From Kiritimatiellales bacterium (GTDB taxonomy: Bacteria > Verrucomicrobiota > Kiritimatiellia > Kiritimatiellales > Pontiellaceae), in assembly GCA_003246265.1 (NCBI GenBank), contig QKAU01000045.1, positions 1-64,000 of the forward strand: a stretch of DNA of 64,000 nt. Direction: 5' to 3'. A program made the translations under genes and the position numbers. Below, in pieces: positions 1-64,000 of the stretch (within the stretch, counting starts at the first letter, position 1; each line of letters begins with the position of its first letter). The notes under the pieces are model-generated. The model was not told where the DNA came from and searched no databases. It worked only from the letters and a program-made list of their open reading frames with translations.

Positions 1-188
1 TCACCAACGGTTCGGCAAACAGTTGGTTCGCCGTCTACTCGAAGACCAATCTGCTGGATGGTTCATGGACGGCCAGACAGCGCGGTTTGAAGATCAATGC
101 GTCCGGCTACGGCGCGTTTACCAATGCGGCCATCCTTGGCCAGGAATTCTTCCAACTGATGCAGAGCGGGGCCCCGGAGGGGGAGTAG
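1..188 (+). CDS. C-terminal fragment of a secreted modular protein
   Basis: The window opens inside a gene. Frame 3 is open from base 3 to a TAG at 186-188 and encodes about 61 residues. The fragment has the pattern 'Y-S-K-T-N-L-L-D-G-S-W', then a G-Y-G-A-F-T-N segment and a 'Q-E-F-F-Q-L' ending. This is the kind of C-terminal beta-sandwich that closes many large exported proteins of Kiritimatiellota and Verrucomicrobia. The end of the 2234-residue protein at 22764-29468 has a comparable layout ('I-Y-T-I-L-M-A-T-N-L'). Function cannot be assigned because the body of the protein lies outside the window. The next gene starts 10 bases after the stop, so this fragment is probably part of the same degradation operon. 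Confidence 0.6.
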   Translation, partial: TNGSANSWFAVYSKTNLLDGSWTARQRGLKINASGYGAFTNAAILGQEFFQLMQSGAPEGE

Positions 189-198
189 GGTTTTAACA

Positions 199-1488
199 AT
201 GCGTCATCTTGAAGCAGATGGAACGGGAAGGGCGGATGAAATGACCCCATGCTATTCGATGGGTTGCGGAGACCGGTTCGGTCGGCAGGGCGAGGCCCAG
301 CTCTCCGCCTTTGTCGATGCCGCAAAGCTCGGTATCGATGTGGTGCCGGTCTGGAACAAGTCCCACCGCGAGCATACGACGGTGCACACGACGCCGGAGT
401 CCGTGCGGGCCGAGGCCGCCGCCGCGGTCCGGTCGCTGGGTTGGAACAAGCCCTATTTCGTGGATGCCGACCACATCTCGTTGAAGACGGTCGATGGATT
501 CATCGACGCCTCGGATTTCTTCACGCTGGATGTGGCGGAAAACATTGGCGAAAAGGCGTCGGACGAAGACCTCTCGGAATTTTTGGCAAAGACCGCCGCC
601 TTGTTCGGCCCCGTCCGGCTACCGGGCCTGGAGGTCGAGCTGGCCATCGACGGGGACCAAGCCAAGCGCGCGGCCGCAAAATACCTCTCGGCCGTGCAGC
701 AGGCCGGACGGATCCATCGCCATGTCGCCGGCCGGAAGAAGGGTCCGTTCATGGTCGAGGTCTCCATGGACGAAACCGACGAACCGCAGACGCCGGTCGA
801 GCTGCTGCTGATCCTGGCGATGATCGCGCAGGAAGGCATTCCGGTGGACACGATCGCACCGAAGTTCAGCGGCCGTTTCAACAAGGGCGTGGATTATGTC
901 GGCGACGTGGCGCTGTTTGCCCGGGAGTTCGAGCAGGATGTCGCGGTGCTGGCGCTGGCGCCAACGCTTTTCGGGCTGGAGAAGGTTCCCCGGTTGAGCG
1001 TGCATTCCGGCAGCGACAAGTTTGCGATCTATCCCATCATGAACCGCATTGTCCGCAAGCACGGCGCGGGCCTGCACGTCAAGACCGCGGGCACCACCTG
1101 GCTGGAGGAGGTCGTCGGCCTGGCCGAGGCCGGTGGTAGCGGATTGGCTGTAGCCAGGAAGATCTATGCCGCCGCCCATGGCCGCTACGGCGAGCTGGCC
1201 GCTCCCTACGCCTCGGTCATCGACATCGACCCCGAAAAGCTCCCGCCGGTCGCGGTGGTGGATGGATGGAGCAACGAACGGTTCGCCAATGCGCTGCGGC
1301 ACGACCCGTCCTGCCCGGACTACGATCCGGCCTTCCGGCAATTGATCCATGTGGCGTACAAGGTCGCCTACGAGCTGGGCGGGGAATACACCCGGGCGCT
1401 GGACGAGCATGCCGCGATCATCGGCCGGAACGTGGCCCATAACCTCCTGAACCGGCACATCCTGCCGATCTTCGGGAATGACGAGTAG
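199..1488 (+). CDS. uxaE: tagaturonate/fructuronate epimerase family protein (UxaE-like)
   Basis: This 429-residue cytoplasmic protein resembles the tagaturonate epimerase (UxaE) family, which interconverts tagaturonate and fructuronate in hexuronate catabolism. Visible hallmarks are 'SMGCGDRFG' near the N-terminus, 'PVWNKSHREH', 'YFVDADHI', 'DFFTLDVA', 'FSGRFNKGVDYVGD' and 'LSVHSGSDKF'; these Asp, His and Glu residues fit a metal-dependent sugar enzyme. The start is ambiguous. ATG 199 has AGGG 8 bases upstream. ATG 241 has AAGGG 8 bases upstream and gives the short leader before 'YSMG.GDRF' that I recall for this family, so 241 may be the true start. It is the only clearly cytoplasmic sugar-catabolic gene in the cluster and suggests that the target polymer yields a uronic acid. 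Its end overlaps the longest possible reading frame of the GH2 gene, but not that gene's probable start at 1502. Confidence 0.8.
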   Translation: MRHLEADGTGRADEMTPCYSMGCGDRFGRQGEAQLSAFVDAAKLGIDVVPVWNKSHREHTTVHTTPESVRAEAAAAVRSLGWNKPYFVDADHISLKTVDGFIDASDFFTLDVAENIGEKASDEDLSEFLAKTAALFGPVRLPGLEVELAIDGDQAKRAAAKYLSAVQQAGRIHRHVAGRKKGPFMVEVSMDETDEPQTPVELLLILAMIAQEGIPVDTIAPKFSGRFNKGVDYVGDVALFAREFEQDVAVLALAPTLFGLEKVPRLSVHSGSDKFAIYPIMNRIVRKHGAGLHVKTAGTTWLEEVVGLAEAGGSGLAVARKIYAAAHGRYGELAAPYASVIDIDPEKLPPVAVVDGWSNERFANALRHDPSCPDYDPAFRQLIHVAYKVAYELGGEYTRALDEHAAIIGRNVAHNLLNRHILPIFGNDE

Positions 1489-1501
1489 GAGCAGGTTGAT
1501 T

Positions 1502-4333
1502 ATGGAAATGAACAAGTCGTTCATGTTGATGGTGGCGCTCGTCGCGTTTGGCGCGGCCGTCCCGGCGTCTCGCGCCAACCTCGAGGCCGAGCGGTTCTAC
1601 CTTTCCGGCAAAGGCCCGTCCGATGCCGTCGAGTGGGACTTCCTCTGTTCCAAGGGCAGGAGGAGCGGCGAGTGGACGAAGATCCCGGTGCCGTCCAACT
1701 GGGAGCAGCACGGCTTCGGCAACTACAACTACGGCCACGACGATCCGGCGACCAAGCATGACGAAACCGGCACCTACCGCACCGTCTTCACGGTGCCCGA
1801 GGAGTGGAAGGACAAGCATGTGCGCCTCGTCTTCGAAGGCGCCATGACGGAGACCTCGGTCAAGATCAACGGCAAGCCCGTCGGCTTCCCGAACTATGGC
1901 GGGTATCTCCCGTTCCGGCACATCCTGGACGAGACCAACATCAAATACGGGAAGGAGAACGTGCTCGAGGTGCTGGTGAAGAAGAAGCCGGACAACGAGA
2001 GCGTCGACCTCGCCGAGCGCCAGGCCGACTACTGGGTTTTTGGCGGCATCTACCGTCCGGTCTATCTGGAAGTGCAGCCAAAGGAGTTCGTGAACCGCCT
2101 GGCGATCGATGCGAAGGCGGACGGGTCGCTGTGCCTCGATGTGTTTCCGCAGGTGCAGCACCAGACCAAATTCTGGCAAAAATTCCAGGTTTTCGTCGAC
2201 GAGGTGGTCGCCCAGGTGCAGACGCTCGATGGACAGGATGTCGGCCAGCCGATGTCGGCCCGGATCGATGCGGGCACCGGACGCATTCGTTTGGAGGGAA
2301 AGATCAAGGATTCCCGGCCGTGGTCGCCGGAGCATCCCAACCTCTACCAGCTAAAGGTGGTCCTGAAGCGCGAGGGCGCGCCCCTTTCGGAGCACATCGA
2401 GCGCTTTGGATTCCGCACGTTCGAACGGCGTCCGCAGGACGGGCTCTACCTGAACGGAAGGAAGCTTCTGATCCAAGGGGTCAACCGCAACGTCTTCGAT
2501 CCCCGGCATGGCCGTGCGGTGGACGCGGAGAAGGATTGGGCGGATGCGCGCGCCATCAAGGCGATGAACGTCAACCTCGTTCGCTCGCACCTGCCGCCGG
2601 GCCCGGAGTTCATGAAGGCCTGCGACGAACTGGGCCTGCTGGTGATCACGGAGTTGTGCAACTGGCACGAACCGTCCATCGACACGCCCATCGCGCGCAA
2701 CCTCGTCTACGAGCTGGTGGCCCTCTACCAGAACCACCCTTCGGTCATCCTCTGGGCCAACGGCAACGAGAACGGGTTCAACCTCGAAGTGGACGAACTC
2801 TATCCGCTCTTCGACCTGCAAAGCCGTCCCGTGCTCCATCCCTGGGCCTATTTCGACGGAATCAACACCTACCACTATCCCGACTGGAAGGCGCTCCACG
2901 AGCAGCTCTCCAAGCCGGTCATCTATCTGCCGACCGAATTCCTGCACGGCTTGTACGATGGCGGCCATGGCGCTGGCATGGAGGACTACTGGAGCGAAAT
3001 GCGCGAGACGCCGACCTGCGCGGGCGGCGTGCTCTGGTGCTGGTCGGACGACGCGATCGAACGTACCGACATGGACGGGAAGCTCGACACCTTCGGCAAC
3101 AAGTCGGCCGACGGGGTCGTCGGCCCCCATGGGGAAAAGGAAGCCAGCTACTTCACCGTCCGCCAAATCTGGTCGCCGGTGCAGATCAATCTCGATGCGC
3201 TTCCGGCGGGTTTCAACGGCAAGCTTCCGATCGAAAACCGCTACGGCGAAACGACCCTGGATGAATGCTCCTTCGAATGGAAGCTGGTGGATTTTTCCCC
3301 GCCCTTCGCCGAAAAGGCCGGAACCGCGATCCGGGCGCAAGGACGCCTGGCCGGACCGAAGGTAAAACCCGGCAAGGGCGGTACGCTCAACCTTCCGCTT
3401 CCCCGCGAATGGAAAAACGCGGGTGCGCTGGAACTGAAGGCCTTCAGCCGGACGGGCACCGAACTCGCCGGCTGGTCGTGGCCGATCGATTCCAAAATCG
3501 ATCGCTCCGAGGAGAATGACGAGGTCCGGCAGGCGGATGGAAATCCATTCAAGGTGACCGTGGGAAAAACCGTTTGGACGTTCTCGCCGGAGACCGGTCA
3601 GCTGCTCGGATGCACGGTCGACGGCAAGGCTGCCGGTATCGGAACGGGACCGGTGCTCTATGCGGGAACGCTGGACAAGGCGCTGGTGTTTTCCAACGCG
3701 TGGAAAGCCACCGCATCGAAACAGGGCGACCGCGTGGTCATCGAGGCGGAGAGTCCGTCGAGCGGGGCATCGGTCAAATGGCTGGTATCGCCGGACGGTT
3801 CGGCTGCTTTAAATTATCGGTTTGCCCCGCCTGCCGAGGCGCTGGCGTACTGTGCCGTCGGCTTCGATCTCGACGAGGCGGACGTGGTTTCCAAGCGCTG
3901 GCTGGGCCAGGGGCCGCATCGCATCTGGGGCAACCGGTTGAAGGGGCCGCAATTTGGACTTTGGGAAAACGGATACAACGACCACATCACCGGCATGGAC
4001 TGGGGCAAGCCGGAGTTCAAGGGCATCTTTGGAAATGTGGAGTGGATGGAGATCGGCCTCAAATCGGGAGCCACAGTACTGGTGGATACCGAACCCGGAG
4101 CCGCGGTGGGCGTGCTGCGACCCCGCAATGCGGACGAAACCCGCAACGAGAAGAACCACATCGGTCCCGTGCACGCGTGGTGGCATTATCCCGAGGCCGG
4201 CGGGCTGCACCTGTTCCACAAGCTTCCGGGCGTGGGAACCAAGTTTGCCAATGCGCACGAGCTCGGTCCGCAGGGCGAACCGGGCGTGCTGAAGGGGCCG
4301 GTTGCCGGCCACGTCGTGTTCCACATGCGATAA
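1502..4333 (+). CDS. GH2 family glycoside hydrolase (beta-galactosidase/beta-glucuronidase type), secreted
   Basis: The protein has 943 residues. ATG 1502 is preferred over 1478 because AGGAG lies 10 bases upstream and the first residues then form a signal peptide (KSFMLMVALVAFGAAVPASRA). Order of parts: an N-terminal sugar-binding jelly roll with 'VPSNWEQHGFGNYNY', an Ig-like sandwich, and a TIM barrel starting near 'LLIQGVNRN'. The barrel carries 'RSHLPPGPEFMKACDELGL' and 'WANGNENGF', with Glu423 the likely acid/base. 'LPTEFLHG' holds Glu479, the likely nucleophile. Beta-sandwich modules follow. GH2 enzymes release terminal beta-linked galactose, glucuronate, mannose and other sugars; the exact substrate cannot be read from sequence. 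The sulfatase neighbours suggest it trims desulfated oligosaccharides outside the cytoplasm. Confidence 0.88.
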   Translation: MEMNKSFMLMVALVAFGAAVPASRANLEAERFYLSGKGPSDAVEWDFLCSKGRRSGEWTKIPVPSNWEQHGFGNYNYGHDDPATKHDETGTYRTVFTVPEEWKDKHVRLVFEGAMTETSVKINGKPVGFPNYGGYLPFRHILDETNIKYGKENVLEVLVKKKPDNESVDLAERQADYWVFGGIYRPVYLEVQPKEFVNRLAIDAKADGSLCLDVFPQVQHQTKFWQKFQVFVDEVVAQVQTLDGQDVGQPMSARIDAGTGRIRLEGKIKDSRPWSPEHPNLYQLKVVLKREGAPLSEHIERFGFRTFERRPQDGLYLNGRKLLIQGVNRNVFDPRHGRAVDAEKDWADARAIKAMNVNLVRSHLPPGPEFMKACDELGLLVITELCNWHEPSIDTPIARNLVYELVALYQNHPSVILWANGNENGFNLEVDELYPLFDLQSRPVLHPWAYFDGINTYHYPDWKALHEQLSKPVIYLPTEFLHGLYDGGHGAGMEDYWSEMRETPTCAGGVLWCWSDDAIERTDMDGKLDTFGNKSADGVVGPHGEKEASYFTVRQIWSPVQINLDALPAGFNGKLPIENRYGETTLDECSFEWKLVDFSPPFAEKAGTAIRAQGRLAGPKVKPGKGGTLNLPLPREWKNAGALELKAFSRTGTELAGWSWPIDSKIDRSEENDEVRQADGNPFKVTVGKTVWTFSPETGQLLGCTVDGKAAGIGTGPVLYAGTLDKALVFSNAWKATASKQGDRVVIEAESPSSGASVKWLVSPDGSAALNYRFAPPAEALAYCAVGFDLDEADVVSKRWLGQGPHRIWGNRLKGPQFGLWENGYNDHITGMDWGKPEFKGIFGNVEWMEIGLKSGATVLVDTEPGAAVGVLRPRNADETRNEKNHIGPVHAWWHYPEAGGLHLFHKLPGVGTKFANAHELGPQGEPGVLKGPVAGHVVFHMR

Positions 4334-4349
4334 TGGAGTTGGAGGATCT

Positions 4350-5993
4350 ATGAAGCAGTCTGTTTTCTTATCCATCTGCGCCTTGATGGGCACCCTGCAT
4401 CCGGATTCCGTGGAAGGGCGGCGGCCGAACGTGGTGATCTTCTACACGGACGACCAGCCGACGGATTCGTTCGGCTTCATCCGCGGGAAGGCGCATACGC
4501 CGAACATCGATCGGTTGGCGAAGGAGGGGACCTACTTCTCCAACGCGTATGCCACCAGCAGCGTCTGTTCACCCAGCCGCTATTCCGCGCTGACCGGGCA
4601 GTACGCAAGTCGTTGCCCGACGAAGGAGTTCAGTCGAAGCACCAGCGCCGAAGGCGTAACCAAGGTGTTGTGGAACATGGGCATTGCCGATGACCAGTGG
4701 AACTTTCCGCGCGTGATGCGGCAGAACGGCTACAAGACCGGCATGGTAGGCAAGTGGCATGTCGGCTTGAACGGCAAGTTCGGGCATCGCAAGGAGGTGC
4801 CGGGAACCGATCCGGCGGATCCTGCGGTGAAGGAGGTGCTCCGCTTCAATCAGGAGCTCTACTGCAAGGATATCGCGGAAAACGGTTTCGACTATGTCGG
4901 CGCGGCCTATGCGGGAAACCCGGATGACGACAAGAACCTCGTGAAGACCGGGTGCAACGTCCATGCGCCGGAGTGGCAGACGCAGCATGCGCTGGAATTC
5001 ATCGAGAAGTACAAGGATGAACCGTTCGTGCTCTATTTTGCGACCACGCTGCTGCACGTGCCGGACTGCACCGGGGACTTGCAGAAGGATCCTCGCCTGA
5101 CGCCGCTCGGGCTGCTGGACGAGCCGATCGCCGGCGTGCTGCCTCCCCGCGAGGATGTGATCCGCCGCGCAAAGGCCGCCGGCGTCGAGGAGGGGCGGTT
5201 GGGCAAGCTCATTGCGGCGACCTGGCTCGACGATGTGGTCGGTACCGTGCAAGGCAAGCTGAAGGAGCTGGGGCTCGATGACCATACGCTGATCCTCTAT
5301 TTCAACGACAACAACACGGATGACCACGGCAAAGGCTCCTGCTACCAGGGCGGCGCGCATGTGCCGATGATGGCCTACCTGCCGGGCGTCGTGAAGCCGG
5401 GCGAGCGCAAGGAACTGGTGGCGAACATCGATATTGCACCCACCCTCTTCGATTGGTGCGGGGTGGTGCCGCCCAAGGACATGCAGATGGACGGCGCGAG
5501 CCTCATGCCCCTGCTGCGGGGCGAAAAGGTCGCCGACTGGCGTGGCATGATCTATCTGGAAATCGGCCTGACCCGCGCGGTCGTCACCGATGACGGCTTC
5601 AAGTACCTGGCCTTCCGCGTCCCGGAAAGCTACACCGCCCGCCCGCTGGAGGAGCGGATGGAGGAGCACCGCAAATGCATGGAGGAAATCTACAGGCGGC
5701 ATCCTTGGACCAAGGGCAAGTGGACGCTCGATCCCGAGGCGAAATACCTGCAGATGGGCATGGCGCCGGGCGGCGATGCCATGGAGCGGTTCCAGCTTAT
5801 GGACCATCCGCCCTTCGAGCAGCACTACTTCGATCCGGACCAGCTCTTCGACCTCAACCGCGATCCGCGCGAAACCACCAATCTGGCGAACAATCCCGAG
5901 TACCGGGCGAAGCTGGAGCAGATGCAGAAGAAACTGGAATCCCTGTTGGCCGATGTGCCGGGAACCTTTGCCGATCTGAAACCCGAGGAATAA
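4350..5993 (+). CDS. S1 family sulfatase, exported
   Basis: This is a 547-residue type I sulfatase. ATG 4350 has GGAGG 4-8 bases upstream, 16 bases after the GH2 stop, and gives a plausible signal peptide (KQSVFLSICALMGTLHP). The metal-binding start is 'FYTDDQPTDSFGF'. The formylglycine motif is 'VCSPSRYSALTG' with Cys73 as the residue to be oxidised. 'GKWHVG' and the late 'FNDNNTDDHG' supply further active-site positions. S1 enzymes hydrolyse sulfate esters and need a maturation enzyme (anSME or FGE), which is not in this window. The C-terminal quarter is long, with 'DPDQLFDLNRDPRETTNLA', the typical S1 subdomain. Regiospecificity (2-, 4- or 6-O-sulfate) cannot be assigned by eye. Confidence 0.92.
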   Translation: MKQSVFLSICALMGTLHPDSVEGRRPNVVIFYTDDQPTDSFGFIRGKAHTPNIDRLAKEGTYFSNAYATSSVCSPSRYSALTGQYASRCPTKEFSRSTSAEGVTKVLWNMGIADDQWNFPRVMRQNGYKTGMVGKWHVGLNGKFGHRKEVPGTDPADPAVKEVLRFNQELYCKDIAENGFDYVGAAYAGNPDDDKNLVKTGCNVHAPEWQTQHALEFIEKYKDEPFVLYFATTLLHVPDCTGDLQKDPRLTPLGLLDEPIAGVLPPREDVIRRAKAAGVEEGRLGKLIAATWLDDVVGTVQGKLKELGLDDHTLILYFNDNNTDDHGKGSCYQGGAHVPMMAYLPGVVKPGERKELVANIDIAPTLFDWCGVVPPKDMQMDGASLMPLLRGEKVADWRGMIYLEIGLTRAVVTDDGFKYLAFRVPESYTARPLEERMEEHRKCMEEIYRRHPWTKGKWTLDPEAKYLQMGMAPGGDAMERFQLMDHPPFEQHYFDPDQLFDLNRDPRETTNLANNPEYRAKLEQMQKKLESLLADVPGTFADLKPEE

Positions 5994-6001
5994 CCGAAGT
6001 C

Positions 6002-7441
6002 ATGAATAAGAGTAAACAATTGATCAGCTCCCTGCTGCTCCTGCTTCCCGTCGCTACCGCGATGGGCGGCAAGCGGCCCAACGTGTTGCTTGTCGTGTAC
6101 GACGACTTGCGGCCGGAGATCGGCGCCTACGGTGCGGCGGAGGCCATCACCCCGAACATCGACCAGCTGGCGGCGGAAGGCACGCGGTTCGACAACGCCT
6201 ATGTGAACTATCCGCTGTGCCTGCCGTCGCGCGCGTCGTTGCTGACGGGCCTGCGCTTCGACAACAGCAATTTCGCCAAGGTCGAAAAGCAGGACGGCAA
6301 GGACGCCCTTTATCATGCCATGCTGGCCATGCAGACCACGTGGCCCCAGGTGCTGCACGACGCAGGCTACTGGACCGCCACCCGGGGCAAGCTCTACCAC
6401 GGCAATGTGCCGAAACTGGACAAGGGGGCATGGGATGTCGCCGGCTACTGCTACGGCGATCCGGGGCCCTACACCTTGAGTGATGGCTTGTGGGATAAAA
6501 TCGTCGACAAGGGGGGCGTGAAGGAACACGTGGACAAGCTCCTTGCGAAAGAGCAAGGCCCCGGACTCGTCGCCTACCTTTCGGTCGATTGCGGGGACAG
6601 CCAGCTCAATGACGGCGCCGTGGCCGACGACGTGGTGGACTACCTGCTCAACCAGCGCGACAAGGCGAAGCCCTTCTTCATCACCGCGGGCTTCAGCCGC
6701 CCGCACCTCCCGTGGATCGCGCCGAAAAAATACTTCGACCTCTATCCGGAGGATGCCGGCGAACTCGCACCCGTGCCGGATGGGGTGGGCCGGGAGATTC
6801 CCCGGAAGGACCAGCGGCCGATCAGCTCCAACCTGTGGAACGAAGGACTGAGCGACCAGGAGGCCAAGCGGTTGAAGCGGGCCTACATGGCGACGACCTC
6901 CTACGCCGATGCCCAGATGGGACGGATCATCGAGACGCTCAAGCAGGCGGGGGAATACGACAACACCATCATCGTGCTGTGGGGCGACCACGGCTATCAT
7001 CTTTCGGAACACGGATTGTGGCAGAAGAACCGCGACTACCGGGTTGCGCTGCGCTGCCCGCTGATCATCAAGGCTCCCGGCATGAAGGGCGGTCAGAGCA
7101 CCCGGGGCGTCGTCCAGAACCTGGACATCTACCCGACGGTTCTCGCACTGGCGGGTGTGGAAAAGCCCGCCGATGTCGTGTTGCATGGCCGGGACCTTTC
7201 GCCGCTGCTGAAGAATCCGGAGGCCCCGTGGGACCATGTCGCCCACGTCTCCTGCGTGGGCCGCCATGGCATCGTCACCGACCGGTACCGGTTCACCGAT
7301 TTCGGCAAAGGCGCCTACGAGCTGTACGATGCCAAGACGGATCCCGGCGAGTGGATCAACCTTGCTGGCAATCCGGAACATGCCGGGCAGATAGAAGTTT
7401 TCAAGAAACAGCTGAAAGACGCGGTTTGGAATAGGAAATAG
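6002..7441 (+). CDS. S1 sulfatase, iduronate-2-sulfatase-like
   Basis: The protein has 479 residues. It starts at ATG 6002, eight bases after the preceding sulfatase stop, and has a signal peptide ([19 protein letters not shown]). The core begins '[19 protein letters not shown]' and the formylglycine motif is '[12 protein letters not shown]' with Cys73. The sequences '[13 protein letters not shown]' and '[13 protein letters not shown]' are characteristic of the iduronate-2-sulfatase-like branch of S1 sulfatases. In that branch the substrate is often a 2-O-sulfated sugar, but marine relatives act on other sulfated polysaccharides, so the substrate stays open. It belongs to the same operon as its neighbours and overlaps the ribosome-binding region of the next gene. 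Confidence 0.92.
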
Positions 7442-7451
7442 GGAGATTGCC

Positions 7452-10400
7452 ATGAAATCCACAGGGTATATTTGTTTGGGTGCGTTGCTTTGCGCAAGCC
7501 TGGTCCATGCGGCCCCCATGGCCTGCTGGAACTTCGACGACGGAACCGGCAACACGGTTTCCGATATTTCCGGGAACGGCCACCATGGAACGGGGACGGA
7601 GCTGGAATGGGTGCAAGGGGCGGTCAATTCCGCCGCGCAGCTGGACGGACAGGGCGGCATCGATGCCGGCGACGGCGGAAGCCTCGATGCCGGCAATGCC
7701 ATCACGTTGCAGGCGTGGATCTGTCCATGGAAACCGCAGTCTGGAAATAGTCCTTCCATCATCGGCAAGGAGGGTGCCTATGTGCTCGGCCTGTCGCCCG
7801 GCCAGTCGCTGGCGCTGACCTTGTGGCTCGACGGGAAAAAACAGGTCTTTGAGTCGAAGCGCAAGGGATGGGAGGATGGGGCGTGGCATCATGTCGCCGC
7901 GACCTACGACGGCTCCGCGGTTTGCCTCTATGTGGACGGCGGCTTGGATTCGACGGTTCCGGCGAAGGGTCGCATCGCAAAAAGCGCGGCCCCTTGCGTT
8001 CTCGGGGGCGGTTTTGGCGGAGCCCTGGATGAAATCTGCATCGATTCGGCGGCCCTGGATTCGCGAGTGATCGCCCTGGCCTGCTACGAAGGGAACTACC
8101 AGATGGCCCGCATCGACAACCGCTTCACCGATTTCTACGAAAAGATCCAGAAGCGCGGTGCGGAACCGCGGGTCCCCGGCGCGTTGTGGATCGATGCCGA
8201 GGATTTCGACGACTACGGCGGCTGGTGGATGGATACGCAGTTCGTTCCGCAGATGGGCTCGCCCTATCTGATCGCGGCGGGCATCGGCAAGCCGGTTGGA
8301 AACGCCAAGACCACCGTGAAGATTCCGGATGCCGGAACCTATCGCCTCTGGGTGCGCAACAAGAACTGGCTGGCCGAAGGGCAGGCGCCGGGACGGTTTG
8401 CCGTATCCGTGAACGGAGTGAAATCCGAAACGGTTTTCGGCACGCGCGAGCAACGCGCATGGGTCTGGCAGGACGGCGGCGTGTTCAAGCTCGAAAAGGG
8501 AGCGGTCCAGCTTGAGCTGGAGGACCTGACCGGCTACTACGGCCGGTGCGATGCGCTCATCCTGACGAAGGACCTCGGCTTTGACCCGAAGCAGGAACAG
8601 AAGGACTATCTGCCCATGCGCGAGCGGTTCGTCGGAACCGTTCCCATGACGGAGATGGGACACTTCGACTTCATCGTGGTCGGGGGCGGCGTCGCCGGCT
8701 GCAACGCGGCGATCGCGGCGGCGCGCGGCGGGGCCAAGGTCGCCCTGATCCAGAACCGCCCGATGGTCGGCGGAAACAACAGCTCCGAAATGGGCGTGCC
8801 GGTTTCGGGCGGCTCCAGCAGCGGACGGGGGCGCGAAACCGGGCTGAACGAGGAGATCGGCCGAATCCACGCCTTCAACTATTTGAGCAAGTGGGCCTCC
8901 GGCGCCGAGCTGGCGATCGCCAACGAAACGAACATCACCCTGTTCCTGAACACGAACGTATTCGAGGCGGAAACCGACGCGGACAAGCGCATCGTGGCGG
9001 TGAAGGCTTTCGACATGGTCGACGGCCACCATACCCGCTACACGGCGGACCTCTTCGCCGACTGCACCGGCGACGGATGGTTGGGCTACTATGCCGGGGC
9101 CGAATGGATGCTCGGGCGCGAATCGAAGGAGACCTTCGGTGAAAGCAATGCCAAGGATGTCGCCGACCAGATCACCATGAGCGGTTCGCTCATGCAGAAT
9201 ACCGTCCTGGGATTCAAGGCCATCGACATGGGCAAGCCGACCCCTTTCGATGCGCCGGAATGGGTGTATGATCTGAGCAACAGCGCCGAAGGCTATCCCA
9301 AACGTCCCAACTTCGAGCATGGTATCCACGCCGGAAACTGGTGGACCGAAAACCACGGGCGCAATGACGACCTGTGGGATCCGGAATGGGCGCGTGACGA
9401 CCTGATCCTTGTGAGCCTTTCCTACTACAACTGGATCAAAAACTTCTCCGGCCTCGCCGAGAAGGCAAAAAATTTCCAGCTCCGGTTTATCCCGATCACC
9501 AATGCAAAACGCGAAACCCGCCGGTTGGTTGGCGACCACATCCTCATCGAGCAGGACATGGTCAACCGCGTGGTCTTTCCCGACCGGGTGGGCTATTTCG
9601 TCTGGAAGCTGGACATCCACCATCCGCTCGGCATCTTCTCGGCGGAAAGCCCGTACGACTTCGAGACCAACTTTTCGCCCGCCAGCATGCCGTACCGCAT
9701 CCTCTACTCGAAGAACATCCCCAACCTCTTCATGGCCGGGCGCGATGTCTCCGTCTCGCATGTGGCGCTGGGTACCGCGCGCGTGCAGGGCACGACCGGA
9801 ATGATGGGGCAGGTCGTGGGAACCGCGGCGGCGATGTGCAAACGGTACGGCACGACGCCGCGCGGAATCTACGAAGCGCACATCCCGGAACTCCAGCAGA
9901 AGCTGCTGAAGGACGACGTGGTGATCCTTCATCTGCGCAACGAGGATCCGGGTGATCTGGCGCGCACGGCCAAGGCGACCGCATCCAGCACCGGCGGCGG
10001 CCGAATGTTCGGCGAGGAACAGGTGAAGGAAAACGGCGACATGCACTACCTGAACGTCGAGCGGGCCATGATGTTCCGGCGCGGGGCGTCGCCGCACATC
10101 GGAAAGCTTTCGCTACTGCTGGTTTCGGTCGGCAAGAAGGATGTCGAGGTGGTGGTGACCGTGCGGGGCGCGAAAAAGATGGACGACTATTCCTCGACGG
10201 CCGACCTTGCCGTCAGAACCGTGAACGTCCCGGCAGGCAACGCCGACTGGATCGAGGTCGACATCGATTGCGACGTGCCGTCCGAATATGCCTGGTTCAG
10301 CCTATCCAAGGCCGACGGGGTGGCCTGGAACCTGATGGATACCGGTCCGGACGGGGCCGGCTCGGCCTTCCGGGATGGACAGAAGGGGTGGCGCCCGAAC

Positions 10401-10895
10401 CGGAACCGGTTCTATGCCTTCCACCTCGATAAGCCGATCGTTCCGCCTGCGCTGTGCGGCCCGGGAAACGTCATCAACGGTCTGGTGCGCCCGCTCGACG
10501 AAAACCAGGAGATGTGGATCGGCAAGGTGCCGGACAACATGTGGATATCCGATCCCGCGCAGGCCATGCCGCAATGGGTGGAACTCGATTTCGGCAAGGA
10601 GAAGAAAATCAACGCGGTCTATCTGACGTTCGATACCAACCTGGGGGAGAAACGCTACGCCTCGGAGGATTTCTCGGGCGAGGGGCGGATGCCGCCGGAA
10701 TGCGTGCGCGACTACCAGGTCCAGGTCTTGAAGGGCAGGGAGTGGGTGGCGGTCGCCGACGTCAAGGGCAACTACCAGCGCCGCCGCATCCACCGCTTCG
10801 ATCCCGTGGAAACATCGAAGATCCGCGTGCTGGTCACCGCCACCAACGGCGACAAGTCGGCCCGCATCTACGAAATTCGCGCGTACCATGAATAA
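7452..10895 (+). CDS. secreted LamG - FAD-dependent oxidoreductase - discoidin-like fusion protein
   Basis: This 1147-residue protein starts at ATG 7452, with GGGAG just upstream overlapping the previous stop. Residues 1-23 form a Sec-type signal peptide without a twin arginine. Residues about 25-220 form a LamG/concanavalin-like lectin module ('AWICPWKP', '[11 protein letters not shown]'). Residues about 230-390 look like a second beta-sandwich ('[14 protein letters not shown]'). Residues about 405-845 are an FAD-dependent oxidoreductase domain with the dinucleotide motif '[19 protein letters not shown]', 'GGNNSSEMG' and the C-terminal '[20 protein letters not shown]'. The last 120 residues resemble an F5/8 type C (discoidin) fold. 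Such FAD proteins occur in PVC polysaccharide clusters, but their reaction is unknown. Sugar oxidation at the cell surface is an inference. Confidence 0.82.
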
Positions 10896-10928
10896 GTACA
10901 GGATCACCGGAAAGCCGGGAGGATGCAT

Positions 10929-11873
10929 ATGACGATAGAGAATGGGAATAGTGCGGCGGGACGTGGGGCCGTGCTTGTTGGGGCTGCCCTGCACGGAGGC
11001 GCAATCCTGCTGGCCATGCTGTTGACTTCCTGCCAGTCCATGGGCTGGCGGCCTGCTGCAGGGGATCCGACGTTTGCGGAGGGGGAGGATCCATGCCCGG
11101 CAGGAAAGAAATGGGTGCCGGTTGAAGGGATGTCGGATGAGTTCAACGGCAGGTCGGTCGACCTGGGGAAATGGCAGGTGGAACCGAATGCCAACAGCTT
11201 TACCTGGATCGGCCGGCCGCCGGGGCTCTTCCGGGCTGAAAACATATCGGTCAAGGATGGCAACCTCTGCGTGCAGGTGGGTGTCCTCGATGAACCGTAT
11301 GTGGGGGATGAGGGAACCTACACCTACTCGGGGGGCATCGTCCGCTCCCTGATGCCCGGACAGCCCGGCTGGTACTACGAGTGCCGCATGAAGGCCAACG
11401 CGACCGAAATGTCGTCCACCTTCTGGATGCTGACCATCGGGGGCGCGGCCGAGGCGCTGGAGCTCGATATCCAGGAGTGCGTAGGCCGGGTTACCGACAA
11501 AACCGAGAAGTGGGGCAGGAGCTGGGACCGGATCTTCCATTCCAACTGCGTCCACTGGCGCTACGACGTCGAACCGCGCGAAAAGAAGCAGCAGGGCATG
11601 CTGGCCCTGGAAGAACCGAACTGCAGCCGCTATTTCGTGTATGGGGCGTGGTGGAAGTCGGCGGACGAGATCCGGTTCTATCTGGACGGGAAATACGCCT
11701 ATTCGATGAGGCCGGAGTCGAAATGGGACCTTCCGGCCTATCTGCACATGGCGATCGAGACGTATGACTGGAACCCGGTTCCGGAGGACGGCGGCCTCGT
11801 GGCCTCCGGCACGCTGGATCAACGCACGACGAGGTACGACTGGATCCGGACCTGGAAGCTGGTGGAAGAATAG
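10929..11873 (+). CDS. GH16 family endo-galactanase-like lipoprotein
   Basis: The protein has 314 residues when started at ATG 10929, six bases after GGGAGG. ATG 10923 touches that element and is less likely. Residues up to about 35 form a lipoprotein signal ending in the lipobox 'LLTSC', so the enzyme is probably anchored in a membrane. The rest is a single GH16 jelly roll: 'MSDEFNGRSVDLGKW' opens the fold, 'YYECRMKANATEMSSTFWML' lines the cleft, and the catalytic motif is E178-L-D180-I-Q-E183. The extra residue in E-x-D-x-x-E is the beta-bulge form found in agarases, porphyranases, kappa-carrageenases and laminarinases. With five sulfatases around it, an endo-acting enzyme on a red-algal galactan is the most likely role. 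The exact specificity is not proven. Confidence 0.86.
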   Translation: MTIENGNSAAGRGAVLVGAALHGGAILLAMLLTSCQSMGWRPAAGDPTFAEGEDPCPAGKKWVPVEGMSDEFNGRSVDLGKWQVEPNANSFTWIGRPPGLFRAENISVKDGNLCVQVGVLDEPYVGDEGTYTYSGGIVRSLMPGQPGWYYECRMKANATEMSSTFWMLTIGGAAEALELDIQECVGRVTDKTEKWGRSWDRIFHSNCVHWRYDVEPREKKQQGMLALEEPNCSRYFVYGAWWKSADEIRFYLDGKYAYSMRPESKWDLPAYLHMAIETYDWNPVPEDGGLVASGTLDQRTTRYDWIRTWKLVEE

Positions 11874-11897
11874 GATGGATGGCCGAGGTTCCCGATA

Positions 11898-13439
11898 ATG
11901 TCGCGTTCGACAATAATAGCGATCATCCGGACGTGCGCGGCTCCCAGACACGCTGCATGGGCGGTTCTGGGAGCGGCCGGTTGCGGGCTGTTTGCGCAGG
12001 CTGCAGGATCGTATGAACCGACGTGGGCCTCGCTGTCGAAGCATGAGGCCGCGCCGGAGTGGTTCCAGGATGCCAAGCTGGGCATCTATTTCCACTGGGG
12101 GCCGTACACGGTTCCGGCGTTTGGCAGCGAGTGGTATCCCTGCAACATGTTCCGGGAGGGGAGCCGCGAAAACAAGCATCACATCGGAACCTACGGCCCC
12201 GTGTCGGAGTTCGGCTACGAGAAATTCATCCCGATGTTCACCGCCGAGCATTTTGATCCGGCGGAGTGGGCCGAACTGTTCAAGGCGTCCGGGGCCCGGT
12301 TTGCCGGACCGGTGGCGGAACACCACGACGGCTTCGCCATGTGGGCCAGCAAGGTCAATCCGTGGAACGCCGGCGACATGGGGCCGAAGCGCGATATCGT
12401 CGGGGAACTGCTTGCCGAGCTGAAGAGGCGCGACTTGAAGACAATCGCCACCTTCCATCATGCACGCAACGGGCAGCGCAACCGCGACAAGCCGGACTTT
12501 TGGAACGGGAACGGTTTTGACAGCCACTATCCGTACCACCCCGACCTGCCGACCGCGACGACCGACCCGAAGCTGCGCATGCTCTATGGCAATTTCGAGA
12601 CGATCGACGCCTTCAACCAATACTGGCTGGACCAGGTCGAGGAGGTGGTCGACCACTATTCGCCGGACATTCTCTGGTACGACTCCTGGCTGAACATGGT
12701 CCCCGAAAGCTACCGGCTGCAAATGGCGGCCCATTTCTTCAACCATGCGGAAAAGACCGGACAGGAAGTAGTGACCTGCCACAAGCACAACGACATGCCC
12801 TTGTCCTTCAGTGTGCTCGACTATGAACAGGGCGGGCGGCGCGACCTCCATCCGCAACCTTGGTTGACCGACATCACGCTCAGCGAGGGGAGCTGGTCGT
12901 ACGTTGAGGGGCAGACCTACAAGGATGCGGCGATGGTCGTGCGCAACATGATCGATGCGTGGAGCAAGAACGGCATCGTGCTGCTGAACATTTCACCCCG
13001 CGCGGATGGCGTCATCAACGACGAACAGCGCGCGCTCCTGAAGGCCATCGGCGAATGGCTGTCGGTGCACGGGGAGGCGGTGTATGGAACCCGCCCGTTC
13101 GACACCTTCGGCTACGGACCGGCTGGCGCCGAGGCGAGCTCCCACGACGGGCAGTCCGCAAGAATGGAGTATACGGCGGAGGATGTCCGTTTCACGGTCT
13201 CCAAGGACAGCAAGGCCATGTATATATTCTTTCTCGGACGACCGGCGCCCGGTTCGGTGGTGAAGATCAAGATGCTGGGCCGCCATCGCTATGCGCCGCG
13301 TTCGCCCGTCAAGCGCGCGACGTTGCTGGATTCCGGCGCAGGGGTCGGGTGGGAGGATGACACGTACTATTTCATCCTGAGGATGCCCGAGCTGGAGATG
13401 AACGCAATCGCAACGGTCGTGAAGTTGGAGCTGGAATAG
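11898..13439 (+). CDS. GH29 family alpha-L-fucosidase
   Basis: This 513-residue exported enzyme has an N-terminal signal ('AAWAVLGAAGCGLFAQAAG'). GH29 hallmarks are 'WFQDAKLGIYFHWGPYTVPAF', cut here to 'KLGIYFHWG', then 'FDPAEWAELFKASGARF', 'AEHHDGFAMW', and 'DILWYDSWL', in which Asp262 is the probable nucleophile. A C-terminal beta-sandwich follows after about residue 370. GH29 enzymes remove alpha-L-fucose with retention. Some members tolerate alpha-L-galactose, which differs from fucose only at C6, so in an agar- or porphyran-directed cluster the true leaving group might be L-galactose. The gene sits 24 bases after the GH16 gene and 59 bases before the next sulfatase, consistent with one transcript. 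Confidence 0.92.
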   Translation: MSRSTIIAIIRTCAAPRHAAWAVLGAAGCGLFAQAAGSYEPTWASLSKHEAAPEWFQDAKLGIYFHWGPYTVPAFGSEWYPCNMFREGSRENKHHIGTYGPVSEFGYEKFIPMFTAEHFDPAEWAELFKASGARFAGPVAEHHDGFAMWASKVNPWNAGDMGPKRDIVGELLAELKRRDLKTIATFHHARNGQRNRDKPDFWNGNGFDSHYPYHPDLPTATTDPKLRMLYGNFETIDAFNQYWLDQVEEVVDHYSPDILWYDSWLNMVPESYRLQMAAHFFNHAEKTGQEVVTCHKHNDMPLSFSVLDYEQGGRRDLHPQPWLTDITLSEGSWSYVEGQTYKDAAMVVRNMIDAWSKNGIVLLNISPRADGVINDEQRALLKAIGEWLSVHGEAVYGTRPFDTFGYGPAGAEASSHDGQSARMEYTAEDVRFTVSKDSKAMYIFFLGRPAPGSVVKIKMLGRHRYAPRSPVKRATLLDSGAGVGWEDDTYYFILRMPELEMNAIATVVKLELE

Positions 13440-13498
13440 GCCATTGCGGTCGCACAATCGCGTTGACATCCTGTGGAATGGATCAGATGGGGAATAGC

Positions 13499-14965
13499 AT
13501 GAAAACAGCAGTTGGAGCGCAAGGCATTGCCAGGATGAGGCGTTGCCTGCTCGTCGTACTCGCACATCTATCGATAGGCCAGGCGACCGTCTTGGCCGCC
13601 GGGCAACGGGAGGCGGACCGGCCGAACATCATCCTGGTGATGGTCGACGATCTCGGCCTGTACGACCTCAACTGCTACGGCTACAAGGCGGTTGATACGC
13701 CGAACGCCGACAAGCTGGCCGAGGAGGGCATGCTCTTCCGCAACGCCTATGCCGGGGCGCCGGTCTGCTCCCCGTCGCGGGCGGCGGTCATCAGCGGCCA
13801 GGCGCCGGCACGGCTGCATCTGACCAACCATATTTCCAACGAGCATTTCGCTCCCGAAAACCCGAAGCTGCTGGACGCACCCATGCTCAAGGCCCTGCCG
13901 CCGGAAACCGTCACGTTTGCCGAGAAGCTGCGCGACGCCGGCTATGCGTGCGGCTTTTTCGGCAAGTGGCACCTGTCGTGCCAGCGGCCCGACGGCAGCA
14001 ACCGTGTCGTTGACGAGAACACCCTGCCCGACAGGCAGGGCTTCGAGAACAACGTCGGCGGCAACGGCAACGGCGGCCCGGCCGGAGGCTGGTTTTCTCC
14101 ATACAAGAACCCCTACCTTCCGAACGGTCCGGACGGGGAATACCTGCCCGAGCGCCTGGCGAACGAAGCGGTGGCGTACATGGAGGCCAACAAGGACAAG
14201 CCCTTCCTCATCGCGATGTGGAACTACACCGTCCATTCGCCGATCGAAACCACGAAGGAACTGGCCGACAAATACAAGGCACGGAAAAAAGCCGGCGCGA
14301 GGATCGCCAATCCTGTCTATGCCGGCATGGTCGAGGCGGCGGACAACGTGCTCGGCCGCCTGCTCCGCAAGATCGATGAACTGGGATTGCGGAACAATAC
14401 GATCGTCGTGCTGACGTCGGACAACGGCGGCTTCAACTATGCGATCCATGACCAGCCCCCGCTGCGCATGACGAAAGGCTGGCTGTACGACGGCGGCCTG
14501 CGCATCCCCCTGATCATGCGCTGGCCCGGCAGGATCGGGCCGGGGGGCGTCAGCGAGGCGCGCGTGTCGCATCTGGACTTCTTCCCGACATTCTTGGAGG
14601 TCGCCGGCATTCCGGCAGATCCGTCGCTTCCCCTCGACGGCGAAAGCCTGGTGCCGCTGCTTACCGGCAAGGGCGGACTGCAGCGGGATGCGCTCTATTT
14701 CCACTATCCGAACTATGCATGGCATTCGAAGAACCGGTTGGGCGGCGCCATCATCGAGGGCGACTACAAGCTGCTCAACTGGTACGACGACGATTCGGTC
14801 GAGCTGTACAACCTCCGCGATGACCCGAGCGAGGCCAGCGATATCGCGCAGCAGCACCCGGAACTGGCCGAGCGGATGAAACAGAAGTTCAAGCATTGGC
14901 TCGAGGCGGTGGATGCCAACATGCCCCTCCCGAACAAAGAGTATGCGGCCTCGGAGGAATTGTAG
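13499..14965 (+). CDS. S1 family sulfatase, exported
   Basis: The protein has 488 residues. ATG 13499 is chosen because GGGGA lies about 6 bases upstream and the protein then opens with a signal peptide (RRCLLVVLAHLSIGQATVLAAG). The longer TTG/ATG options upstream add no hydrophobic leader. The core opens 'PNIILVMVDDLGLYDLNCYG' and the formylglycine motif is 'VCSPSRAAVISG' with Cys90. 'FFGKWHLS' and 'LTSDNGGFNYAI' complete the active site. The overall pattern resembles arylsulfatase A / N-acetylgalactosamine-6-sulfatase relatives. Its stop lies four bases before the start of the Asp-box protein, so the two are probably translated together. Confidence 0.92.
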   Translation: MKTAVGAQGIARMRRCLLVVLAHLSIGQATVLAAGQREADRPNIILVMVDDLGLYDLNCYGYKAVDTPNADKLAEEGMLFRNAYAGAPVCSPSRAAVISGQAPARLHLTNHISNEHFAPENPKLLDAPMLKALPPETVTFAEKLRDAGYACGFFGKWHLSCQRPDGSNRVVDENTLPDRQGFENNVGGNGNGGPAGGWFSPYKNPYLPNGPDGEYLPERLANEAVAYMEANKDKPFLIAMWNYTVHSPIETTKELADKYKARKKAGARIANPVYAGMVEAADNVLGRLLRKIDELGLRNNTIVVLTSDNGGFNYAIHDQPPLRMTKGWLYDGGLRIPLIMRWPGRIGPGGVSEARVSHLDFFPTFLEVAGIPADPSLPLDGESLVPLLTGKGGLQRDALYFHYPNYAWHSKNRLGGAIIEGDYKLLNWYDDDSVELYNLRDDPSEASDIAQQHPELAERMKQKFKHWLEAVDANMPLPNKEYAASEEL

Positions 14966-14969
14966 GAAC

Positions 14970-17585
14970 ATGACAGGGAATCCGATCCCGTGTGTGGTTG
15001 TCGCGTGCCTGGTCCAATGCCGGGCCGATCCGGGCTGTTTCGACCGCCTTCGGACCGAACGGATCGAATCGTCCCCGATTGTGGAATGGAAAAACTTCGG
15101 TCCGGGGATGTCGGGCTACTGCGAGGAGTTCTGGTGCCATCCGACCGATACCAACGCCATGTTCATGGGCCCCGACATGCATGTGAGCTTCGGGACGTGG
15201 GACAACGGGCGCTCATGGCAGACCCTAAAGGATTGCGATGGCCTGGGGATCGACATGAAGCGCGTGCTGGAGATCGATTTTTCCAGGCAGGATCCGGATT
15301 TCGGCATGGCACTGGATTGGAATGGGTGGGTCTACACCACGACCAACCGAGGCCGCGCATGGACGGTGATCCATGCGCTGGGCGACGGGGCCCAGGGCCG
15401 GGCCGATCCCGACGATCCCGAATCCTTTTCAAAGGGATGGTACTACGGGCAGATCGGTCGCCGCCACAGCGCCCTGGCCGTCGATCCCTCCGACGACAAC
15501 ATCTGGTACGTTGGTGCGGGCGATTTCTGGAACGTGAAGAGCAACCACCGCTCCGCCGCCAAGCCGAACGGCGTCCGGCTTCCGTACGCCGCATACGGAT
15601 GCATATGGAAGAGCGTCGACAAGGGCAGCACCTGGCGCAAGATCACCGCGGGACTGGACCAGGGAGTGGAGGTCGGCAGGATCGTCGTGCATCCGAAAGA
15701 CGGTCGTCGGCTGGTCATGGCAACCAGCCACGGGCTGATGCTGAGCAACGATGGCGGGCTTTCCTGGCGGGGTCGGCCCATCGGCTTGCCCAACAACTTG
15801 CCGCGCGATTTAACGTCGTACTACAACCCGGCGACGGGCGAATTTGTCCTCTACCTGGTCGAGCAGACCATCTACGAAGCCAGGAAGAACACCGTTGAGG
15901 CGAGGGGGGGCGTCTTCAAGAGCGTGGATGGCGGACTGCGCTGGATCGATATGACCGGAAACCTGCCGTTCGACCTCGATGCCATCGGCGATCCCCGCGA
16001 CACGGGTCGCTACTACCGGACGCTGGCCTATTGGTTCGGCCTCTCCGAACGGGAGGCGGAATCGCGATTCCCCAGGCTGCCGCCGAAGATCCTGCCCGTG
16101 TTCAACCGCATCGCCGTCAGCCCGATGGACAAGAACGAGATCTATCTCTCCTACAACAAGAAGCACGACTTCACCTTCGGCCCGGGCGATCTGTGGCGGA
16201 CGCTCGACGGCGGCAAGACATGGATCACCTGCGCCCGGCATGGCGCATACTGGCTGGGCGGGAAGGGCGATGCCTACTGGAAGGAGAGGAAAAATCCAGT
16301 CGGAACCAACATCCGCTTCGCCCACCTGCAGCGCTACATGGATGAGCAATGGGAGATCTCGGGCACCCGCATGCTGGCCGTCAACGCCGCCGGCGAACTG
16401 TTCATCGGCATCGACCAGCAAACCCTCAAATCCACGGACAGGGGAGTATCGTGGGAGCAGATCGACGATGTGGAAACGTCCGCGGGAAGCGGAAAATGGA
16501 TTGGCCGCGGCGGCAGCAACCTGCCGGGCCGGTACATGTTGCTCGAAACCGGCATTCCGGGGCGGAAGCTGCTCTGCAGCGGCGAGCACGGCCTGTGGCA
16601 GACCGTGGATCTGGATGGGTGGCCCGATAAGACCGCCGTGGCCGTGCAGCAGATCGAAGGGCAGAACCATCCAGACGGCGCCGTCTCCATCTCGACCGTT
16701 GCGGTCCATCCCCGCAATCCCGACATGATCTACATCCTCTCCTGGCGGCAGGACCACCGGGGCAAGGTGCGCCGGACAACCGATGGGGGGAGGCGCTGGG
16801 AAAACATCGCGACCCTCTTCGCGGCCGACAACGATGCATGGGACGGCCTGGTTCCACAGAACTCGCTGACCATCGATCCGCAACACCCGGAAAACATCTA
16901 CTTCTGCGCCACCTGCCAGCCGGTTTCCGAAGTGGAGGGGCGGCGGGAAATCAAGCTCACCAAGGGGGGCTGCGGCTTCTACCGCTCCTTCGATGGCGGA
17001 TTCAACTGGGAGCTGGCCAACAATGGGTTTTACGACGGGGCCAGCGTACGCCGGATTGCCATGCACCCCCAAAACCCCTCCATCCTCTACGCCGCCCTGA
17101 ACGATGACCATGGCGGGCTGTTCCGAACGGACGACAAGGGAAGCCAGTGGACGCGCGTTGCCCTGCCCGAAGCCATCCGGGCGGTGAACAACGTTTTCAT
17201 CGACCGGAATACCCTGCAGCTCTACATCTGCACCGGACGGCGGCTCGGCACCTTCGAAGAGGGCGGCGTGTGGCGCAGCAACGACAACGGGACGACGTGG
17301 GAACGGATCTTCAAGGCCCCGTTCGTCTGGCAGGCCGAAACCTCGCCGGCCGATCCGGAGCTGATTGTTGCCAGTGTGGCGGGCGTGAATGTCCGGGACG
17401 AGGGATGGTACATGAATCCCGGCGTCTATCTCTCGCGCGATGGCGGAACGTCGTGGAGCAAGATCAACCGGGGCCTGGGACAGCCGGACAAGATCGTGGA
17501 CGTCAAACCCGATCCCGAGGATCCAACGGTGCTGTGGTGTGCATCGTGGGGTTGCGGCTGGTTCAAGGGAGTGATCCGGCCATAG
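14970..17585 (+). CDS. Asp-box (BNR) repeat beta-propeller protein
   Basis: This 871-residue protein starts at ATG 14970, with AGGAA just upstream. Twelve Asp-box motifs (S/T-x-D-x-G-x-x-W) can be counted, for example 'SVDKGSTW', 'SNDGGLSW', 'SVDGGLRW', 'TLDGGKTW', 'STDRGVSW', 'TTDGGRRW', 'SFDGGFNW', 'SNDNGTTW' and 'SRDGGTSW'. Each is typically followed by 'VHP.(D/N)' strands, as in two-propeller sialidase/GH74/sortilin-type folds. No GH33 or GH74 catalytic residues can be assigned with confidence. The N-terminus has only a short hydrophobic stretch (CVVVACLV), so export is likely but not clearly signalled. It may bind or cleave the polysaccharide. I do not recognise a characterised member. 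Confidence 0.75.
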   Translation: MTGNPIPCVVVACLVQCRADPGCFDRLRTERIESSPIVEWKNFGPGMSGYCEEFWCHPTDTNAMFMGPDMHVSFGTWDNGRSWQTLKDCDGLGIDMKRVLEIDFSRQDPDFGMALDWNGWVYTTTNRGRAWTVIHALGDGAQGRADPDDPESFSKGWYYGQIGRRHSALAVDPSDDNIWYVGAGDFWNVKSNHRSAAKPNGVRLPYAAYGCIWKSVDKGSTWRKITAGLDQGVEVGRIVVHPKDGRRLVMATSHGLMLSNDGGLSWRGRPIGLPNNLPRDLTSYYNPATGEFVLYLVEQTIYEARKNTVEARGGVFKSVDGGLRWIDMTGNLPFDLDAIGDPRDTGRYYRTLAYWFGLSEREAESRFPRLPPKILPVFNRIAVSPMDKNEIYLSYNKKHDFTFGPGDLWRTLDGGKTWITCARHGAYWLGGKGDAYWKERKNPVGTNIRFAHLQRYMDEQWEISGTRMLAVNAAGELFIGIDQQTLKSTDRGVSWEQIDDVETSAGSGKWIGRGGSNLPGRYMLLETGIPGRKLLCSGEHGLWQTVDLDGWPDKTAVAVQQIEGQNHPDGAVSISTVAVHPRNPDMIYILSWRQDHRGKVRRTTDGGRRWENIATLFAADNDAWDGLVPQNSLTIDPQHPENIYFCATCQPVSEVEGRREIKLTKGGCGFYRSFDGGFNWELANNGFYDGASVRRIAMHPQNPSILYAALNDDHGGLFRTDDKGSQWTRVALPEAIRAVNNVFIDRNTLQLYICTGRRLGTFEEGGVWRSNDNGTTWERIFKAPFVWQAETSPADPELIVASVAGVNVRDEGWYMNPGVYLSRDGGTSWSKINRGLGQPDKIVDVKPDPEDPTVLWCASWGCGWFKGVIRP

Positions 17586-17650
17586 CCGGTCGTGCGAGAA
17601 GGGCTGTTTCCCGGGGAGCCTGCAGAGGCCGGGGAAGGAAGGAGAACGGG

Positions 17651-19276
17651 ATGAAGATGGGTTTGATGGTTCTGCTGGCAGGGGGCCTGGTAGCCGCGTC
17701 GCGCGGTGAAAGGCCGAACATCATCGTCTATTTCGCGGACGACATCAGCGCGCGCGAGTTTCCGGTCTACGGGTCGTCGGTCTGGACCGATCCGTGGCGG
17801 AACGATACCTCGGATCCCCAGTACCGGGCGCGGACCCCGGTGCTGGACAGGCTGGCGGCCGAGGGCTGCTGGATCAAGACGGCCTGGGCAGCCTGTGTCT
17901 GCAATCCCAGCCGCGCCATGATGATGAGCGGCCGCTACGCCTACCTGACGAAGTGGTGGAACAACAAGGACAAGGGGTTGGGGCCGGACGAGGACGGCAG
18001 GATGGGAACATGGCCGGTCTACATGAGTTCGCCGCTGCTGATCGGGCATGTGGCGCAACAGGCCGGCTACGGCACCTTCTGGGCAGGGAAGACCCAGATG
18101 GAGGGAAGCTATGAAAGGCATGGTTTCGACGAAGGCTGCTTCACGCCCGGAGGGCTTTCCGATACCGACAACCCCTATACGGACTTCAAGCACGAGTACC
18201 GGAAGATCGAAGGCGAGCGGGTGCTGGTCAACGTCGATACCGGCAAGCCGTGCGACACCTACCAGCAGCATGGGTGGTACTGGTTCCCGCACGTGAAGCT
18301 GATGAACCATCCAGCGGCCGCGTCGCAGTACGAGTGGTGGCCGAATACGGCGGAATCGAAAAAATCATTCGGGCTCAATACCTATGGTCCCGACGTGGAA
18401 CTCCAATTCGCGTTCGATTTCATGGACCGCACCCATGCCGCGGGGAAGCCGTTCTTCATCTACCACACCACCCACCTCGGGCACGACGCGTTCAACTGGT
18501 TCGATCCCGACGACGAAAGTAGCTGGCCGGGCACGCCGATCGTGAAGTGGGACGGCAGGCAATACATCCGGACCGAACCGGACGTGACCGGCGACAACGG
18601 CACATACGACACGCACGACTCCATCACCGGACCCGGCATCCACAACCACGTCAACTATATCGACTACCAGCTGTGGCAATATGGCAAGAAGCTGGTGGAG
18701 ATGGGGGTTGCGGACAACACCGTCATCATCGTCTGCGCCGACAACGGCACGGGCGGCTACGGCAAGAACAGTGGCGAAAAACAGAAGGGCTGCCACATCC
18801 CGATGATTGTCTATGCGCCGGGCATGAAGAAGCACGGCGGGCAGGACGTCCTCGCCAGCGTGGTCGACATGCTGCCGACGATCGCCGACCTGGCCGGTTT
18901 CGCGTTGCCCAAGGACTACCGGATCGATGGCGAGAGCATGGTGCCGTTCCTCTTCACGGACCAGTCCGACCACCGCAAGTGGATCTACGCGCAGCGCGGT
19001 CCGGAACAGATCATCCGGGGGCAGAAGGTGCTGAAGGATGGCGCCGACAAGTGGTGGGACGTTTCATCGGTTCCGGATGACTTGATCGGGTTCGACGCCA
19101 TCGGGAACTGGGGAGCCGTCTCCGAGGCCCATCGCGAAGAGCGTGAGCAGTTGCTGAAGATCCTGCCCCGCTACGACCTTTACTACGATGAATACAACGC
19201 TCCCGGCGTGCAGCAGGAGCCCCCGAAGCGGCCGAAATATTCCCGGAAATCCAAGGAACAGAAGGAGTATCCATGA
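17651..19276 (+). CDS. S1 family sulfatase, exported
   Basis: This 541-residue sulfatase starts at ATG 17651, eight bases after AAGGAG, and has a short signal peptide ([17 protein letters not shown]). The core opens '[20 protein letters not shown]'. The formylglycine motif is '[12 protein letters not shown]' with Cys84, the C-x-P-S-R variant with Asn at x. An unusual insertion between the strand after the Cys motif and '[14 protein letters not shown]' replaces the usual 'GKWHLG' with 'GKTQM'. A later '[12 protein letters not shown]' carries the second metal-binding Asp and Asn. The C-terminus is Lys/Pro-rich ('[18 protein letters not shown]'). The stop overlaps the next sulfatase start by four bases, indicating translational coupling. 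Confidence 0.9.
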
Positions 19277-20703
19277 AGAGGTGCCTGGCTATAGGTTGCG
19301 CAGCGCTGGCCGTGCAATGCGCGTTGGCGGAAAAACCGAACATCGTTGTCATCATGGCCGACGACATGGGCTATGCGGACGCGGGCTTCACGGGGTCGAA
19401 GGAGATCCACACGCCCAACCTGGACAGCCTCGCGGCTGCCGGCGTGGTTTTCGAATACGGCTACGCCAACCATCCGTTCTGCGGACCGAGCCGCGCGGCG
19501 CTGCTTTCGGGACGCTATCCCCACCGGTTCGGATTTGAAACCAATCCTGCCTATGATCCGTCCAATCCCATCATGGGGATCGATCCCGGAGAAGTGCTCT
19601 TTCCGGAGCGCCTCCAAAGGGCCGGCTATGTGACCGGAGCCATCGGCAAATGGCATCTCGGCGCGGCCGAGCCGTTCCATCCCAACAACCGCGGGTTCGA
19701 CTATTTCTACGGTTTCCTCGGCGGTGGCCACGACTATTTCCGGATCGATCTGGCCCAGCCGGTGAAGGAGGCCTATCTCCAGGGGCTTGTCCGCAACAAG
19801 CGGCCGGCCGATTTCGAGGGCTACCTGACCACGGCACTCAGCCGCGATGCCGTGGCATTCGTCGAGGCGAACCGGGAGAAGCCCTTCTTCCTCTACCTGG
19901 CCTACAACTGCCCGCATGCTCCGCAGCAGGCGCCGGAGGAGGATATCGCCCGCTATGCGCACATTCAGGACAGGAAGCGCCGCGTCTACTGCGCCATGGT
20001 CGATGTGATGGACCGGGGCATCGGCGAAGTGGTGGACGCCCTGAAGCGGAACGGCATCTACGAAAACACGCTCATCTTCTTCCTGAGCGACAACGGCGGG
20101 CCGCAGCCGAAGGAGGGACGGGGCGATGCGAACGGCTCGTCCAATGCGCCGTTTCGCGGCGGCAAGGGCAACGTCTACGATGGCGGGGTGCACGTGCCGT
20201 TCCTCGCTTGCTGGCCGGCAAGAATCAAGTCGGGGCAGGTCTATCCATATCCCGTTAATTCCCTGGATATCGGCCGTACCGCGGTCGCCGTGGCCGGGGC
20301 CGATGCGTCGTATGGGCCGGCCATGGAGGGGGTGGACCTGGTTCCCTTTGTCGGGGACGGGGCGACCGGGGCGCCGCACGAGTTCCTGTTTTGGCGCAAT
20401 GGCGGCGATTGGTCGATCCTTGCGTCCGATGGAACCAAGCACCTGAGGGATCACGACGGCAAGAAGCCCGAGCTGTTCCATTTGCCGGACGACGTGTCGG
20501 AATCGAAGGATCTGCTGGACCGGCATCCCGAACGGGCCGAAGCGCTCTATGCCAAATGGACGTGGTGGGATGAAGGCAACGTGCCTTGCCGACTGCTCGG
20601 ATACATCGAATACCACAAAAGACGCGACCGTTTCTTCGGCGAGGCCGTTCCCGATACAGCCAGGCAGTCGGGGTACGACCCCGAGGTCAAGGGGAGCTTC
20701 TAG
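19273..20703 (+). CDS. S1 family sulfatase, exported
   Basis: The protein has 476 residues and its ATG is within the ATGA overlap with the preceding sulfatase. The signal peptide is [18 protein letters not shown]. The core opens '[20 protein letters not shown]' and the formylglycine motif is '[14 protein letters not shown]' with Cys70. 'AIGKWHLG', '[18 protein letters not shown]' and 'LSDNGGP' are all intact. The '[18 protein letters not shown]' segment matches the S1 group containing many marine arylsulfatases. This is the fifth and last sulfatase of the operon. A gap of about 256 bases separates it from the sigma-factor operon, so it probably ends the degradation transcript, although no clear terminator hairpin with a T-run was found. 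Confidence 0.93.
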
Positions 20704-20959
20704 TCCGGTCGGCGTCGGCCTAGGAATCGGATCATCGCAAGTGGCGGATGGCGGTGCGCCGCCCGATCCTGCGCCTGCGTGCCGACGGCGAATTGCCCGG
20801 GAAGACTCCCTGCGAGCACCGCGGTGGCCCCATTCGGGACCTGCCGCGCGGTCCGGCTTGTTAGCGTTAACTTTTTTTTCGTATTTCCCTGCCCAATTTC
20901 CGGGCCGGGCGCGAGTATAGGGTAGAAAGCCGGTTGTTGCGCCGCTTTCCGGGGAATCG
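20704..20959. other. intergenic region between the degradation operon and the sigma/FecR operon
   Basis: The gap carries no convincing gene. It has a small 5-bp stem at 20837-20841/20850-20854 and, 17 bases later, a run of eight T (20872-20879) preceded by GTTAAC. The AT-rich patch stands out against its GC-rich surroundings and is the likely promoter area for the sigma-factor gene. TATAGG at 20916-20921 could be a -10 element, but no matching -35 was recognised. An ECF-dependent autoregulatory promoter is possible but cannot be read from one copy. Confidence 0.4.
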
Positions 20960-21490
20960 ATGGCCGAAACTCTTCAAATCGAAATGGTGCTCCGCACCTT
21001 CTACGCCAACCAGGGCGCCTTGCGCGGCTATGTCTTTTCGGCGACCCGCGACTACCATGCCACCGAGGACATCCTGCAGGAAACCGCCATTGTCGTCGCG
21101 AAGAAGGCCTCCGAAATCGATGCCGGGCGCCCCCTGCTTCCGTGGTTCCTCGGCATCGCGCGCTACCAGGTGCTGCGCTGGAACCGGGCCCGGGGGCGGG
21201 AAGGCGGCCATGTGAGTTTCGAGCTGCTGGAGGAATTCATCCCCTTTTACGTCGAGTTCGAAAACGAGCAGGCGGCACAGCGCAGGTCGGCCCTCAAGGA
21301 TTGCGTGGAAAAACTCCCCCCGAACCAGCGCCGGGTCGTGCGGCTGCGCTATGAGGAGCACATGGACTGCCCGGGGATCGCCGAATCGATCGGCCACTCC
21401 ATCCAGGCCATCTATTCGCTGCTCAAGCGCATGAAGCAGGACTTGCGCAAATGCGTGGAACTCAAGCTTGCGCACCAGGAGGTGCAGTGA
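20960..21490 (+). CDS. ECF-type RNA polymerase sigma factor
   Basis: This 176-residue sigma-70 family protein of ECF size starts at ATG 20960 after GGGGAA. Region 2 is visible at about residues 10-55 ('YVFSATRDYHATEDILQET', the helix that contacts core polymerase and the -10). Region 4 is at about residues 115-165 ('LPPNQRRVVRLRYEEHMDC' then 'GIAESIGHSIQAIYSLLKR', a helix-turn-helix for the -35). The length and 'AVYSLLSR'-like end match the ECF group widespread in Planctomycetes and Verrucomicrobia. Its TGA stop shares one base with the ATG of the FecR-like gene, so sigma and anti-sigma are translationally coupled. It probably drives transcription of this operon and perhaps the sulfatase cluster (inference). 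Confidence 0.9.
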   Translation: MAETLQIEMVLRTFYANQGALRGYVFSATRDYHATEDILQETAIVVAKKASEIDAGRPLLPWFLGIARYQVLRWNRARGREGGHVSFELLEEFIPFYVEFENEQAAQRRSALKDCVEKLPPNQRRVVRLRYEEHMDCPGIAESIGHSIQAIYSLLKRMKQDLRKCVELKLAHQEVQ

Positions 21491-22767
21491 TGCTCTTCAG
21501 GGAACAGGACGGAACCGGGCCGGATCTGGTGGCCGACTACTTCCTGCGCGATCTGTCGGCGGAGGAGCTGGAACAACTCCAGGACCAACTGCGCAACTGC
21601 CCCGACGCGCGAAAACGCTTTGCCGAAGCGGGTAGCCAGGAATGGCTCCTTTCGGACCTGCACCATGCGGACGAGGTGCGCATGGTCCATTTCACTCCGC
21701 GGCGGGCGCGTTCGCGCAGGATCCGCGCCATCGCCGCAGGCGTGGCGCTGCTGCTTACCATCGGCACCCTCTACACGGCCCGCCATACCCAGTTGGCGAA
21801 GCGCGTGGCCGCCGACCGGGATGCAGTCGTGGTTGCGCGGGTGGCCGATTGCTATGTGCTGGATGGCACGGCCATCTCGGTCGTGAACGATGGGCGGGTC
21901 GGGAAACTCGGGCCGCGCTCCACGATCCATAGCGGAGACCACATCCACGTTCCCGAAGGATGCCGCCTCTCCTTCACCTATCTCAATGAATCGACCCGGA
22001 TCGAGGCCAGCGGCGGCACGATGGTCGCCGTGGCGGACGATGGGGGCGCCAAGCGGCTCTTCCTGCGCAAGGGGGGGCTGGCGGCCGACGTCGCGAAGCA
22101 GCAACCGGGGAAGCCCATGCGACTGGCAACGCCCGATGCCGAGGCCGAAGTGCTCGGCACATCCTTCGAGCTGCTCGTATCCGGGAGCACCCGCCTCTAT
22201 GTCTCTTCGGGGTGCGTACGGTTCCTGGCCAAGGAGAAGGGTTCATGGGTGGATGTCGCCGCCGGATTCACGGCGGATACGGCGTCGGGGGCGCGGGAAA
22301 CGGGATCCTACCAATCCAGGCGTTTCCACCCTGTCGTCGACGGCACGCCCGAAGGCGACGTCGACCCGCGATTCATCGCCGTCGACCCGGAGCGGAACTA
22401 CACCGGCATGCTGAGGTTCGAGCTTGGCGAGCTCGGCGGACGGATCATCGAGGCCAGGCTGAGGCTGCGGGTCATGCGGATGCAGTTGGATTACGGCGGT
22501 AGCGGGGATGTCCGGCTCTTCATCCGGAACCTGCGGGCGGGAATGGGGGGGGGGCTCCGGCAGGTTGCGCACTATTGCGGCAACGTGGGCGGGGACATGG
22601 ATTTGGAGTTCGAGATCGATCCGGATGCCCTGGGCGACGGAGCCTGCGAATTCCAGATCCGGCTGGACACGGGCGGCAACGATTTCTGGTTCAGCTCGAG
22701 CCGGGGAAGCGTTCCGCCGGAACTGTTGCTGAAGATCGAAACAAAGGAAACGGGGGAAGGGAAATGA
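21490..22767 (+). CDS. FecR-type anti-sigma/sensor protein with a C-terminal DNRLRE-like module
   Basis: The protein has 425 residues. Residues 1-70 form the cytoplasmic anti-sigma part ('YFLRDLSAEELEQLQDQL'). Residues about 79-97 are one transmembrane helix (IRAIAAGVALLLTIGTLYT). Residues about 115-262 are the periplasmic FecR domain ('GDHIHVPEGCRLSFTYLNES', 'ATPDAEAEVLGTSFEL'). Residues about 275-418 form an extra module with 'YTGMLRFELGELGG', 'ARLRLRVMR', 'GSGDVRLFIRN' and 'GGNDFWFSSSRG'. This resembles DNRLRE/CBM96-like modules and closely parallels a module in the next gene ('GGNDAWFSSSEG'). FecR proteins usually receive a signal from a TonB receptor; none is present here. It overlaps the sigma gene by one base and the giant gene by four. 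Confidence 0.85.
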   Translation: MLFREQDGTGPDLVADYFLRDLSAEELEQLQDQLRNCPDARKRFAEAGSQEWLLSDLHHADEVRMVHFTPRRARSRRIRAIAAGVALLLTIGTLYTARHTQLAKRVAADRDAVVVARVADCYVLDGTAISVVNDGRVGKLGPRSTIHSGDHIHVPEGCRLSFTYLNESTRIEASGGTMVAVADDGGAKRLFLRKGGLAADVAKQQPGKPMRLATPDAEAEVLGTSFELLVSGSTRLYVSSGCVRFLAKEKGSWVDVAAGFTADTASGARETGSYQSRRFHPVVDGTPEGDVDPRFIAVDPERNYTGMLRFELGELGGRIIEARLRLRVMRMQLDYGGSGDVRLFIRNLRAGMGGGLRQVAHYCGNVGGDMDLEFEIDPDALGDGACEFQIRLDTGGNDFWFSSSRGSVPPELLLKIETKETGEGK

Positions 22768-25700
22768 GAAGGATATGGGTTGCCTTGGCGGTAGTGGTTG
22801 CGGCGGCGGCATGGAGCAGTGCGCAGCAATCGGTGACCAGCTTCACGCTGATGAACGCGGATACGGATCTGCCGATCGCAGGGCATGATCCGTTTGTGAG
22901 CGGGGCGAGCATCGACCTGGCCACGCTGCCGACGCGCAACCTGAACATCCGCGCCAACACGTCGCCATATCCGGTGGGCAGCCTGCGCTTCGACTACGAT
23001 GGGGCCATCGGCTACCAGTTGGAAAATGGCGCGCCCTACGCCTTGGCAAAGGATACCTCCGGCGACTTCTGGCCATGGACGCCCTCGGTCGGCAGCCACA
23101 CCTTGACGGGCACACCCTTTACGGAAGCCGGCGCAGCCGGAACGGCCGGCACGTCGTTGACCATCAACTTTACCGTTGCCGACTCCGGCGGAGGCGGCGG
23201 GGGCGGGGGGGGCGGTGGCACCGGCGCGTGGATCGAGAGCGGCGGCATGCTGGTCATGGAGGCGGAAAACGCGGAATTTCCGGCCGGATGGAAAACCACC
23301 ACCGTCACGCCGCCGGCCGATGCCACGATGGGCGGCTTCCTCGGCGGCGGCTATGTGGAGTGGACCGGTGCGCAGTATTCCGGCCTGACCATCGCCGACT
23401 CGGCGGCCAACGCCGTGGTGACCTACACCTTCGTCATTGCGACCGAAGGCGACTACACCTTCCGCTGGCGCTCCAAGCAGTATTCCAGCGTATCGGCGGG
23501 CGATGCCGGCAACGATACCTTCTTCCGGTTTGCCGACGGAACGGTTCCCGCCGGGGCGTACGACTTCAGCCAGTTCGTCAAGGTATGGGTGCAAAGCAAG
23601 ACGGCATGGTCGTGGCAGACTACCGGCGAACCCGCCGCGGCCGTGTTCTATGCGAACAACATGAAACGCCACTACCCCCCCGGCGTCCACAGCATCCAGC
23701 TGGCCGCCCGGTCGCCCGGACACGCCATCGACCGCATCGTGCTGCACCACTCCAGCGTGCCGTTCAACGAAACCACCTTCAACAACGCCTCCGAATCCGA
23801 TCGCCAGGGGGCGCCGGAGACGATGGTGTACGCTGCCACGACCGACTTCCCGATCATCAATTCGGGAGAGGTCCCCTACTACAAGGACACCGCCCGCAAC
23901 GCCCTGGCCATCGATGCTGCGAACACCGCCTACCGCGGAAAGTTTGCCCGTGCGCAGACGCCGTTCGCCGGGGTCGGTTCAACCTACGACGTCACTATTA
24001 CCTCGTTGCGGGAATTGGACGGTGAATGTACCTACCGCTTTCTGGTCAACGGCGCCGTCAAGGGCTCGGCGCAGAACAGTTCCACCACCACCGACTATGC
24101 GCCGCAGAGCCATACGTTTGCCGGCATCACGATTGCTTCGAACGACACGATCGCGGTGGAATCGAACACCGATTCCAACGGGCTGGTGCCCGAAGGCGCC
24201 GGATTTGCCTGGGCCCGCGGCCGCTGGACCACGCTTACCCTGGTACCTTCATCGGGCGGCGGGGGGGGCGGCGGTTCCGATCCGGTGGCCGATGCCGGCG
24301 TCGACAAGGCCGTCGTGCTGCCGAGCACCTCGGTGGTGCTGAATGGATCGGGTACCGACGACGGCTCCATTGCCGCCTACGGATGGAGCCAGGTTTCCGG
24401 GCCGAACACGGCCACGCTCAGCGACACGAACACGGCTTCGCTGACGGCCTCCGGACTGATTGAAGGCAGCTATGTCTTCCGCCTGACCGTCACCGACGAC
24501 GAGGGCAACACCGGCAGCGACGATGTCATCGTTACCGTCACCACGGCCAGCAGCGCGGGCGTGGTTTTCACCGGCGAACTGCGCCAGTGGCACAAGGTGA
24601 CGCTGACGCTGGATGGCCCCAGCACGTCGGAAGGCGCGACGCCGAACCCCTTCACGGACTACCGCATGAACGTCACCTTCACGCATCCGTCCTCCGGCCT
24701 GAGCTACGTGGTGCCCGGCTATTTCGCGGCCGACGGCAATGCCGCCAACACGGGGGCGACGGCCGGCAACCAGTGGCGCGCGCACCTTTCGCCCGACCAC
24801 ACCGGACTGTGGAACTATTCCATCTCGTTCCGCTCCGGCGCGAACGTGGCGGTCGGCGATGCCGCCGCCGGGGCGGCGCTTGCGCCGCACGACGGCAAGA
24901 GCGGGAGCTTCACCGTGGCCGAAAGCGACAAGCCGGCCGAAGACTTCCGCACCAAGGGCCGCCTGACCTACGCCGGGAGCCGCTACCTGAAGCATGCGGG
25001 CGACGGTACCGCGTTCATCAAGACCGGGGCCGATGCGCCGGAAAACTTCCTTTCGTACAACGAATTCGACAACACCTACAACCGCGGCGGCACCAGCTAC
25101 CTCAAGTCCTGGAGTCCGCACGTCGGCGACTGGGAGTCGGGCGATCCCACCTGGAACGGCGGCAAGGGGAAGGGCATCATCGGGGCCATCAACTATCTCG
25201 CCTCCGAGGGGCAGAACGTCTTTTCCTTCCTGACCTACAATGCGGGCGGCGACAGCGACGATGTCTGGCCGTTCACCGCGCCCGACAACCCGCTGCGCTA
25301 CGACTGCTCCAGGCTCGACCAGTGGGAGATCGTTTTCGAGCACGGGCAGAACAAGGGGATGTACCTGCACGTCAAGACGCAGGAGACCGAAAACGACAAT
25401 GGCAACCAGTGGGCGCTCGACAACGGCGATGTGGGGACCGAGCGCAAGCTCTACTACCGCGAACTGGTCGCACGCTTCGGCCACCATCTGGCGCTCAACT
25501 GGAACCTCGGCGAGGAAAACAGCCAGACCGAGGCGCAGGAGAAGGCCATGGCGCAGTATTTCCACGACACCGATCCCTATCATCACAACATCGTGCTGCA
25601 CACCTTCCCCGGCGAACACTACCGCTACGACTGGCATCTGGGAACCCAGTCCAAGCTGACGGGATGCTCGATCCAGACGGCCTATGGCAGCGTCCACGCC

Positions 25701-28700
25701 GATACGCTGACCCAGATCAACAATTCGACCGGTGCGGGCAGGCCGTGGGTGGTCGCCAACGACGAGCAGGGTCCAGCCAACTATGCCAATCCGCCGGACA
25801 ATGGCTGGCCGGGTTATTCCGGAGGAACGACGCCCTCCCAAGCGCAGATGCGGCAGAACGTAGTGTGGGGCAACCTGATGGCCGGCGGCGCGGGCATCGA
25901 ACTCTATGCCGGCTACCAGAATCCGGAGAGCGATCTCACCCTGCAGAATTTCCGCAGCCGCGACCGCATGTGGGACTATTGCCGGTTTGCCAAGCATTTC
26001 TTCAACAACCACCTGCCGTTCAGCCAGATGGTGAACGCCAACGGGCTCATCGGCAACAGCGCCAACAACAATTCCAAGTACTGCTTCGCCAAGGCCGATT
26101 CGGTCTACGCCATCTATCTGCCCAGCGGCGGCACGACGACGCTCAACCTTTCGGCCGCAACGGGGCAGTTCGTGGTGAAATGGTTCGATCCGCGCAACGG
26201 CGGCGACCTGCTTGACGGCAGCGTGGCCACCGTTAACGGTGGCGGAACGGTCTCCGTCGGCAATCCGCCCAACAACAGCTCCCAGGACTGGGCGGTGCTG
26301 GTCTGCCGCGCGGGCGAGGAATACAACGGCGAAAACCGCCGTACCACGCCGATCGTGAACGCCGGGGCCGACCAGACGATCGTGCTCCCCGCCAACTCGG
26401 CCGTGCTCAACGGCTCGGCTTCGGACAACGGAACCATCGTATCGTATGCGTGGGCCCAGGTCTCCGGACCCGGTGCCGCGACGCTGGGGGCGACCAACGC
26501 GGCGACCTTGGCCGTTTCGAACCTCGTGGCCGGCACCTATGTCTTCCGCCTCACGGCCACCGACGACGAGGGCCATGCGGAAAGCGATACCGCAAGCGTC
26601 ATCGTCAAGGTCAATACGGTTCCTGCCATCACGACCACCATCTTGCCCAGCGGCAAGGTCACGGTTCCCTACAGCGAACAGATCGCAAGGACTTCGGGCG
26701 ATGCGCCCTTTACCTGGTCGATCGCAGCCGGCGGGCTGCCGGACGGCCTTTCGCTGGGGAACGACGGCATGGTTTCCGGAACGCCGACCACCATCGGCAC
26801 GAACACCTTCACGGTGCGGGTCGCGGACCAGCAGGGCGACAGCGACGAACAGGCCCTGACCATCGCCATCGAACCCGAACCGAATACGGAAACCTTCGTG
26901 TTCAACCCGATCGATGACGCCTATCTGGAAAGTGGCGTCCTCAACAACAACACGCTGCTCAAGATCGAAAACGGGCGTCGGATTGCCTATCTCAAGTTCA
27001 ACGTAAGCGGCCTTTCGGGCGATCTGGTCAGCGCCACGCTCTCCATGAAATGCGACACCGACGGGGGCAACGGCACGATCAACCTGTACAAGGGGTCGCA
27101 CAACAGCTGGACGGAAGCGGACCTGTCGACGGCCAACGCGCCGGCCGCGGGCGCCAAGGTGGGGGAATATGCCGGAACCTATGCCGTCGGCACGATCTAC
27201 ACGGCGGATGTTGCCCCGCTGCTGGACGGCCTGGGTGATGCAACCTACAGCATCGTGGCCGAGATGGCGTCGGGCGGCAACGATGCATGGTTCAGCTCTT
27301 CCGAGGGTGCCTACGAGCCGGTGCTGGAGATCGTGGTCGACCACGGTACCATCATCGGGCACCGCCCTGTCGTCGACGCGGGACAGGACATCACGGTCTC
27401 GCTGCCCGACAACCAGGCCACCCTGGGGGGCAGCGCCTCCGACCATGAAGGCGCGGTCTCCATACAATGGACCCAGCTGTCCGGTCCCAACAGCGCCGTG
27501 CTCGTCGGAGCCACCAACGCAACCCTGACGGCAGCGGGGCTGATTGCGGGGGAATATGTCTTCGAAATCATGGCCACCGATTCCGACGGCAACACGGCGA
27601 AGGATTCCGCCAAGGTGACCGTCACCGATCCCGGTTCGGGCGGCGGGGAGACGGGCGCGTGGATCGAAAGCGGCGGCCTGGTGGTGATGGAGGCCGAGCA
27701 TGCCGAGCTGGTTTCCAGCTGGGTGGCGCGGCCCACAACCTACGGCGCGGCCAACGCCATGGCGGGAAGCCTGGGCGACGGCTGGCTGGAGTGGACCGGC
27801 GCGCAGTATTCCGGACTCTCCCTGCCGGAGTCGCAGGTCAATGCCATCCTGACCTTCACCTTCGAGATCCAGACCGCGGGCGACTACTATTTCCGCTGGC
27901 GCTCCAAGCAGTACAACAACGTGTCGGCCGGCGACGCAGGGAACGACACCTTCGTTTCGCTCACCTCGGGCACGCCGGTCAGCGGGTTCCAGGATTTCAG
28001 CAACTTCACCAAGGTCTGGGTGCAGAGCCAGACGGCCTGGTCGTGGCAAACCACCTTCGAGCCGGTATCCGCCACGTTCTACGCCAACGCCAACGTGCGC
28101 CGCCACTACGAAGCCGGCAGGCATACGATCCGGCTGGCGGCGCGTTCGCCGGGCCATGCGATAGACCGCATCGTGCTGCACCACTCCAGTGTTCCATTCA
28201 ACGAAGCGAACTTCGAAAACGCCCCGGAATCGGCCCGCGTCGGCGACAGCGGCGATCCGGTGGCCGTGGCCGGTTCCGACCAGGTTGTCAGCCTGCCGAA
28301 CAACCACATCACCCTGCATGGTTCGGCGACGGATTTTGACGGCACGATCTCCGCCTATGCATGGACGCAGCTTTCCGGCCCGAATGCCGCATTGCTGAGC
28401 GGTGGCACCACCGCGACGCTGACGGCTTCCAATCTGGTATTGGGCACCTATGTGTTTGAATTGACCGTGACCGACAACGAGGGCAACACCGGCAGCGATT
28501 CCGTGGCCGTGGTGGTGCAGAACCCTGCGCCTCCGCTGGTCAGGACCGTGCTGTGGGAAGAGGATTTCGACAGCGCGTCACCCGGAACATCCTCCGGGGT
28601 CAATCAAACGTTGGCGGGAGCCGATTTTTTCACGGCCAACGGCATCCTGTCGGAGGTGGTTGCCGCCCCGGCTGCATTCACGACGGCCTCCGGAAATGCG

Positions 28701-29468
28701 GCGCTGCTGAGCACGCTGAACAACGTCTGGGGCGGCGTGGAGAAGGCAAACAGCGCAATCGACCTGTCCGGTTACAACATCCAGCCGGGAGCCGAATACA
28801 AACTCTCGTTCGACATTTACATACCGGTCGGCTTGGCGGCTCCCGTGGGTGGCATCTTCCTGCGCTGGGCCGACGACACGTCCGGCAACGGACCGTTTGA
28901 TTATTCGCAGGAAGCATCGGCAAGCGGCGTACATCATTTCGAGTATGCCGGCACGTTCCCGATGAACTATGGGAGCTCGGATTTCATTCCGACGCGGGTG
29001 TGGCCGATCATCTACTTCCATCAGGATGGTGCGGTAGCCGATGACCATGTCTACATCGACAACATCCTTTTCGAGATCGGCCCCACGCCGGCCAGTACGC
29101 TGCCCAGCTACCAGGAGTGGGCCGCAATCGTCGGGCTTTCCGGGGCCGATGCCGATCCTTCGCTGGACCTGGACCAGGACGGGTTGACCAATATGGAGGA
29201 ATACCTGTCGGGCTTCGATCCCATGAACGCTTCGTCGGTGTTCGCCGTTGAATCCGTGCAGATGCCGGGGGCCGATGGCCTCGTGGTACAGTGGGAGTCC
29301 ATGGAACATCGCATCTATACCATCCTCATGGCGACGAACCTGGTATCGGTCGGCTACCAGGTCGTGGCAGACAACATCGCGTATCCGCGGAACAGCTACA
29401 CGGTCGATGTCGGGCAGGCTACAGGATACGTGCAGGTCGGGGTTCGCCTGTCGGAAGGGGGGGAATAG
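22764..29468 (+). CDS. giant secreted modular glycoside-hydrolase-like protein (CBM-like, PKD, DUF5060, TIM barrel, DNRLRE, TSP3)
   Basis: The protein has 2234 residues with a signal peptide (MRRIWVALAVVVAAAAWSSAQ). Modules, approximate residues: a sandwich 25-145, a Gly-rich linker near 141-152, CBM-like module A 153-349, a second sandwich 359-496, PKD 506-594, DUF5060-like 600-722, a TIM-barrel catalytic-type domain 726-1096, a collagen-binding-2-like sandwich 1100-1189, PKD 1195-1282, putative-Ig (He_PIG) 1286-1372, DNRLRE-like 1376-1529, PKD 1533-1625, CBM-like module B 1630-1827, PKD 1831-1922, a sandwich 1928-2107, a TSP3/EF-hand-like 'DADPSLDLDQDGLTNMEEY' 2113-2157 and a C-terminal sandwich. 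In the barrel, 'NLGEENS' (Glu917/918) and 'ANDEQGP' (Glu1001) are candidate acid/base and nucleophile. It probably binds and cuts a polysaccharide outside the cell; the substrate is unknown. Confidence 0.82.
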   Translation: MRRIWVALAVVVAAAAWSSAQQSVTSFTLMNADTDLPIAGHDPFVSGASIDLATLPTRNLNIRANTSPYPVGSLRFDYDGAIGYQLENGAPYALAKDTSGDFWPWTPSVGSHTLTGTPFTEAGAAGTAGTSLTINFTVADSGGGGGGGGGGGTGAWIESGGMLVMEAENAEFPAGWKTTTVTPPADATMGGFLGGGYVEWTGAQYSGLTIADSAANAVVTYTFVIATEGDYTFRWRSKQYSSVSAGDAGNDTFFRFADGTVPAGAYDFSQFVKVWVQSKTAWSWQTTGEPAAAVFYANNMKRHYPPGVHSIQLAARSPGHAIDRIVLHHSSVPFNETTFNNASESDRQGAPETMVYAATTDFPIINSGEVPYYKDTARNALAIDAANTAYRGKFARAQTPFAGVGSTYDVTITSLRELDGECTYRFLVNGAVKGSAQNSSTTTDYAPQSHTFAGITIASNDTIAVESNTDSNGLVPEGAGFAWARGRWTTLTLVPSSGGGGGGGSDPVADAGVDKAVVLPSTSVVLNGSGTDDGSIAAYGWSQVSGPNTATLSDTNTASLTASGLIEGSYVFRLTVTDDEGNTGSDDVIVTVTTASSAGVVFTGELRQWHKVTLTLDGPSTSEGATPNPFTDYRMNVTFTHPSSGLSYVVPGYFAADGNAANTGATAGNQWRAHLSPDHTGLWNYSISFRSGANVAVGDAAAGAALAPHDGKSGSFTVAESDKPAEDFRTKGRLTYAGSRYLKHAGDGTAFIKTGADAPENFLSYNEFDNTYNRGGTSYLKSWSPHVGDWESGDPTWNGGKGKGIIGAINYLASEGQNVFSFLTYNAGGDSDDVWPFTAPDNPLRYDCSRLDQWEIVFEHGQNKGMYLHVKTQETENDNGNQWALDNGDVGTERKLYYRELVARFGHHLALNWNLGEENSQTEAQEKAMAQYFHDTDPYHHNIVLHTFPGEHYRYDWHLGTQSKLTGCSIQTAYGSVHADTLTQINNSTGAGRPWVVANDEQGPANYANPPDNGWPGYSGGTTPSQAQMRQNVVWGNLMAGGAGIELYAGYQNPESDLTLQNFRSRDRMWDYCRFAKHFFNNHLPFSQMVNANGLIGNSANNNSKYCFAKADSVYAIYLPSGGTTTLNLSAATGQFVVKWFDPRNGGDLLDGSVATVNGGGTVSVGNPPNNSSQDWAVLVCRAGEEYNGENRRTTPIVNAGADQTIVLPANSAVLNGSASDNGTIVSYAWAQVSGPGAATLGATNAATLAVSNLVAGTYVFRLTATDDEGHAESDTASVIVKVNTVPAITTTILPSGKVTVPYSEQIARTSGDAPFTWSIAAGGLPDGLSLGNDGMVSGTPTTIGTNTFTVRVADQQGDSDEQALTIAIEPEPNTETFVFNPIDDAYLESGVLNNNTLLKIENGRRIAYLKFNVSGLSGDLVSATLSMKCDTDGGNGTINLYKGSHNSWTEADLSTANAPAAGAKVGEYAGTYAVGTIYTADVAPLLDGLGDATYSIVAEMASGGNDAWFSSSEGAYEPVLEIVVDHGTIIGHRPVVDAGQDITVSLPDNQATLGGSASDHEGAVSIQWTQLSGPNSAVLVGATNATLTAAGLIAGEYVFEIMATDSDGNTAKDSAKVTVTDPGSGGGETGAWIESGGLVVMEAEHAELVSSWVARPTTYGAANAMAGSLGDGWLEWTGAQYSGLSLPESQVNAILTFTFEIQTAGDYYFRWRSKQYNNVSAGDAGNDTFVSLTSGTPVSGFQDFSNFTKVWVQSQTAWSWQTTFEPVSATFYANANVRRHYEAGRHTIRLAARSPGHAIDRIVLHHSSVPFNEANFENAPESARVGDSGDPVAVAGSDQVVSLPNNHITLHGSATDFDGTISAYAWTQLSGPNAALLSGGTTATLTASNLVLGTYVFELTVTDNEGNTGSDSVAVVVQNPAPPLVRTVLWEEDFDSASPGTSSGVNQTLAGADFFTANGILSEVVAAPAAFTTASGNAALLSTLNNVWGGVEKANSAIDLSGYNIQPGAEYKLSFDIYIPVGLAAPVGGIFLRWADDTSGNGPFDYSQEASASGVHHFEYAGTFPMNYGSSDFIPTRVWPIIYFHQDGAVADDHVYIDNILFEIGPTPASTLPSYQEWAAIVGLSGADADPSLDLDQDGLTNMEEYLSGFDPMNASSVFAVESVQMPGADGLVVQWESMEHRIYTILMATNLVSVGYQVVADNIAYPRNSYTVDVGQATGYVQVGVRLSEGGE
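23220..23808 (+). repeat. intragenic duplicated CBM-like module, copy A
   Basis: This segment of the giant gene encodes a module beginning 'GAWIESGGMLVMEAENAEF' and ending with 'AIDRIVLHHSSVPFNE'. The same module recurs at 27651-28245 with long identical stretches such as 'FRWRSKQY', 'VSAGDAGNDTF', 'KVWVQS', 'TAWSWQTT' and 'RSPGHAIDRIVLHHSSVPFN'. The nucleotide sequence is also very similar over these parts, indicating duplication inside the gene or maintained gene conversion. Confidence 0.85.
27651..28245 (+). repeat. intragenic duplicated CBM-like module, copy B
   Basis: This is the second copy of the module at 23220-23808, separated from it by the catalytic-type barrel, two PKD domains, the He_PIG domain, the DNRLRE-like module and another PKD domain. 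It opens 'GAWIESGGLVVMEAEHAEL' and keeps 'WLEWTGAQYSGL'. Conserved Trp, Tyr and Asp residues in both copies suggest a carbohydrate-binding surface related to CBM6/35 or GH115 C-terminal modules. The family assignment is tentative. Confidence 0.85.
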
Positions 29469-29469
29469 C

Positions 29470-30225
29470 ATGAAGAAGATTCGATGCATGGCCGCACTCA
29501 TGGTTTGCGGAGGGGTGCTTGCTGCCCGGGCCGCGCTGCTGGCCGGCACCCCGGAGGGCGCGCCCTATGCCGGACGCGTGGCCATCGGCGACTACGGGTT
29601 CGGGGCCGGTTATCCCATCCTCCAGGCCCGGCCCTTCGGTACCGGCTCCCAGGACTGCCAGCTGGTTTCCGTGTGGTTCGGGAGCCAGCTCTATTGGGAA
29701 GGGGGGGCGGGGGCGCTCTCCTTGTCGATCTATGCCGACAGCGGCGGCGTGCCTGGTTCTCCCGTGGCGGGAGGGCTTGCCCTGTTCTCGGCCAGTGCCG
29801 CAACCGTCGACCAGATGCTGTATCCGTCGTCGTCGCTGCTCCTGATGGCGAACACCACCTACTGGCTGGTGGCTTCCGCGGACCAGTCGCAGGGCGCAAC
29901 GCGATACTGGTGGAACCTGACGGACAGCGCGCTCTTCGAATCCGCGCTGCCGGGCGCGGGCCTGCCGTTGGCCAGGGCCAACGATGCCGGCGGATGGGCA
30001 GCCTATTCCGGCGCCTCCATGCAGGTGGCAATCCAGGGAACGGCCGTGCCGGAACCGGCGACCCTCTCCTTCTTCGGTCTTGGGGGCATCGGGACCTTCC
30101 TGTTGCGCGGCAAACGCCGCCGCCGGTCGTGCTCCGGTGCTGTCCGGTCGTACGAAACGCTGGTCTACCGGACCTCCTTCTTGGAGGAGGAGCGCGCCGC
30201 CCCGGCGCTGGCGGAGTGCCACTAG
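29470..30225 (+). CDS. PEP-CTERM sorting-domain protein with an unusual C-terminal tail
   Basis: The protein has 251 residues; its ATG is one base after the stop of the giant gene. It has a signal peptide (CMAALMVCGGVLAARAAL). A beta-rich domain follows with 'YPILQARPFGTGSQDCQLVSVW', then 'MANTTYWLVASAD', resembling the choice-of-anchor domains of PEP-CTERM proteins. At about residues 193-220 is the sorting signal: 'VPEPATLSFFGLGGIG', a hydrophobic stretch and the basic cluster GKRRRR. PEP-CTERM proteins are processed by exosortase; no exosortase is in the window. Usually the protein ends at the Arg cluster, but here about 30 further residues follow ('SCSGAVRSYETL...'). The coupling suggests co-expression with the giant protein as a surface partner. 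Confidence 0.82.
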   Translation: MKKIRCMAALMVCGGVLAARAALLAGTPEGAPYAGRVAIGDYGFGAGYPILQARPFGTGSQDCQLVSVWFGSQLYWEGGAGALSLSIYADSGGVPGSPVAGGLALFSASAATVDQMLYPSSSLLLMANTTYWLVASADQSQGATRYWWNLTDSALFESALPGAGLPLARANDAGGWAAYSGASMQVAIQGTAVPEPATLSFFGLGGIGTFLLRGKRRRRSCSGAVRSYETLVYRTSFLEEERAAPALAECH

Positions 30226-30344
30226 CATTCCATTCGGCTTCCGCGTATCTCCCAGCGACGGCACTGCCGCCTCAAACGACGCCGCGAAATCGGTTTCCCT
30301 GTCCGGGGGTCTTGTGGCAGATTGCCGTCCAACGGAGACCACCG
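30226..30344. other. intergenic region upstream of the fatty-acid cluster
   Basis: This 119-base spacer separates the PEP-CTERM gene from yceD and must contain the promoter of the fab cluster if that cluster is transcribed on its own. I could not pick a confident -35/-10 pair, and no strong terminator stem followed by T residues was seen. Confidence 0.3.
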
Positions 30345-30806
30345 ATGAAGATTCTGGTAGCGCGCATTCCGGAGGAGGGGTCGTACTACGAGGGAAGCGA
30401 TCCCGCGGAGATCCTGCAGCTTGAAAACGACCCGCTTGCCCAGCCGGACGGGGAGGTCGGATACGACCTCTATGCGCAGCGCGTCTCCGGTGAACTGGTG
30501 GTGCGCGGAACCCTTCTTTCGCCGCTGCGGATGCGGTGCGCAAGATGTACGGAATTTTTCTCGACAACGGTAGGGGTTTCCGATTTTCTACGCGCTTACC
30601 CCGCCCCGGAAGGGACTGACTCGGTCGATATTACGGACGATTTGCGGGAGGAGATTTTGTTGCATGTGCCGCATTTCGCGGTCTGCGACGAGGGGTGCAA
30701 GGGCATGTGTCCGCAATGTGGAGCCAATCTCAACCGCGGCTCCTGCGGGTGCAAGACGGAGGGTGGAGACAATCCCTGGTCCGCCCTGGATGGATTGAAT
30801 TTATAG
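30345..30806 (+). CDS. yceD: YceD/DUF177 family protein
   Basis: This 153-residue soluble protein starts at ATG 30345 with GGAG about 8 bases upstream. DUF177 proteins are encoded directly before rpmF in many bacteria and are implicated in 23S rRNA processing and in phospholipid gene regulation. Here the typical core is visible ('RVSGELVVRGTLLSPLRMRC', 'DITDDLREEILLHVP'). The Cys pattern C-A-R-C then C-D-E-G-C-K-G-M-C-P-Q-C is the family's usual metal-binding signature. The gene lies 15 bases before rpmF, so the pair is almost certainly co-transcribed. Confidence 0.88.
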   Translation: MKILVARIPEEGSYYEGSDPAEILQLENDPLAQPDGEVGYDLYAQRVSGELVVRGTLLSPLRMRCARCTEFFSTTVGVSDFLRAYPAPEGTDSVDITDDLREEILLHVPHFAVCDEGCKGMCPQCGANLNRGSCGCKTEGGDNPWSALDGLNL

Positions 30807-30821
30807 CGTAGGAGGAATGCA

Positions 30822-31010
30822 ATGGCAGTTCCGAAGAGAAAGACTTCCAAGAGCAGGACCGCAATGCGTAAGGCGCAGAACACCAAGAAGCCGATCGCCC
30901 GCGCGTCCTCGTGCTCCCAGTGCAGCGCCCCGGCAATGCCCCACCGCGTCTGCACCAGCTGCGGATACTACAACGGTCGGCAGGTATTGACGGTAGCTAC
31001 CGACGAGTAG
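30822..31010 (+). CDS. rpmF: 50S ribosomal protein L32
   Basis: This 62-residue ribosomal protein begins 'MAVPKRKTSKSRTAMRKAQ', the classic L32 start. It carries a zinc ribbon with Cys pairs C-S-Q-C (residues 31-34) and C-T-S-C (44-47), so this is the zinc-binding form. GGAGG lies 7-11 bases upstream of the ATG. The position between yceD and plsX is the conserved bacterial arrangement linking ribosome and membrane-lipid synthesis. Confidence 0.97.
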   Translation: MAVPKRKTSKSRTAMRKAQNTKKPIARASSCSQCSAPAMPHRVCTSCGYYNGRQVLTVATDE

Positions 31011-31015
31011 GCTCC

Positions 31016-32032
31016 ATGCGTATCTCTATTGATGCGATGGGGGGGGATTACGCCCCGGCCGAGATCGTTGCGGGAACCCTCCAGGCCGCCGAAGAGCTCG
31101 ATGGGATCGAGAAGCTGTTCCTGGTCGGCGACGAGACGGCCATCCGGACCGAGTTGGCCAAGCACCCCCGTTCCATTCCCGGTTGCATCGAGATCGTCCA
31201 TGCCTCGGAAGTGATCGCCATGGACGAGACGCCGGCGTTGGCATTGCGGCGCAAGAAGGATTCCTCGATCATGCGCTCCGTCGAACTGGTCAAGGACGGC
31301 CGGGCGGATGCAATCTACTCTGCCGGAAGCACCGGTGCGGCCGTGGCCGCCAGCCTCCTGCGCCTGCGGACGCTCGAACAGGTCGACCGCCCCGCCATCG
31401 CCACCGTGATGCCCTCGATCAAAGGTCCCTTTGTCCTGCTGGATGCCGGGGCCACCCCCGACTGCACGCCGCACATGCTCGCCGAATTCGGCGTGATGGG
31501 CAGCATCTATGCCGAGCATATCCTCGGCATCGACCATCCGCGCGTCGGCCTGATGAGCATCGGCGAGGAGGATTCGAAGGGGAGCAAGTCCACGAAGGAG
31601 GCGTTCCAGATCCTCGAGCAGGCCCGCCTGAACTTTATCGGCAATGTCGAAAGCCACGACATGTTCGAGGGCTCCGTGGATGTCGTCGTCTGCGACGGCT
31701 TCGTCGGCAACGTGGTGCTCAAGACCAGCGAGGGCGCGGCCCACGCCATGGTCCAGTGGATCAAGGAGGTGTTCGTTTCGACACCCGTCCGCAAGATCGG
31801 CGCGGGCATCCTCAAGGCTTCGGGCGCCATTGCCGACCTGAAGCAGAAGATCGATCCGGAGGTATACGGCGGCGCTCCGCTGCTCGGGGTCAACGGCGTG
31901 GTCATTATCGGGCATGGCTCTTCGAGCTCCGTTGCCGTCTACAACGGCATCCGGGTGGCTTCGGAGGCGATCAATCATGGCGTAAACCGTTTGATTGAGG
32001 CTGAACTTAAGGCTATAACCCCAGCATCCTAG
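31016..32032 (+). CDS. plsX: phosphate acyltransferase PlsX
   Basis: This 338-residue enzyme makes acyl-phosphate from acyl-ACP and phosphate for the PlsY step of phosphatidate synthesis, acting peripherally at the membrane. The start 'MRISIDAMGGDYAPAEIV' is diagnostic. Further matches are 'ALRRKKDSSIMRSVELVKDG', 'IYSAGSTGAAVAASLL' and 'VCDGFVGNVVLKTSEG'. ATG 31016 lies five bases after the rpmF stop with little room for a Shine-Dalgarno, so translation may be coupled. The TAG stop shares a base with a possible GTG start of fabH. Confidence 0.97.
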   Translation: MRISIDAMGGDYAPAEIVAGTLQAAEELDGIEKLFLVGDETAIRTELAKHPRSIPGCIEIVHASEVIAMDETPALALRRKKDSSIMRSVELVKDGRADAIYSAGSTGAAVAASLLRLRTLEQVDRPAIATVMPSIKGPFVLLDAGATPDCTPHMLAEFGVMGSIYAEHILGIDHPRVGLMSIGEEDSKGSKSTKEAFQILEQARLNFIGNVESHDMFEGSVDVVVCDGFVGNVVLKTSEGAAHAMVQWIKEVFVSTPVRKIGAGILKASGAIADLKQKIDPEVYGGAPLLGVNGVVIIGHGSSSSVAVYNGIRVASEAINHGVNRLIEAELKAITPAS

Positions 32033-32052
32033 TGGTTTCACGGAACGCTTGC

Positions 32053-33048
32053 ATGGATTCCAGACGGACAGTTTCAATCATCGGAACCGGTGCGTATTTG
32101 CCTGAAAAGGTGGTCACGAACCGCGATCTGGAATCGATCGTCGAAACCTCCGACGACTGGATCTATTCCCGGACCGGCATGCGCGAACGGCGCATTGCCG
32201 CCGAAGGACAGGCTACGTCCGACCTCGGGGCGGAAGCCGCGCGCAAGGCCCTGGCGGACGCCGGCATCGGGGCGGAGGAGCTCGACCTGGTCATTGTGGC
32301 AACGCTCTCGCCCGACATGTTCTTCCCCAGCACGGCCTGCTTCGTCCAGGAGAAGATCGGCGCGAAGAAGGCCTACTGCTACGATCTCGGTGCGGCCTGC
32401 TCCGGTTTCCTGTACGCGCTTGACACCGCCAAGAACCAGATCGCCAGCGGGGCGGTCGACACCGCGCTCGTCATCGGCGCGGAAAAGATGAGCGCCTTTA
32501 TCGACTGGCAGGACCGCTCCACCTGCATCCTTTTCGGCGACGGGGCGGGGGCCGCGGTACTGCGCGCGGGTGGAACCGGCCGCGGCGTCATGGAATCGGT
32601 CATGGGCTCGGACGGATCGCTGGCCAACCTGCTCTGGACGCCCGGCGGAGGAAGCCGAAACCCGATTTCGCACGAGCTGGTCGACCAGCGCCAGCAATAC
32701 CTCAAGATGGAGGGGCGCGAGGTCTTCAAGCACGCCGTCGTGCGCATGGGCGACGCGGTCGTCCAGGTGCTCGAGAAGAACGGGGTCTCGGCCGACGACG
32801 TGAAGTGCTTCATACCTCACCAGGCCAACATCCGCATCATCGACGCCATCTCGAAGCGACTGGGCGTGGCGGACCGCATGTACACCAACGTCGAGAAGTA
32901 TGCCAACACCTCTTCGGCCGCCCTGGCGATCGCCCTCGACGAAGCCGTGAAGGACGGCACCGTGCAGAACGGGGATCTCGTGGCGCTGACCGTCTTCGGC
33001 GGGGGCTTCACCTGGGGTGCCAATCTATTGGAGTGGAACAAGCCATGA
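32053..33048 (+). CDS. fabH: beta-ketoacyl-ACP synthase III (FabH)
   Basis: This 331-residue condensing enzyme starts fatty-acid synthesis by joining acetyl-CoA (or a branched acyl-CoA) to malonyl-ACP. The catalytic triad is visible as Cys116 ('GAACSGFLYAL'), His256 ('IPHQANIRII') and Asn285 ('YANTSSAAL'). 'GTGAYLPEKVVTNRDLE' opens the fold, with 'TSDDWIYSRTGMRERRI' after it. I prefer ATG 32053 (GGAA seven bases upstream) over GTG 32032, which overlaps the plsX stop and would add seven residues not usual for FabH. The stop overlaps fabD by four bases. Confidence 0.96.
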   Translation: MDSRRTVSIIGTGAYLPEKVVTNRDLESIVETSDDWIYSRTGMRERRIAAEGQATSDLGAEAARKALADAGIGAEELDLVIVATLSPDMFFPSTACFVQEKIGAKKAYCYDLGAACSGFLYALDTAKNQIASGAVDTALVIGAEKMSAFIDWQDRSTCILFGDGAGAAVLRAGGTGRGVMESVMGSDGSLANLLWTPGGGSRNPISHELVDQRQQYLKMEGREVFKHAVVRMGDAVVQVLEKNGVSADDVKCFIPHQANIRIIDAISKRLGVADRMYTNVEKYANTSSAALAIALDEAVKDGTVQNGDLVALTVFGGGFTWGANLLEWNKP

Positions 33049-33950
33049 AAAGAGCCATCGTCTTCCCGGGACAGGGATCGCAGTCCGTAGGCATGGGCAA
33101 GGATCTTGCCGATGCGGTGCCGGAGTGCAAGGCCCTCTTCGAGCAGGCCAACGACATCCTCGGCTACGACCTCGCGCAGGTCTGCTTCGAGGGTCCGCAG
33201 GAGGAGCTGAACAAGTCGAACCACGCCCAGCTTGGGATCTTCGTCGCCAGCGCCGCCGCCTTCCGTGCATGGGAGCTCCGGCAGCCGGGACTGGCCTTCG
33301 ACGTGCTCGCCGGCCATAGCCTGGGCGAATGGACGGCGTTGCACATCGCCGGGGTGGTGGACTTCGCCACGACCATCCGCGTACTCAAGGCCCGCGGCGA
33401 ATTCATGCAGGCGGCCTGCGTGCAGAATCCCGGCGCCATGCTTGCCGTCATGAATCTCGATGGCGACGTGCTGGTGGAGATCGCCGCCAAGGCGGGGTGC
33501 CATGTCGCCAACTTCAATTCGCTGGGCCAGACGGTCCTGTCGGGCACGGCGGCCTCGATCGGCGAAGCGGAAAAACGGGTGTCCGAAGCCGGGGCCAAGC
33601 GGGCGGTCCGCCTGCCGGTCGCCGGAGCGTTCCACTCGCCGCTGATGCAGCCGGCCGCCGACCGGATGGCCGAGTTCCTCGCCCACATCGAGCTGGCTCC
33701 CCCCCGCCTGCCGGTGCTCTCCAACGTGACCGCGGCCGCCCACGATCCCGCCGCCATCCGCGAGAACATGGTGCGGCAGATCACTTCGTCCGTCCAGTGG
33801 GTCGCCTCGGTGCAGAAGCTGGTCTCCGAAGGGGTGGGGGAGATCGTCGAATGCGGGCCCGGCAAGGTGTTGACAGGGCTGGTTAAGCGTATTGACAAGG
33901 ACGTGGCAGTGCGTAACATCGGACAGCTTGTTGATATGGAAAGTGAATAG
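33045..33950 (+). CDS. fabD: malonyl-CoA:ACP transacylase (FabD)
   Basis: This 301-residue enzyme transfers malonyl groups from CoA to ACP. '[15 protein letters not shown]' opens the protein, the nucleophile is Ser92 in '[10 protein letters not shown]', and His197 in 'GAFHSPLM' is the catalytic base. 'VSNVTA' and '[11 protein letters not shown]' are the usual C-terminal marks. Its ATG lies in an ATGA overlap with fabH, so translation is coupled, and fabG follows ten bases downstream. Confidence 0.97.
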
Positions 33951-33960
33951 AGGGGACAGC

Positions 33961-34704
33961 ATGTTTGAATTGAATGGGAAAACGGCGATGGTAACGGGCG
34001 CGGCCCGCGGACTGGGACAGGCGATCGCCGTCAAGCTGGCGCAGGCTGGTGCCGACGTGGCGCTGTGTGATCTCGACGCCGCATGGCTCGCCGAGACGGC
34101 CGGCAAGGTCCGGGCCCTGGGCCGCCGCGCCGAGTGCTACGGGGTCAACGTGGCCAAGGGCGACAGCGTGGCCGAGGGCGTAAAGGCCATCGAGAAGGAT
34201 TTTGGCAAGATCGACATCCTCGTAAACAACGCCGGCATCACCAAGGACGGCCTCCTGATGCGCATGGGCGAGGAGGACTGGGATGCGGTGCTCGACGTAA
34301 ACCTCAAGGGGACCTTCCTCTGCACCAAGGCCGCCATGCGCGGAATGATGAAGCAGCGGTCCGGTACCATCGTCAACATCGCCTCGGTGATTGGCCTGAT
34401 GGGCAACGCCGGCCAGGCGAACTACGCGGCCTCCAAGGGGGGCGTGATTTCCTTCAGCAAGACGGTAGCCAAGGAGCTGGCCTCGCGCAACGTCCGCTGC
34501 AACGCGGTGGCGCCGGGCTTCATCCGCACGGCGATGACCGATGCACTCGCTCCCGAGGTGCAGGCGAAAATGAAGGAACTGATTCCGCTGGCGCGCTTCG
34601 GCGAGCCCGAGGACGTTGCCAATGTTGTACTGTTCTTGGCAAGTGATGCCTCCGCATATGTCACGGGCCAGGTGCTCTCGACATGCGGCGGCATGGTAAT
34701 GTAG
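33961..34704 (+). CDS. fabG: 3-oxoacyl-ACP reductase (FabG)
   Basis: This 247-residue NADPH-dependent short-chain dehydrogenase reduces the beta-keto group in each elongation cycle. The Rossmann start is '[13 protein letters not shown]', '[16 protein letters not shown]' is the FabG loop, and the catalytic set is Ser142 ('IASVIG'), Tyr155 and Lys159 ('YAASK'). The C-terminus '[12 protein letters not shown]' matches 'GQ.L.V.GGM.M' of FabG, with Thr and Cys at the variable positions. GAGGGG lies 4-9 bases before the ATG. Confidence 0.97.
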
Positions 34705-34740
34705 CGTTCATAAGTGTTAACCCAGGCAAAGGAGAAAGAA

Positions 34741-34977
34741 ATGGCACTTGAAGATAAAGTAAAAGACATCATCGTCGAACAGCTTGGCGTCAATGCCGAC
34801 CAGGTTACGTCCGACGCTTCCTTCATTGAAGACCTCGGTGCCGATTCGCTTGACACCGTCGAGCTGGTCATGGCCTTCGAAGAAGAGTTCGGCGCCGAAA
34901 TTCCCGATGAAGACGCTGAAAAGCTCACTTCCGTCGGCGGCGTCATCAGCTACCTGAAGGAAAAGGGCTTCGAATAA
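34741..34977 (+). CDS. acpP: acyl carrier protein
   Basis: This acidic 78-residue protein carries growing acyl chains on 4'-phosphopantetheine attached to Ser36 in '[13 protein letters not shown]'. The four-helix layout is canonical ('[15 protein letters not shown]', '[13 protein letters not shown]'). ATG 34741 has AAAGGAG upstream. An upstream in-frame ATG (34714) falls before this element and is rejected. Codons at the 5' end are less GC-rich than in neighbours, as expected for a highly expressed small protein. A strong hairpin lies right after the stop. Confidence 0.98.
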
Positions 34978-34996
34978 CCGATCCGTCCGCTTTTCC

Positions 34997-35034
34997 AATG
35001 GCCGGACTGCCCTTTGCCGGGCGGTTCGGCCATT
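34997..35034 (+). other. 16-bp intercistronic hairpin between acpP and fabF
   Basis: Arms 34997-35012 and 35019-35034 pair over 16 positions (two G-U pairs) around a six-base loop. The structure lies 19 bases after the acpP stop and 29 bases before the fabF start. The 3' arm is followed by only a short T tract, so it is a weak terminator or an mRNA-stabilising/processing stem. Either would let acpP mRNA accumulate above fabF mRNA. Confidence 0.6.
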
Positions 35035-35063
35035 TAAGCAATCATCCGAACGAGGTACAAGTC

Positions 35064-36311
35064 ATGGGCCGACGTGAAGTAGTAGTCACCGGGCTGGGGG
35101 TGGTGTCACCCATTGCCAGCGAACTCGGCAAATTCTGGGAAGGCATCAAGAACGGCCAATCCGGCATCGACCGGGTGCAGGGGGTCGAGAACATCGACCA
35201 GTACCCCGTTACCATCGGCGGCGAGATTCGCGATCTCGACGTGGCCCGGTTCCTCGACTACAAGGAGGCGCGCAAGATGGATCCCTTTTCCGTCTACGGC
35301 ATCGCCGCCTCCGTCATGGCGATCGATGACGCGGGCCTGAAGCCGGACGAACTCGACCTGCAGCGCGTGGGCGTCATTGCCAGTTCGGGCATCGGCGGCA
35401 TGCAGATCATGCAGAACGAGTGCCTCAAGGCCTACGAAAAGGGCCCCGGCAGGATCTCTCCGCAGCTCATCCCCCAGATGATCACCAATATTCTCTCGGG
35501 CTACGTGGCCATCCGCTACGGGTTCAAGGGTCCCAACTTCTGCATTACGAGCGCCTGCGCTTCGGGGTCCCACTCGATCGGCGAAGCGATGCGCATCATC
35601 CAGTACGGGGACGCCGACGTGATGATCGCCGGCGGCTCCGAGGCTTCCATCGCGCTGCTCGGCATCGCCGGGTTCGCGGCGCTGCGGGCCACCAGCCGCC
35701 GCAACGACGATCCGAAGGGCGCATCCCGCCCCTTCGACAAGGAGCGCGACGGTTTCGTCATGTCCGAAGGTGCCGGCATCCTGGTGCTCGAGGAGAAGCA
35801 GCACGCGCTGAAGCGCGGCGCGAGGATCTATTGCGATGCGGTGGGCTACGGCCGCACCTGCGACGCCTACCACATCACGGCCCCGGCCGAGGAGGCGGAC
35901 GAATCGTCCCGCGGCATGAAGCTCGCGATCGCCGATGCGGGCCTGAAGCCGGAGGACATCGACTACATCAATGCGCATGGAACCTCCACGCCCTACAACG
36001 ACAAGGGCGAAACGCTCGCCATCAAGAAGGCGCTCGGGGAGGAGCTGGCCTACAAGGTGGCCATCAGCTCGACCAAGTCGATGACCGGCCACATGCTCGG
36101 CGCGGCCGGCGGCGTGGAGGCGGCCATCCTTGCGCTGGCCATCCGCGACAACATCGCTCCGCCGACGATCAACTACACCACGCCGGACCCGGAATGCGAC
36201 CTCGACTACGTACCGAACAAGGCGCGCGAAATGGAGATCGAAGTCGGACTGAGCAACTCGCTCGGTTTTGGTGGCCACAACGCCACGCTTTGCTTCAGGA
36301 AGCATCGCTAG
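35064..36311 (+). CDS. fabF: beta-ketoacyl-ACP synthase II (FabF)
   Basis: This 415-residue elongating condensing enzyme carries the Cys165-His305-His343 triad ('TSACASGSHSIG', 'NAHGTSTPYND', 'KSMTGHMLGAAGG'). It starts at ATG 35064 ('MGRREVVVTGLGVVSP') with GAGG about 8 bases upstream. FabF extends acyl chains, including the temperature-sensitive unsaturated step in many bacteria. It is the last gene of the cluster: a strong intrinsic terminator follows 26 bases after the stop. Confidence 0.97.
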   Translation: MGRREVVVTGLGVVSPIASELGKFWEGIKNGQSGIDRVQGVENIDQYPVTIGGEIRDLDVARFLDYKEARKMDPFSVYGIAASVMAIDDAGLKPDELDLQRVGVIASSGIGGMQIMQNECLKAYEKGPGRISPQLIPQMITNILSGYVAIRYGFKGPNFCITSACASGSHSIGEAMRIIQYGDADVMIAGGSEASIALLGIAGFAALRATSRRNDDPKGASRPFDKERDGFVMSEGAGILVLEEKQHALKRGARIYCDAVGYGRTCDAYHITAPAEEADESSRGMKLAIADAGLKPEDIDYINAHGTSTPYNDKGETLAIKKALGEELAYKVAISSTKSMTGHMLGAAGGVEAAILALAIRDNIAPPTINYTTPDPECDLDYVPNKAREMEIEVGLSNSLGFGGHNATLCFRKHR

Positions 36312-36337
36312 GCTCGGCCGATGGCGAGAGCTGCCGG

Positions 36338-36368
36338 GCGCCCCATGGGAATGGGGCGCTTTTTTTTT
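36338..36368 (+). terminator. intrinsic terminator of the fab cluster
   Basis: An 8-bp perfect GC-rich stem (36338-36345 with 36352-36359), a six-base loop and a run of nine T (36360-36368) form a textbook Rho-independent terminator 26 bases after fabF. Confidence 0.93.
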
Positions 36369-36437
36369 GCGGCTTCCCATGTCGGCGCGAAAACGGCATG
36401 GTCGCCGAAATACCTTGGATTGCGATAGGATGGACCC

Positions 36438-37685
36438 ATGGTCGTAGGCATTGCGGAGATGGTGTTGCTGGGATTGCTCGCGGACTGGCTGTTCCGCCGG
36501 CTCGGCCTGCCCGGGCTTCTCGGGCTGCTGCTGCTGGGCGTGTTGTTCGGCCCCTATCTGCTGGGGTGGATGGATCCGGGATTCCTCGCCGCTTCGTCCG
36601 ACCTGCGCATGGTAGCGTTGATCGTGATCCTGCTGCGTGCCGGGCTCGAGCTGAGCCGCGATGTGCTCAACCGGGTGGGCGGGAGGGTGTTGCTGCTCTC
36701 CTTTGTGCCCGGAATCCTGGAAGGGTCGACCATCGCCCTGGTCGGACCTTGTTTCCTGAAGCTCACCCATCTGGAGTCGGCCATGCTGGGCTTCATCCTG
36801 GCGGCGGTCTCCCCGGCCGTCGTGGTGCCCATGATGATCGGATTCATCGAGCGGCGCATGGGGGCGGCGAAAGGCATCCCGACCATGGTGCTCGCCGCGG
36901 CCTCCCTCGACGACGTGGTCGCGATTGTTCTCTTTTCCGTATGTCTCGGTTTCTACACCGATTCGGGAGGCCACGTGGCCGTGAAGCTGGCCGGCATCCC
37001 GGTTTCGATGATCACCGGCATCGCGGCGGGAATGCTGGCCGGATGGCTGCTCCTGCGGATCTTCCAGCGTTTCAATCCCCGTGCGACAAAGCGGACCCTG
37101 GTGCTTCTGGGGGTTTCGGTCCTGCTGGTCCGGTCGGAACACCTTCTGGCGGCGTCCGGCATTCCTTTTGCGGCGCTGCTCTCGGTCATGGCCATGGGAT
37201 TCATTATCCTTGAACGCAGCGAGCATGCGGCCCACGAAATCTCCTCGAAGCTGGGCAAGTTCTGGGTCTTCGCATCGATCATGCTCTTCACGCTGGTAGG
37301 GGCGCAGGTGGATGTGGCACTGGCCTGGCGCAACGGGCTGGCCGGGCTGGGGCTTGTGGTGTGCGGCTTGTGCGCCCGGAGTGTCGGCGTGCTCATCTCG
37401 CTGGCGGGAAGTTCCTTGGCGTGGCGGGAGCGGCTGTTCGTCGTGGTGGCCTATTGGCCCAAGGCCACCGTGCAGGCCGCGATCGGTTCGGCACCCCTTT
37501 TGGCCATGCGGTCCATGGGCATGCCGACGGCGCCCGGCGACACCATTCTCGCGGTCGCCGTTACCGCGATCGTTCTGACCGCGCCGCTCGGGGCCCTGGC
37601 CATCAAATGGACCGGCGGGCGGGTGCTCGAGAGCGCCGGGGAGAACCTTCCCTCCGCCTTCGATGCCGCACGGGAGAGCCGGTAA
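36438..37685 (+). CDS. cation:proton antiporter (CPA2/NhaA-like family)
   Basis: This 415-residue membrane protein has about 11-12 hydrophobic segments. It opens 'VGIAEMVLLGLLADWLFRRL' and continues with the 'LGLPGLLGLLLLGVLFGP' helix typical of monovalent cation:proton antiporters. The ion-binding pair is Asp158-Asp159 in 'ASLDDVVAIVLFS', the double-Asp arrangement of electrogenic NhaA/CPA2 transporters. It ends at about the last helix and lacks the cytoplasmic TrkA-N domain of KefB/KefC. It probably exchanges Na+ or K+ for H+ across the inner membrane; which ion cannot be told. It lies alone between the fab terminator and the TPR operon. Confidence 0.85.
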   Translation: MVVGIAEMVLLGLLADWLFRRLGLPGLLGLLLLGVLFGPYLLGWMDPGFLAASSDLRMVALIVILLRAGLELSRDVLNRVGGRVLLLSFVPGILEGSTIALVGPCFLKLTHLESAMLGFILAAVSPAVVVPMMIGFIERRMGAAKGIPTMVLAAASLDDVVAIVLFSVCLGFYTDSGGHVAVKLAGIPVSMITGIAAGMLAGWLLLRIFQRFNPRATKRTLVLLGVSVLLVRSEHLLAASGIPFAALLSVMAMGFIILERSEHAAHEISSKLGKFWVFASIMLFTLVGAQVDVALAWRNGLAGLGLVVCGLCARSVGVLISLAGSSLAWRERLFVVVAYWPKATVQAAIGSAPLLAMRSMGMPTAPGDTILAVAVTAIVLTAPLGALAIKWTGGRVLESAGENLPSAFDAARESR

Positions 37686-37963
37686 AAATGGCCGGTGCTC
37701 CCATGCTTGGCATGCGGTGTGCGTTGTAGGGCGGCGCATGCTTGCCCTGGTTTGCCGTGGCGGCGGAGCAGGGCGTTCGTGCGGAAAACAGGGTGAAGCG
37801 GCCAATTCCATCCTTAATAGGCTTGAATTGCGATTCCGGGTGAATAGTCTGACTAGGATTGAGTGCGTATACTCTGTACACGGTGCCGGGGATATCGATT
37901 GCCTTGCAGGTTTATACCGGGTGGGCATGCGCATGATGATGTAGCGTATCGAGGGGTTGAAGT
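37686..37963. other. intergenic region upstream of the TPR-ExbBD operon
   Basis: This 278-base gap has no convincing gene. TATACT at 37868-37873, in a locally AT-richer stretch, is a good -10 candidate about 95 bases before the TPR gene, but no well-spaced -35 was found. It is the most likely promoter area of the envelope operon. Confidence 0.35.
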
Positions 37964-40834
37964 ATGAATGTGTTCCAGCGACGGGGTGGCCACCCACTCA
38001 GAGTAGCGTTTTTTGCGGCCATGGCAGCTACGGCGGTCCATGCCCAGGATTTCAGCCAGTTGGGCATCAGCGATCTCGTGGGCGTGACCGACCGCATGCT
38101 GCAGCGCGGCGACTATAAAAGCGCCATTCCCGCCCTGATCGAAGTGGTGAGCCGCACGGCGGAGCTCAACGACGAAGCGGGCCGCAAGACGGCCCAGAAC
38201 GCCCGCTTCGAGCTGGCGCGAAGCTATTTCCAGACCGGTTCCGCAGCCGAAGGCATCAAGGTGCTCGAGGAGTACATGGCCAACGAGCCGCGCGATCGGG
38301 AAAGGCAGGCACTGCGGATGCTGGCCCAGGGATTCTTCGAGGTGCAGGAGTGGGCCAAGATCCAGGAGACGGCCACCCGCCTGCTCAAGTTCCCCGACCT
38401 CACCGACGAGGACCGCTTCATCGGCAACCTCATGCTGGGACAATCCTATTTCCAGGAGGAGAAGTGGGCCGAGAGCGTTCCACCGCTGGAATTCGCCGCC
38501 CTGCACGCCAAGGAAGACCGCATCGAGCGGGCCTGCCAGCTGATGCTGGTCCGCGCCTTGGTCGAGTCCGAGAACTGGGGTAAGCTTTTCGGGTGGGTCC
38601 AGCGCGTCTATCGCACCGATGCCAAGTACGATATTTCGCTCAACCTCACCCTGATGAAGGCCGGCAAGGCCCAGTTCGAGAAGGGCGACGAGGAGCACAA
38701 GAACGAATATCTCAATGCGCTGCTGCTCTATCGCATGGTCCTGCCGCGCGAAGAGCTGCTGAAGCATTCCGGCACCCGCCAGAAGAGCTTGTCCCAGAAA
38801 CTGGCGGACGATACCCAGCGGGGCATTCCCCAGACCGAAATCGACGAGCGCCAGAAGGAGATCGATGCGCTGAACGAGTCGATGGATACCCTGCGTGGCC
38901 TTCCGCCCTATGAGCAGGAGGTTTCGTTCCGGATCGGCCAGATCTATGCCGAAGTGAAGCGCTTTTGGGAAGGGTTCGTGATCTTCGACGAGCTCTTCAA
39001 GGAGGATGCGACCGGGGAGATCGGCGAAACCTCGTTGCTCCAGTCGGTCCTGGTCCTCTACGACCTCCAGCAGTACGACCGCGCCGAACAGCGGGTCGTC
39101 AACTACCTCGACGAGCGCCCCAACGGCCGCTTTGCGCGTACGCTGCTCTCCCTCATGATTCGCGACAACCTCAACAGGAAGCAGTACGGCCGCATTGCCG
39201 AGTTCCAGAAGTATGTCGACGAACTGCCCCCGACCGACGATGCCGACGAGCGGTCGGCCGAGGCCGATATCCACTACATGAGCGGCTTCAGCTTCTTCCT
39301 GAACCGCGACTACCCATCGGCCGGCGCGCAGTTCAAGAAGATCCTGGACGATTTCCCGGAAAGCGACTATGTGCCGAATTCGACCTATTTCCTGGGGATG
39401 GCGTTCCTCATGCAGGGGGAATACGCCAAGGCACTGCCGTTCTTCCAGACCTACCAGGAGCGCTATGGGGAAGGGGAGCAGTTCGCCTCGGCCATGTTCC
39501 GCGAAGCCATCAGCCTTTTTGGTGCAGGGGGGCTGGAGACCGACAAGGAGAAGGCCGCCGAAATGGTCAGGCAGTCCGAAGCGATCTTCACCAAATTCAT
39601 CGACACCTTCCCCGACGAAGACCTGGTTTCCGAAGCCTACAGCATGCGCGGCGACATCGAGGCGGCCAAGGAGTCGACCAACGACGACCCCTATCCGCTG
39701 GACCGCGCGGTGAAGGACTACCGCAAGGGGATCGATACGGCCAAGACCCAGTTCCAGGCCTCCTACGCCGCGTTCCAGGCTGCCAAGGTCTACCAGCTGG
39801 AAACCAAGTGGCAGGAGATCATCGACTTGATGAAATACTACATGAACCGCTGGGAAGACCAGGCCGATGTGGCGCAGGCCGTCTATTGGATCGGCCAGTC
39901 CCAGATCGAACTCGAGCAGGTTCAGCAGGCGGTCGAGGCCTATGTGGATGCGATCGAACGGTTCGGCAACGAGCCCGCCCAGTTCGGCGTCGACAAGATC
40001 ATCGGCGAACTGGTCAAGGTGGCCGCCACCCATCTCTCCCCGGGTGACCGCGAAGGACTGGCCATCCAGCTGAAGCTCAAGCTCGCCAATGTCGCGGAAT
40101 CCATGCCGGTGCTCAAGCTGCGCTACCAGGTGGCGCAGGCCATGCTCGAAGGCGACGAAGCCGCCGCTGCGCTGGGAGCCGCGCTGCTCTCGCAGGAGAT
40201 CCCGCTGGAGGTCACATCGCCCTCCTCGCTGGCCCTGATGTGCGATGCCGCCGTCAGCACGGGGAACGCCGCCGAAATGAAGCGGCTGAGCGACTATTTC
40301 ATCGAACATTTCGAGGAGTCGGAACTGCTGTGGCACGCCTACCGGGCCCGGGCCTACAAGTTGCAGGCCGAAAACGACAACTGGGGCGTACTGGCGGCCG
40401 TGGACGAGGCCCAGGGTCTGTTCGGGGTCGAACCGCACATGGGCTGGGCGCAGCTGCTCAAGGCCGAAACGTTATACCGGATGGAGAAGTACGAGGAGGC
40501 GGAGGAGGCCTACAATACCATGATGGGCGTACCGCAGTGGCGCGGCCCGCTCTTTGCGGAAGCCTACTACGGGATGGGCAAATGCCGGCTCGGGCGCCAG
40601 GACCTCGAAGGGGCGCATGCCTTCTTCCAGCGCATCTACCTGCTCTTTGCCGCCTATTCGGATGGCGACTGGGCCGCCAAGGGCTATCTGGCCGCCGCCG
40701 ACTGCCTGGTCAAGCTGGGCCGCGAGCAGGATGCCATCAAGACGCTGCAGGACATGCTTGAGAATCCCTATACGAAGACCAATCCGCTGGCGGAAAAGGT
40801 TCGCGACCAGCTGAAGAAACTCGGGGTGCAATGA
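37964..40834 (+). CDS. large exported TPR-repeat protein
   Basis: This 956-residue protein has a signal peptide ending near 'AATAVHAQD'. The rest is almost entirely helical tandem repeats of TPR/TolA-binding-protein type, such as 'ARFELARSYFQTGSAAEGIKVLEEYM', cut here to 'ARSYFQTGSAAEGIK', plus 'YYGMGKCRLGRQDLEGAHAFF'. It heads an operon with a second exported TPR protein, ExbB/TolQ and two ExbD/TolR proteins. Similar TPR-ExbBD sets occur in Verrucomicrobia and relatives. The protein probably acts as a periplasmic or outer-membrane-facing scaffold for the motor. No enzyme domain is visible. Its stop overlaps the next ATG by four bases. Confidence 0.8.
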   Translation: MNVFQRRGGHPLRVAFFAAMAATAVHAQDFSQLGISDLVGVTDRMLQRGDYKSAIPALIEVVSRTAELNDEAGRKTAQNARFELARSYFQTGSAAEGIKVLEEYMANEPRDRERQALRMLAQGFFEVQEWAKIQETATRLLKFPDLTDEDRFIGNLMLGQSYFQEEKWAESVPPLEFAALHAKEDRIERACQLMLVRALVESENWGKLFGWVQRVYRTDAKYDISLNLTLMKAGKAQFEKGDEEHKNEYLNALLLYRMVLPREELLKHSGTRQKSLSQKLADDTQRGIPQTEIDERQKEIDALNESMDTLRGLPPYEQEVSFRIGQIYAEVKRFWEGFVIFDELFKEDATGEIGETSLLQSVLVLYDLQQYDRAEQRVVNYLDERPNGRFARTLLSLMIRDNLNRKQYGRIAEFQKYVDELPPTDDADERSAEADIHYMSGFSFFLNRDYPSAGAQFKKILDDFPESDYVPNSTYFLGMAFLMQGEYAKALPFFQTYQERYGEGEQFASAMFREAISLFGAGGLETDKEKAAEMVRQSEAIFTKFIDTFPDEDLVSEAYSMRGDIEAAKESTNDDPYPLDRAVKDYRKGIDTAKTQFQASYAAFQAAKVYQLETKWQEIIDLMKYYMNRWEDQADVAQAVYWIGQSQIELEQVQQAVEAYVDAIERFGNEPAQFGVDKIIGELVKVAATHLSPGDREGLAIQLKLKLANVAESMPVLKLRYQVAQAMLEGDEAAAALGAALLSQEIPLEVTSPSSLALMCDAAVSTGNAAEMKRLSDYFIEHFEESELLWHAYRARAYKLQAENDNWGVLAAVDEAQGLFGVEPHMGWAQLLKAETLYRMEKYEEAEEAYNTMMGVPQWRGPLFAEAYYGMGKCRLGRQDLEGAHAFFQRIYLLFAAYSDGDWAAKGYLAAADCLVKLGREQDAIKTLQDMLENPYTKTNPLAEKVRDQLKKLGVQ

Positions 40835-41715
40835 TGAAGATGATGACCCGCATTTCCCTACTGGCCCTGATGGCGTCCGCCGGAACGGCCCTCGCTGCGG
40901 AACCGCTGAACGCCAAGCTCATCATGCCGGGCGGACGCTCCTGGGAGGGCCAGGTGATCGGTCGCGATGGCGACTGGCTGGAGTTCGCCACCGGGCGGAC
41001 CCAGGCCCAGCCCATCCGCGTGGGTGCCAGCACCATCGAGGAGTTGCAGTTCGACGTCCAGCTCGATGAACGTGCGTTGGCCCGCTTCATGGAAGGCCGG
41101 CAGTTTGCCGAGGTCATTGCGGCCTTGGAGAAGACGCTTTCCGCCTATGCTCCCTACAACGACATCCGGTCCAACCTCACCAAGTACAACGCCCTGCTGA
41201 TGGAGCTTTACTACAGGGTGGGCGAATACGGCAAGGCGCTGGCCCTGGCGGAAAAGGTGGCGGCCGACGACCGGGACGAGGCGCTTCAGGGCAAGGGGCG
41301 GACCTACCACGCCCTCTCGCTTGTGGGGCTGGGCCGCATTGCGGATGCGGAGGCAACCCTGCGGTCCTACGGGTGGGAGCAACCCGCGGCCATGGGCAGC
41401 GATCCCGCGCAGCTCTACATCCAGGCCAAGCTGCTCTGCACCAAGAACGAATTTGCCAAGGCGATGGAAACCGTGGCCATGATTGTCGCGTTCAACAGCC
41501 AGAACCCCGATTGGATGCAGCCGGCGGAACTGCTCTGTGCGGAAATCTACACGGAGCTGGGCCTGCTGGACTCGGCGGGCGAGGTGGTGCGCGAAATCCT
41601 GCTGCTCTATCCCGGTACCGCGGAGTTCGATGCGGCCCAGGAGCTGCAGCATCGGATCGATAAGTTGATGATCGACAGGCAGTTTGAACAACCGGAACAA
41701 CCAGAGGAAGCTTAA
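40831..41715 (+). CDS. exported TPR-like protein of the ExbBD operon
   Basis: The protein has 294 residues. The ATG lies in an ATGA overlap with the large TPR gene; a second ATG follows at once at 40834. The signal peptide is 'RISLLALMASAGTALA'. Residues about 25-75 form a small beta-rich segment ('KLIMPGGRSWEGQVIGRDGD') resembling an SH3-like or Sm-like strand set. The remainder is helical repeat ('YNALLMELYYRVGEYGKAL', 'AELLCAEIYTELGLLDSAGEVV'). It is probably a periplasmic partner of the ExbB-ExbD motor. I do not recognise a named family. Confidence 0.72.
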   Translation: MMKMMTRISLLALMASAGTALAAEPLNAKLIMPGGRSWEGQVIGRDGDWLEFATGRTQAQPIRVGASTIEELQFDVQLDERALARFMEGRQFAEVIAALEKTLSAYAPYNDIRSNLTKYNALLMELYYRVGEYGKALALAEKVAADDRDEALQGKGRTYHALSLVGLGRIADAEATLRSYGWEQPAAMGSDPAQLYIQAKLLCTKNEFAKAMETVAMIVAFNSQNPDWMQPAELLCAEIYTELGLLDSAGEVVREILLLYPGTAEFDAAQELQHRIDKLMIDRQFEQPEQPEEA

Positions 41716-41737
41716 ATCAAGGACAAGGAGTAGAACG

Positions 41738-42502
41738 ATGATACTGAAGAAACTGATCAAAGTGGCATTTTGCTTGAGTTTGGTGGCCGGGCCCGTGGCC
41801 TTTGCCCAGGATGCGGCCGATGGCGCCGCCGGCCCCACGGTGCAGAAGACCACGCTGTGGCAGATGATCAAGCAGGGTGGATGGTCCATGTGGCCGCTCG
41901 GCATGCTTTCGGTCGGCATGGTCTATTTCGTGGTGCAGAACGGGTTGGCCACCCGCGAAAAGGTGCTGCTCCGCCCCGACCTGCTTCCGGAATTCATCGG
42001 GTTGATGAAGGACCGCAAGGTGGTCGAGGCCCATACGCTCTGCAAGGAGAATGAAACCCTCTTCACCTACGTCTTCGCCGCCGGGCTGGAGCGTTGCTCC
42101 ACGACCCGGGCCATCGACTTCGCCAAGGTCAAGGAAGCCATCGAGGAGGCCTCGACCGAAGAGATCACCACCTACATGAAGCCGATCGACTACTTGTCGA
42201 TCATTGGTGCCGTCGCTCCGATGCTCGGGCTGCTGGGTACCGTGTCCGGTATGATCAAGGCCTTCCAGACCATCGGCTCGCAGGGCATGGGCAAGCCGGA
42301 AGTGCTGGCCGGCAACATCGGCGAAGCGCTGATCACCACCGCGACCGGCCTGATCATCGCCATTCCCTCCATGATGTGCTACTACTACTTCCGCAACAAC
42401 TTCATCAAGTCGACCGCCACGCTCGGCCGCAACATCGGCGCTTTGCTCGATACGATGGAGACGGGCGAGCTTCCGCTTGGCTTCCAGGAAGGCAGCAAGT
42501 AG
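41738..42502 (+). CDS. MotA/TolQ/ExbB proton-channel family protein
   Basis: This 254-residue inner-membrane protein starts at ATG 41738, with AAGGAG 8-13 bases upstream. An N-terminal hydrophobic stretch ('VAFCLSLVAGPVAFA') that may be a signal precedes the usual three membrane helices (about residues 45-65, 150-172 and 195-215). The proton-channel signature is clear: 'YLSIIGAVAPMLGLLGTVSGMIKAF' (cut to 'APMLGLLGTVSGMI') and 'EALITTATGLIIAIPSM'. With the ExbD pair it should form a proton-driven motor that powers work at the cell envelope. No TonB or TolA homologue lies nearby, so the energised partner is unknown. Confidence 0.92.
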   Translation: MILKKLIKVAFCLSLVAGPVAFAQDAADGAAGPTVQKTTLWQMIKQGGWSMWPLGMLSVGMVYFVVQNGLATREKVLLRPDLLPEFIGLMKDRKVVEAHTLCKENETLFTYVFAAGLERCSTTRAIDFAKVKEAIEEASTEEITTYMKPIDYLSIIGAVAPMLGLLGTVSGMIKAFQTIGSQGMGKPEVLAGNIGEALITTATGLIIAIPSMMCYYYFRNNFIKSTATLGRNIGALLDTMETGELPLGFQEGSK

Positions 42503-42558
42503 AGGCTGGCTGCGCCAGTATCGCGAGAACGTAGAACCCCTCCCAAGAGAGGTGCGCA

Positions 42559-42963
42559 ATGAAACTGAAAACACCCAGCAGGGACGACGCCTCGATCGAC
42601 ATGGCCCCCATGATCGACCTGGTGTTCCTGCTGCTCATCTTCTTCATGGTGGCTTCCGTCGTGACCGAGTTGAACAAGGTTGAGGTCGAGATTCCGGAGT
42701 CGTCATTCGCCAAGGTTCCCGAGGATACCAAGGGGCGCATGATGCTTTCGATCGATGCCAACAACCAGATCTACGTGGGAACGGTTCCGGCGACCATCGA
42801 GGAACTCAAGCCGATGGTTGAGCAGGAGCTGGAGATGAATCCCGATCTGCGCATCCTGATCCGCGCGGACCGCCGCGTCCTCTACGAAACCTGCAAGAAG
42901 CTGATGATCGCCTGCGGGGAAGTCGGGGCCACGGATCTTATCTACTCAACCTTCGAGGAATAG
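42559..42963 (+). CDS. ExbD/TolR-like biopolymer transport protein 1
   Basis: The protein has 134 residues. A short cytoplasmic N-terminus is followed by one membrane helix with the functional Asp ('DMAPMIDLVFLLLIFFMV') and a periplasmic domain with 'MMLSIDANNQIYVGT' and 'ILIRADRRVLYETCKKLM'. ExbD dimers sit in the ExbB pentamer and use the Asp for proton conduction. It ends four bases before a second ExbD gene. Confidence 0.93.
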   Translation: MKLKTPSRDDASIDMAPMIDLVFLLLIFFMVASVVTELNKVEVEIPESSFAKVPEDTKGRMMLSIDANNQIYVGTVPATIEELKPMVEQELEMNPDLRILIRADRRVLYETCKKLMIACGEVGATDLIYSTFEE

Positions 42964-42966
42964 GCG

Positions 42967-43401
42967 ATGAAACTGCTCGACAACATGATGAACAAGAAGG
43001 CCGAGCTGCAGATTGCGCCGCTCATCGACGTGGTGTTCCTGCTGCTCATCTACTTCATGGTCACGGCTTCGCTGATCAAGAAGGAGGCGGACCTTTCCTT
43101 CATGCTCCCGGTCAAGGTGGATACGCCCGATCCCATCAACCTGCCGATCGAAGTGCTGATCGAGGTGAGTGAAATGGGCGACATCATGATCGAAGGCATG
43201 GTCTTCGGAAAGGACGACCAGAAGCTGAACGACCTGATCGGCCAGTTGGTTTCCCTGCGGGAAGCCGCGGACTCTTCGGGAAGCGAGCTGATCGTCAATA
43301 TCCTGCCGGCCGACAAGGCGGTGCATGGACGCATCATCAACGTCATGGACGCGTGTGCGGCCGCCAAGGTCAAGAACATGTCGTTCAGCATGTCGATGTA
43401 G
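42967..43401 (+). CDS. ExbD/TolR-like biopolymer transport protein 2
   Basis: The protein has 144 residues and the same architecture as its upstream neighbour. The membrane helix 'QIAPLIDVVFLLLIYFMV' retains the channel Asp. The periplasmic part has 'ILPADKAVHGRIINVMDACAAA'. Sequence identity to the first ExbD is limited outside the helix, so the two may form a heterodimer inside one ExbB ring, as proposed for other two-ExbD loci. A perfect 10-bp hairpin follows immediately. Confidence 0.92.
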   Translation: MKLLDNMMNKKAELQIAPLIDVVFLLLIYFMVTASLIKKEADLSFMLPVKVDTPDPINLPIEVLIEVSEMGDIMIEGMVFGKDDQKLNDLIGQLVSLREAADSSGSELIVNILPADKAVHGRIINVMDACAAAKVKNMSFSMSM

Positions 43402-43409
43402 CCCTTGCC

Positions 43410-43432
43410 GGGCATGGGTGCAACCCATGCCC
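43410..43432 (+). terminator. 10-bp hairpin after the ExbBD operon
   Basis: Arms 43410-43419 and 43423-43432 are perfect complements around a three-base loop, nine bases after the exbD stop. No T-run follows, so it may act as an mRNA 3'-end stabiliser or a Rho-assisted terminator. Confidence 0.5.
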
Positions 43433-43442
43433 CCGGATGTTC

Positions 43443-43480
43443 AAAAGCGCGAAAGGCGGCCCGGGCGGCCGCCTTTCGTG
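43443..43480 (-). terminator. terminator of the M16 protease gene, possibly bidirectional
   Basis: A perfect 12-bp stem (43450-43461 with 43467-43478, five-base loop) lies directly after the minus-strand stop. On the minus strand it is followed by four T (43446 down to 43443). It separates two convergent transcripts. Confidence 0.75.
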
Positions 43481-46372
43481 CTAGAGCACTTTGGTCCTCG
43501 TTCCGATGCCCGCCTTGTCCGCCGCGTCCGCGGAGCAGAGCACGGCGATCCGCTCGTCGGAGAAGGCCTGGGCCAGGGTCTCGCCAAAGGCGTTGAAATG
43601 GTCCTGCGTCGTCCCGAGGACTTCGTCGCGCAGTCGTTGCCGCTCCGCGTCGGAGTAGCCGAGCAGCTGGCGCGTGCAGCTTGAGAAGCCCTTCGCATCG
43701 GGCAGCTGGTAGGCATCGAGCTGGCCGATGGCGCCGATCAGCGCACGCGTCAGCTCGTCCTCCCCGAGCCTCAGCGTCTTGAGGAAGGTGGACGTGGCCC
43801 GGTAGGCTTCGAGCGATTTCTCCAGGTTGGGATCGCGGTAGGAGGCGAACGCGAAGACGCCCGACCGCTGGTCGAAGGAGCACATTCCGCCGTACGCTCC
43901 GCCCTGGACCCTGATCTTCTCCCACAGCCAGGCGGTTTGCAGATAGCGGGTGATCACCAATGCGGACCCGTGGAACGTGTAGCCCGAGTCGAACAGGTTG
44001 GCCGCGCTTCCGACATAGTTGACCCGTGTGGGGGCCGTGAGCGCCTCGGTCTTCGGAAAGGTTTCCGGCTTCCATGCGGGATGCCCGGCGCGCGTTCCGC
44101 CAGGAAGACCCGCAACAAAACGCTCCACCTCGGGCAGTACGCCGGGCAGCGCGTCCGGATCCACGGTGATGTTCAGCACCAGCCCCTCCTGCCGCACGAG
44201 GGCCGCCCGAATGCGTTCAAGGCGCGCGGACAACCCGGGCCAGTCGTTTTCCACTTCATCCACCAGCCGCCGGGCGAAGAACAGGGCATCGATGCCGCCC
44301 AGCTGTTCGTTGACCCAGTGCGCCGTGTTGTAGTGGGCCTTGAGACGCGTCATGACGGCCGAGTGGCCCCTCGGCACGAGGGAGGTCTCCATGTCGGACT
44401 TGTGTTCCAGCACGATCTGGCGGAAGCGTTCCCGGTTGGCGAAATCGGGCTGGAGGAGCACGTCGGTCAGAATGTCCAGCATCTCCCGAGCCTGGGGCAC
44501 CATGCACTTTCCGCGCAGGAAGAAGCGCGCCAGGCCCTGCGGCCGCTGTTCCATGGCCGAGACGAGCGGTGCGCCGTAGATCCCCCCGGTCTTCGCCGAA
44601 ATCCGCTGGGAGAGCGCGACATAATCCTCCTTGCGGGTGCCCATCTCCAGCAACGCGCTCCCGAGCAGCGAGGCATAGGGCAGATCCTCCTGGGGGAGTG
44701 CCTCCAGATCCATGCCGATGTCGAGGTAGAGGATGCCGTTCGTGAAGAGCGGATGGGTCAGCAAGGTGGAGCCGGCCATGCGGGATTCGCGGCGCTCGAC
44801 GGTGCGGATGGTCTTGTCCAGGTCGTCGCGATGCAGCATGGGGATCGTGGCAAGGGCCTCTTCGGAATCGGGCGTGGCCTGGAGTTCCAGCAGCCTGCGC
44901 GTGTTTGCGACGGTTTGTTCGACCGTGTCGGTCGGCATGGTGCGCCTCGTGGCCGCCAGCCGATCGGCCTCTTCCGCCTCGGTGCGGGCAGCCAGCCGGG
45001 CGTCCGGCAGGAGGACGACAGTGGAACGGTGGTGGTTGTCGAGGAAGTGGGTTCGTACCAGGGCCTCGAAGAAGCCGGGTGAACACGCCTTCTCCTTCAC
45101 CGCGTGCAGCGGGGCTTCGAAGGCCACGAGTTCGAGCGGATCGGCATCGTAGTTCCAGGCGTTGAGCGCCTTGAGCATGAGGGAGAGGCCGCGAGGGAAT
45201 CCGCCGGTGTTGTTTTCCCTCAGATCGAACTCGAAGCTGTTGACCGCCGCCTCGATGTCGTTTGGGGATATGCCCTGTTCAGCCAACTCCGCGAGGGTGG
45301 ATGCGACGAGGGCTTCGGCCTCGGCAAGGTCGTCGTGCTCGACCCCCTTGAGGCCCACGGAAAAGAACATCTGGAGCATGTGGGTTTCGATGCCGCCGCC
45401 GGTAATATCCTCCCCGAGCCCCGACTCGATCAGCGCCTTGCGCAGGGGCGAGGCGGGCGTGCCGAGCAGGATGTGGTCGAGCAGCTCGAAGGCGAAGACC
45501 GTTTCCGCATCGATCGGCGAAGGCAGGGCCCAGTTGACCGTGAACATTGGCCGCGGCTGCTCGTCGTCCTCCGAAACGGCATACGGCTTCTCGATGCGCA
45601 CCGGCTCGGCAAGCGGGGACTGGATGGCAATCTGCGACCCGGGCTCCGTCCTGCCGTAGTCCTTGAGGTAGGTTTCCAGCAGGGCGAAGCGCTGCTCCAC
45701 CGGATCGTCGCCGTAGAAGAAGATGCGCGCGTTGGACGGATGGTAGAAGCTTTCATGGAACGCCTTGAACTGCGCGTAGGTCAGGTCGGGGATGTGCAGC
45801 GGGTTGCCCCCCGAGTCCAGCCCGTAGGTGGTGTCGGGGAAGAGCGACTGCTGCGAGGTTTCCATCAGCACCGAGTCGGGCGAGGAGTATACCCCCTTCA
45901 TCTCGTTGTAGACGACCCCTTTGATCGTCAAGGGGGCATCCGGGGCTTCCAGCTCGTAGTGCCAGCCTTCCTGCATGAAGAAGTCGGGAGTGATGCGCGG
46001 ATGGAACACCGCGTCGAGGTAGACGTCGACCAGGTTGTGGAAATCCTTCAGGTTCTGGCTGGCGACGGGGTAGCAGGTCTTGTCCGGATAGGTGAAGGCG
46101 TTAAGGAAGGTCTGCAACGATCCCTTGAGCAGCTGGACGAAAGGATCCTTGACCGGATACTTGCGCGAACCGCAAAGCACGGTATGTTCTAGGATGTGCG
46201 CAACGCCGGTCGAATCCGAGGGCGGGGTGCGGAACGCGATGCCGAAGCATTTGTTCTCGTCGTTGTTTTCCATCGAAAGGATCTGTGCGCCCGTGGGGAT
46301 GTGACGGTAGATCCGCGCCTGGGTGTCCAGTTCGGGGATATTCGCCTCCCTCACCAGTTCAAAATTATCCAT
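43481..46372 (-). CDS. M16 family zinc metalloprotease (presequence protease/PreP type)
   Basis: This 963-residue protein is of full PreP/falcilysin length. The inverted zinc motif is H59-I-L-E62-H63 in 'VAHILEHTVLCGS'. The third ligand is Glu157 in 'VVYNEMKGVYSSPDS'. 'DPFVQLLKGSLQTFLNAFTY' and the C-terminal 'GGAYGGMCSFDQRSGVFAF' (cut to 'GGAYGGMCSFD') with 'YRDPN' are the M16C marks. These enzymes form a closed clam-shell of two halves that digests short unfolded peptides. There is no signal peptide, so it is probably cytoplasmic. ATG at 46372 faces the divergent DUF432 gene with about 150 bases between. Confidence 0.93.
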   Translation of the reverse strand: MDNFELVREANIPELDTQARIYRHIPTGAQILSMENNDENKCFGIAFRTPPSDSTGVAHILEHTVLCGSRKYPVKDPFVQLLKGSLQTFLNAFTYPDKTCYPVASQNLKDFHNLVDVYLDAVFHPRITPDFFMQEGWHYELEAPDAPLTIKGVVYNEMKGVYSSPDSVLMETSQQSLFPDTTYGLDSGGNPLHIPDLTYAQFKAFHESFYHPSNARIFFYGDDPVEQRFALLETYLKDYGRTEPGSQIAIQSPLAEPVRIEKPYAVSEDDEQPRPMFTVNWALPSPIDAETVFAFELLDHILLGTPASPLRKALIESGLGEDITGGGIETHMLQMFFSVGLKGVEHDDLAEAEALVASTLAELAEQGISPNDIEAAVNSFEFDLRENNTGGFPRGLSLMLKALNAWNYDADPLELVAFEAPLHAVKEKACSPGFFEALVRTHFLDNHHRSTVVLLPDARLAARTEAEEADRLAATRRTMPTDTVEQTVANTRRLLELQATPDSEEALATIPMLHRDDLDKTIRTVERRESRMAGSTLLTHPLFTNGILYLDIGMDLEALPQEDLPYASLLGSALLEMGTRKEDYVALSQRISAKTGGIYGAPLVSAMEQRPQGLARFFLRGKCMVPQAREMLDILTDVLLQPDFANRERFRQIVLEHKSDMETSLVPRGHSAVMTRLKAHYNTAHWVNEQLGGIDALFFARRLVDEVENDWPGLSARLERIRAALVRQEGLVLNITVDPDALPGVLPEVERFVAGLPGGTRAGHPAWKPETFPKTEALTAPTRVNYVGSAANLFDSGYTFHGSALVITRYLQTAWLWEKIRVQGGAYGGMCSFDQRSGVFAFASYRDPNLEKSLEAYRATSTFLKTLRLGEDELTRALIGAIGQLDAYQLPDAKGFSSCTRQLLGYSDAERQRLRDEVLGTTQDHFNAFGETLAQAFSDERIAVLCSADAADKAGIGTRTKVL

Positions 46373-46469
46373 CTTTCGGCTCCAGTCGGGTTAAATGCGC
46401 ACTGTTTACAGGATTTGCAGGGGCCGGGCGAATCCATTTGCCGACGAATGGAATTCCCTCTTTTATCGC

Positions 46470-46497
46470 TTGGAGGGGGGCGGCGGGCAGGCATACT
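46470..46497 (+). promoter_or_regulatory. possible sigma-70 promoter of the DUF432-MscS pair
   Basis: TTGGAG (46470-46475) and CATACT (46492-46497) are spaced 16 bases apart, 30 bases before the GTG start, in the divergent gap between the M16 protease and the DUF432 gene. The match is imperfect. Confidence 0.3.
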
Positions 46498-46526
46498 ATC
46501 CGGCGCATTCATCCAGGAGGGGATGC

Positions 46527-47309
46527 GTGGATTACGGACAATTATGGGATCCGATCAAGGTTGCGCCCGGGGAAACCCTGCTGGTGCGCTTCGGACCGCT
46601 CGACTTCTGGATCCATCGTGGCGACCGGGAATGGCACATGGCCCATGCGCACGTGCCGGATGGGCCGGAGCGGCTGGGGCTCGAACGCCTTCCGGAGATG
46701 CCCGGGCTCGACTGGACGCGCTGGGTCATCAATGAACAGGTCGACGAAGTGCTGCTGCAACCGCGCATGCCCGACCGGCCGTTGATCGTGCGTCCTGAAA
46801 TGCCGGTCTGCCTGCTCCCCAACCAGTCCGTACGCTTCTACATCGGCGTCTCCTCGTGGGTGTCGGTCTCGCTGGGACAGCGTTTCCGCGATATCCTGGA
46901 AATACCGACCGCGCGGCTCTCCAACTCGTGGTTCGGCCCCGCCACGGAGGGCGAGCTCTGCTATGCCATGCGCACGACCGCCAAGCTCCGGGAAGAGGAT
47001 CTGCAGGGCCATCCACACCGGGCCGTCGTGCCGCTGGAGGTACGCAACCTTTCCGACGAAAAACTCGATTTCGAGCGGCTGTGCCTCCATACCGACAACC
47101 TGCGCATCTACCAGGGCGATGGCCGGATGTGGAGCAACCAGGGGCGCGTTTCCTACCGCGGGGCCGACAAGTGGAGCCGCGTGGCCTACGCCCGCGGTGC
47201 ACCGCCCTACGACCGGGCGGAACGCCTCGTAGGTGCCGCCCGCCGCCCGGCCGAACGCGGGGCCCTGTTGCGCACGTTCGGCGACTGGAAAAACCTCATC
47301 GACCTGTAG
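46527..47309 (+). CDS. DUF432 family protein
   Basis: The protein has 260 residues when started at GTG 46527, which follows AGGAGGGG by four bases. An earlier frame start at 46395 lies before this element. The sequence 'GETLLVRFGPLDFWIHRGD', 'RPLIVRPEMPVCLLPNQSVRFYIGV' (cut to 'RPLIVRPEMPVCLLPNQ') and 'VVPLEVRNLSDEKLDFERLC' fits DUF432. This family of unknown function is commonly encoded next to MscS channels, as here with nine bases between. It is soluble with no signal peptide and may be a cytoplasmic modulator of the channel (inference). Confidence 0.78.
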   Translation: MDYGQLWDPIKVAPGETLLVRFGPLDFWIHRGDREWHMAHAHVPDGPERLGLERLPEMPGLDWTRWVINEQVDEVLLQPRMPDRPLIVRPEMPVCLLPNQSVRFYIGVSSWVSVSLGQRFRDILEIPTARLSNSWFGPATEGELCYAMRTTAKLREEDLQGHPHRAVVPLEVRNLSDEKLDFERLCLHTDNLRIYQGDGRMWSNQGRVSYRGADKWSRVAYARGAPPYDRAERLVGAARRPAERGALLRTFGDWKNLIDL

Positions 47310-47318
47310 GGGATTGGG

Positions 47319-48179
47319 ATGGACGGATTCTTCAACTGGTTCGAGCACCACCGGGAACAGCTGGTCTACTCCATGCTCCTCCTCGGCATGGGCCTGCCGC
47401 TGGTCAACTTCCTCGGCTATCTCATCCGCCGGGCGCTGCGCAAGAAGGCCACCGACCAGGCCGTGATGCTCCTGAGCAAGGGGGTCGTCTACGTCGGCTC
47501 GCTGCTGATCGTCCTGATGGTGCTCCACGCCGCGGGCGTACGGCTGGGCGCCCTGCTTGGCGCGGCCGGGATCGCCGGTGTCGCGATCGGCTTCGCCTCC
47601 CAGACCAGCCTCTCCAACCTGATCAGCGGCCTTTTCCTGGTCTGGGAGCGCCCGTTCCAGGTGGGCGATGTCCTCGAATGCGGCTGCGACCAGGGGGTCG
47701 TGCACTCCATCGACCTGCTCTCCATCCAGCTGCGCACCTACAACAACAAGCTGATCCGCATCCCCAACGAAATCCTTATCAAGAGTGCGTTCACGAACAT
47801 CACGCGCTTCCCCATCCGCCGCATGGACATCAAGATCGGCGTGGCCTACAAGGAGGATGTGGAGCGGGTGATGGAGATCCTGCGCGAGGTGGCCGACCGC
47901 AACCCCTACTGCCTCGACGAGCCGGAACCGGTCATCATCTTCCAGGGGTTCGGCGACTCGGCACTGGAGATCCTCTTCGCTCCCTGGTTCGCCAAGCAGG
48001 ACTACGTCGCCATGCGCAACAGCCTGCTGGTCGAGGTAAAGCGGCGCTTCGATGCCGAGGGGATCGAAATCCCGTTCCCGCACCGCACCCTCTATGCCGG
48101 CGCCGTCACCGATCCCTTCCCGATCCGGCTCGTCGGCGATCCGCCCGGAACGGGCTTGGCGGGCCGCGGGGAACCCTAA
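47319..48179 (+). CDS. MscS family mechanosensitive ion channel
   Basis: This 286-residue inner-membrane channel starts at ATG 47319 after GGGGATTGGG. Membrane helices lie at about residues 15-35, 55-75 and 80-110. The pore helix is Gly/Ala-rich ('GALLGAAGIAGVAIGFASQ') and is followed by 'SLSNLISGLFLVWERPFQVGD', the MscS beta-domain entry. The cytoplasmic alpha/beta part ends near 'IPFPHRTLY'. Such channels release solutes when membrane tension rises on hypo-osmotic shock. The upstream DUF432 gene is a recurrent partner. Confidence 0.93.
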   Translation: MDGFFNWFEHHREQLVYSMLLLGMGLPLVNFLGYLIRRALRKKATDQAVMLLSKGVVYVGSLLIVLMVLHAAGVRLGALLGAAGIAGVAIGFASQTSLSNLISGLFLVWERPFQVGDVLECGCDQGVVHSIDLLSIQLRTYNNKLIRIPNEILIKSAFTNITRFPIRRMDIKIGVAYKEDVERVMEILREVADRNPYCLDEPEPVIIFQGFGDSALEILFAPWFAKQDYVAMRNSLLVEVKRRFDAEGIEIPFPHRTLYAGAVTDPFPIRLVGDPPGTGLAGRGEP

Positions 48180-48196
48180 AAAAACGGGGTTATGGC

Positions 48197-48226
48197 TTGG
48201 TTCGCCGAAACGGGGTGGGGTATGTT
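48197..48226 (+). promoter_or_regulatory. possible promoter upstream of cimA
   Basis: TTGGTT (48197-48202) and TATGTT (48221-48226) are 18 bases apart, 33 bases before the cimA start. It is plausible as a sigma-70-type promoter but has only four matches in each box. Confidence 0.3.
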
Positions 48227-48258
48227 TCCGGGCTTTGGAACCCACAGGTGCATGACCC

Positions 48259-49854
48259 ATGAGTGCTGACAACAAGGTGTTTATCTACGACACGACGCTG
48301 CGCGACGGCGCCCAGGCCGAAGGTGTTACCTTTTCGCCGGTTGCGAAGATCCATGTCGCCAGGATGCTCGACTCCTTCGGGGTGGACTACATCGAAGGCG
48401 GCTTCGCGGCGTCGAATCCGAAGGACATGGCCTTCTTCAAGGACATCAGGAAGGTCGAACTGAAGCACGCGAAGATCGCCGCGTTCGGCAGCACCCGTCG
48501 CGCCAACGTGAAGGTCGAGGAGGACAAGGGCACCCTGGCGCTGATCGAGGCCGATACCGAAGTGTGCACCATCTTCGGCAAATCGTGGCTGCTGCACGTC
48601 ACCGAAGTGCTCAAGACCACGCCGGCGGAGAACCTCGCGATGATCGAGGACACCTGCCGCTTCCTCAAGAAGCATGGCAAGGAGGTCGTCTACGACGCCG
48701 AGCATTTCTTCGACGGCTACCGCGACAGCCCCGAATATGCGCTGCAGACCCTCGCCGCCGCGGAGAAGGGCGGGGCGGACATCCTGGTCCTGTGCGATAC
48801 CAACGGCGGCCGTCTTCCGCACGAGGTCTTCGAGATCACCACCCTCGTGCGCGAGCGGTTCAACGTTCCGGTCGGAATCCATACGCACAACGACTCCGAA
48901 ACGGGCGTGGCCAACGCCATGGAGGCCGTGCGCGCGGGCGCCGTCCAGGTCCAGGGCACCATCAACGGCTTCGGCGAACGTTGCGGCAACTGCAACCTGG
49001 TCTCCGTGGTCGCCAACATCAACCTCAAGACCGACAAGCACTGCCTGGCCGACCCGGCGCAGCTGAAGAACCTCAAGCAGGTCTCGCAGTTCGTCAACGA
49101 ACAGGCGAACCTGCGCGACAACCAGCGCGCCGCCTTCGTCGGTGACAGCGCCTTCGCCCACAAGGCGGGAATGCATGTGGACGGCGTGCGCAAGGTGTCG
49201 CAGAGCTTCGAGCACGTGCCCCCGGAGTCGATCGGCAATGCCCGCCGCATCCTGATTTCGGAGCTCTCCGGGGCGAGCAACGTGATGGAGAAGCTGATCG
49301 AGATGGGGCTCGAAAACATCGACCGCAAATCGCCCGAGGTGCGCGAAATCCTCCAGACCATGGAGAAGATGGAGAAGGGCGGCTACGTCTACGAGGCGGC
49401 CGACGCCTCGTTCAAGATGCTGATCAAGAAGGTGCTCAAGGCCCACAAGAGCTTCTTCGAACTCGAGGGCTTCCGCGTCATCGCCGAAAAGCGCAGCAAG
49501 GACGAGCCCTGCGTGTCCGAGGCGACCCTAAAGCTGAAGGTCGGCGGCGAACGCGCCTTCACGGTCGGCGAAGGCGATGGCCCGGTCGACGCGCTCAACA
49601 TGGCGCTGCGCCGCGCGCTGCAGAAGTTCTATCCAAGCATCGACCACGTCCACCTGGCGGACTACCGCGTCAGCATCCTCGATCCGGAAGAGGCGACGGC
49701 GGCCAAGACCCGGGTGCACATCGAATCGTCGGACGGCGAGACCACATGGGGAACCGTCGGCGTGTCGGAGAACATCATCGAGGCCTCCTGGGAGGCGCTG
49801 GTCGACGGCGTGGAGTACAAGCTCTTCCTCGACGAGGAAAAACGTGGTGCGTGA
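48259..49854 (+). CDS. cimA: (R)-citramalate synthase
   Basis: This 531-residue enzyme condenses pyruvate and acetyl-CoA to citramalate, the threonine-independent entry to isoleucine. The N-terminal TIM barrel starts 'IYDTTLRDGAQAEGVTFSP'. 'YIEGGFAASNPKDMAFF' is the citramalate-type version of the motif, unlike isopropylmalate synthase. 'GIHTHNDSETGVANA' carries metal-binding His, and 'GTINGFGERCGNCNL' the next conserved block. 'FAHKAGMHVDGV' leads to the C-terminal LeuA dimer/regulatory domain (about residues 400-530), the site of isoleucine feedback in the family. It lies 84 bases before valS. Confidence 0.92.
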   Translation: MSADNKVFIYDTTLRDGAQAEGVTFSPVAKIHVARMLDSFGVDYIEGGFAASNPKDMAFFKDIRKVELKHAKIAAFGSTRRANVKVEEDKGTLALIEADTEVCTIFGKSWLLHVTEVLKTTPAENLAMIEDTCRFLKKHGKEVVYDAEHFFDGYRDSPEYALQTLAAAEKGGADILVLCDTNGGRLPHEVFEITTLVRERFNVPVGIHTHNDSETGVANAMEAVRAGAVQVQGTINGFGERCGNCNLVSVVANINLKTDKHCLADPAQLKNLKQVSQFVNEQANLRDNQRAAFVGDSAFAHKAGMHVDGVRKVSQSFEHVPPESIGNARRILISELSGASNVMEKLIEMGLENIDRKSPEVREILQTMEKMEKGGYVYEAADASFKMLIKKVLKAHKSFFELEGFRVIAEKRSKDEPCVSEATLKLKVGGERAFTVGEGDGPVDALNMALRRALQKFYPSIDHVHLADYRVSILDPEEATAAKTRVHIESSDGETTWGTVGVSENIIEASWEALVDGVEYKLFLDEEKRGA

Positions 49855-49938
49855 TGTTTGAATCGTGGTTTTCCCGATCGCTGTTTGCGACGCGACCTCC
49901 ACGGCACTGATCTGAAAAAACCCAGGCTGGATCCAACC

Positions 49939-52590
49939 ATGGCAGAACTATCGAAGACATACGAACCGAAGCAGGTCGAGGAGAAGTGGTACCGCAAATG
50001 GATGGAGGACGGCCTGTTCCATGGCGACAGCGCCCGGGGCGGGGAACCGTACTGCATCGTCATCCCTCCCCCCAACGTCACCGGTATCCTGCACATGGGC
50101 CACGCCCTCAACAACTGCATCCAGGATGCGCTCACCCGCGTTGCGCGCATGCAGGGGAAGAACACGGTCTGGGTGCCGGGAACCGACCACGCCGGCATCG
50201 CCACCCAGAACGTCGTCGAGCGCGCGATCAAGAAGGAAGGGCTGACGCGCGACGATCTCGGGCGCGAGAAGTTCCTCGAGCGCGTCTGGGAGTGGAAGGA
50301 GCAGTATGGGGGGACCATCATCAACCAGCTCAAGAAGCTGGGTTCCTCGTGCGACTGGGAGCGGGAACGCTTCACGATGGACGAGGGACTGAGCGATGCC
50401 GTGCTCGAAATCTTCTGCCGCCTCTACGACAAGGGGCTGATCTACCGGGGCCACTATATCATCAACTGGTGCCCGCGCTGCCAGACGGCACTGGCCGACG
50501 AGGAGAGCGAACACATCGAGGTCGAAGGGGCGCTCTACCACCTGCGCTACGCGGTGAAGGGCGAAAAGCACAAGCTGGTGGTTGCCACCACCCGGCCGGA
50601 AACCATGCTCGGCGACACCGCGGTGGCGGTCAATCCCCGCGATGAACGCTACAAGCACCTGGTCGGCAAGACGGTGGTGCTGCCGATCGTCAACCGCGAG
50701 ATCCCCATCGTCGCCGACGACTATGTCGACCCCGAGTTCGGCACCGGCCTGGTGAAGGTGACCCCGGCGCACGATCCGAACGACTTCGAGATGGGCCTGC
50801 GCCATGGCCTGTCGCAGATCAATGTCATGACCGATACCGGCATCATGAACGAGCATGCCGGGCCCTACGCAGGCATGGACCGCTTCGAATGCCGCAAGCA
50901 GCTGATGGAGGACCTCAAGGCGGGCGGGCTGGTCGAGAAGGTCGACAAGCACATGCATGCCGTCGGCCACTGCTACCGCTGCGACACGGTGGTCGAGCCG
51001 CGCCTTTCGCCGCAATGGTTCGTGAAGATGAAGCCGCTGGCCCGCCCCGCGATCGAGGCGGTCAACGACGGGCGCATCAAGTTCGTGCCGGAGCGCTGGA
51101 ACAACACCTACATGAACTGGATGGAGAACATCCGCGACTGGTGCATCTCCCGCCAGATCTGGTGGGGGCACCGCATCCCGGTCTTCTATTGCGACGCCTG
51201 CAACCATGAATGGGCGTCCAAGGCTGCCCCGGCCGCCTGCCCGGAATGCGGCTCCGCCGACATCCGGCAGGACGAGGATGTGCTCGACACGTGGTTCTCC
51301 TCCTGGCTCTGGCCCTTCAGCGTCTTCGGCTGGCCGCAGGAGAACAACGACCTGGAATTCTACTACCCGACCCGCACGCTGGTCACGGCCAGCGAAATCA
51401 TCTTCTTCTGGGTGGCCCGCATGATCATGTCCGGCATGGAGGTGATGGGCGACATCCCCTTCGATACCGTCTACATCCACGGCACCGTCCGCGACGACCA
51501 GGGACGCAAGATGTCCAAGAGCCTCGGCAACTCCATCGATCCGCTCGACATCATCGAAAAGTACAGCTCCGATGCCCTGCGCTTCTCGCTGCTGATGCTT
51601 ACGGCGACCGGCCAGGACGTCTACATCTCCGACGAGAAGTTCGAGCTGGGCCGCAACTTCGGCACCAAGATCTGGAACGCCGCGCGCTTCATGGAGATGC
51701 ATTCGGTAGGGTTCGATGTCAAGGACCTCGCTTTCGACAAGGCCAACCTGACGCCCGACGACCAGCATCTGCTCGCCAAGCTCAACGAGGCCATCGCCTC
51801 GGTGAACGACAACCTGTCGCGCTACCGGTTCAACGATGCCACGCTTGCGCTCTACGACTTCTTCTGGCACAGCTACTGCGACTGGTATCTCGAATACGCC
51901 AAGCCGGTCCTCTACAAGGGCTCCCCGGAGCAGAAGCGGCACACCCTGCAGGTCATGCATTTCGCCTTCTCCTCGGCGATGCGGCTGTTGCACCCCTTCA
52001 TGCCGTTCCAGACCGAGGAGCTGTGGCACGGCATGGGCTACAACCACGACTGCGAAAGCATCATGGTGGCCCCCTGGCCGGAGCAGGCGGTGGTTTCGGG
52101 CATCGATCCCTCCATCGTCAAGTATGTCGACGGAAAGCACGACTTGGTGCGGGTGGGCCGCATCCTGCGCGCCGAGTACAACCTGGCCTTCAAGCAGGAG
52201 GCCACCTTCCACGTGCGCCCGGCAACCGACGAGTATGCGGGCCAGATCGAAGCCGACGGGGAGTCGATCATGGCGGCACTCAAGGCCGACAGGCTCGGGG
52301 TCGACGTGAACTTCAGCCCGAAGGGTGCCATGCCCAGCGGCATCAGCGCGCTCGGTACCATCTACATGTCGATCGAGGGGCTGGTCGACGTCGAAGCCGA
52401 GATCAAGAAACTCTCCGCCGAGCTCGACGAGGTCAACGGGCATCTGGCCAACGTGAAGAAGAAGCTCGAGAATCCGAGCTTCGTCAACAAGGCGCCGCGC
52501 GAGGTGGTAGCCCTCCAGGAGAAGCGGCAGGAAGAGCTGGTCGAAAAGGGCGAAAAGCTCCGCAAGATGATCGAAACCCTGCGCAGCTGA
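49939..52590 (+). CDS. valS: valine-tRNA ligase
   Basis: This 883-residue class I aminoacyl-tRNA synthetase charges tRNA-Val. The HIGH motif is in '[16 protein letters not shown]' (about residue 50), the editing domain (CP1) is at about residues 200-330 ('[16 protein letters not shown]'), and the KMSKS loop is Lys524 in '[11 protein letters not shown]'. A zinc-finger-like Cys set ('CDACNHEW', 'CPECGS') lies between. The C-terminus is the valine-specific coiled coil ('[16 protein letters not shown]'). ATG 49939 gives the usual start '[18 protein letters not shown]'. The stop faces the convergent prepilin gene only six bases away. Confidence 0.97.
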
Positions 52591-52596
52591 CGGGGA

Positions 52597-53058
52597 CTAT
52601 TCCTCGAGGATGTAGATGTAGCCGCCCGCCCGCTGGCGGAACTGTCCGGTCGCGAGGTTGCCGTCGTCGAGGATGGCATCGATCTTTCTCATCTGGTCGG
52701 CGGTTCGGTCGGGCATGTAGACGGAAACGCCCGCCCGGTAGCCGAACTGCCCGTTGTCCCAGTCCCACAAGCCGCCGATGAGGGTGGTGCTGCCCCAGGG
52801 AAAACCTCGCAGGTAGGGGAGCATGCCGTTGGGCATCTGCGCGGGGTTCCGGTCGGGCGGATAGTCGCCCTGGTCGAAGGCGTATTGGACAAAGGCGTGT
52901 CCGGCGCTGCGGATCTCCTTGGCAAAGCGGGTGTTCCGTGATTTTTGCCCCGCTTCCAGCATCGCGGGGAACGCAAGGGCGGCGAGGATCCCGATGATCG
53001 CGGCAACGATCATGATTTCCACCAGTGTAAAGCCGTCCCTTGGATCCGGATCGTGCAT
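52597..53058 (-). CDS. type IV pilin/type II secretion pseudopilin-like protein
   Basis: This 153-residue protein has a class III prepilin leader: nine residues ending in Gly9 before 'FTLVEIMIVAAIIGILAALA', with Glu at +5, the site cut and methylated by PilD. The start at 53058 is chosen because it gives this short leader and has GGAGG just upstream. Longer frames add non-pilin residues. After the helix come 'KSRNTRFAKEIRSAGHAFVQY' and a small soluble domain. No other secretion or pilus gene is near. It resembles the many stand-alone DUF1559/GspG-like pseudopilins of PVC bacteria. Confidence 0.85.
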   Translation of the reverse strand: MHDPDPRDGFTLVEIMIVAAIIGILAALAFPAMLEAGQKSRNTRFAKEIRSAGHAFVQYAFDQGDYPPDRNPAQMPNGMLPYLRGFPWGSTTLIGGLWDWDNGQFGYRAGVSVYMPDRTADQMRKIDAILDDGNLATGQFRQRAGGYIYILEE

Positions 53059-53122
53059 AACCCTCCATCCAAAAGCAGGTCCGATGCCATGCCGGGAGGA
53101 GTTCCAGCCGTCGGCGTCCCGT

Positions 53123-54550
53123 CTACCACCAGGCCTCCATCTGCACGCCGGCGGAGAGTCCCTGCCGGGCATTGCCGTAGGAGACCGGGGCCACCAGCCC
53201 TTCGAAACCATCCGTCCATGCGGCGTAGGTGACAAAGGCGCGGATCGAAGGACGGGCGAGGAAGGCGGCCCTGGGCTGGATCTGGGGGGCGAAGGTAAGC
53301 TTGCCAAGCGTCCCCTCGGGGCCGTCCTTCTGGCGGGTGTAGTCCGCCCCTGCTTCGAGCGCCAGCGAGAAGTAGGTATTCAGGTGGTAGACGGGGCGGG
53401 CCCCGAGCGAAGCCCAGTCGATGGTGTCCATCGAGGAGAATCCGTTGTCGTAGCGCTCGTAGACGCCGATCAACTGGTAGGTGAGCGGCTCCCCTTCATC
53501 GAGCAGGATATCGTCGGTCAGCCGCAGGCGGCGGGTTCCATCGGTGTCGATGCGCGTGACGGTCGAGAGGTCGATCCCCTTGGGGGCGGTGATGACCGCC
53601 TTGAAATTGTCGGCCGCCCCTTCGCCATATTGGGCGGTGAAGCGGTTGGACCGATTTCCGCCGAGCGGGGTGGCGAGGATGGCGCCGGCCGCCCATCCGG
53701 AACTGTCGGTGATGGTGATCGGCGTACCGCCGCTCACGAGGGTGTCGCCGGAAAAATGGGCGAGGTCGAGCACGAGGGCGAGGCGGCCCGCAGCCGTTTC
53801 GATGCCGTAGAGCCGGAGGTCGAGGGTGTTCTTGTTGAAATGGTAGTCGTTTTCATAGGCGGTGCCGCTGGAGGAAAGCTGGTCGATCGAGCCGCCGAGC
53901 CAGGCCGCCGCCCACTTCATGTCGCCTTCGCCGAGGGCGACATCCTCGATGCCGCCGCCGAAGCCGGCCATGTCACGAAAGAAGAAATCGCTGATGTGGA
54001 TGTCGAGGTGCTCGTAGAAGCGGTTGCCCGCCCAGAAGAGGGCTTCCTTTTTGGCGCTCCAAACGCCGCGGGCGGCGGCATAGGCCTCTCGCAGGGAGGT
54101 GGTGGTGTTGAAATCGTTGTTGTCGACGGTCGGGGTGAAATAGGCGAAGGTGAGTTTCGTGAAGATATCGACGCCGTCGGCGCGGAGGCGGGGCGAGGTG
54201 AAGTTCTGCTGGAAGGCCGCTTCGATGTAGGTTTCGGCCTCGTTGCCGAGGCGGTACTTGGATTCCGCTCCGGGCGCCTTGAATGCTTCCATGGCATCGC
54301 CATCGCCATTGACGCCCAGTCCTGCGCGGAAGTAGCCATGGAATTCGAAGTCGAGCGTGGCGCGCTCGACGAACGCTTCGGGGAGGGAAGGTGCGTTGGT
54401 CTCCGCGACCCGTTCCCCAAGCCGGGCCTCCAAGGCGCCGATGCGCGACTCGGTGGCCTTGCGATAGGCATCGAACTCCTCGCGCAGGGCGGCATCCTCG
54501 GCCTGCGCGGTCCATGCAATCACTGCGACGGCGGCAAACGTCCATCTCAT
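53123..54550 (-). CDS. LamB/maltoporin-like outer-membrane porin
   Basis: The protein has 475 residues with a signal peptide (RWTFAAVAVIAWTAQA). A short coiled coil follows ('LREEFDAYRKATESRIGALEARL', residues about 20-45), as in trimeric maltoporins. The barrel then opens 'LDFEFHGYFRAGLGVNGDGD', with 'GAESKYRLGNEAETYIEAAFQ' as the LamB family start. It ends in an aromatic residue ('VQMEAWW'), as most outer-membrane barrels do. It probably lets oligosaccharides diffuse through the outer membrane. Specificity is unknown. The prepilin gene follows 64 bases downstream. Confidence 0.85.
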   Translation of the reverse strand: MRWTFAAVAVIAWTAQAEDAALREEFDAYRKATESRIGALEARLGERVAETNAPSLPEAFVERATLDFEFHGYFRAGLGVNGDGDAMEAFKAPGAESKYRLGNEAETYIEAAFQQNFTSPRLRADGVDIFTKLTFAYFTPTVDNNDFNTTTSLREAYAAARGVWSAKKEALFWAGNRFYEHLDIHISDFFFRDMAGFGGGIEDVALGEGDMKWAAAWLGGSIDQLSSSGTAYENDYHFNKNTLDLRLYGIETAAGRLALVLDLAHFSGDTLVSGGTPITITDSSGWAAGAILATPLGGNRSNRFTAQYGEGAADNFKAVITAPKGIDLSTVTRIDTDGTRRLRLTDDILLDEGEPLTYQLIGVYERYDNGFSSMDTIDWASLGARPVYHLNTYFSLALEAGADYTRQKDGPEGTLGKLTFAPQIQPRAAFLARPSIRAFVTYAAWTDGFEGLVAPVSYGNARQGLSAGVQMEAWW

Positions 54551-54615
54551 GGCATCCTCCTGGTTGGAACCATGCTAGCGGCCTCGGGGCCGGAATCAAG
54601 CCTGTCGTTGACGGA

Positions 54616-56373
54616 TCAGGGCTGGGGAGCATGCCGCAGGAGTTCGTAGAGCTGGCGGTAGTAGCCGTCGCGCGCCATCAGTTCGGCGTGGGTGCCCTGG
54701 TCAACCAGTTCGCCGTGGCGCATGACGAGGATATGGTCGGCATGGCGGATGGTGGAGAGGCGGTGGGCGATGACGATGCTGGTGCGGTTGGCCATCATCT
54801 TCGCCAACGCATCCTGGATCAGCAGCTCGGTCGCGGTGTCGATGCTGGCGGTCGCTTCGTCGAGGACGAAAAGCAGCTCCGGATCCTGGGCCAGGGTGCG
54901 GGCCATGACGATCAGCTGCTTCTGGCCGAGCGAGAGCCCTTCGCCGCGTTCGTTGAGCACCGTATCGTATCCCCTGGGCAGCGCTTCGATGAAGTGGTGG
55001 GCGTTGACCATCCGGGCGGCGCGGACGACGGCGTCGCGTTCGAGGCCCGGTGTTTGCAGTCCGATGTTGTCGGCGACGGTTCCGGTGAAGATGAAGGGGT
55101 CCTGGAAGACGTAGCCGAGGTGGCTACGCAGGTCGTGCTTGGAAAAATGGCGGACGTCGGTCCCGTCGATGGTGACGGATCCGCGCTGCACGTCGTAGAA
55201 GCGGCCGATGAGGTTGATGATCGTGCTCTTGCCCGCGCCGGTGGCGCCGACGACCGCCAGCACCCGGCCGGGCTCGACGGAGAAGGAGAGGTTCTTGAGC
55301 ACCCAGTTCTCCTTGTCGTAGGCGAACCAGACGTTGTTGAAGGCGATGCTGCCGGCGATGCGCTCCGGCGTTTCGGGCTGCGTCGGATCCGCGACCTCTT
55401 CGCGGGTGTCGAGCAGGGCGAAGATCCGTTCGGTGGAGGCGAGCGCGACCTGGAACGATCCGGCCTTGTCGGAGAGGGAGCCGAGCGGTCGGAAGAAGTC
55501 GCGGATATAGGCGAGGAAGGCGACGAAGGTGCCGATCGTGACCGCTTCGGAACCGGCGAGGATCGCGATGCCGCCGGCCACGAGGGTGATGAGGATGGCG
55601 AGCGCCTGCCCGGTTTCGACGGTCGGGAAGTAGAGGCTGAACCAGCGCACCTCCTCGAAGTGGGCGGCGCGCAGGTCGGTGTTGCGCTGGTCGAAGTCCG
55701 CATGCGCGCTGGCTTCGCGGTTGAAAAGCTGGATGGTGGTCATGCCGGTGAGGTCTTCCTGGAGCAGGGCGTTGAGCCGGGACTGGCGGTCGCGGATGTC
55801 GCGGTTGGCGTCGCGCAGCTTCAGGTTGACGTAGTACATGGTGCCGAAGAGGGGGGGGAGGGTGGCGAAGATGCAGAGCGAAAGCAGCGGACTGATGTAG
55901 ACCATGTAGCCCATGATGCCGAGGAACATGAAGATGTCGGCCACGGAGCCGACCACCCCGTCGGTAACGAAGTGCTGGAGCCGCTCGATGTCGGAGGTGA
56001 CGCGCGTCATGAGGGTGCCGACGGCCGTGCGGTCGAAGTAGGCCTGGTGCATCCGGAGCACCTTGGAAAAGACCTCGATGCGCAGGTCGTAGATGATGCG
56101 CTGCCCGATCCAGACCGTGAGCATCCCCTGCAGGTAGCGCACGAAATGGCCCAGGCCCGCGATGGCAAGGTAGAGGGCTCCGAGCCGAAGGAGAAGGGCT
56201 ATCCGCTCGCCACCCGGCTTCGAGCCGTCCATCAGGCTCTGGTCGGTCATGCGCTGGATGAGCACCGGCAGGAAGTTGATCGCCAGCGCCGTGAAGAGGA
56301 TCAGCGCCAGGGCGATGGCGAGCCAGCGCCAGTAGGGCAGGGAATAGGCAAGGAGGCGTTTGGCGCTCTTCAT
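54616..56373 (-). CDS. heterodimeric ABC exporter, subunit 2 (MdlB/SmdB-like)
   Basis: This 585-residue half-transporter has six membrane helices (residues about 15-320) and a C-terminal ATPase. Walker A is 'GATGAGKSTIINL', the signature motif is 'LSLGQKQ' (Leu in place of the first Gly), Walker B is 'LLFVLDEATASIDT' and keeps the catalytic Glu, and the H-loop is 'IVIAHRLSTI'. This combination is the MdlB-type partner of a heterodimer with its upstream neighbour, whose genes overlap by four bases. Such exporters move lipids, peptides or drugs out of the cytoplasm; the substrate here is unknown. Confidence 0.9.
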   Translation of the reverse strand: MKSAKRLLAYSLPYWRWLAIALALILFTALAINFLPVLIQRMTDQSLMDGSKPGGERIALLLRLGALYLAIAGLGHFVRYLQGMLTVWIGQRIIYDLRIEVFSKVLRMHQAYFDRTAVGTLMTRVTSDIERLQHFVTDGVVGSVADIFMFLGIMGYMVYISPLLSLCIFATLPPLFGTMYYVNLKLRDANRDIRDRQSRLNALLQEDLTGMTTIQLFNREASAHADFDQRNTDLRAAHFEEVRWFSLYFPTVETGQALAILITLVAGGIAILAGSEAVTIGTFVAFLAYIRDFFRPLGSLSDKAGSFQVALASTERIFALLDTREEVADPTQPETPERIAGSIAFNNVWFAYDKENWVLKNLSFSVEPGRVLAVVGATGAGKSTIINLIGRFYDVQRGSVTIDGTDVRHFSKHDLRSHLGYVFQDPFIFTGTVADNIGLQTPGLERDAVVRAARMVNAHHFIEALPRGYDTVLNERGEGLSLGQKQLIVMARTLAQDPELLFVLDEATASIDTATELLIQDALAKMMANRTSIVIAHRLSTIRHADHILVMRHGELVDQGTHAELMARDGYYRQLYELLRHAPQP

Positions 56374-58136
56374 GGCCCGGCCTCCAGCTTTTCCCTCAGC
56401 TGCTGCATCGTGTCGAGTTCGGCATAGTAGCCGGGCTTGCGGACCAGGTCTTCGTGCGTGCCCCGTTGCGTGATGCGGCCGCCTTCGATCACCACGATCT
56501 CATCCGCGTAGCGCAGCGTGGATACGCGGTGGCTGACGAACAGGGTGGTGCGCTCGGCCATGACGGGGCGCAGCTTGGACATGATGGCCGCCTCGGTCTG
56601 CGTGTCGACCGCCGAGAGGACGTCGTCGAGGATCAGGATGTCGGGCCGCCGGGCGATAGCCCGGCTGATGGCGGTGCGCTGGCGCTGGCCGCCCGAAAGG
56701 GTGACGCCCCGCTCGCCAAGGAGGGTCTGGTACTGGTCGGGGAAGCCCTCGACATCGTGGCTGAGGTGCGCGACCTCGGCCGCCCATCCGATGAGCTGGG
56801 CATCGGACTGCGCGACGCCGAAACCGATGTTGTGCTCGAGGGTGCGGGAGAAAAGCACCGGTTCCTGGGCGGCGAAGCCGATCATGCCGCGCAGCCGGGC
56901 GAGGGAGAGTTGCCTTACGTCCCGTCCACCGACCGATACGCTGCCGCGGGTCGGGTCGAGCAGGCGCGCCACGAGCGAAACCAGCAGGGTCTTGCCGCTG
57001 CCGGTCGGGCCGGTGATGCCCAGCGTCATCCCGGCGGGGATCTCGAGGTCGATGCCCTCAAGGAGTGTGCGGCCGTCGATGTCGACGCCGACGTTGCCGA
57101 AGCCGATGGAGGCCGCCAGGGCGGCGGGTTCCGGTTCGCCATTCTCCAGCGTGGCGATGCGCGGTTCCCGCTCCAGGATCGCCTTGACGCGGACCCAGCT
57201 GACCTTGCCGCGCTGGAGCATGCTCAGCACCCAGCTGAGCGCCAGCAGCGGCCACTGCATGTAGAGCAGGTACTGGATGAACTGGGTCAGCGTGCCCAAT
57301 GTCAGGCGGCCGTCGATGATCTTCCTGCCGCCGACGATGAAGATGAGGATGGTGCCGAGGTTGAACCAGAAGGCCATGAAGGGCCAGAGCACCTGGCGCG
57401 AGGCCTGCATCCGCATGGTCTTGCGGACCAGTCCGGCATTGAGGTCGTGGAACTGCTGGTTGCGGCGGCGCTCAAGGGCGAACCCTTTCAGGCAGCGGAT
57501 GCCCGCAAAGCTCTCCTGGCAGAAGTTCGAGACGTCGGAGACGTGTTCCTGGAGCTCCTGCTGGTGGCGGCGCATGAGCCGCAGTACGAGGAAGAAGACC
57601 GCCACCATTGGGGTGAACACCGCCAGCATGATGAGGGCAAGCTGGGGGTCGGCCATCGCCATCACGACCGAGGCGAGGAGGATCACCACCACGGTCCGCA
57701 TCCCCTGCAGCAGGCCCTGGCCGATGGAGTCGCGGATGATGACGATGTCGGAGGACATGCGGGTCATGAGGTCGCCGGTGCGTTCGCTGCGGTAGAACGC
57801 CTGGTCGAGCCGCGTGAGGTGGTCGAACACGTCGTTGCGCAGGGCATATTCGATCTTGTGCGAGATGCGCAAGGGGACGCTCCGGAGGAAGCGCGAAAAA
57901 AGGACCGAAACCAGGGCGATGAGCGCGAACTGCCAGGCGTAGTGCACCAGTTGCGGTCGGGCCAGCGTTCCGGCGGTCAGGCCGTCGATCACCCAGCGGA
58001 TGTAGAGCGGCATGGCCAGGTTGCAGCCCACCGTGACGACGGCACAAAGCAGCGTGGCACCGATCGCCCGGCGGTGCGGGGTGAAGTAGTGCTTCAGGCT
58101 GACGGGTTCTTGTGCGATGCTCCTGCTCCGTTGCAA
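56370..58136 (-). CDS. heterodimeric ABC exporter, subunit 1 (MdlA/SmdA-like)
   Basis: This 588-residue half-transporter has an N-terminal six-helix domain and an ATPase with Walker A 'GPTGSGKTLLVSL', an intact signature 'LSGGQRQ', and Walker B 'ILILDDVLSAVDT', where Asp replaces the catalytic Glu. It therefore provides the degenerate ATP site, while the partner keeps the active Glu. The start is unclear. The longest frame begins with TTG at 58136 and there is no early in-frame ATG or GTG. An AGGAG-like element falls inside codons 4-6. The open frame and homology begin by about residue 15 ('KHYFTPHRRAIGATLL'). Confidence 0.88.
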   Translation of the reverse strand: MQRSRSIAQEPVSLKHYFTPHRRAIGATLLCAVVTVGCNLAMPLYIRWVIDGLTAGTLARPQLVHYAWQFALIALVSVLFSRFLRSVPLRISHKIEYALRNDVFDHLTRLDQAFYRSERTGDLMTRMSSDIVIIRDSIGQGLLQGMRTVVVILLASVVMAMADPQLALIMLAVFTPMVAVFFLVLRLMRRHQQELQEHVSDVSNFCQESFAGIRCLKGFALERRRNQQFHDLNAGLVRKTMRMQASRQVLWPFMAFWFNLGTILIFIVGGRKIIDGRLTLGTLTQFIQYLLYMQWPLLALSWVLSMLQRGKVSWVRVKAILEREPRIATLENGEPEPAALAASIGFGNVGVDIDGRTLLEGIDLEIPAGMTLGITGPTGSGKTLLVSLVARLLDPTRGSVSVGGRDVRQLSLARLRGMIGFAAQEPVLFSRTLEHNIGFGVAQSDAQLIGWAAEVAHLSHDVEGFPDQYQTLLGERGVTLSGGQRQRTAISRAIARRPDILILDDVLSAVDTQTEAAIMSKLRPVMAERTTLFVSHRVSTLRYADEIVVIEGGRITQRGTHEDLVRKPGYYAELDTMQQLREKLEAGP

Positions 58137-58207
58137 GCGCCCAAACGTATCGCCTGCATCGGGGATTGCAAGCCCGCTTCACCCCGTCATCTTGGGCGCT
58201 GTTCGGT

Positions 58208-58237
58208 TTGACTTCGCAGGGAACGGGCCGGTATAAA
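58208..58237 (+). promoter_or_regulatory. sigma-70-type promoter of the flavoprotein gene
   Basis: TTGACT (58208-58213) and TATAAA (58232-58237) are separated by 18 bases. This is the best promoter match seen in the window. It lies 57 bases before ATG 58294 in the divergent gap with the ABC exporter. Confidence 0.6.
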
Positions 58238-58293
58238 CCCGCACCTTTGCGATGGAGCACCAAAAAGGTCCGCTTGGCGGACGGGGAGCTGCG

Positions 58294-58953
58294 ATGTTGA
58301 AGACCACGAAGAAGCGTACGACCTGCAAGGTCCTGGATATCCGCCGCCTCACGGAATCGACCGCCGTGCTGCGGTTCGAGCGCCACGGGCTGGACTTCGA
58401 GCCGGGGCAGTACATCCGGGTTGGAATCGAGGGCGATCCCGAGATCCGCGACTATTCGGTCTACTCCGGCAGTGGCGACGACTACCTCGAGGTCCTCGTG
58501 CGCCGCGTCGAGGACGGGCTGGTTTCCAAGCAGCTGTGCGACCTCGGACCGGGCGAGCAGGTCGACGTCGGCGGTCCCTATGGCCACTTCAAGCTGGTCG
58601 AACCGATCCGTTCGGCGCCGCTCCTGTTCATTGCCACCGGCACGGGCATCTCGCCCTACCACAGCTTCGCGGCATCCTACCCGGAGCTGGAATACCGGCT
58701 GGTCCATGGTACCGCCAGGCTGGAGGAGGCCTACGAGGCGGCCTTCTACGGCGACCGCTATTTCCACTGCGTCTCGCGCGGGGAGGGGGGCGACTTCCAG
58801 GGGCGCGTAACCGACTATCTACGGACCCTCGATGTGCCGACCGCGACCAACGCGTTCCTCTGCGGAAACTGCGACATGATCTATGAAGCCTTCGACCTGC
58901 TGCAGGAGAAGGGGCTGCCCACCGCGCAGATCCATACCGAGGTCTATTTCTGA
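58294..58953 (+). CDS. ferredoxin-NADP reductase-like FAD-binding oxidoreductase
   Basis: This 219-residue flavoprotein starts at ATG 58294, after GGGGAG. The earlier in-frame ATG at 58252 lacks such a site. An FAD-binding beta-barrel (residues about 1-90) carries 'FEPGQYIRVGIEG' and the FAD motif R-x-Y-S in 'RDYSVYSGS'. The NAD(P)-binding part has 'LLFIATGTGISPYHSF', 'YRLVHGTARLEEAYE' and 'NAFLCGNCDMIYEAF', ending 'QIHTEVYF'. It fits the FNR/Fpr-like family that passes electrons between NAD(P)H and ferredoxin or flavodoxin. The next gene, miaB, is a radical-SAM enzyme that needs such electrons, so a functional link is plausible. Confidence 0.9.
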   Translation: MLKTTKKRTTCKVLDIRRLTESTAVLRFERHGLDFEPGQYIRVGIEGDPEIRDYSVYSGSGDDYLEVLVRRVEDGLVSKQLCDLGPGEQVDVGGPYGHFKLVEPIRSAPLLFIATGTGISPYHSFAASYPELEYRLVHGTARLEEAYEAAFYGDRYFHCVSRGEGGDFQGRVTDYLRTLDVPTATNAFLCGNCDMIYEAFDLLQEKGLPTAQIHTEVYF

Positions 58954-58998
58954 TTGCCGGGCGCCGGATGCACAATGCGGCGCCGGGATGAACCAACC

Positions 58999-60348
58999 AT
59001 GAAGTGCTGCATCGTCACATTGGGTTGCCAGATGAACCAGTCGGATTCCGAGCGGATCCGCAGCGTCATCGAGGGCATGGGATACGTCATGACCGAGATG
59101 GAGGAGGAGGCCTCGCTCATCGGCGTCGTGGCCTGCTCGGTGCGGCAGAAGGCGATCGACAAGGTCTACGGCAAGATCCAGAAATGGAACCGGTGGAAGA
59201 ACGACCGTCCGCTGGTCACCTTCGTTTCCGGCTGCATCCTGCCCGCCGACGAGGAGAAGTTCCTCAAGCTCTTCGACCTGGTTTTCCGCATGAACGAGCT
59301 TCCGGCGCTGCCCGACCTGCTGCACCAGTGCGGCGTGGCCACCGAATTCTCGACCCGGCACCCGCTCAACGACATCCCGGCCGAAGACGAACGAACCGGA
59401 TTCTGGAAGGTGGAGCCCACCTACAGCTCGCCCTTCGAGGCCTTCGTGCCGATCCAGAACGGTTGCGACAAGTTCTGCTCCTTCTGCGCCGTGCCCTACA
59501 CGCGCGGACGCGAAGTGTCGCGGCCCAGCGCCGATATCCTGGCCGAGGTGGAACGGCTGGTCGACCGCGGGGTCAGGTCGATCACCCTGCTGGGTCAGAA
59601 CGTCAACTCCTACGGCCTGGACCGGCAGGGCGCGGAGATTTCCTTTGCCGAGCTGCTCCGCCGGGTGGGCGAGCTGGGCGAGCGCAGCGGGCGGGAGTTC
59701 TGGACCTATTTCACCTCGCCGCACCCCCGCGACATGACGCGCGACGTGATCGAGGCGATCGCCCGGTACAGGTGCCTCGCCAAGCAGATCCACCTGCCCG
59801 TGCAGAGCGGCGACGAAAAGCTGCTCCGCCGGATGAACCGCAACCACAGCATCGAAGACTACCTCGGGATTGTCGACGCCATCCGGGAACTGCTGCCCAC
59901 CGCCACGATCTTCACCGACATCATCGTCGGCTTCAGCGGCGAAACGGAAGAGCAGTTGGAAAACACCGCCCGGCTGATGGAGCAGGTGAAATACAACATG
60001 GCCTACATCGCCAAGTATTCCCCGCGCGTCGGCGCCCGCTCGTCCCGCTGGGAGGACGACGTGACGCCCCAGGTGAAAAGCGAACGGCTGGCCCGCCTCG
60101 GCGAAATCCTCCGGCAGACCTCGCATGCGCACAACCGGTCGATGGTTGGGAAGGTGTTCCGGGTGCTGGTCGAAGGAAGGGATCCGCGCATGGTAGGCGC
60201 GTTGACCGGCCGGACCGAAGGCAAGCTGCCCGTTCGCATCGTCGGTGCCGACGAGGGCCTGGTCGGCACCTTCCAGGACGTGGAGATCACCTCCTCCGCC
60301 GAACTCTCCCTCGCCGGAAGACTTGCGGAAGCATGCGTGGCATGCTGA
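58999..60348 (+). CDS. miaB: tRNA-2-methylthio-N6-dimethylallyladenosine synthase MiaB
   Basis: This 449-residue methylthiotransferase modifies A37 of tRNAs reading UNN codons. The N-terminal cluster-binding Cys are Cys10 ('TLGCQMNQSDSERI'), Cys46 and Cys79. The radical-SAM cluster is Cys156-x3-Cys160-x2-Cys163 in 'GCDKFCSFCAVPYTRG'. 'EVSRPS' and 'LLGQNVNSYG' are MiaB-specific. The C-terminal TRAM domain (about 380-440) is shortened but recognisable ('FRVLVEG'). ATG 58999 is preferred over the upstream frame start at 58954, which adds a non-family leader ('MPGAGCTMRRRDEPT'). Confidence 0.93.
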   Translation: MKCCIVTLGCQMNQSDSERIRSVIEGMGYVMTEMEEEASLIGVVACSVRQKAIDKVYGKIQKWNRWKNDRPLVTFVSGCILPADEEKFLKLFDLVFRMNELPALPDLLHQCGVATEFSTRHPLNDIPAEDERTGFWKVEPTYSSPFEAFVPIQNGCDKFCSFCAVPYTRGREVSRPSADILAEVERLVDRGVRSITLLGQNVNSYGLDRQGAEISFAELLRRVGELGERSGREFWTYFTSPHPRDMTRDVIEAIARYRCLAKQIHLPVQSGDEKLLRRMNRNHSIEDYLGIVDAIRELLPTATIFTDIIVGFSGETEEQLENTARLMEQVKYNMAYIAKYSPRVGARSSRWEDDVTPQVKSERLARLGEILRQTSHAHNRSMVGKVFRVLVEGRDPRMVGALTGRTEGKLPVRIVGADEGLVGTFQDVEITSSAELSLAGRLAEACVAC

Positions 60349-60396
60349 AATGACCCACTCTGAAAACAGGACCATTCCGGCAAGGGGGTGTGGGGT

Positions 60397-61062
60397 ATGG
60401 CGTTCCATGGCGACAAGAAGGAAGGCACGTGGCTGCTGGCCACCGCCGAAAACCGATTGAAGAACTGGCTGGTGCCCAAGGTGCCCAAGGGGGTGGAGAC
60501 CTACCACCTTACGCTAACGACCTTGGCCTGGTGCGCCCTGATCATCTTCTTCAGCTTCCTGGCCAGCTACTGGATCCACTTCCTCTGGGTGGTCTCCTTC
60601 GCCATCTTCGGCCAGTACATCACCGACCTGCTCGACGGCGAGGTGGGGCGCAGGCGCAATACGGGCCTGGTGAAGTGGGGCTACTACATGGACCACTTCC
60701 TCGACTACCTCTTCCTCTGTTCGATCCTCATCGGCTATGGGCTGATGGTGGAGGACCACAACAAGTACCTGCTCTTCTACATCCTCGCCCTGTTCGGCGC
60801 CTTCATGGTCAATTCGTTCCTCTCCTTTGCCGCGACCGGGGCCTTCCGGATCTCCTACCTCGGCGTGGGGCCGACGGAGGTCCGCCTGCTCTTCATCATC
60901 GCCAATACGCTGATCATCGCCTTTGCCGGCCGCTTCGAGATCGCCCGTGTGCTGCCCATCGTCCTGGCCGGGGCCACCTTCACCCTGTTCGCGACGGTGT
61001 ACCAGACGCAGAAGCAACTTTGGAAGATCGATATGGAGAACAAGCGGCATGCTGAAGAATAA
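60397..61062 (+). CDS. CDP-alcohol phosphatidyltransferase-like membrane protein
   Basis: This 221-residue protein has about five to six membrane helices. The family motif D-G-x2-A-R-x8-G-x3-D-x3-D is matched with a one-residue insertion: 'DLLDGEVGRRR' then 'WGYYMDHFLD', keeping both early and both late Asp. The enzymes swap CMP for an alcohol head group to make phospholipids such as phosphatidylglycerol-phosphate or inositol lipids; this branch's substrate is unknown. ATG 60397 has AGGGGG about 8 bases upstream and is preferred over GTG 60388. The gene overlaps the next by 14 bases, which binds the two functions together. Confidence 0.75.
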   Translation: MAFHGDKKEGTWLLATAENRLKNWLVPKVPKGVETYHLTLTTLAWCALIIFFSFLASYWIHFLWVVSFAIFGQYITDLLDGEVGRRRNTGLVKWGYYMDHFLDYLFLCSILIGYGLMVEDHNKYLLFYILALFGAFMVNSFLSFAATGAFRISYLGVGPTEVRLLFIIANTLIIAFAGRFEIARVLPIVLAGATFTLFATVYQTQKQLWKIDMENKRHAEE

Positions 61063-62746
61063 GCGCCTCCTGCTGGTCACGGTGGCCTTGCTGGTGGCGG
61101 CCATGGTGGTGCTGGGCATGAAGATTGCCTATCCGGCGCATCGCATGGTCGCCTTCGCGCTGCTTGGGCTGGGGTGGATTCCCCTGGTGCTTTCCTACCG
61201 GTCGAACCGGCGGATGCTGCGCCTGCAGAAGCACCTGATCAGGAAGAAGACCCGTCCGTTCCTGCCGCATGCCATCGTGGCGCTGGTGCTGCTGGCGGCC
61301 TTCTATGTGACGTGGGCGCTCTTCCCGGTTGAAAGAAGCCCGCTCGCGGGCATGGATGCAACGGAGCTGCGCCAGAACATCGACGCCGATCTTGGCAGCT
61401 GCCTCATGCTGTGCGAGGCGGCCGACGACCTCGTCGAAAGCTTCAAGGCCCGGGGCTGGCTTCAACGCAAGGTCGGCACCCTGTCCCCGGACGAACGCGC
61501 GGCCCTGCGCAGCCGCTGGCGCGACGGGGTGATGATCTTCCTTGAATTCGAGCTGCTGAAGGAGAAGTACAAGGGCTTCTACCAGATCGACCACGTGGCC
61601 GAACCTGCGCTGCATGCCGATGCCTTCCTGCTGGCCTACATGCCCTATGTGGCGCAGTACGGGGCCTGCCTGGAGGTCGTTGGACTGGTCGGTGGCAACG
61701 CCTTCATGGAAGCGCTGCTCAACGAGAAAGGGGAGGGGATTCCGTCCGAAGGCTATTTCCACATGAAGCAGAGGCTCACGCACCCCAACGTGCTCCTGCG
61801 GCTCAATGCGGCGGCGGCCTACTACGGGCTGGTCCGGCGGGATGCGACCATCGATCCCGCCATCCTGTCCGCTTTCGAACGGCGGCGGGAGGCCTTGGTC
61901 CGCTCCATGGGAAGCAACGCCTCCATGCTGGTCGAGAATCCCCTGGACGTGCTGGAGCGGGCCGCCTTCGAAACCCTGCTGCCGGTGCAAAAGAGCGTGG
62001 CGTTGCAGATGAGCCATGTGCGAACGGCAAGGCGCGACTACCTGATTACGCCCGGGATCCTCGCGCGCTACAGGGACCGGCTGGAACCAGGCGATATCCT
62101 GATCCAGCGCCGGAACTGGCATTTGACGAATATCGGCATTCCCGGCTTCTGGCCCCATGTCGCCCTCTATGTCGGAACGCCCCGGGAGTTCGCGGACTAT
62201 TTTTCCGCCGACGGATGCGCAACGCTGGACGAGGTGCGCACCCGCTTTCCGGATGCCTTCAACGCGTGGAACGCGAACGGCACGGACGGCTTGCCGATGC
62301 GCGTGATCGAAGCCATCCGCCCCGGCGTGGTGTTCCAGTCGTTGGAGACCAGTGCGCGGTGCGACTATCTGGGTGTTGTTCGGCCGCATTTGTCGAAACC
62401 CCAGAAGTGCCGGGCATTGATGGCGGCTTTTTCGCACCACGGCAAGCCCTACGATCTCAACTTCGACTTCACGACCGACAACGAGCTCGTCTGCTCGGAA
62501 CTGGTCTACAAGGCCTATCGGGCGGCGGGGCGGTTGCCGCTTGAGCCTGAGGTCATCAGCGGCCGTCGCCTGCTGCCCCCCAACCGCCTGGCGGAGCAGG
62601 CGTCGGCCCACATGGGGGCGGACGAGGCCTTCGGCTTCGTTCTCTTCCTCGATGCGGTCGAGAAGCGCGATGCGGTGGTGGAGCAGGGCGAGGCAGCGTT
62701 CCGCGCCAGTTGGGCGCGGTCCAAGTGGGATATCGCGCAGGAGTAG
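61049..62746 (+). CDS. membrane-anchored YiiX/YebB-like permuted NlpC/P60 cysteine hydrolase
   Basis: The protein has 565 residues. Three hydrophobic segments (about 6-24, 30-48 and 73-92) anchor it. A helical middle region (about 100-330, 'EFELLKEKYKGFYQIDH') has no recognised family. The C-terminal catalytic domain (about 345-530) opens 'LEPGDILIQRRNWHLT', with His370 in 'GFWPHVALYVG' and nucleophile Cys482 in 'ELVCSELVYKAYRAA'. This permuted papain-like fold (PF05708-type, YiiX) is related to lipid-remodelling acyltransferases as well as peptidases. Overlap with a CDP-alcohol transferase suggests a lipid or cell-envelope substrate. The active site probably faces the periplasm, but the side is not certain. 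Confidence 0.82.
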   Translation: MLKNKRLLLVTVALLVAAMVVLGMKIAYPAHRMVAFALLGLGWIPLVLSYRSNRRMLRLQKHLIRKKTRPFLPHAIVALVLLAAFYVTWALFPVERSPLAGMDATELRQNIDADLGSCLMLCEAADDLVESFKARGWLQRKVGTLSPDERAALRSRWRDGVMIFLEFELLKEKYKGFYQIDHVAEPALHADAFLLAYMPYVAQYGACLEVVGLVGGNAFMEALLNEKGEGIPSEGYFHMKQRLTHPNVLLRLNAAAAYYGLVRRDATIDPAILSAFERRREALVRSMGSNASMLVENPLDVLERAAFETLLPVQKSVALQMSHVRTARRDYLITPGILARYRDRLEPGDILIQRRNWHLTNIGIPGFWPHVALYVGTPREFADYFSADGCATLDEVRTRFPDAFNAWNANGTDGLPMRVIEAIRPGVVFQSLETSARCDYLGVVRPHLSKPQKCRALMAAFSHHGKPYDLNFDFTTDNELVCSELVYKAYRAAGRLPLEPEVISGRRLLPPNRLAEQASAHMGADEAFGFVLFLDAVEKRDAVVEQGEAAFRASWARSKWDIAQE

Positions 62747-62827
62747 CCGTGGCTAAAAAGAGCATGTTTTCCCTTGGGGAACGCGGGTGCGGGGGCTAAC
62801 CTGAAGTCCGAAGCGAGGAGGTACGCC

Positions 62828-63502
62828 ATGCGCCATGTCTTGCTCTGTTCCATCCTAATGCTTGCGGCGGGCACGGTTCCTGCCGATCTCCTGATGCAGG
62901 CCGACACGTTCGATACCGATGCCGAGGGATGGACCACGGGAGCCCTCGGAACCCATTACTCCACCGGAGGTCCTGCCGGTGTTGGCGATGGATACTTCGA
63001 GGTCGGTAGGAACCCGGACTTTCCTTTCCACATCGCCCTGGTCAACCGGCTGCAGTGGACGGGCGACTACCTCGCCTCCGGAGTGACCGGTCTGGAAATG
63101 GACCTGAACCAGACCGCCGGACCTGACCAGGTACGGGTTCGGTTGATGGTATGGGGAAGCGGTGGCCTCTGGGCTTCGAGCGGAGTAACGACCGTGGCTT
63201 CGGGGTGGAACCATTACGCGTTCGGCCTGACGGCATCCAATCTCGTGTTTGTGAACAGCGACACCGACAGCCCCGCCGGATCGGGCGGGGGATCCGGCGT
63301 GCTCGCCGACACCCTGGCGCAGGTGAATGCGATCCAGCTACGTCACGACTACGCCATTCCGACGCCACCTGGTTCCCATCCCGAGCACATTGCAGCCTAC
63401 CTGGGGGTCGACAACATCGCGGCGGTTCCCGAGCCCGCCACGCTCGGCTATCTGCTCACGGCTGGCATGGCACTGCTGCTCGCAAGGAGGAGATATCGCT
63501 GA
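62828..63502 (+). CDS. PEP-CTERM sorting-domain protein
   Basis: This 224-residue secreted protein starts at ATG 62828 after GAGGAGG. The signal peptide is 'HVLLCSILMLAAGTVPADL'. Residues 25-190 form one beta-sandwich ('DTFDTDAEGWTTGALGTHYS' cut to 'DTFDTDAEGWTTG', 'GYFEVGRN'), resembling PEP-CTERM lectin-like or 'DUF642'-style domains with a Trp-rich face. The C-terminus is the standard sorting signal 'VPEPATLGYLLTAGMALLL' followed by ARRRYR, ending there as expected, unlike the longer-tailed homologue at 29470-30225. It is probably anchored or released by an exosortase encoded elsewhere. Confidence 0.88.
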   Translation: MRHVLLCSILMLAAGTVPADLLMQADTFDTDAEGWTTGALGTHYSTGGPAGVGDGYFEVGRNPDFPFHIALVNRLQWTGDYLASGVTGLEMDLNQTAGPDQVRVRLMVWGSGGLWASSGVTTVASGWNHYAFGLTASNLVFVNSDTDSPAGSGGGSGVLADTLAQVNAIQLRHDYAIPTPPGSHPEHIAAYLGVDNIAAVPEPATLGYLLTAGMALLLARRRYR

Positions 63503-63534
63503 GCGTGCCGGCGATCCGGTGCCAACCTCAATTA

Positions 63535-63563
63535 TGAAAAAAGGCAGCCCGGAGGCTGCCTTT
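63535..63563 (-). terminator. intrinsic terminator of the histone-like gene, shared convergent
   Basis: A perfect 10-bp stem (63540-63549 with 63554-63563) has a four-base loop. On the minus strand it is followed by a T run, forming the terminator 20 bases after the histone-like stop. It lies 37 bases after the plus-strand PEP-CTERM stop and may also stop that transcript. Confidence 0.8.
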
Positions 63564-63583
63564 CGAAGCGTATGGCCGGGGCA

Positions 63584-63892
63584 TTAGCCCTTGGCCATGG
63601 AATTGATTTCCGCTTCGGCCTGTGCCCAGTAGGAGGAGGGGTCCTTCTGGAAGCCGTCGTTCTGGGCGGCGAAGTAGGCCGCCTGCTGGATCATCGAATA
63701 GACCTGCTCGGCGGTGTACTGCACGGGGGCGCTGGCCTTCTTGGCCGGAGCCTTCTTTGCGGCGGCTTTCTTGGCCGGGGCCTTCTTGGCTACCGGGGCC
63801 TTTGCGGCGGCCGGAGCCTTCTTGGCTACCGGGGCCTTAGCCTCTTCGACCTTCTTGGCCGGAGCCTTCTTTGCTGTTTTCTTTGCAGCCAT
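63584..63892 (-). CDS. histone H1-like Lys/Ala-rich protein with DUF2934 domain
   Basis: This 102-residue protein has two parts. Residues 1-55 are a low-complexity, highly basic run of K-K-A-P-A-K-type repeats as in AlgP and bacterial H1-like proteins, which bind DNA or RNA non-specifically. Residues about 57-102 form a small helical domain ('AAYFAAQNDGFQKDPSSYW' cut to 'DPSSYWAQAEAEI') that matches DUF2934. AGGAG lies nine bases before the ATG on the minus strand. It is probably a nucleoid-associated or chromatin-like protein. The region encoding the tail has near-perfect short DNA repeats. Confidence 0.85.
   Translation of the reverse strand: MAAKKTAKKAPAKKVEEAKAPVAKKAPAAAKAPVAKKAPAKKAAAKKAPAKKASAPVQYTAEQVYSMIQQAAYFAAQNDGFQKDPSSYWAQAEAEINSMAKG
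63720..63880 (-). repeat. short tandem DNA repeats encoding the Lys/Ala tail
   Basis: The tail of the histone-like gene contains several copies of a unit around 30 bases encoding K-K-A-P-A-K-type residues, including two nearly identical units at about 63781-63840. Such regions expand and contract by slippage, so length probably varies between strains. Confidence 0.7.
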
Positions 63893-64000
63893 TTATTTTT
63901 CTCCTAAGTTATTCCTGCACACGCCTTCCTGTGCGTGTTGCCCGTGTGTGTAGCCCCTCGTTCCCGCCATGTAAACACAATGTTGACTAAAATTTGCGAA
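63893..64000. other. upstream region of the histone-like gene
   Basis: These last 108 bases hold the leader of the minus-strand histone-like gene. AGGAG (minus strand) is at about 63902-63906 and an imperfect 6-bp inverted repeat (63919-63924/63933-63938) lies in the leader. The last 35 bases are clearly AT-richer, as expected of a promoter, but no exact -35/-10 pair was fixed. Confidence 0.4.

Follow-up and report, generated by a model that had tools for sequence, protein, structure and literature searches.

The genes for an ECF sigma factor, a FecR-type membrane anti-sigma factor, a giant secreted protein and a PEP-CTERM protein form a cassette in the 64,000-nucleotide stretch of DNA analysed here (the window), which comes from a marine Pontiella-group bacterium, and the C-terminal tail of the FecR protein is homologous to a CBM96 module of the giant protein. 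On balance we consider it probable, to a modest degree, that this cassette is an autoregulated glycan-response operon, in which the FecR tail serves as a receptor-less periplasmic glycan sensor.

Organisation of the operon

The features of the operon are listed with their position in the window, the strand, a description and the source of the assignment.

20882..20927, plus strand: two-box promoter TTTCCCTGCCCAAT-N18-TATAGGGTA, 5′ of the operon
20960..21490, plus strand: ECF sigma factor gene, TIGR02989 (Rhodopirellula/Verrucomicrobium); TIGR02989, Pfam sigma70 r2 and r4_2
21490..22767, plus strand: FecR-type membrane anti-sigma factor, 425 amino acids; Pfam FecR, start and overlap
21727..21780, plus strand: single predicted transmembrane segment AIAAGVALLLTIGTLYTA, FecR residues ~80-97; hydrophobic stretch in the sequence
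22300..22746, plus strand: C-terminal CBM96-like tail of FecR, residues 271-419; AlphaFold2 fold, hhalign to the giant's module
22764..29468, plus strand: giant secreted protein, 2234 amino acids; Pfam scan, signal peptide read from the sequence
26898..27332, plus strand: CBM96 module of the giant, residues 1379-1523, GGND subtype; Pfam CBM96, AlphaFold2
29470..30225, plus strand: PEP-CTERM protein, fourth gene of the cassette; Pfam PEP-CTERM

The sigma factor matches TIGR02989 with 138.7 bits (NCBIfam cut-off 124.55). The ATG of the FecR gene at 21490 lies in TGATG and overlaps the sigma gene by one base, and the ATG of the giant gene at 22764 lies in ATGA and overlaps the FecR gene by four bases; the coupling of the three genes is exactly as first described from the sequence. 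The Pfam FecR domain is located at residues 165-243 of the FecR protein (35.1 bits, cut-off 24), and the C-terminal 180 residues contain no confident Pfam domain. In the giant protein Pfam identified DUF5060 (606-690), Collagen_bind_2 (1092-1179), PKD domains, CBM96 (1379-1523) and a GH115_C-like region (1633-1809); a PDB sequence search with region 606-1183 returned no match. The PEP-CTERM gene of the window is 50% identical to the genes located directly 3′ of the giants in genomes G017 and G005, which have the same four-gene cassette.

The part of the window upstream of the operon (199-20703) encodes three sulfatases, an alpha-L-fucosidase, a GH16-like protein, a LamG/F5-F8 FAD oxidoreductase, a GH2 protein and a tagaturonate epimerase. 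In gene content this cluster resembles a locus for a sulfated fucan or a similar polysaccharide.

Homology and fold of the FecR tail and the giant's module

BLASTP aligned FecR residues 279-417 with residues 1380-1526 of the giant (41.6 bits, E 2e-7, 26% identity over 154 columns). When the FecR protein was searched against the whole own genome, the only matches were the protein itself, one FecR paralog (43%) and the giant's module (E 8e-5). Comparison of a profile of 12 tails with a profile of seven modules by hhalign gave a probability of 99.4 (E 3e-21). Judged from these comparisons, the similarity is well beyond chance, and the alignment between tail (~275-418) and module (~1376-1529) that had been proposed in the sequence-only reading is confirmed. 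The module belongs to Pfam CBM96 (E 3.1e-14, 53.6 bits, cut-off 26). The window tail alone is below the Pfam CBM96 cut-off and gave no CBM96 match; a weak match was obtained for 11 of the 12 tails in the alignment (best E 2.6e-4).

Structures were predicted with AlphaFold2 from the 12 tails only and from the seven modules only, to keep the two tests apart (pLDDT 91.8 for the tail and 84.8 for the giant's module). In Foldseek searches of solved structures, 8wab (a chondroitin-sulfate CBM) and 7vbo (the alginate CBM96) were among the top matches for tail and module alike; the top matches of the tail also include BMP/activin prodomains. VIA-align ranked 8wab first and 7vbo second in both cases, with Z 14.8 and 13.1 for the tail model (7vbo: rmsd 3.1 Å over 134 residues) and Z 19.6 and 16.1 for the module model (7vbo: 2.5 Å over 145 residues). 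Since the separately modelled folds agree in their two best solved matches and the profile comparison points the same way, the main claim of the sequence-only reading, a common fold of the two segments, stands.

The same reading had called the two segments the same module, which has to be narrowed to a homologous one. In a phylogenetic tree the 12 Pontiellaceae tails group together in a single clade (100/99) that contains none of the modules; together with the low identity, this excludes a recent duplication of the neighbouring module as the source of the FecR tail. Because the tails are set apart in this way, the ligands of tails and modules may differ. Positions occupied by D, R, W and G are invariant across the 12 tails.

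In 7vbo, the exchange R36E abolishes alginate binding, K10, K25, K27 and other residues contribute, and Y159 matters (PMC9971899). These residues were mapped onto tails and modules by sequence alignment, not on superposed coordinates. R34 is invariant in the seven giant-type modules and corresponds in the alignment to Arg36 of 7vbo (the Arg in DDRIGYLKF); the equivalent of Lys25 is likewise invariant in the giant's modules. Both equivalents are out of register in the Pontiellaceae tails; in all 12 of them an invariant Arg (residue 302 in the window FecR) lies two positions before the Arg36 site. In the tail of genome G296 the Arg36 equivalent is in register. The motif GGND(F/A)WFSS, common to tail and module, covers the loop of N157 and Y159 in 7vbo. 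According to this alignment, the binding groove is in part common to tail and module and in part not. The expected equivalence of surface residues therefore applies to the GGND(F/A)WF loop and not to the Arg36 position, which is kept in the modules only.

Recurrence of the cassette and of its promoter

The genome search that had been suggested for tailed FecRs and their next genes identified 12 such proteins in seven of the 28 genomes of the genus (Pontiellaceae, Kiritimatiellales); the plasmids searched carried no relative. A sigma gene is located directly 5′ of the FecR gene in all 12 cases. Downstream DNA is visible for ten of them: the next gene encodes a DUF5060 protein in six cases and another PKD protein in one, and in three cases nothing follows on the strand. 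CBM96 was found in four adjacent giants (window, G017, G005 and the C72 paralog of the own genome, the module of which is a canonical CBM96). One adjacent giant ends at a contig edge, and neighbouring giants without CBM96 also occur (for example L033 and L035). The paralogous second sigma-FecR-giant operon of the own genome is located on G000:C72 (locus L004, minus strand, ~L004:5645-13092); its giant gene is split into two frames near reverse-strand position 11081, which reflects a frameshift or an assembly error.

GGND-type modules, called at >240 bits, are present in six of the 28 genomes, and all six are among the seven with a tailed FecR (hypergeometric 1.9e-5, uncorrected for kinship). 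In G024 and G027 the module is part of a giant encoded elsewhere in the genome and not beside FecR. G001 has a tailed FecR without any GGND module, and the motif in its tail is degraded (GRNDFWICSAKG). Tails without a matching partner gene, which had been named as evidence against the proposal, thus do exist: three of the 12 have no adjacent giant and one such genome has no GGND module.

The pattern TTT-N3-TGMCYAAT, followed after 18 bases by a TNNNGG-like box, was found 37-71 nt 5′ of all 12 sigma genes with one to two positions varying. Each of the 12 copies has p ≤ 9e-4 in a leave-one-out PWM analysis (window copy ~9e-4). Since the pattern was built on the sites at the sigma genes, finding it there tests nothing; what does count as a test is that the rest of the own genome lacks it. 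In this 3.0-Mb genome only two matches with up to one mismatch were found; both are exact and both are located 5′ of sigma-FecR-giant operons, and the reversed control gave none. Within the window, 20882..20927 is the sole PWM match above 10 bits. Other genomes contain more one-mismatch matches, in numbers similar to those in their reversed controls. Three sigma promoters also showed a GGAAC -35 element, which was dropped because its spacing is inconstant; the constant feature is TGMCYAAT-N18-TNNNGG.

Because this promoter occurs in the own genome only at the two sigma-FecR-giant operons, control of the giant in cis by the sigma factor of its own operon appears well supported, in agreement with the control of giant production suggested earlier, and the predicted regulon in the own genome comprises these two operons. 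The further suggestion, control of the sulfatase cluster, found no support: no promoter copy is located 5′ of the cluster, and it was rejected as part of the regulon. In G024 and G027 the unlinked giants have weak promoter sites (PWM, p 0.013 and 0.036).

A secreted protein of ~524 amino acids provides a partial test of the promoter. Within the genus it is present in only five genomes, all of which have a tailed FecR. It was flagged via one promoter copy in G017, where its gene follows the giant operon; of the four other orthologs, the one in G014 has a clear promoter site and three have weak sites (p 0.006 to 0.018). Secreted proteins of this type are encoded at L026:2600-4171 (minus strand) and L075:2177-3433 and have C-terminal CHB_HEX_C/Fn3 domains. 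The pattern search also showed a promoter copy with one mismatch at G024:C1:1346169-1346206, directly behind a 776-amino-acid DUF5060 gene that follows a tailed FecR, and three near-identical 38-base repeats (TTTCTGTCCCCAATTTTTTGTCAGATCTACACTG...) at G017:C137:315, 1422 and 1777.

The distant genome G296 belongs to another family. One of its contigs encodes a sigma factor, a FecR with a CBM96 tail above the Pfam cut-off and, as the gene directly after it, a homolog of the 524-amino-acid protein that is found directly behind the giant operon in G017. Its other contigs encode a sigma-FecR-DUF5060-CBM96 operon whose FecR has another type of tail, a FecR-NPCBM protein, and a FecR-LamG protein adjoining another DUF5060-CBM96 giant (NPCBM- or LamG-tailed FecRs: L167:1699-3000 and L168:6187-7551). 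FecR-NPCBM proteins were also found in G175 (L190) and G027 (L193). FecR tails with NPCBM or LamG are exchangeable lectin-like tails within one phylum; our literature search found no study of such FecRs in Verrucomicrobiota. In the tree, the G296 CBM96 tail is located outside the Pontiellaceae tail clade and among modules of secreted proteins (branch 100/99). This suggests that the FecR-CBM96 fusion of G296 arose separately, but the same placement could result from deep divergence.

These distributions bear on a reading in which the tail is structural or vestigial and FecR takes its input from elsewhere (a protease, a partner protein or an unlinked receptor), the giant's module being similar only because both were drawn from a common domain pool. 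CBM96-like modules are indeed plentiful in some members (12 matches in G005 and 18 in G021), the ligand-binding Arg and Lys are out of register in the tails, and G001 keeps its tailed FecR without a GGND module. However, apart from the FecRs, CBM96 occurs at only about five places in the own genome, two of which are in giants directly behind tailed FecRs; the residues invariant over 12 tails and the second, apparently separate fusion in another family likewise argue against a tail without function. We consider this explanation unlikely.

Proposed glycan sensing and comparison with known systems

The favoured reading, a glycan sensor in the FecR tail, implies a protein with an N-terminal anti-sigma region, one membrane helix, the FecR domain and a periplasmic tail with CBM fold that would replace the receptor-dependent part. 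FecR would span the inner membrane and hold the sigma factor in the cytoplasm. The CBM96-type beta-sandwich of the tail most likely binds an oligosaccharide, which is probably anionic or sulfated, and binding would release the sigma factor without an outer-membrane receptor of the FecA type. The freed sigma factor would then read the TGMCYAAT-N18-TNNNGG promoter 5′ of its own operon, and induction would yield more of the giant. This DUF5060/CBM96 protein carries the related module and presumably has the same kind of glycan as its target. Since the tail of a Gram-negative FecR should be periplasmic, unlike the outward-facing module of RsgI, it would meet only imported fragments, which counts against the sensor reading. 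Clostridial RsgI shows that a design of this type can work, and the core of the sensor interpretation given in the sequence-only reading is plausible.

Alternatively, the tail might respond not to an external nutrient glycan but to a sulfated exopolymer that the cell itself makes, or to the giant in periplasmic transit, and the system would then monitor the state of matrix or export. A chondroitin-sulfate CBM as best solved fold of the tail would fit this, as would a giant that crosses the periplasm bearing a related module and the lack of growth of cultured Pontiella on alginate. But the giant contains DUF5060 and Collagen_bind_2, domains that often accompany glycan-active enzymes, and the LamG and NPCBM tails of FecRs elsewhere fit a diversity of ligands better than the sensing of export, so that we regard this possibility as rather improbable.

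The own draft genome (96% complete) encodes only two TonB (Plug-domain) receptors, both unlinked to the operon and without an STN domain in Pfam at E 0.01, which is in line with the receptor-less design proposed at the outset. A conventional FecA/FecR relay, with an outer-membrane TonB receptor that signals to FecR via STN, is very improbable despite the FecR domain and the two receptors, given these findings and a C-terminal part with CBM fold instead of the FecR_C found by Pfam in other FecRs of the phylum.

Verrucomicrobiota may, in a broader reading that we hold tentatively and with slightly more doubt than belief, have a class of receptor-less FecR sensors with exchangeable glycan-binding ends (CBM96, NPCBM, LamG) that were recruited from secreted enzymes on more than one occasion; each sensor would control the enzymes with a matching module. 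This would be an independent Gram-negative parallel to RsgI, and CBM-bearing anti-sigma sensing would have arisen separately in Gram-negative bacteria. Cultured Pontiella encode about 500 sulfatases (PMC7356697), and this analysis found nothing on how bacteria of the Pontiella type choose which of them to make. If the FecR tail reports its own ligand, it would provide a candidate glycan for each orphan giant or enzyme locus that could be checked with one purified domain, and the promoter described here offers a direct way to list such regulons.

The fold of tail and module is common to CBM96 (the Dp0100 alginate-binding domain, 7vbo) and 8wab (Z 13-20); in contrast to these, the window tail is part of an anti-sigma factor, and its Arg36 equivalent is not in register. 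The LamG- and NPCBM-tailed FecRs of Verrucomicrobiota (G296, G175, G027) resemble the window FecR in having a lectin-like C-terminal domain, but that domain is unrelated to the CBM96-like tail. With the ferric citrate system FecI/FecR/FecA of E. coli the cassette shares an ECF sigma factor and a membrane protein with FecR domain; it differs in that no linked TonB receptor and no STN were found, in the CBM fold in place of FecR_C and in the gene context of a secreted multi-domain protein.

The papers searched contained no description of a FecR with such a tail, as the sequence-only reading had assumed; the design nevertheless has a precedent that went unmentioned there. Clostridial RsgI anti-sigma factors sense polysaccharides via C-terminal CBMs, and the GH10 module of RsgI6 shares 57% identity with the one in Xyn10D, an enzyme with a SigI6-activated promoter (PMC4711584). 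The arrangement of a CBM sensor on an anti-sigma factor is thus known from cellulose-degrading clostridia, and the papers searched did not describe it for the FecR protein family. As in the window, SigI/RsgI of Clostridium (Acetivibrio) thermocellum comprises a membrane anti-sigma factor encoded with the sigma gene, an extracytoplasmic CBM- or enzyme-like sensor akin to modules of the regulated enzymes and an autoregulated promoter (PMC4711584, PMC6056542). A tail related to a module of the operon-coupled secreted protein is the RsgI-like property that homology and gene coupling establish here. SigI/RsgI belongs to another sigma/anti-sigma family, is Gram-positive and has its sensor outside the cell, whereas the window encodes a TIGR02989 ECF sigma factor and a FecR-type protein with a periplasmic tail of the CBM96 type; the Pfam and NCBIfam matches of the pair contain no RsgI domain, which places it outside the RsgI family. 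The protein is best classed as a FecR/ECF-family member of the anti-sigma factors that have a polysaccharide-binding sensor, encoded in a recurring cassette, and by analogy it is best read as a Gram-negative counterpart of clostridial RsgI.
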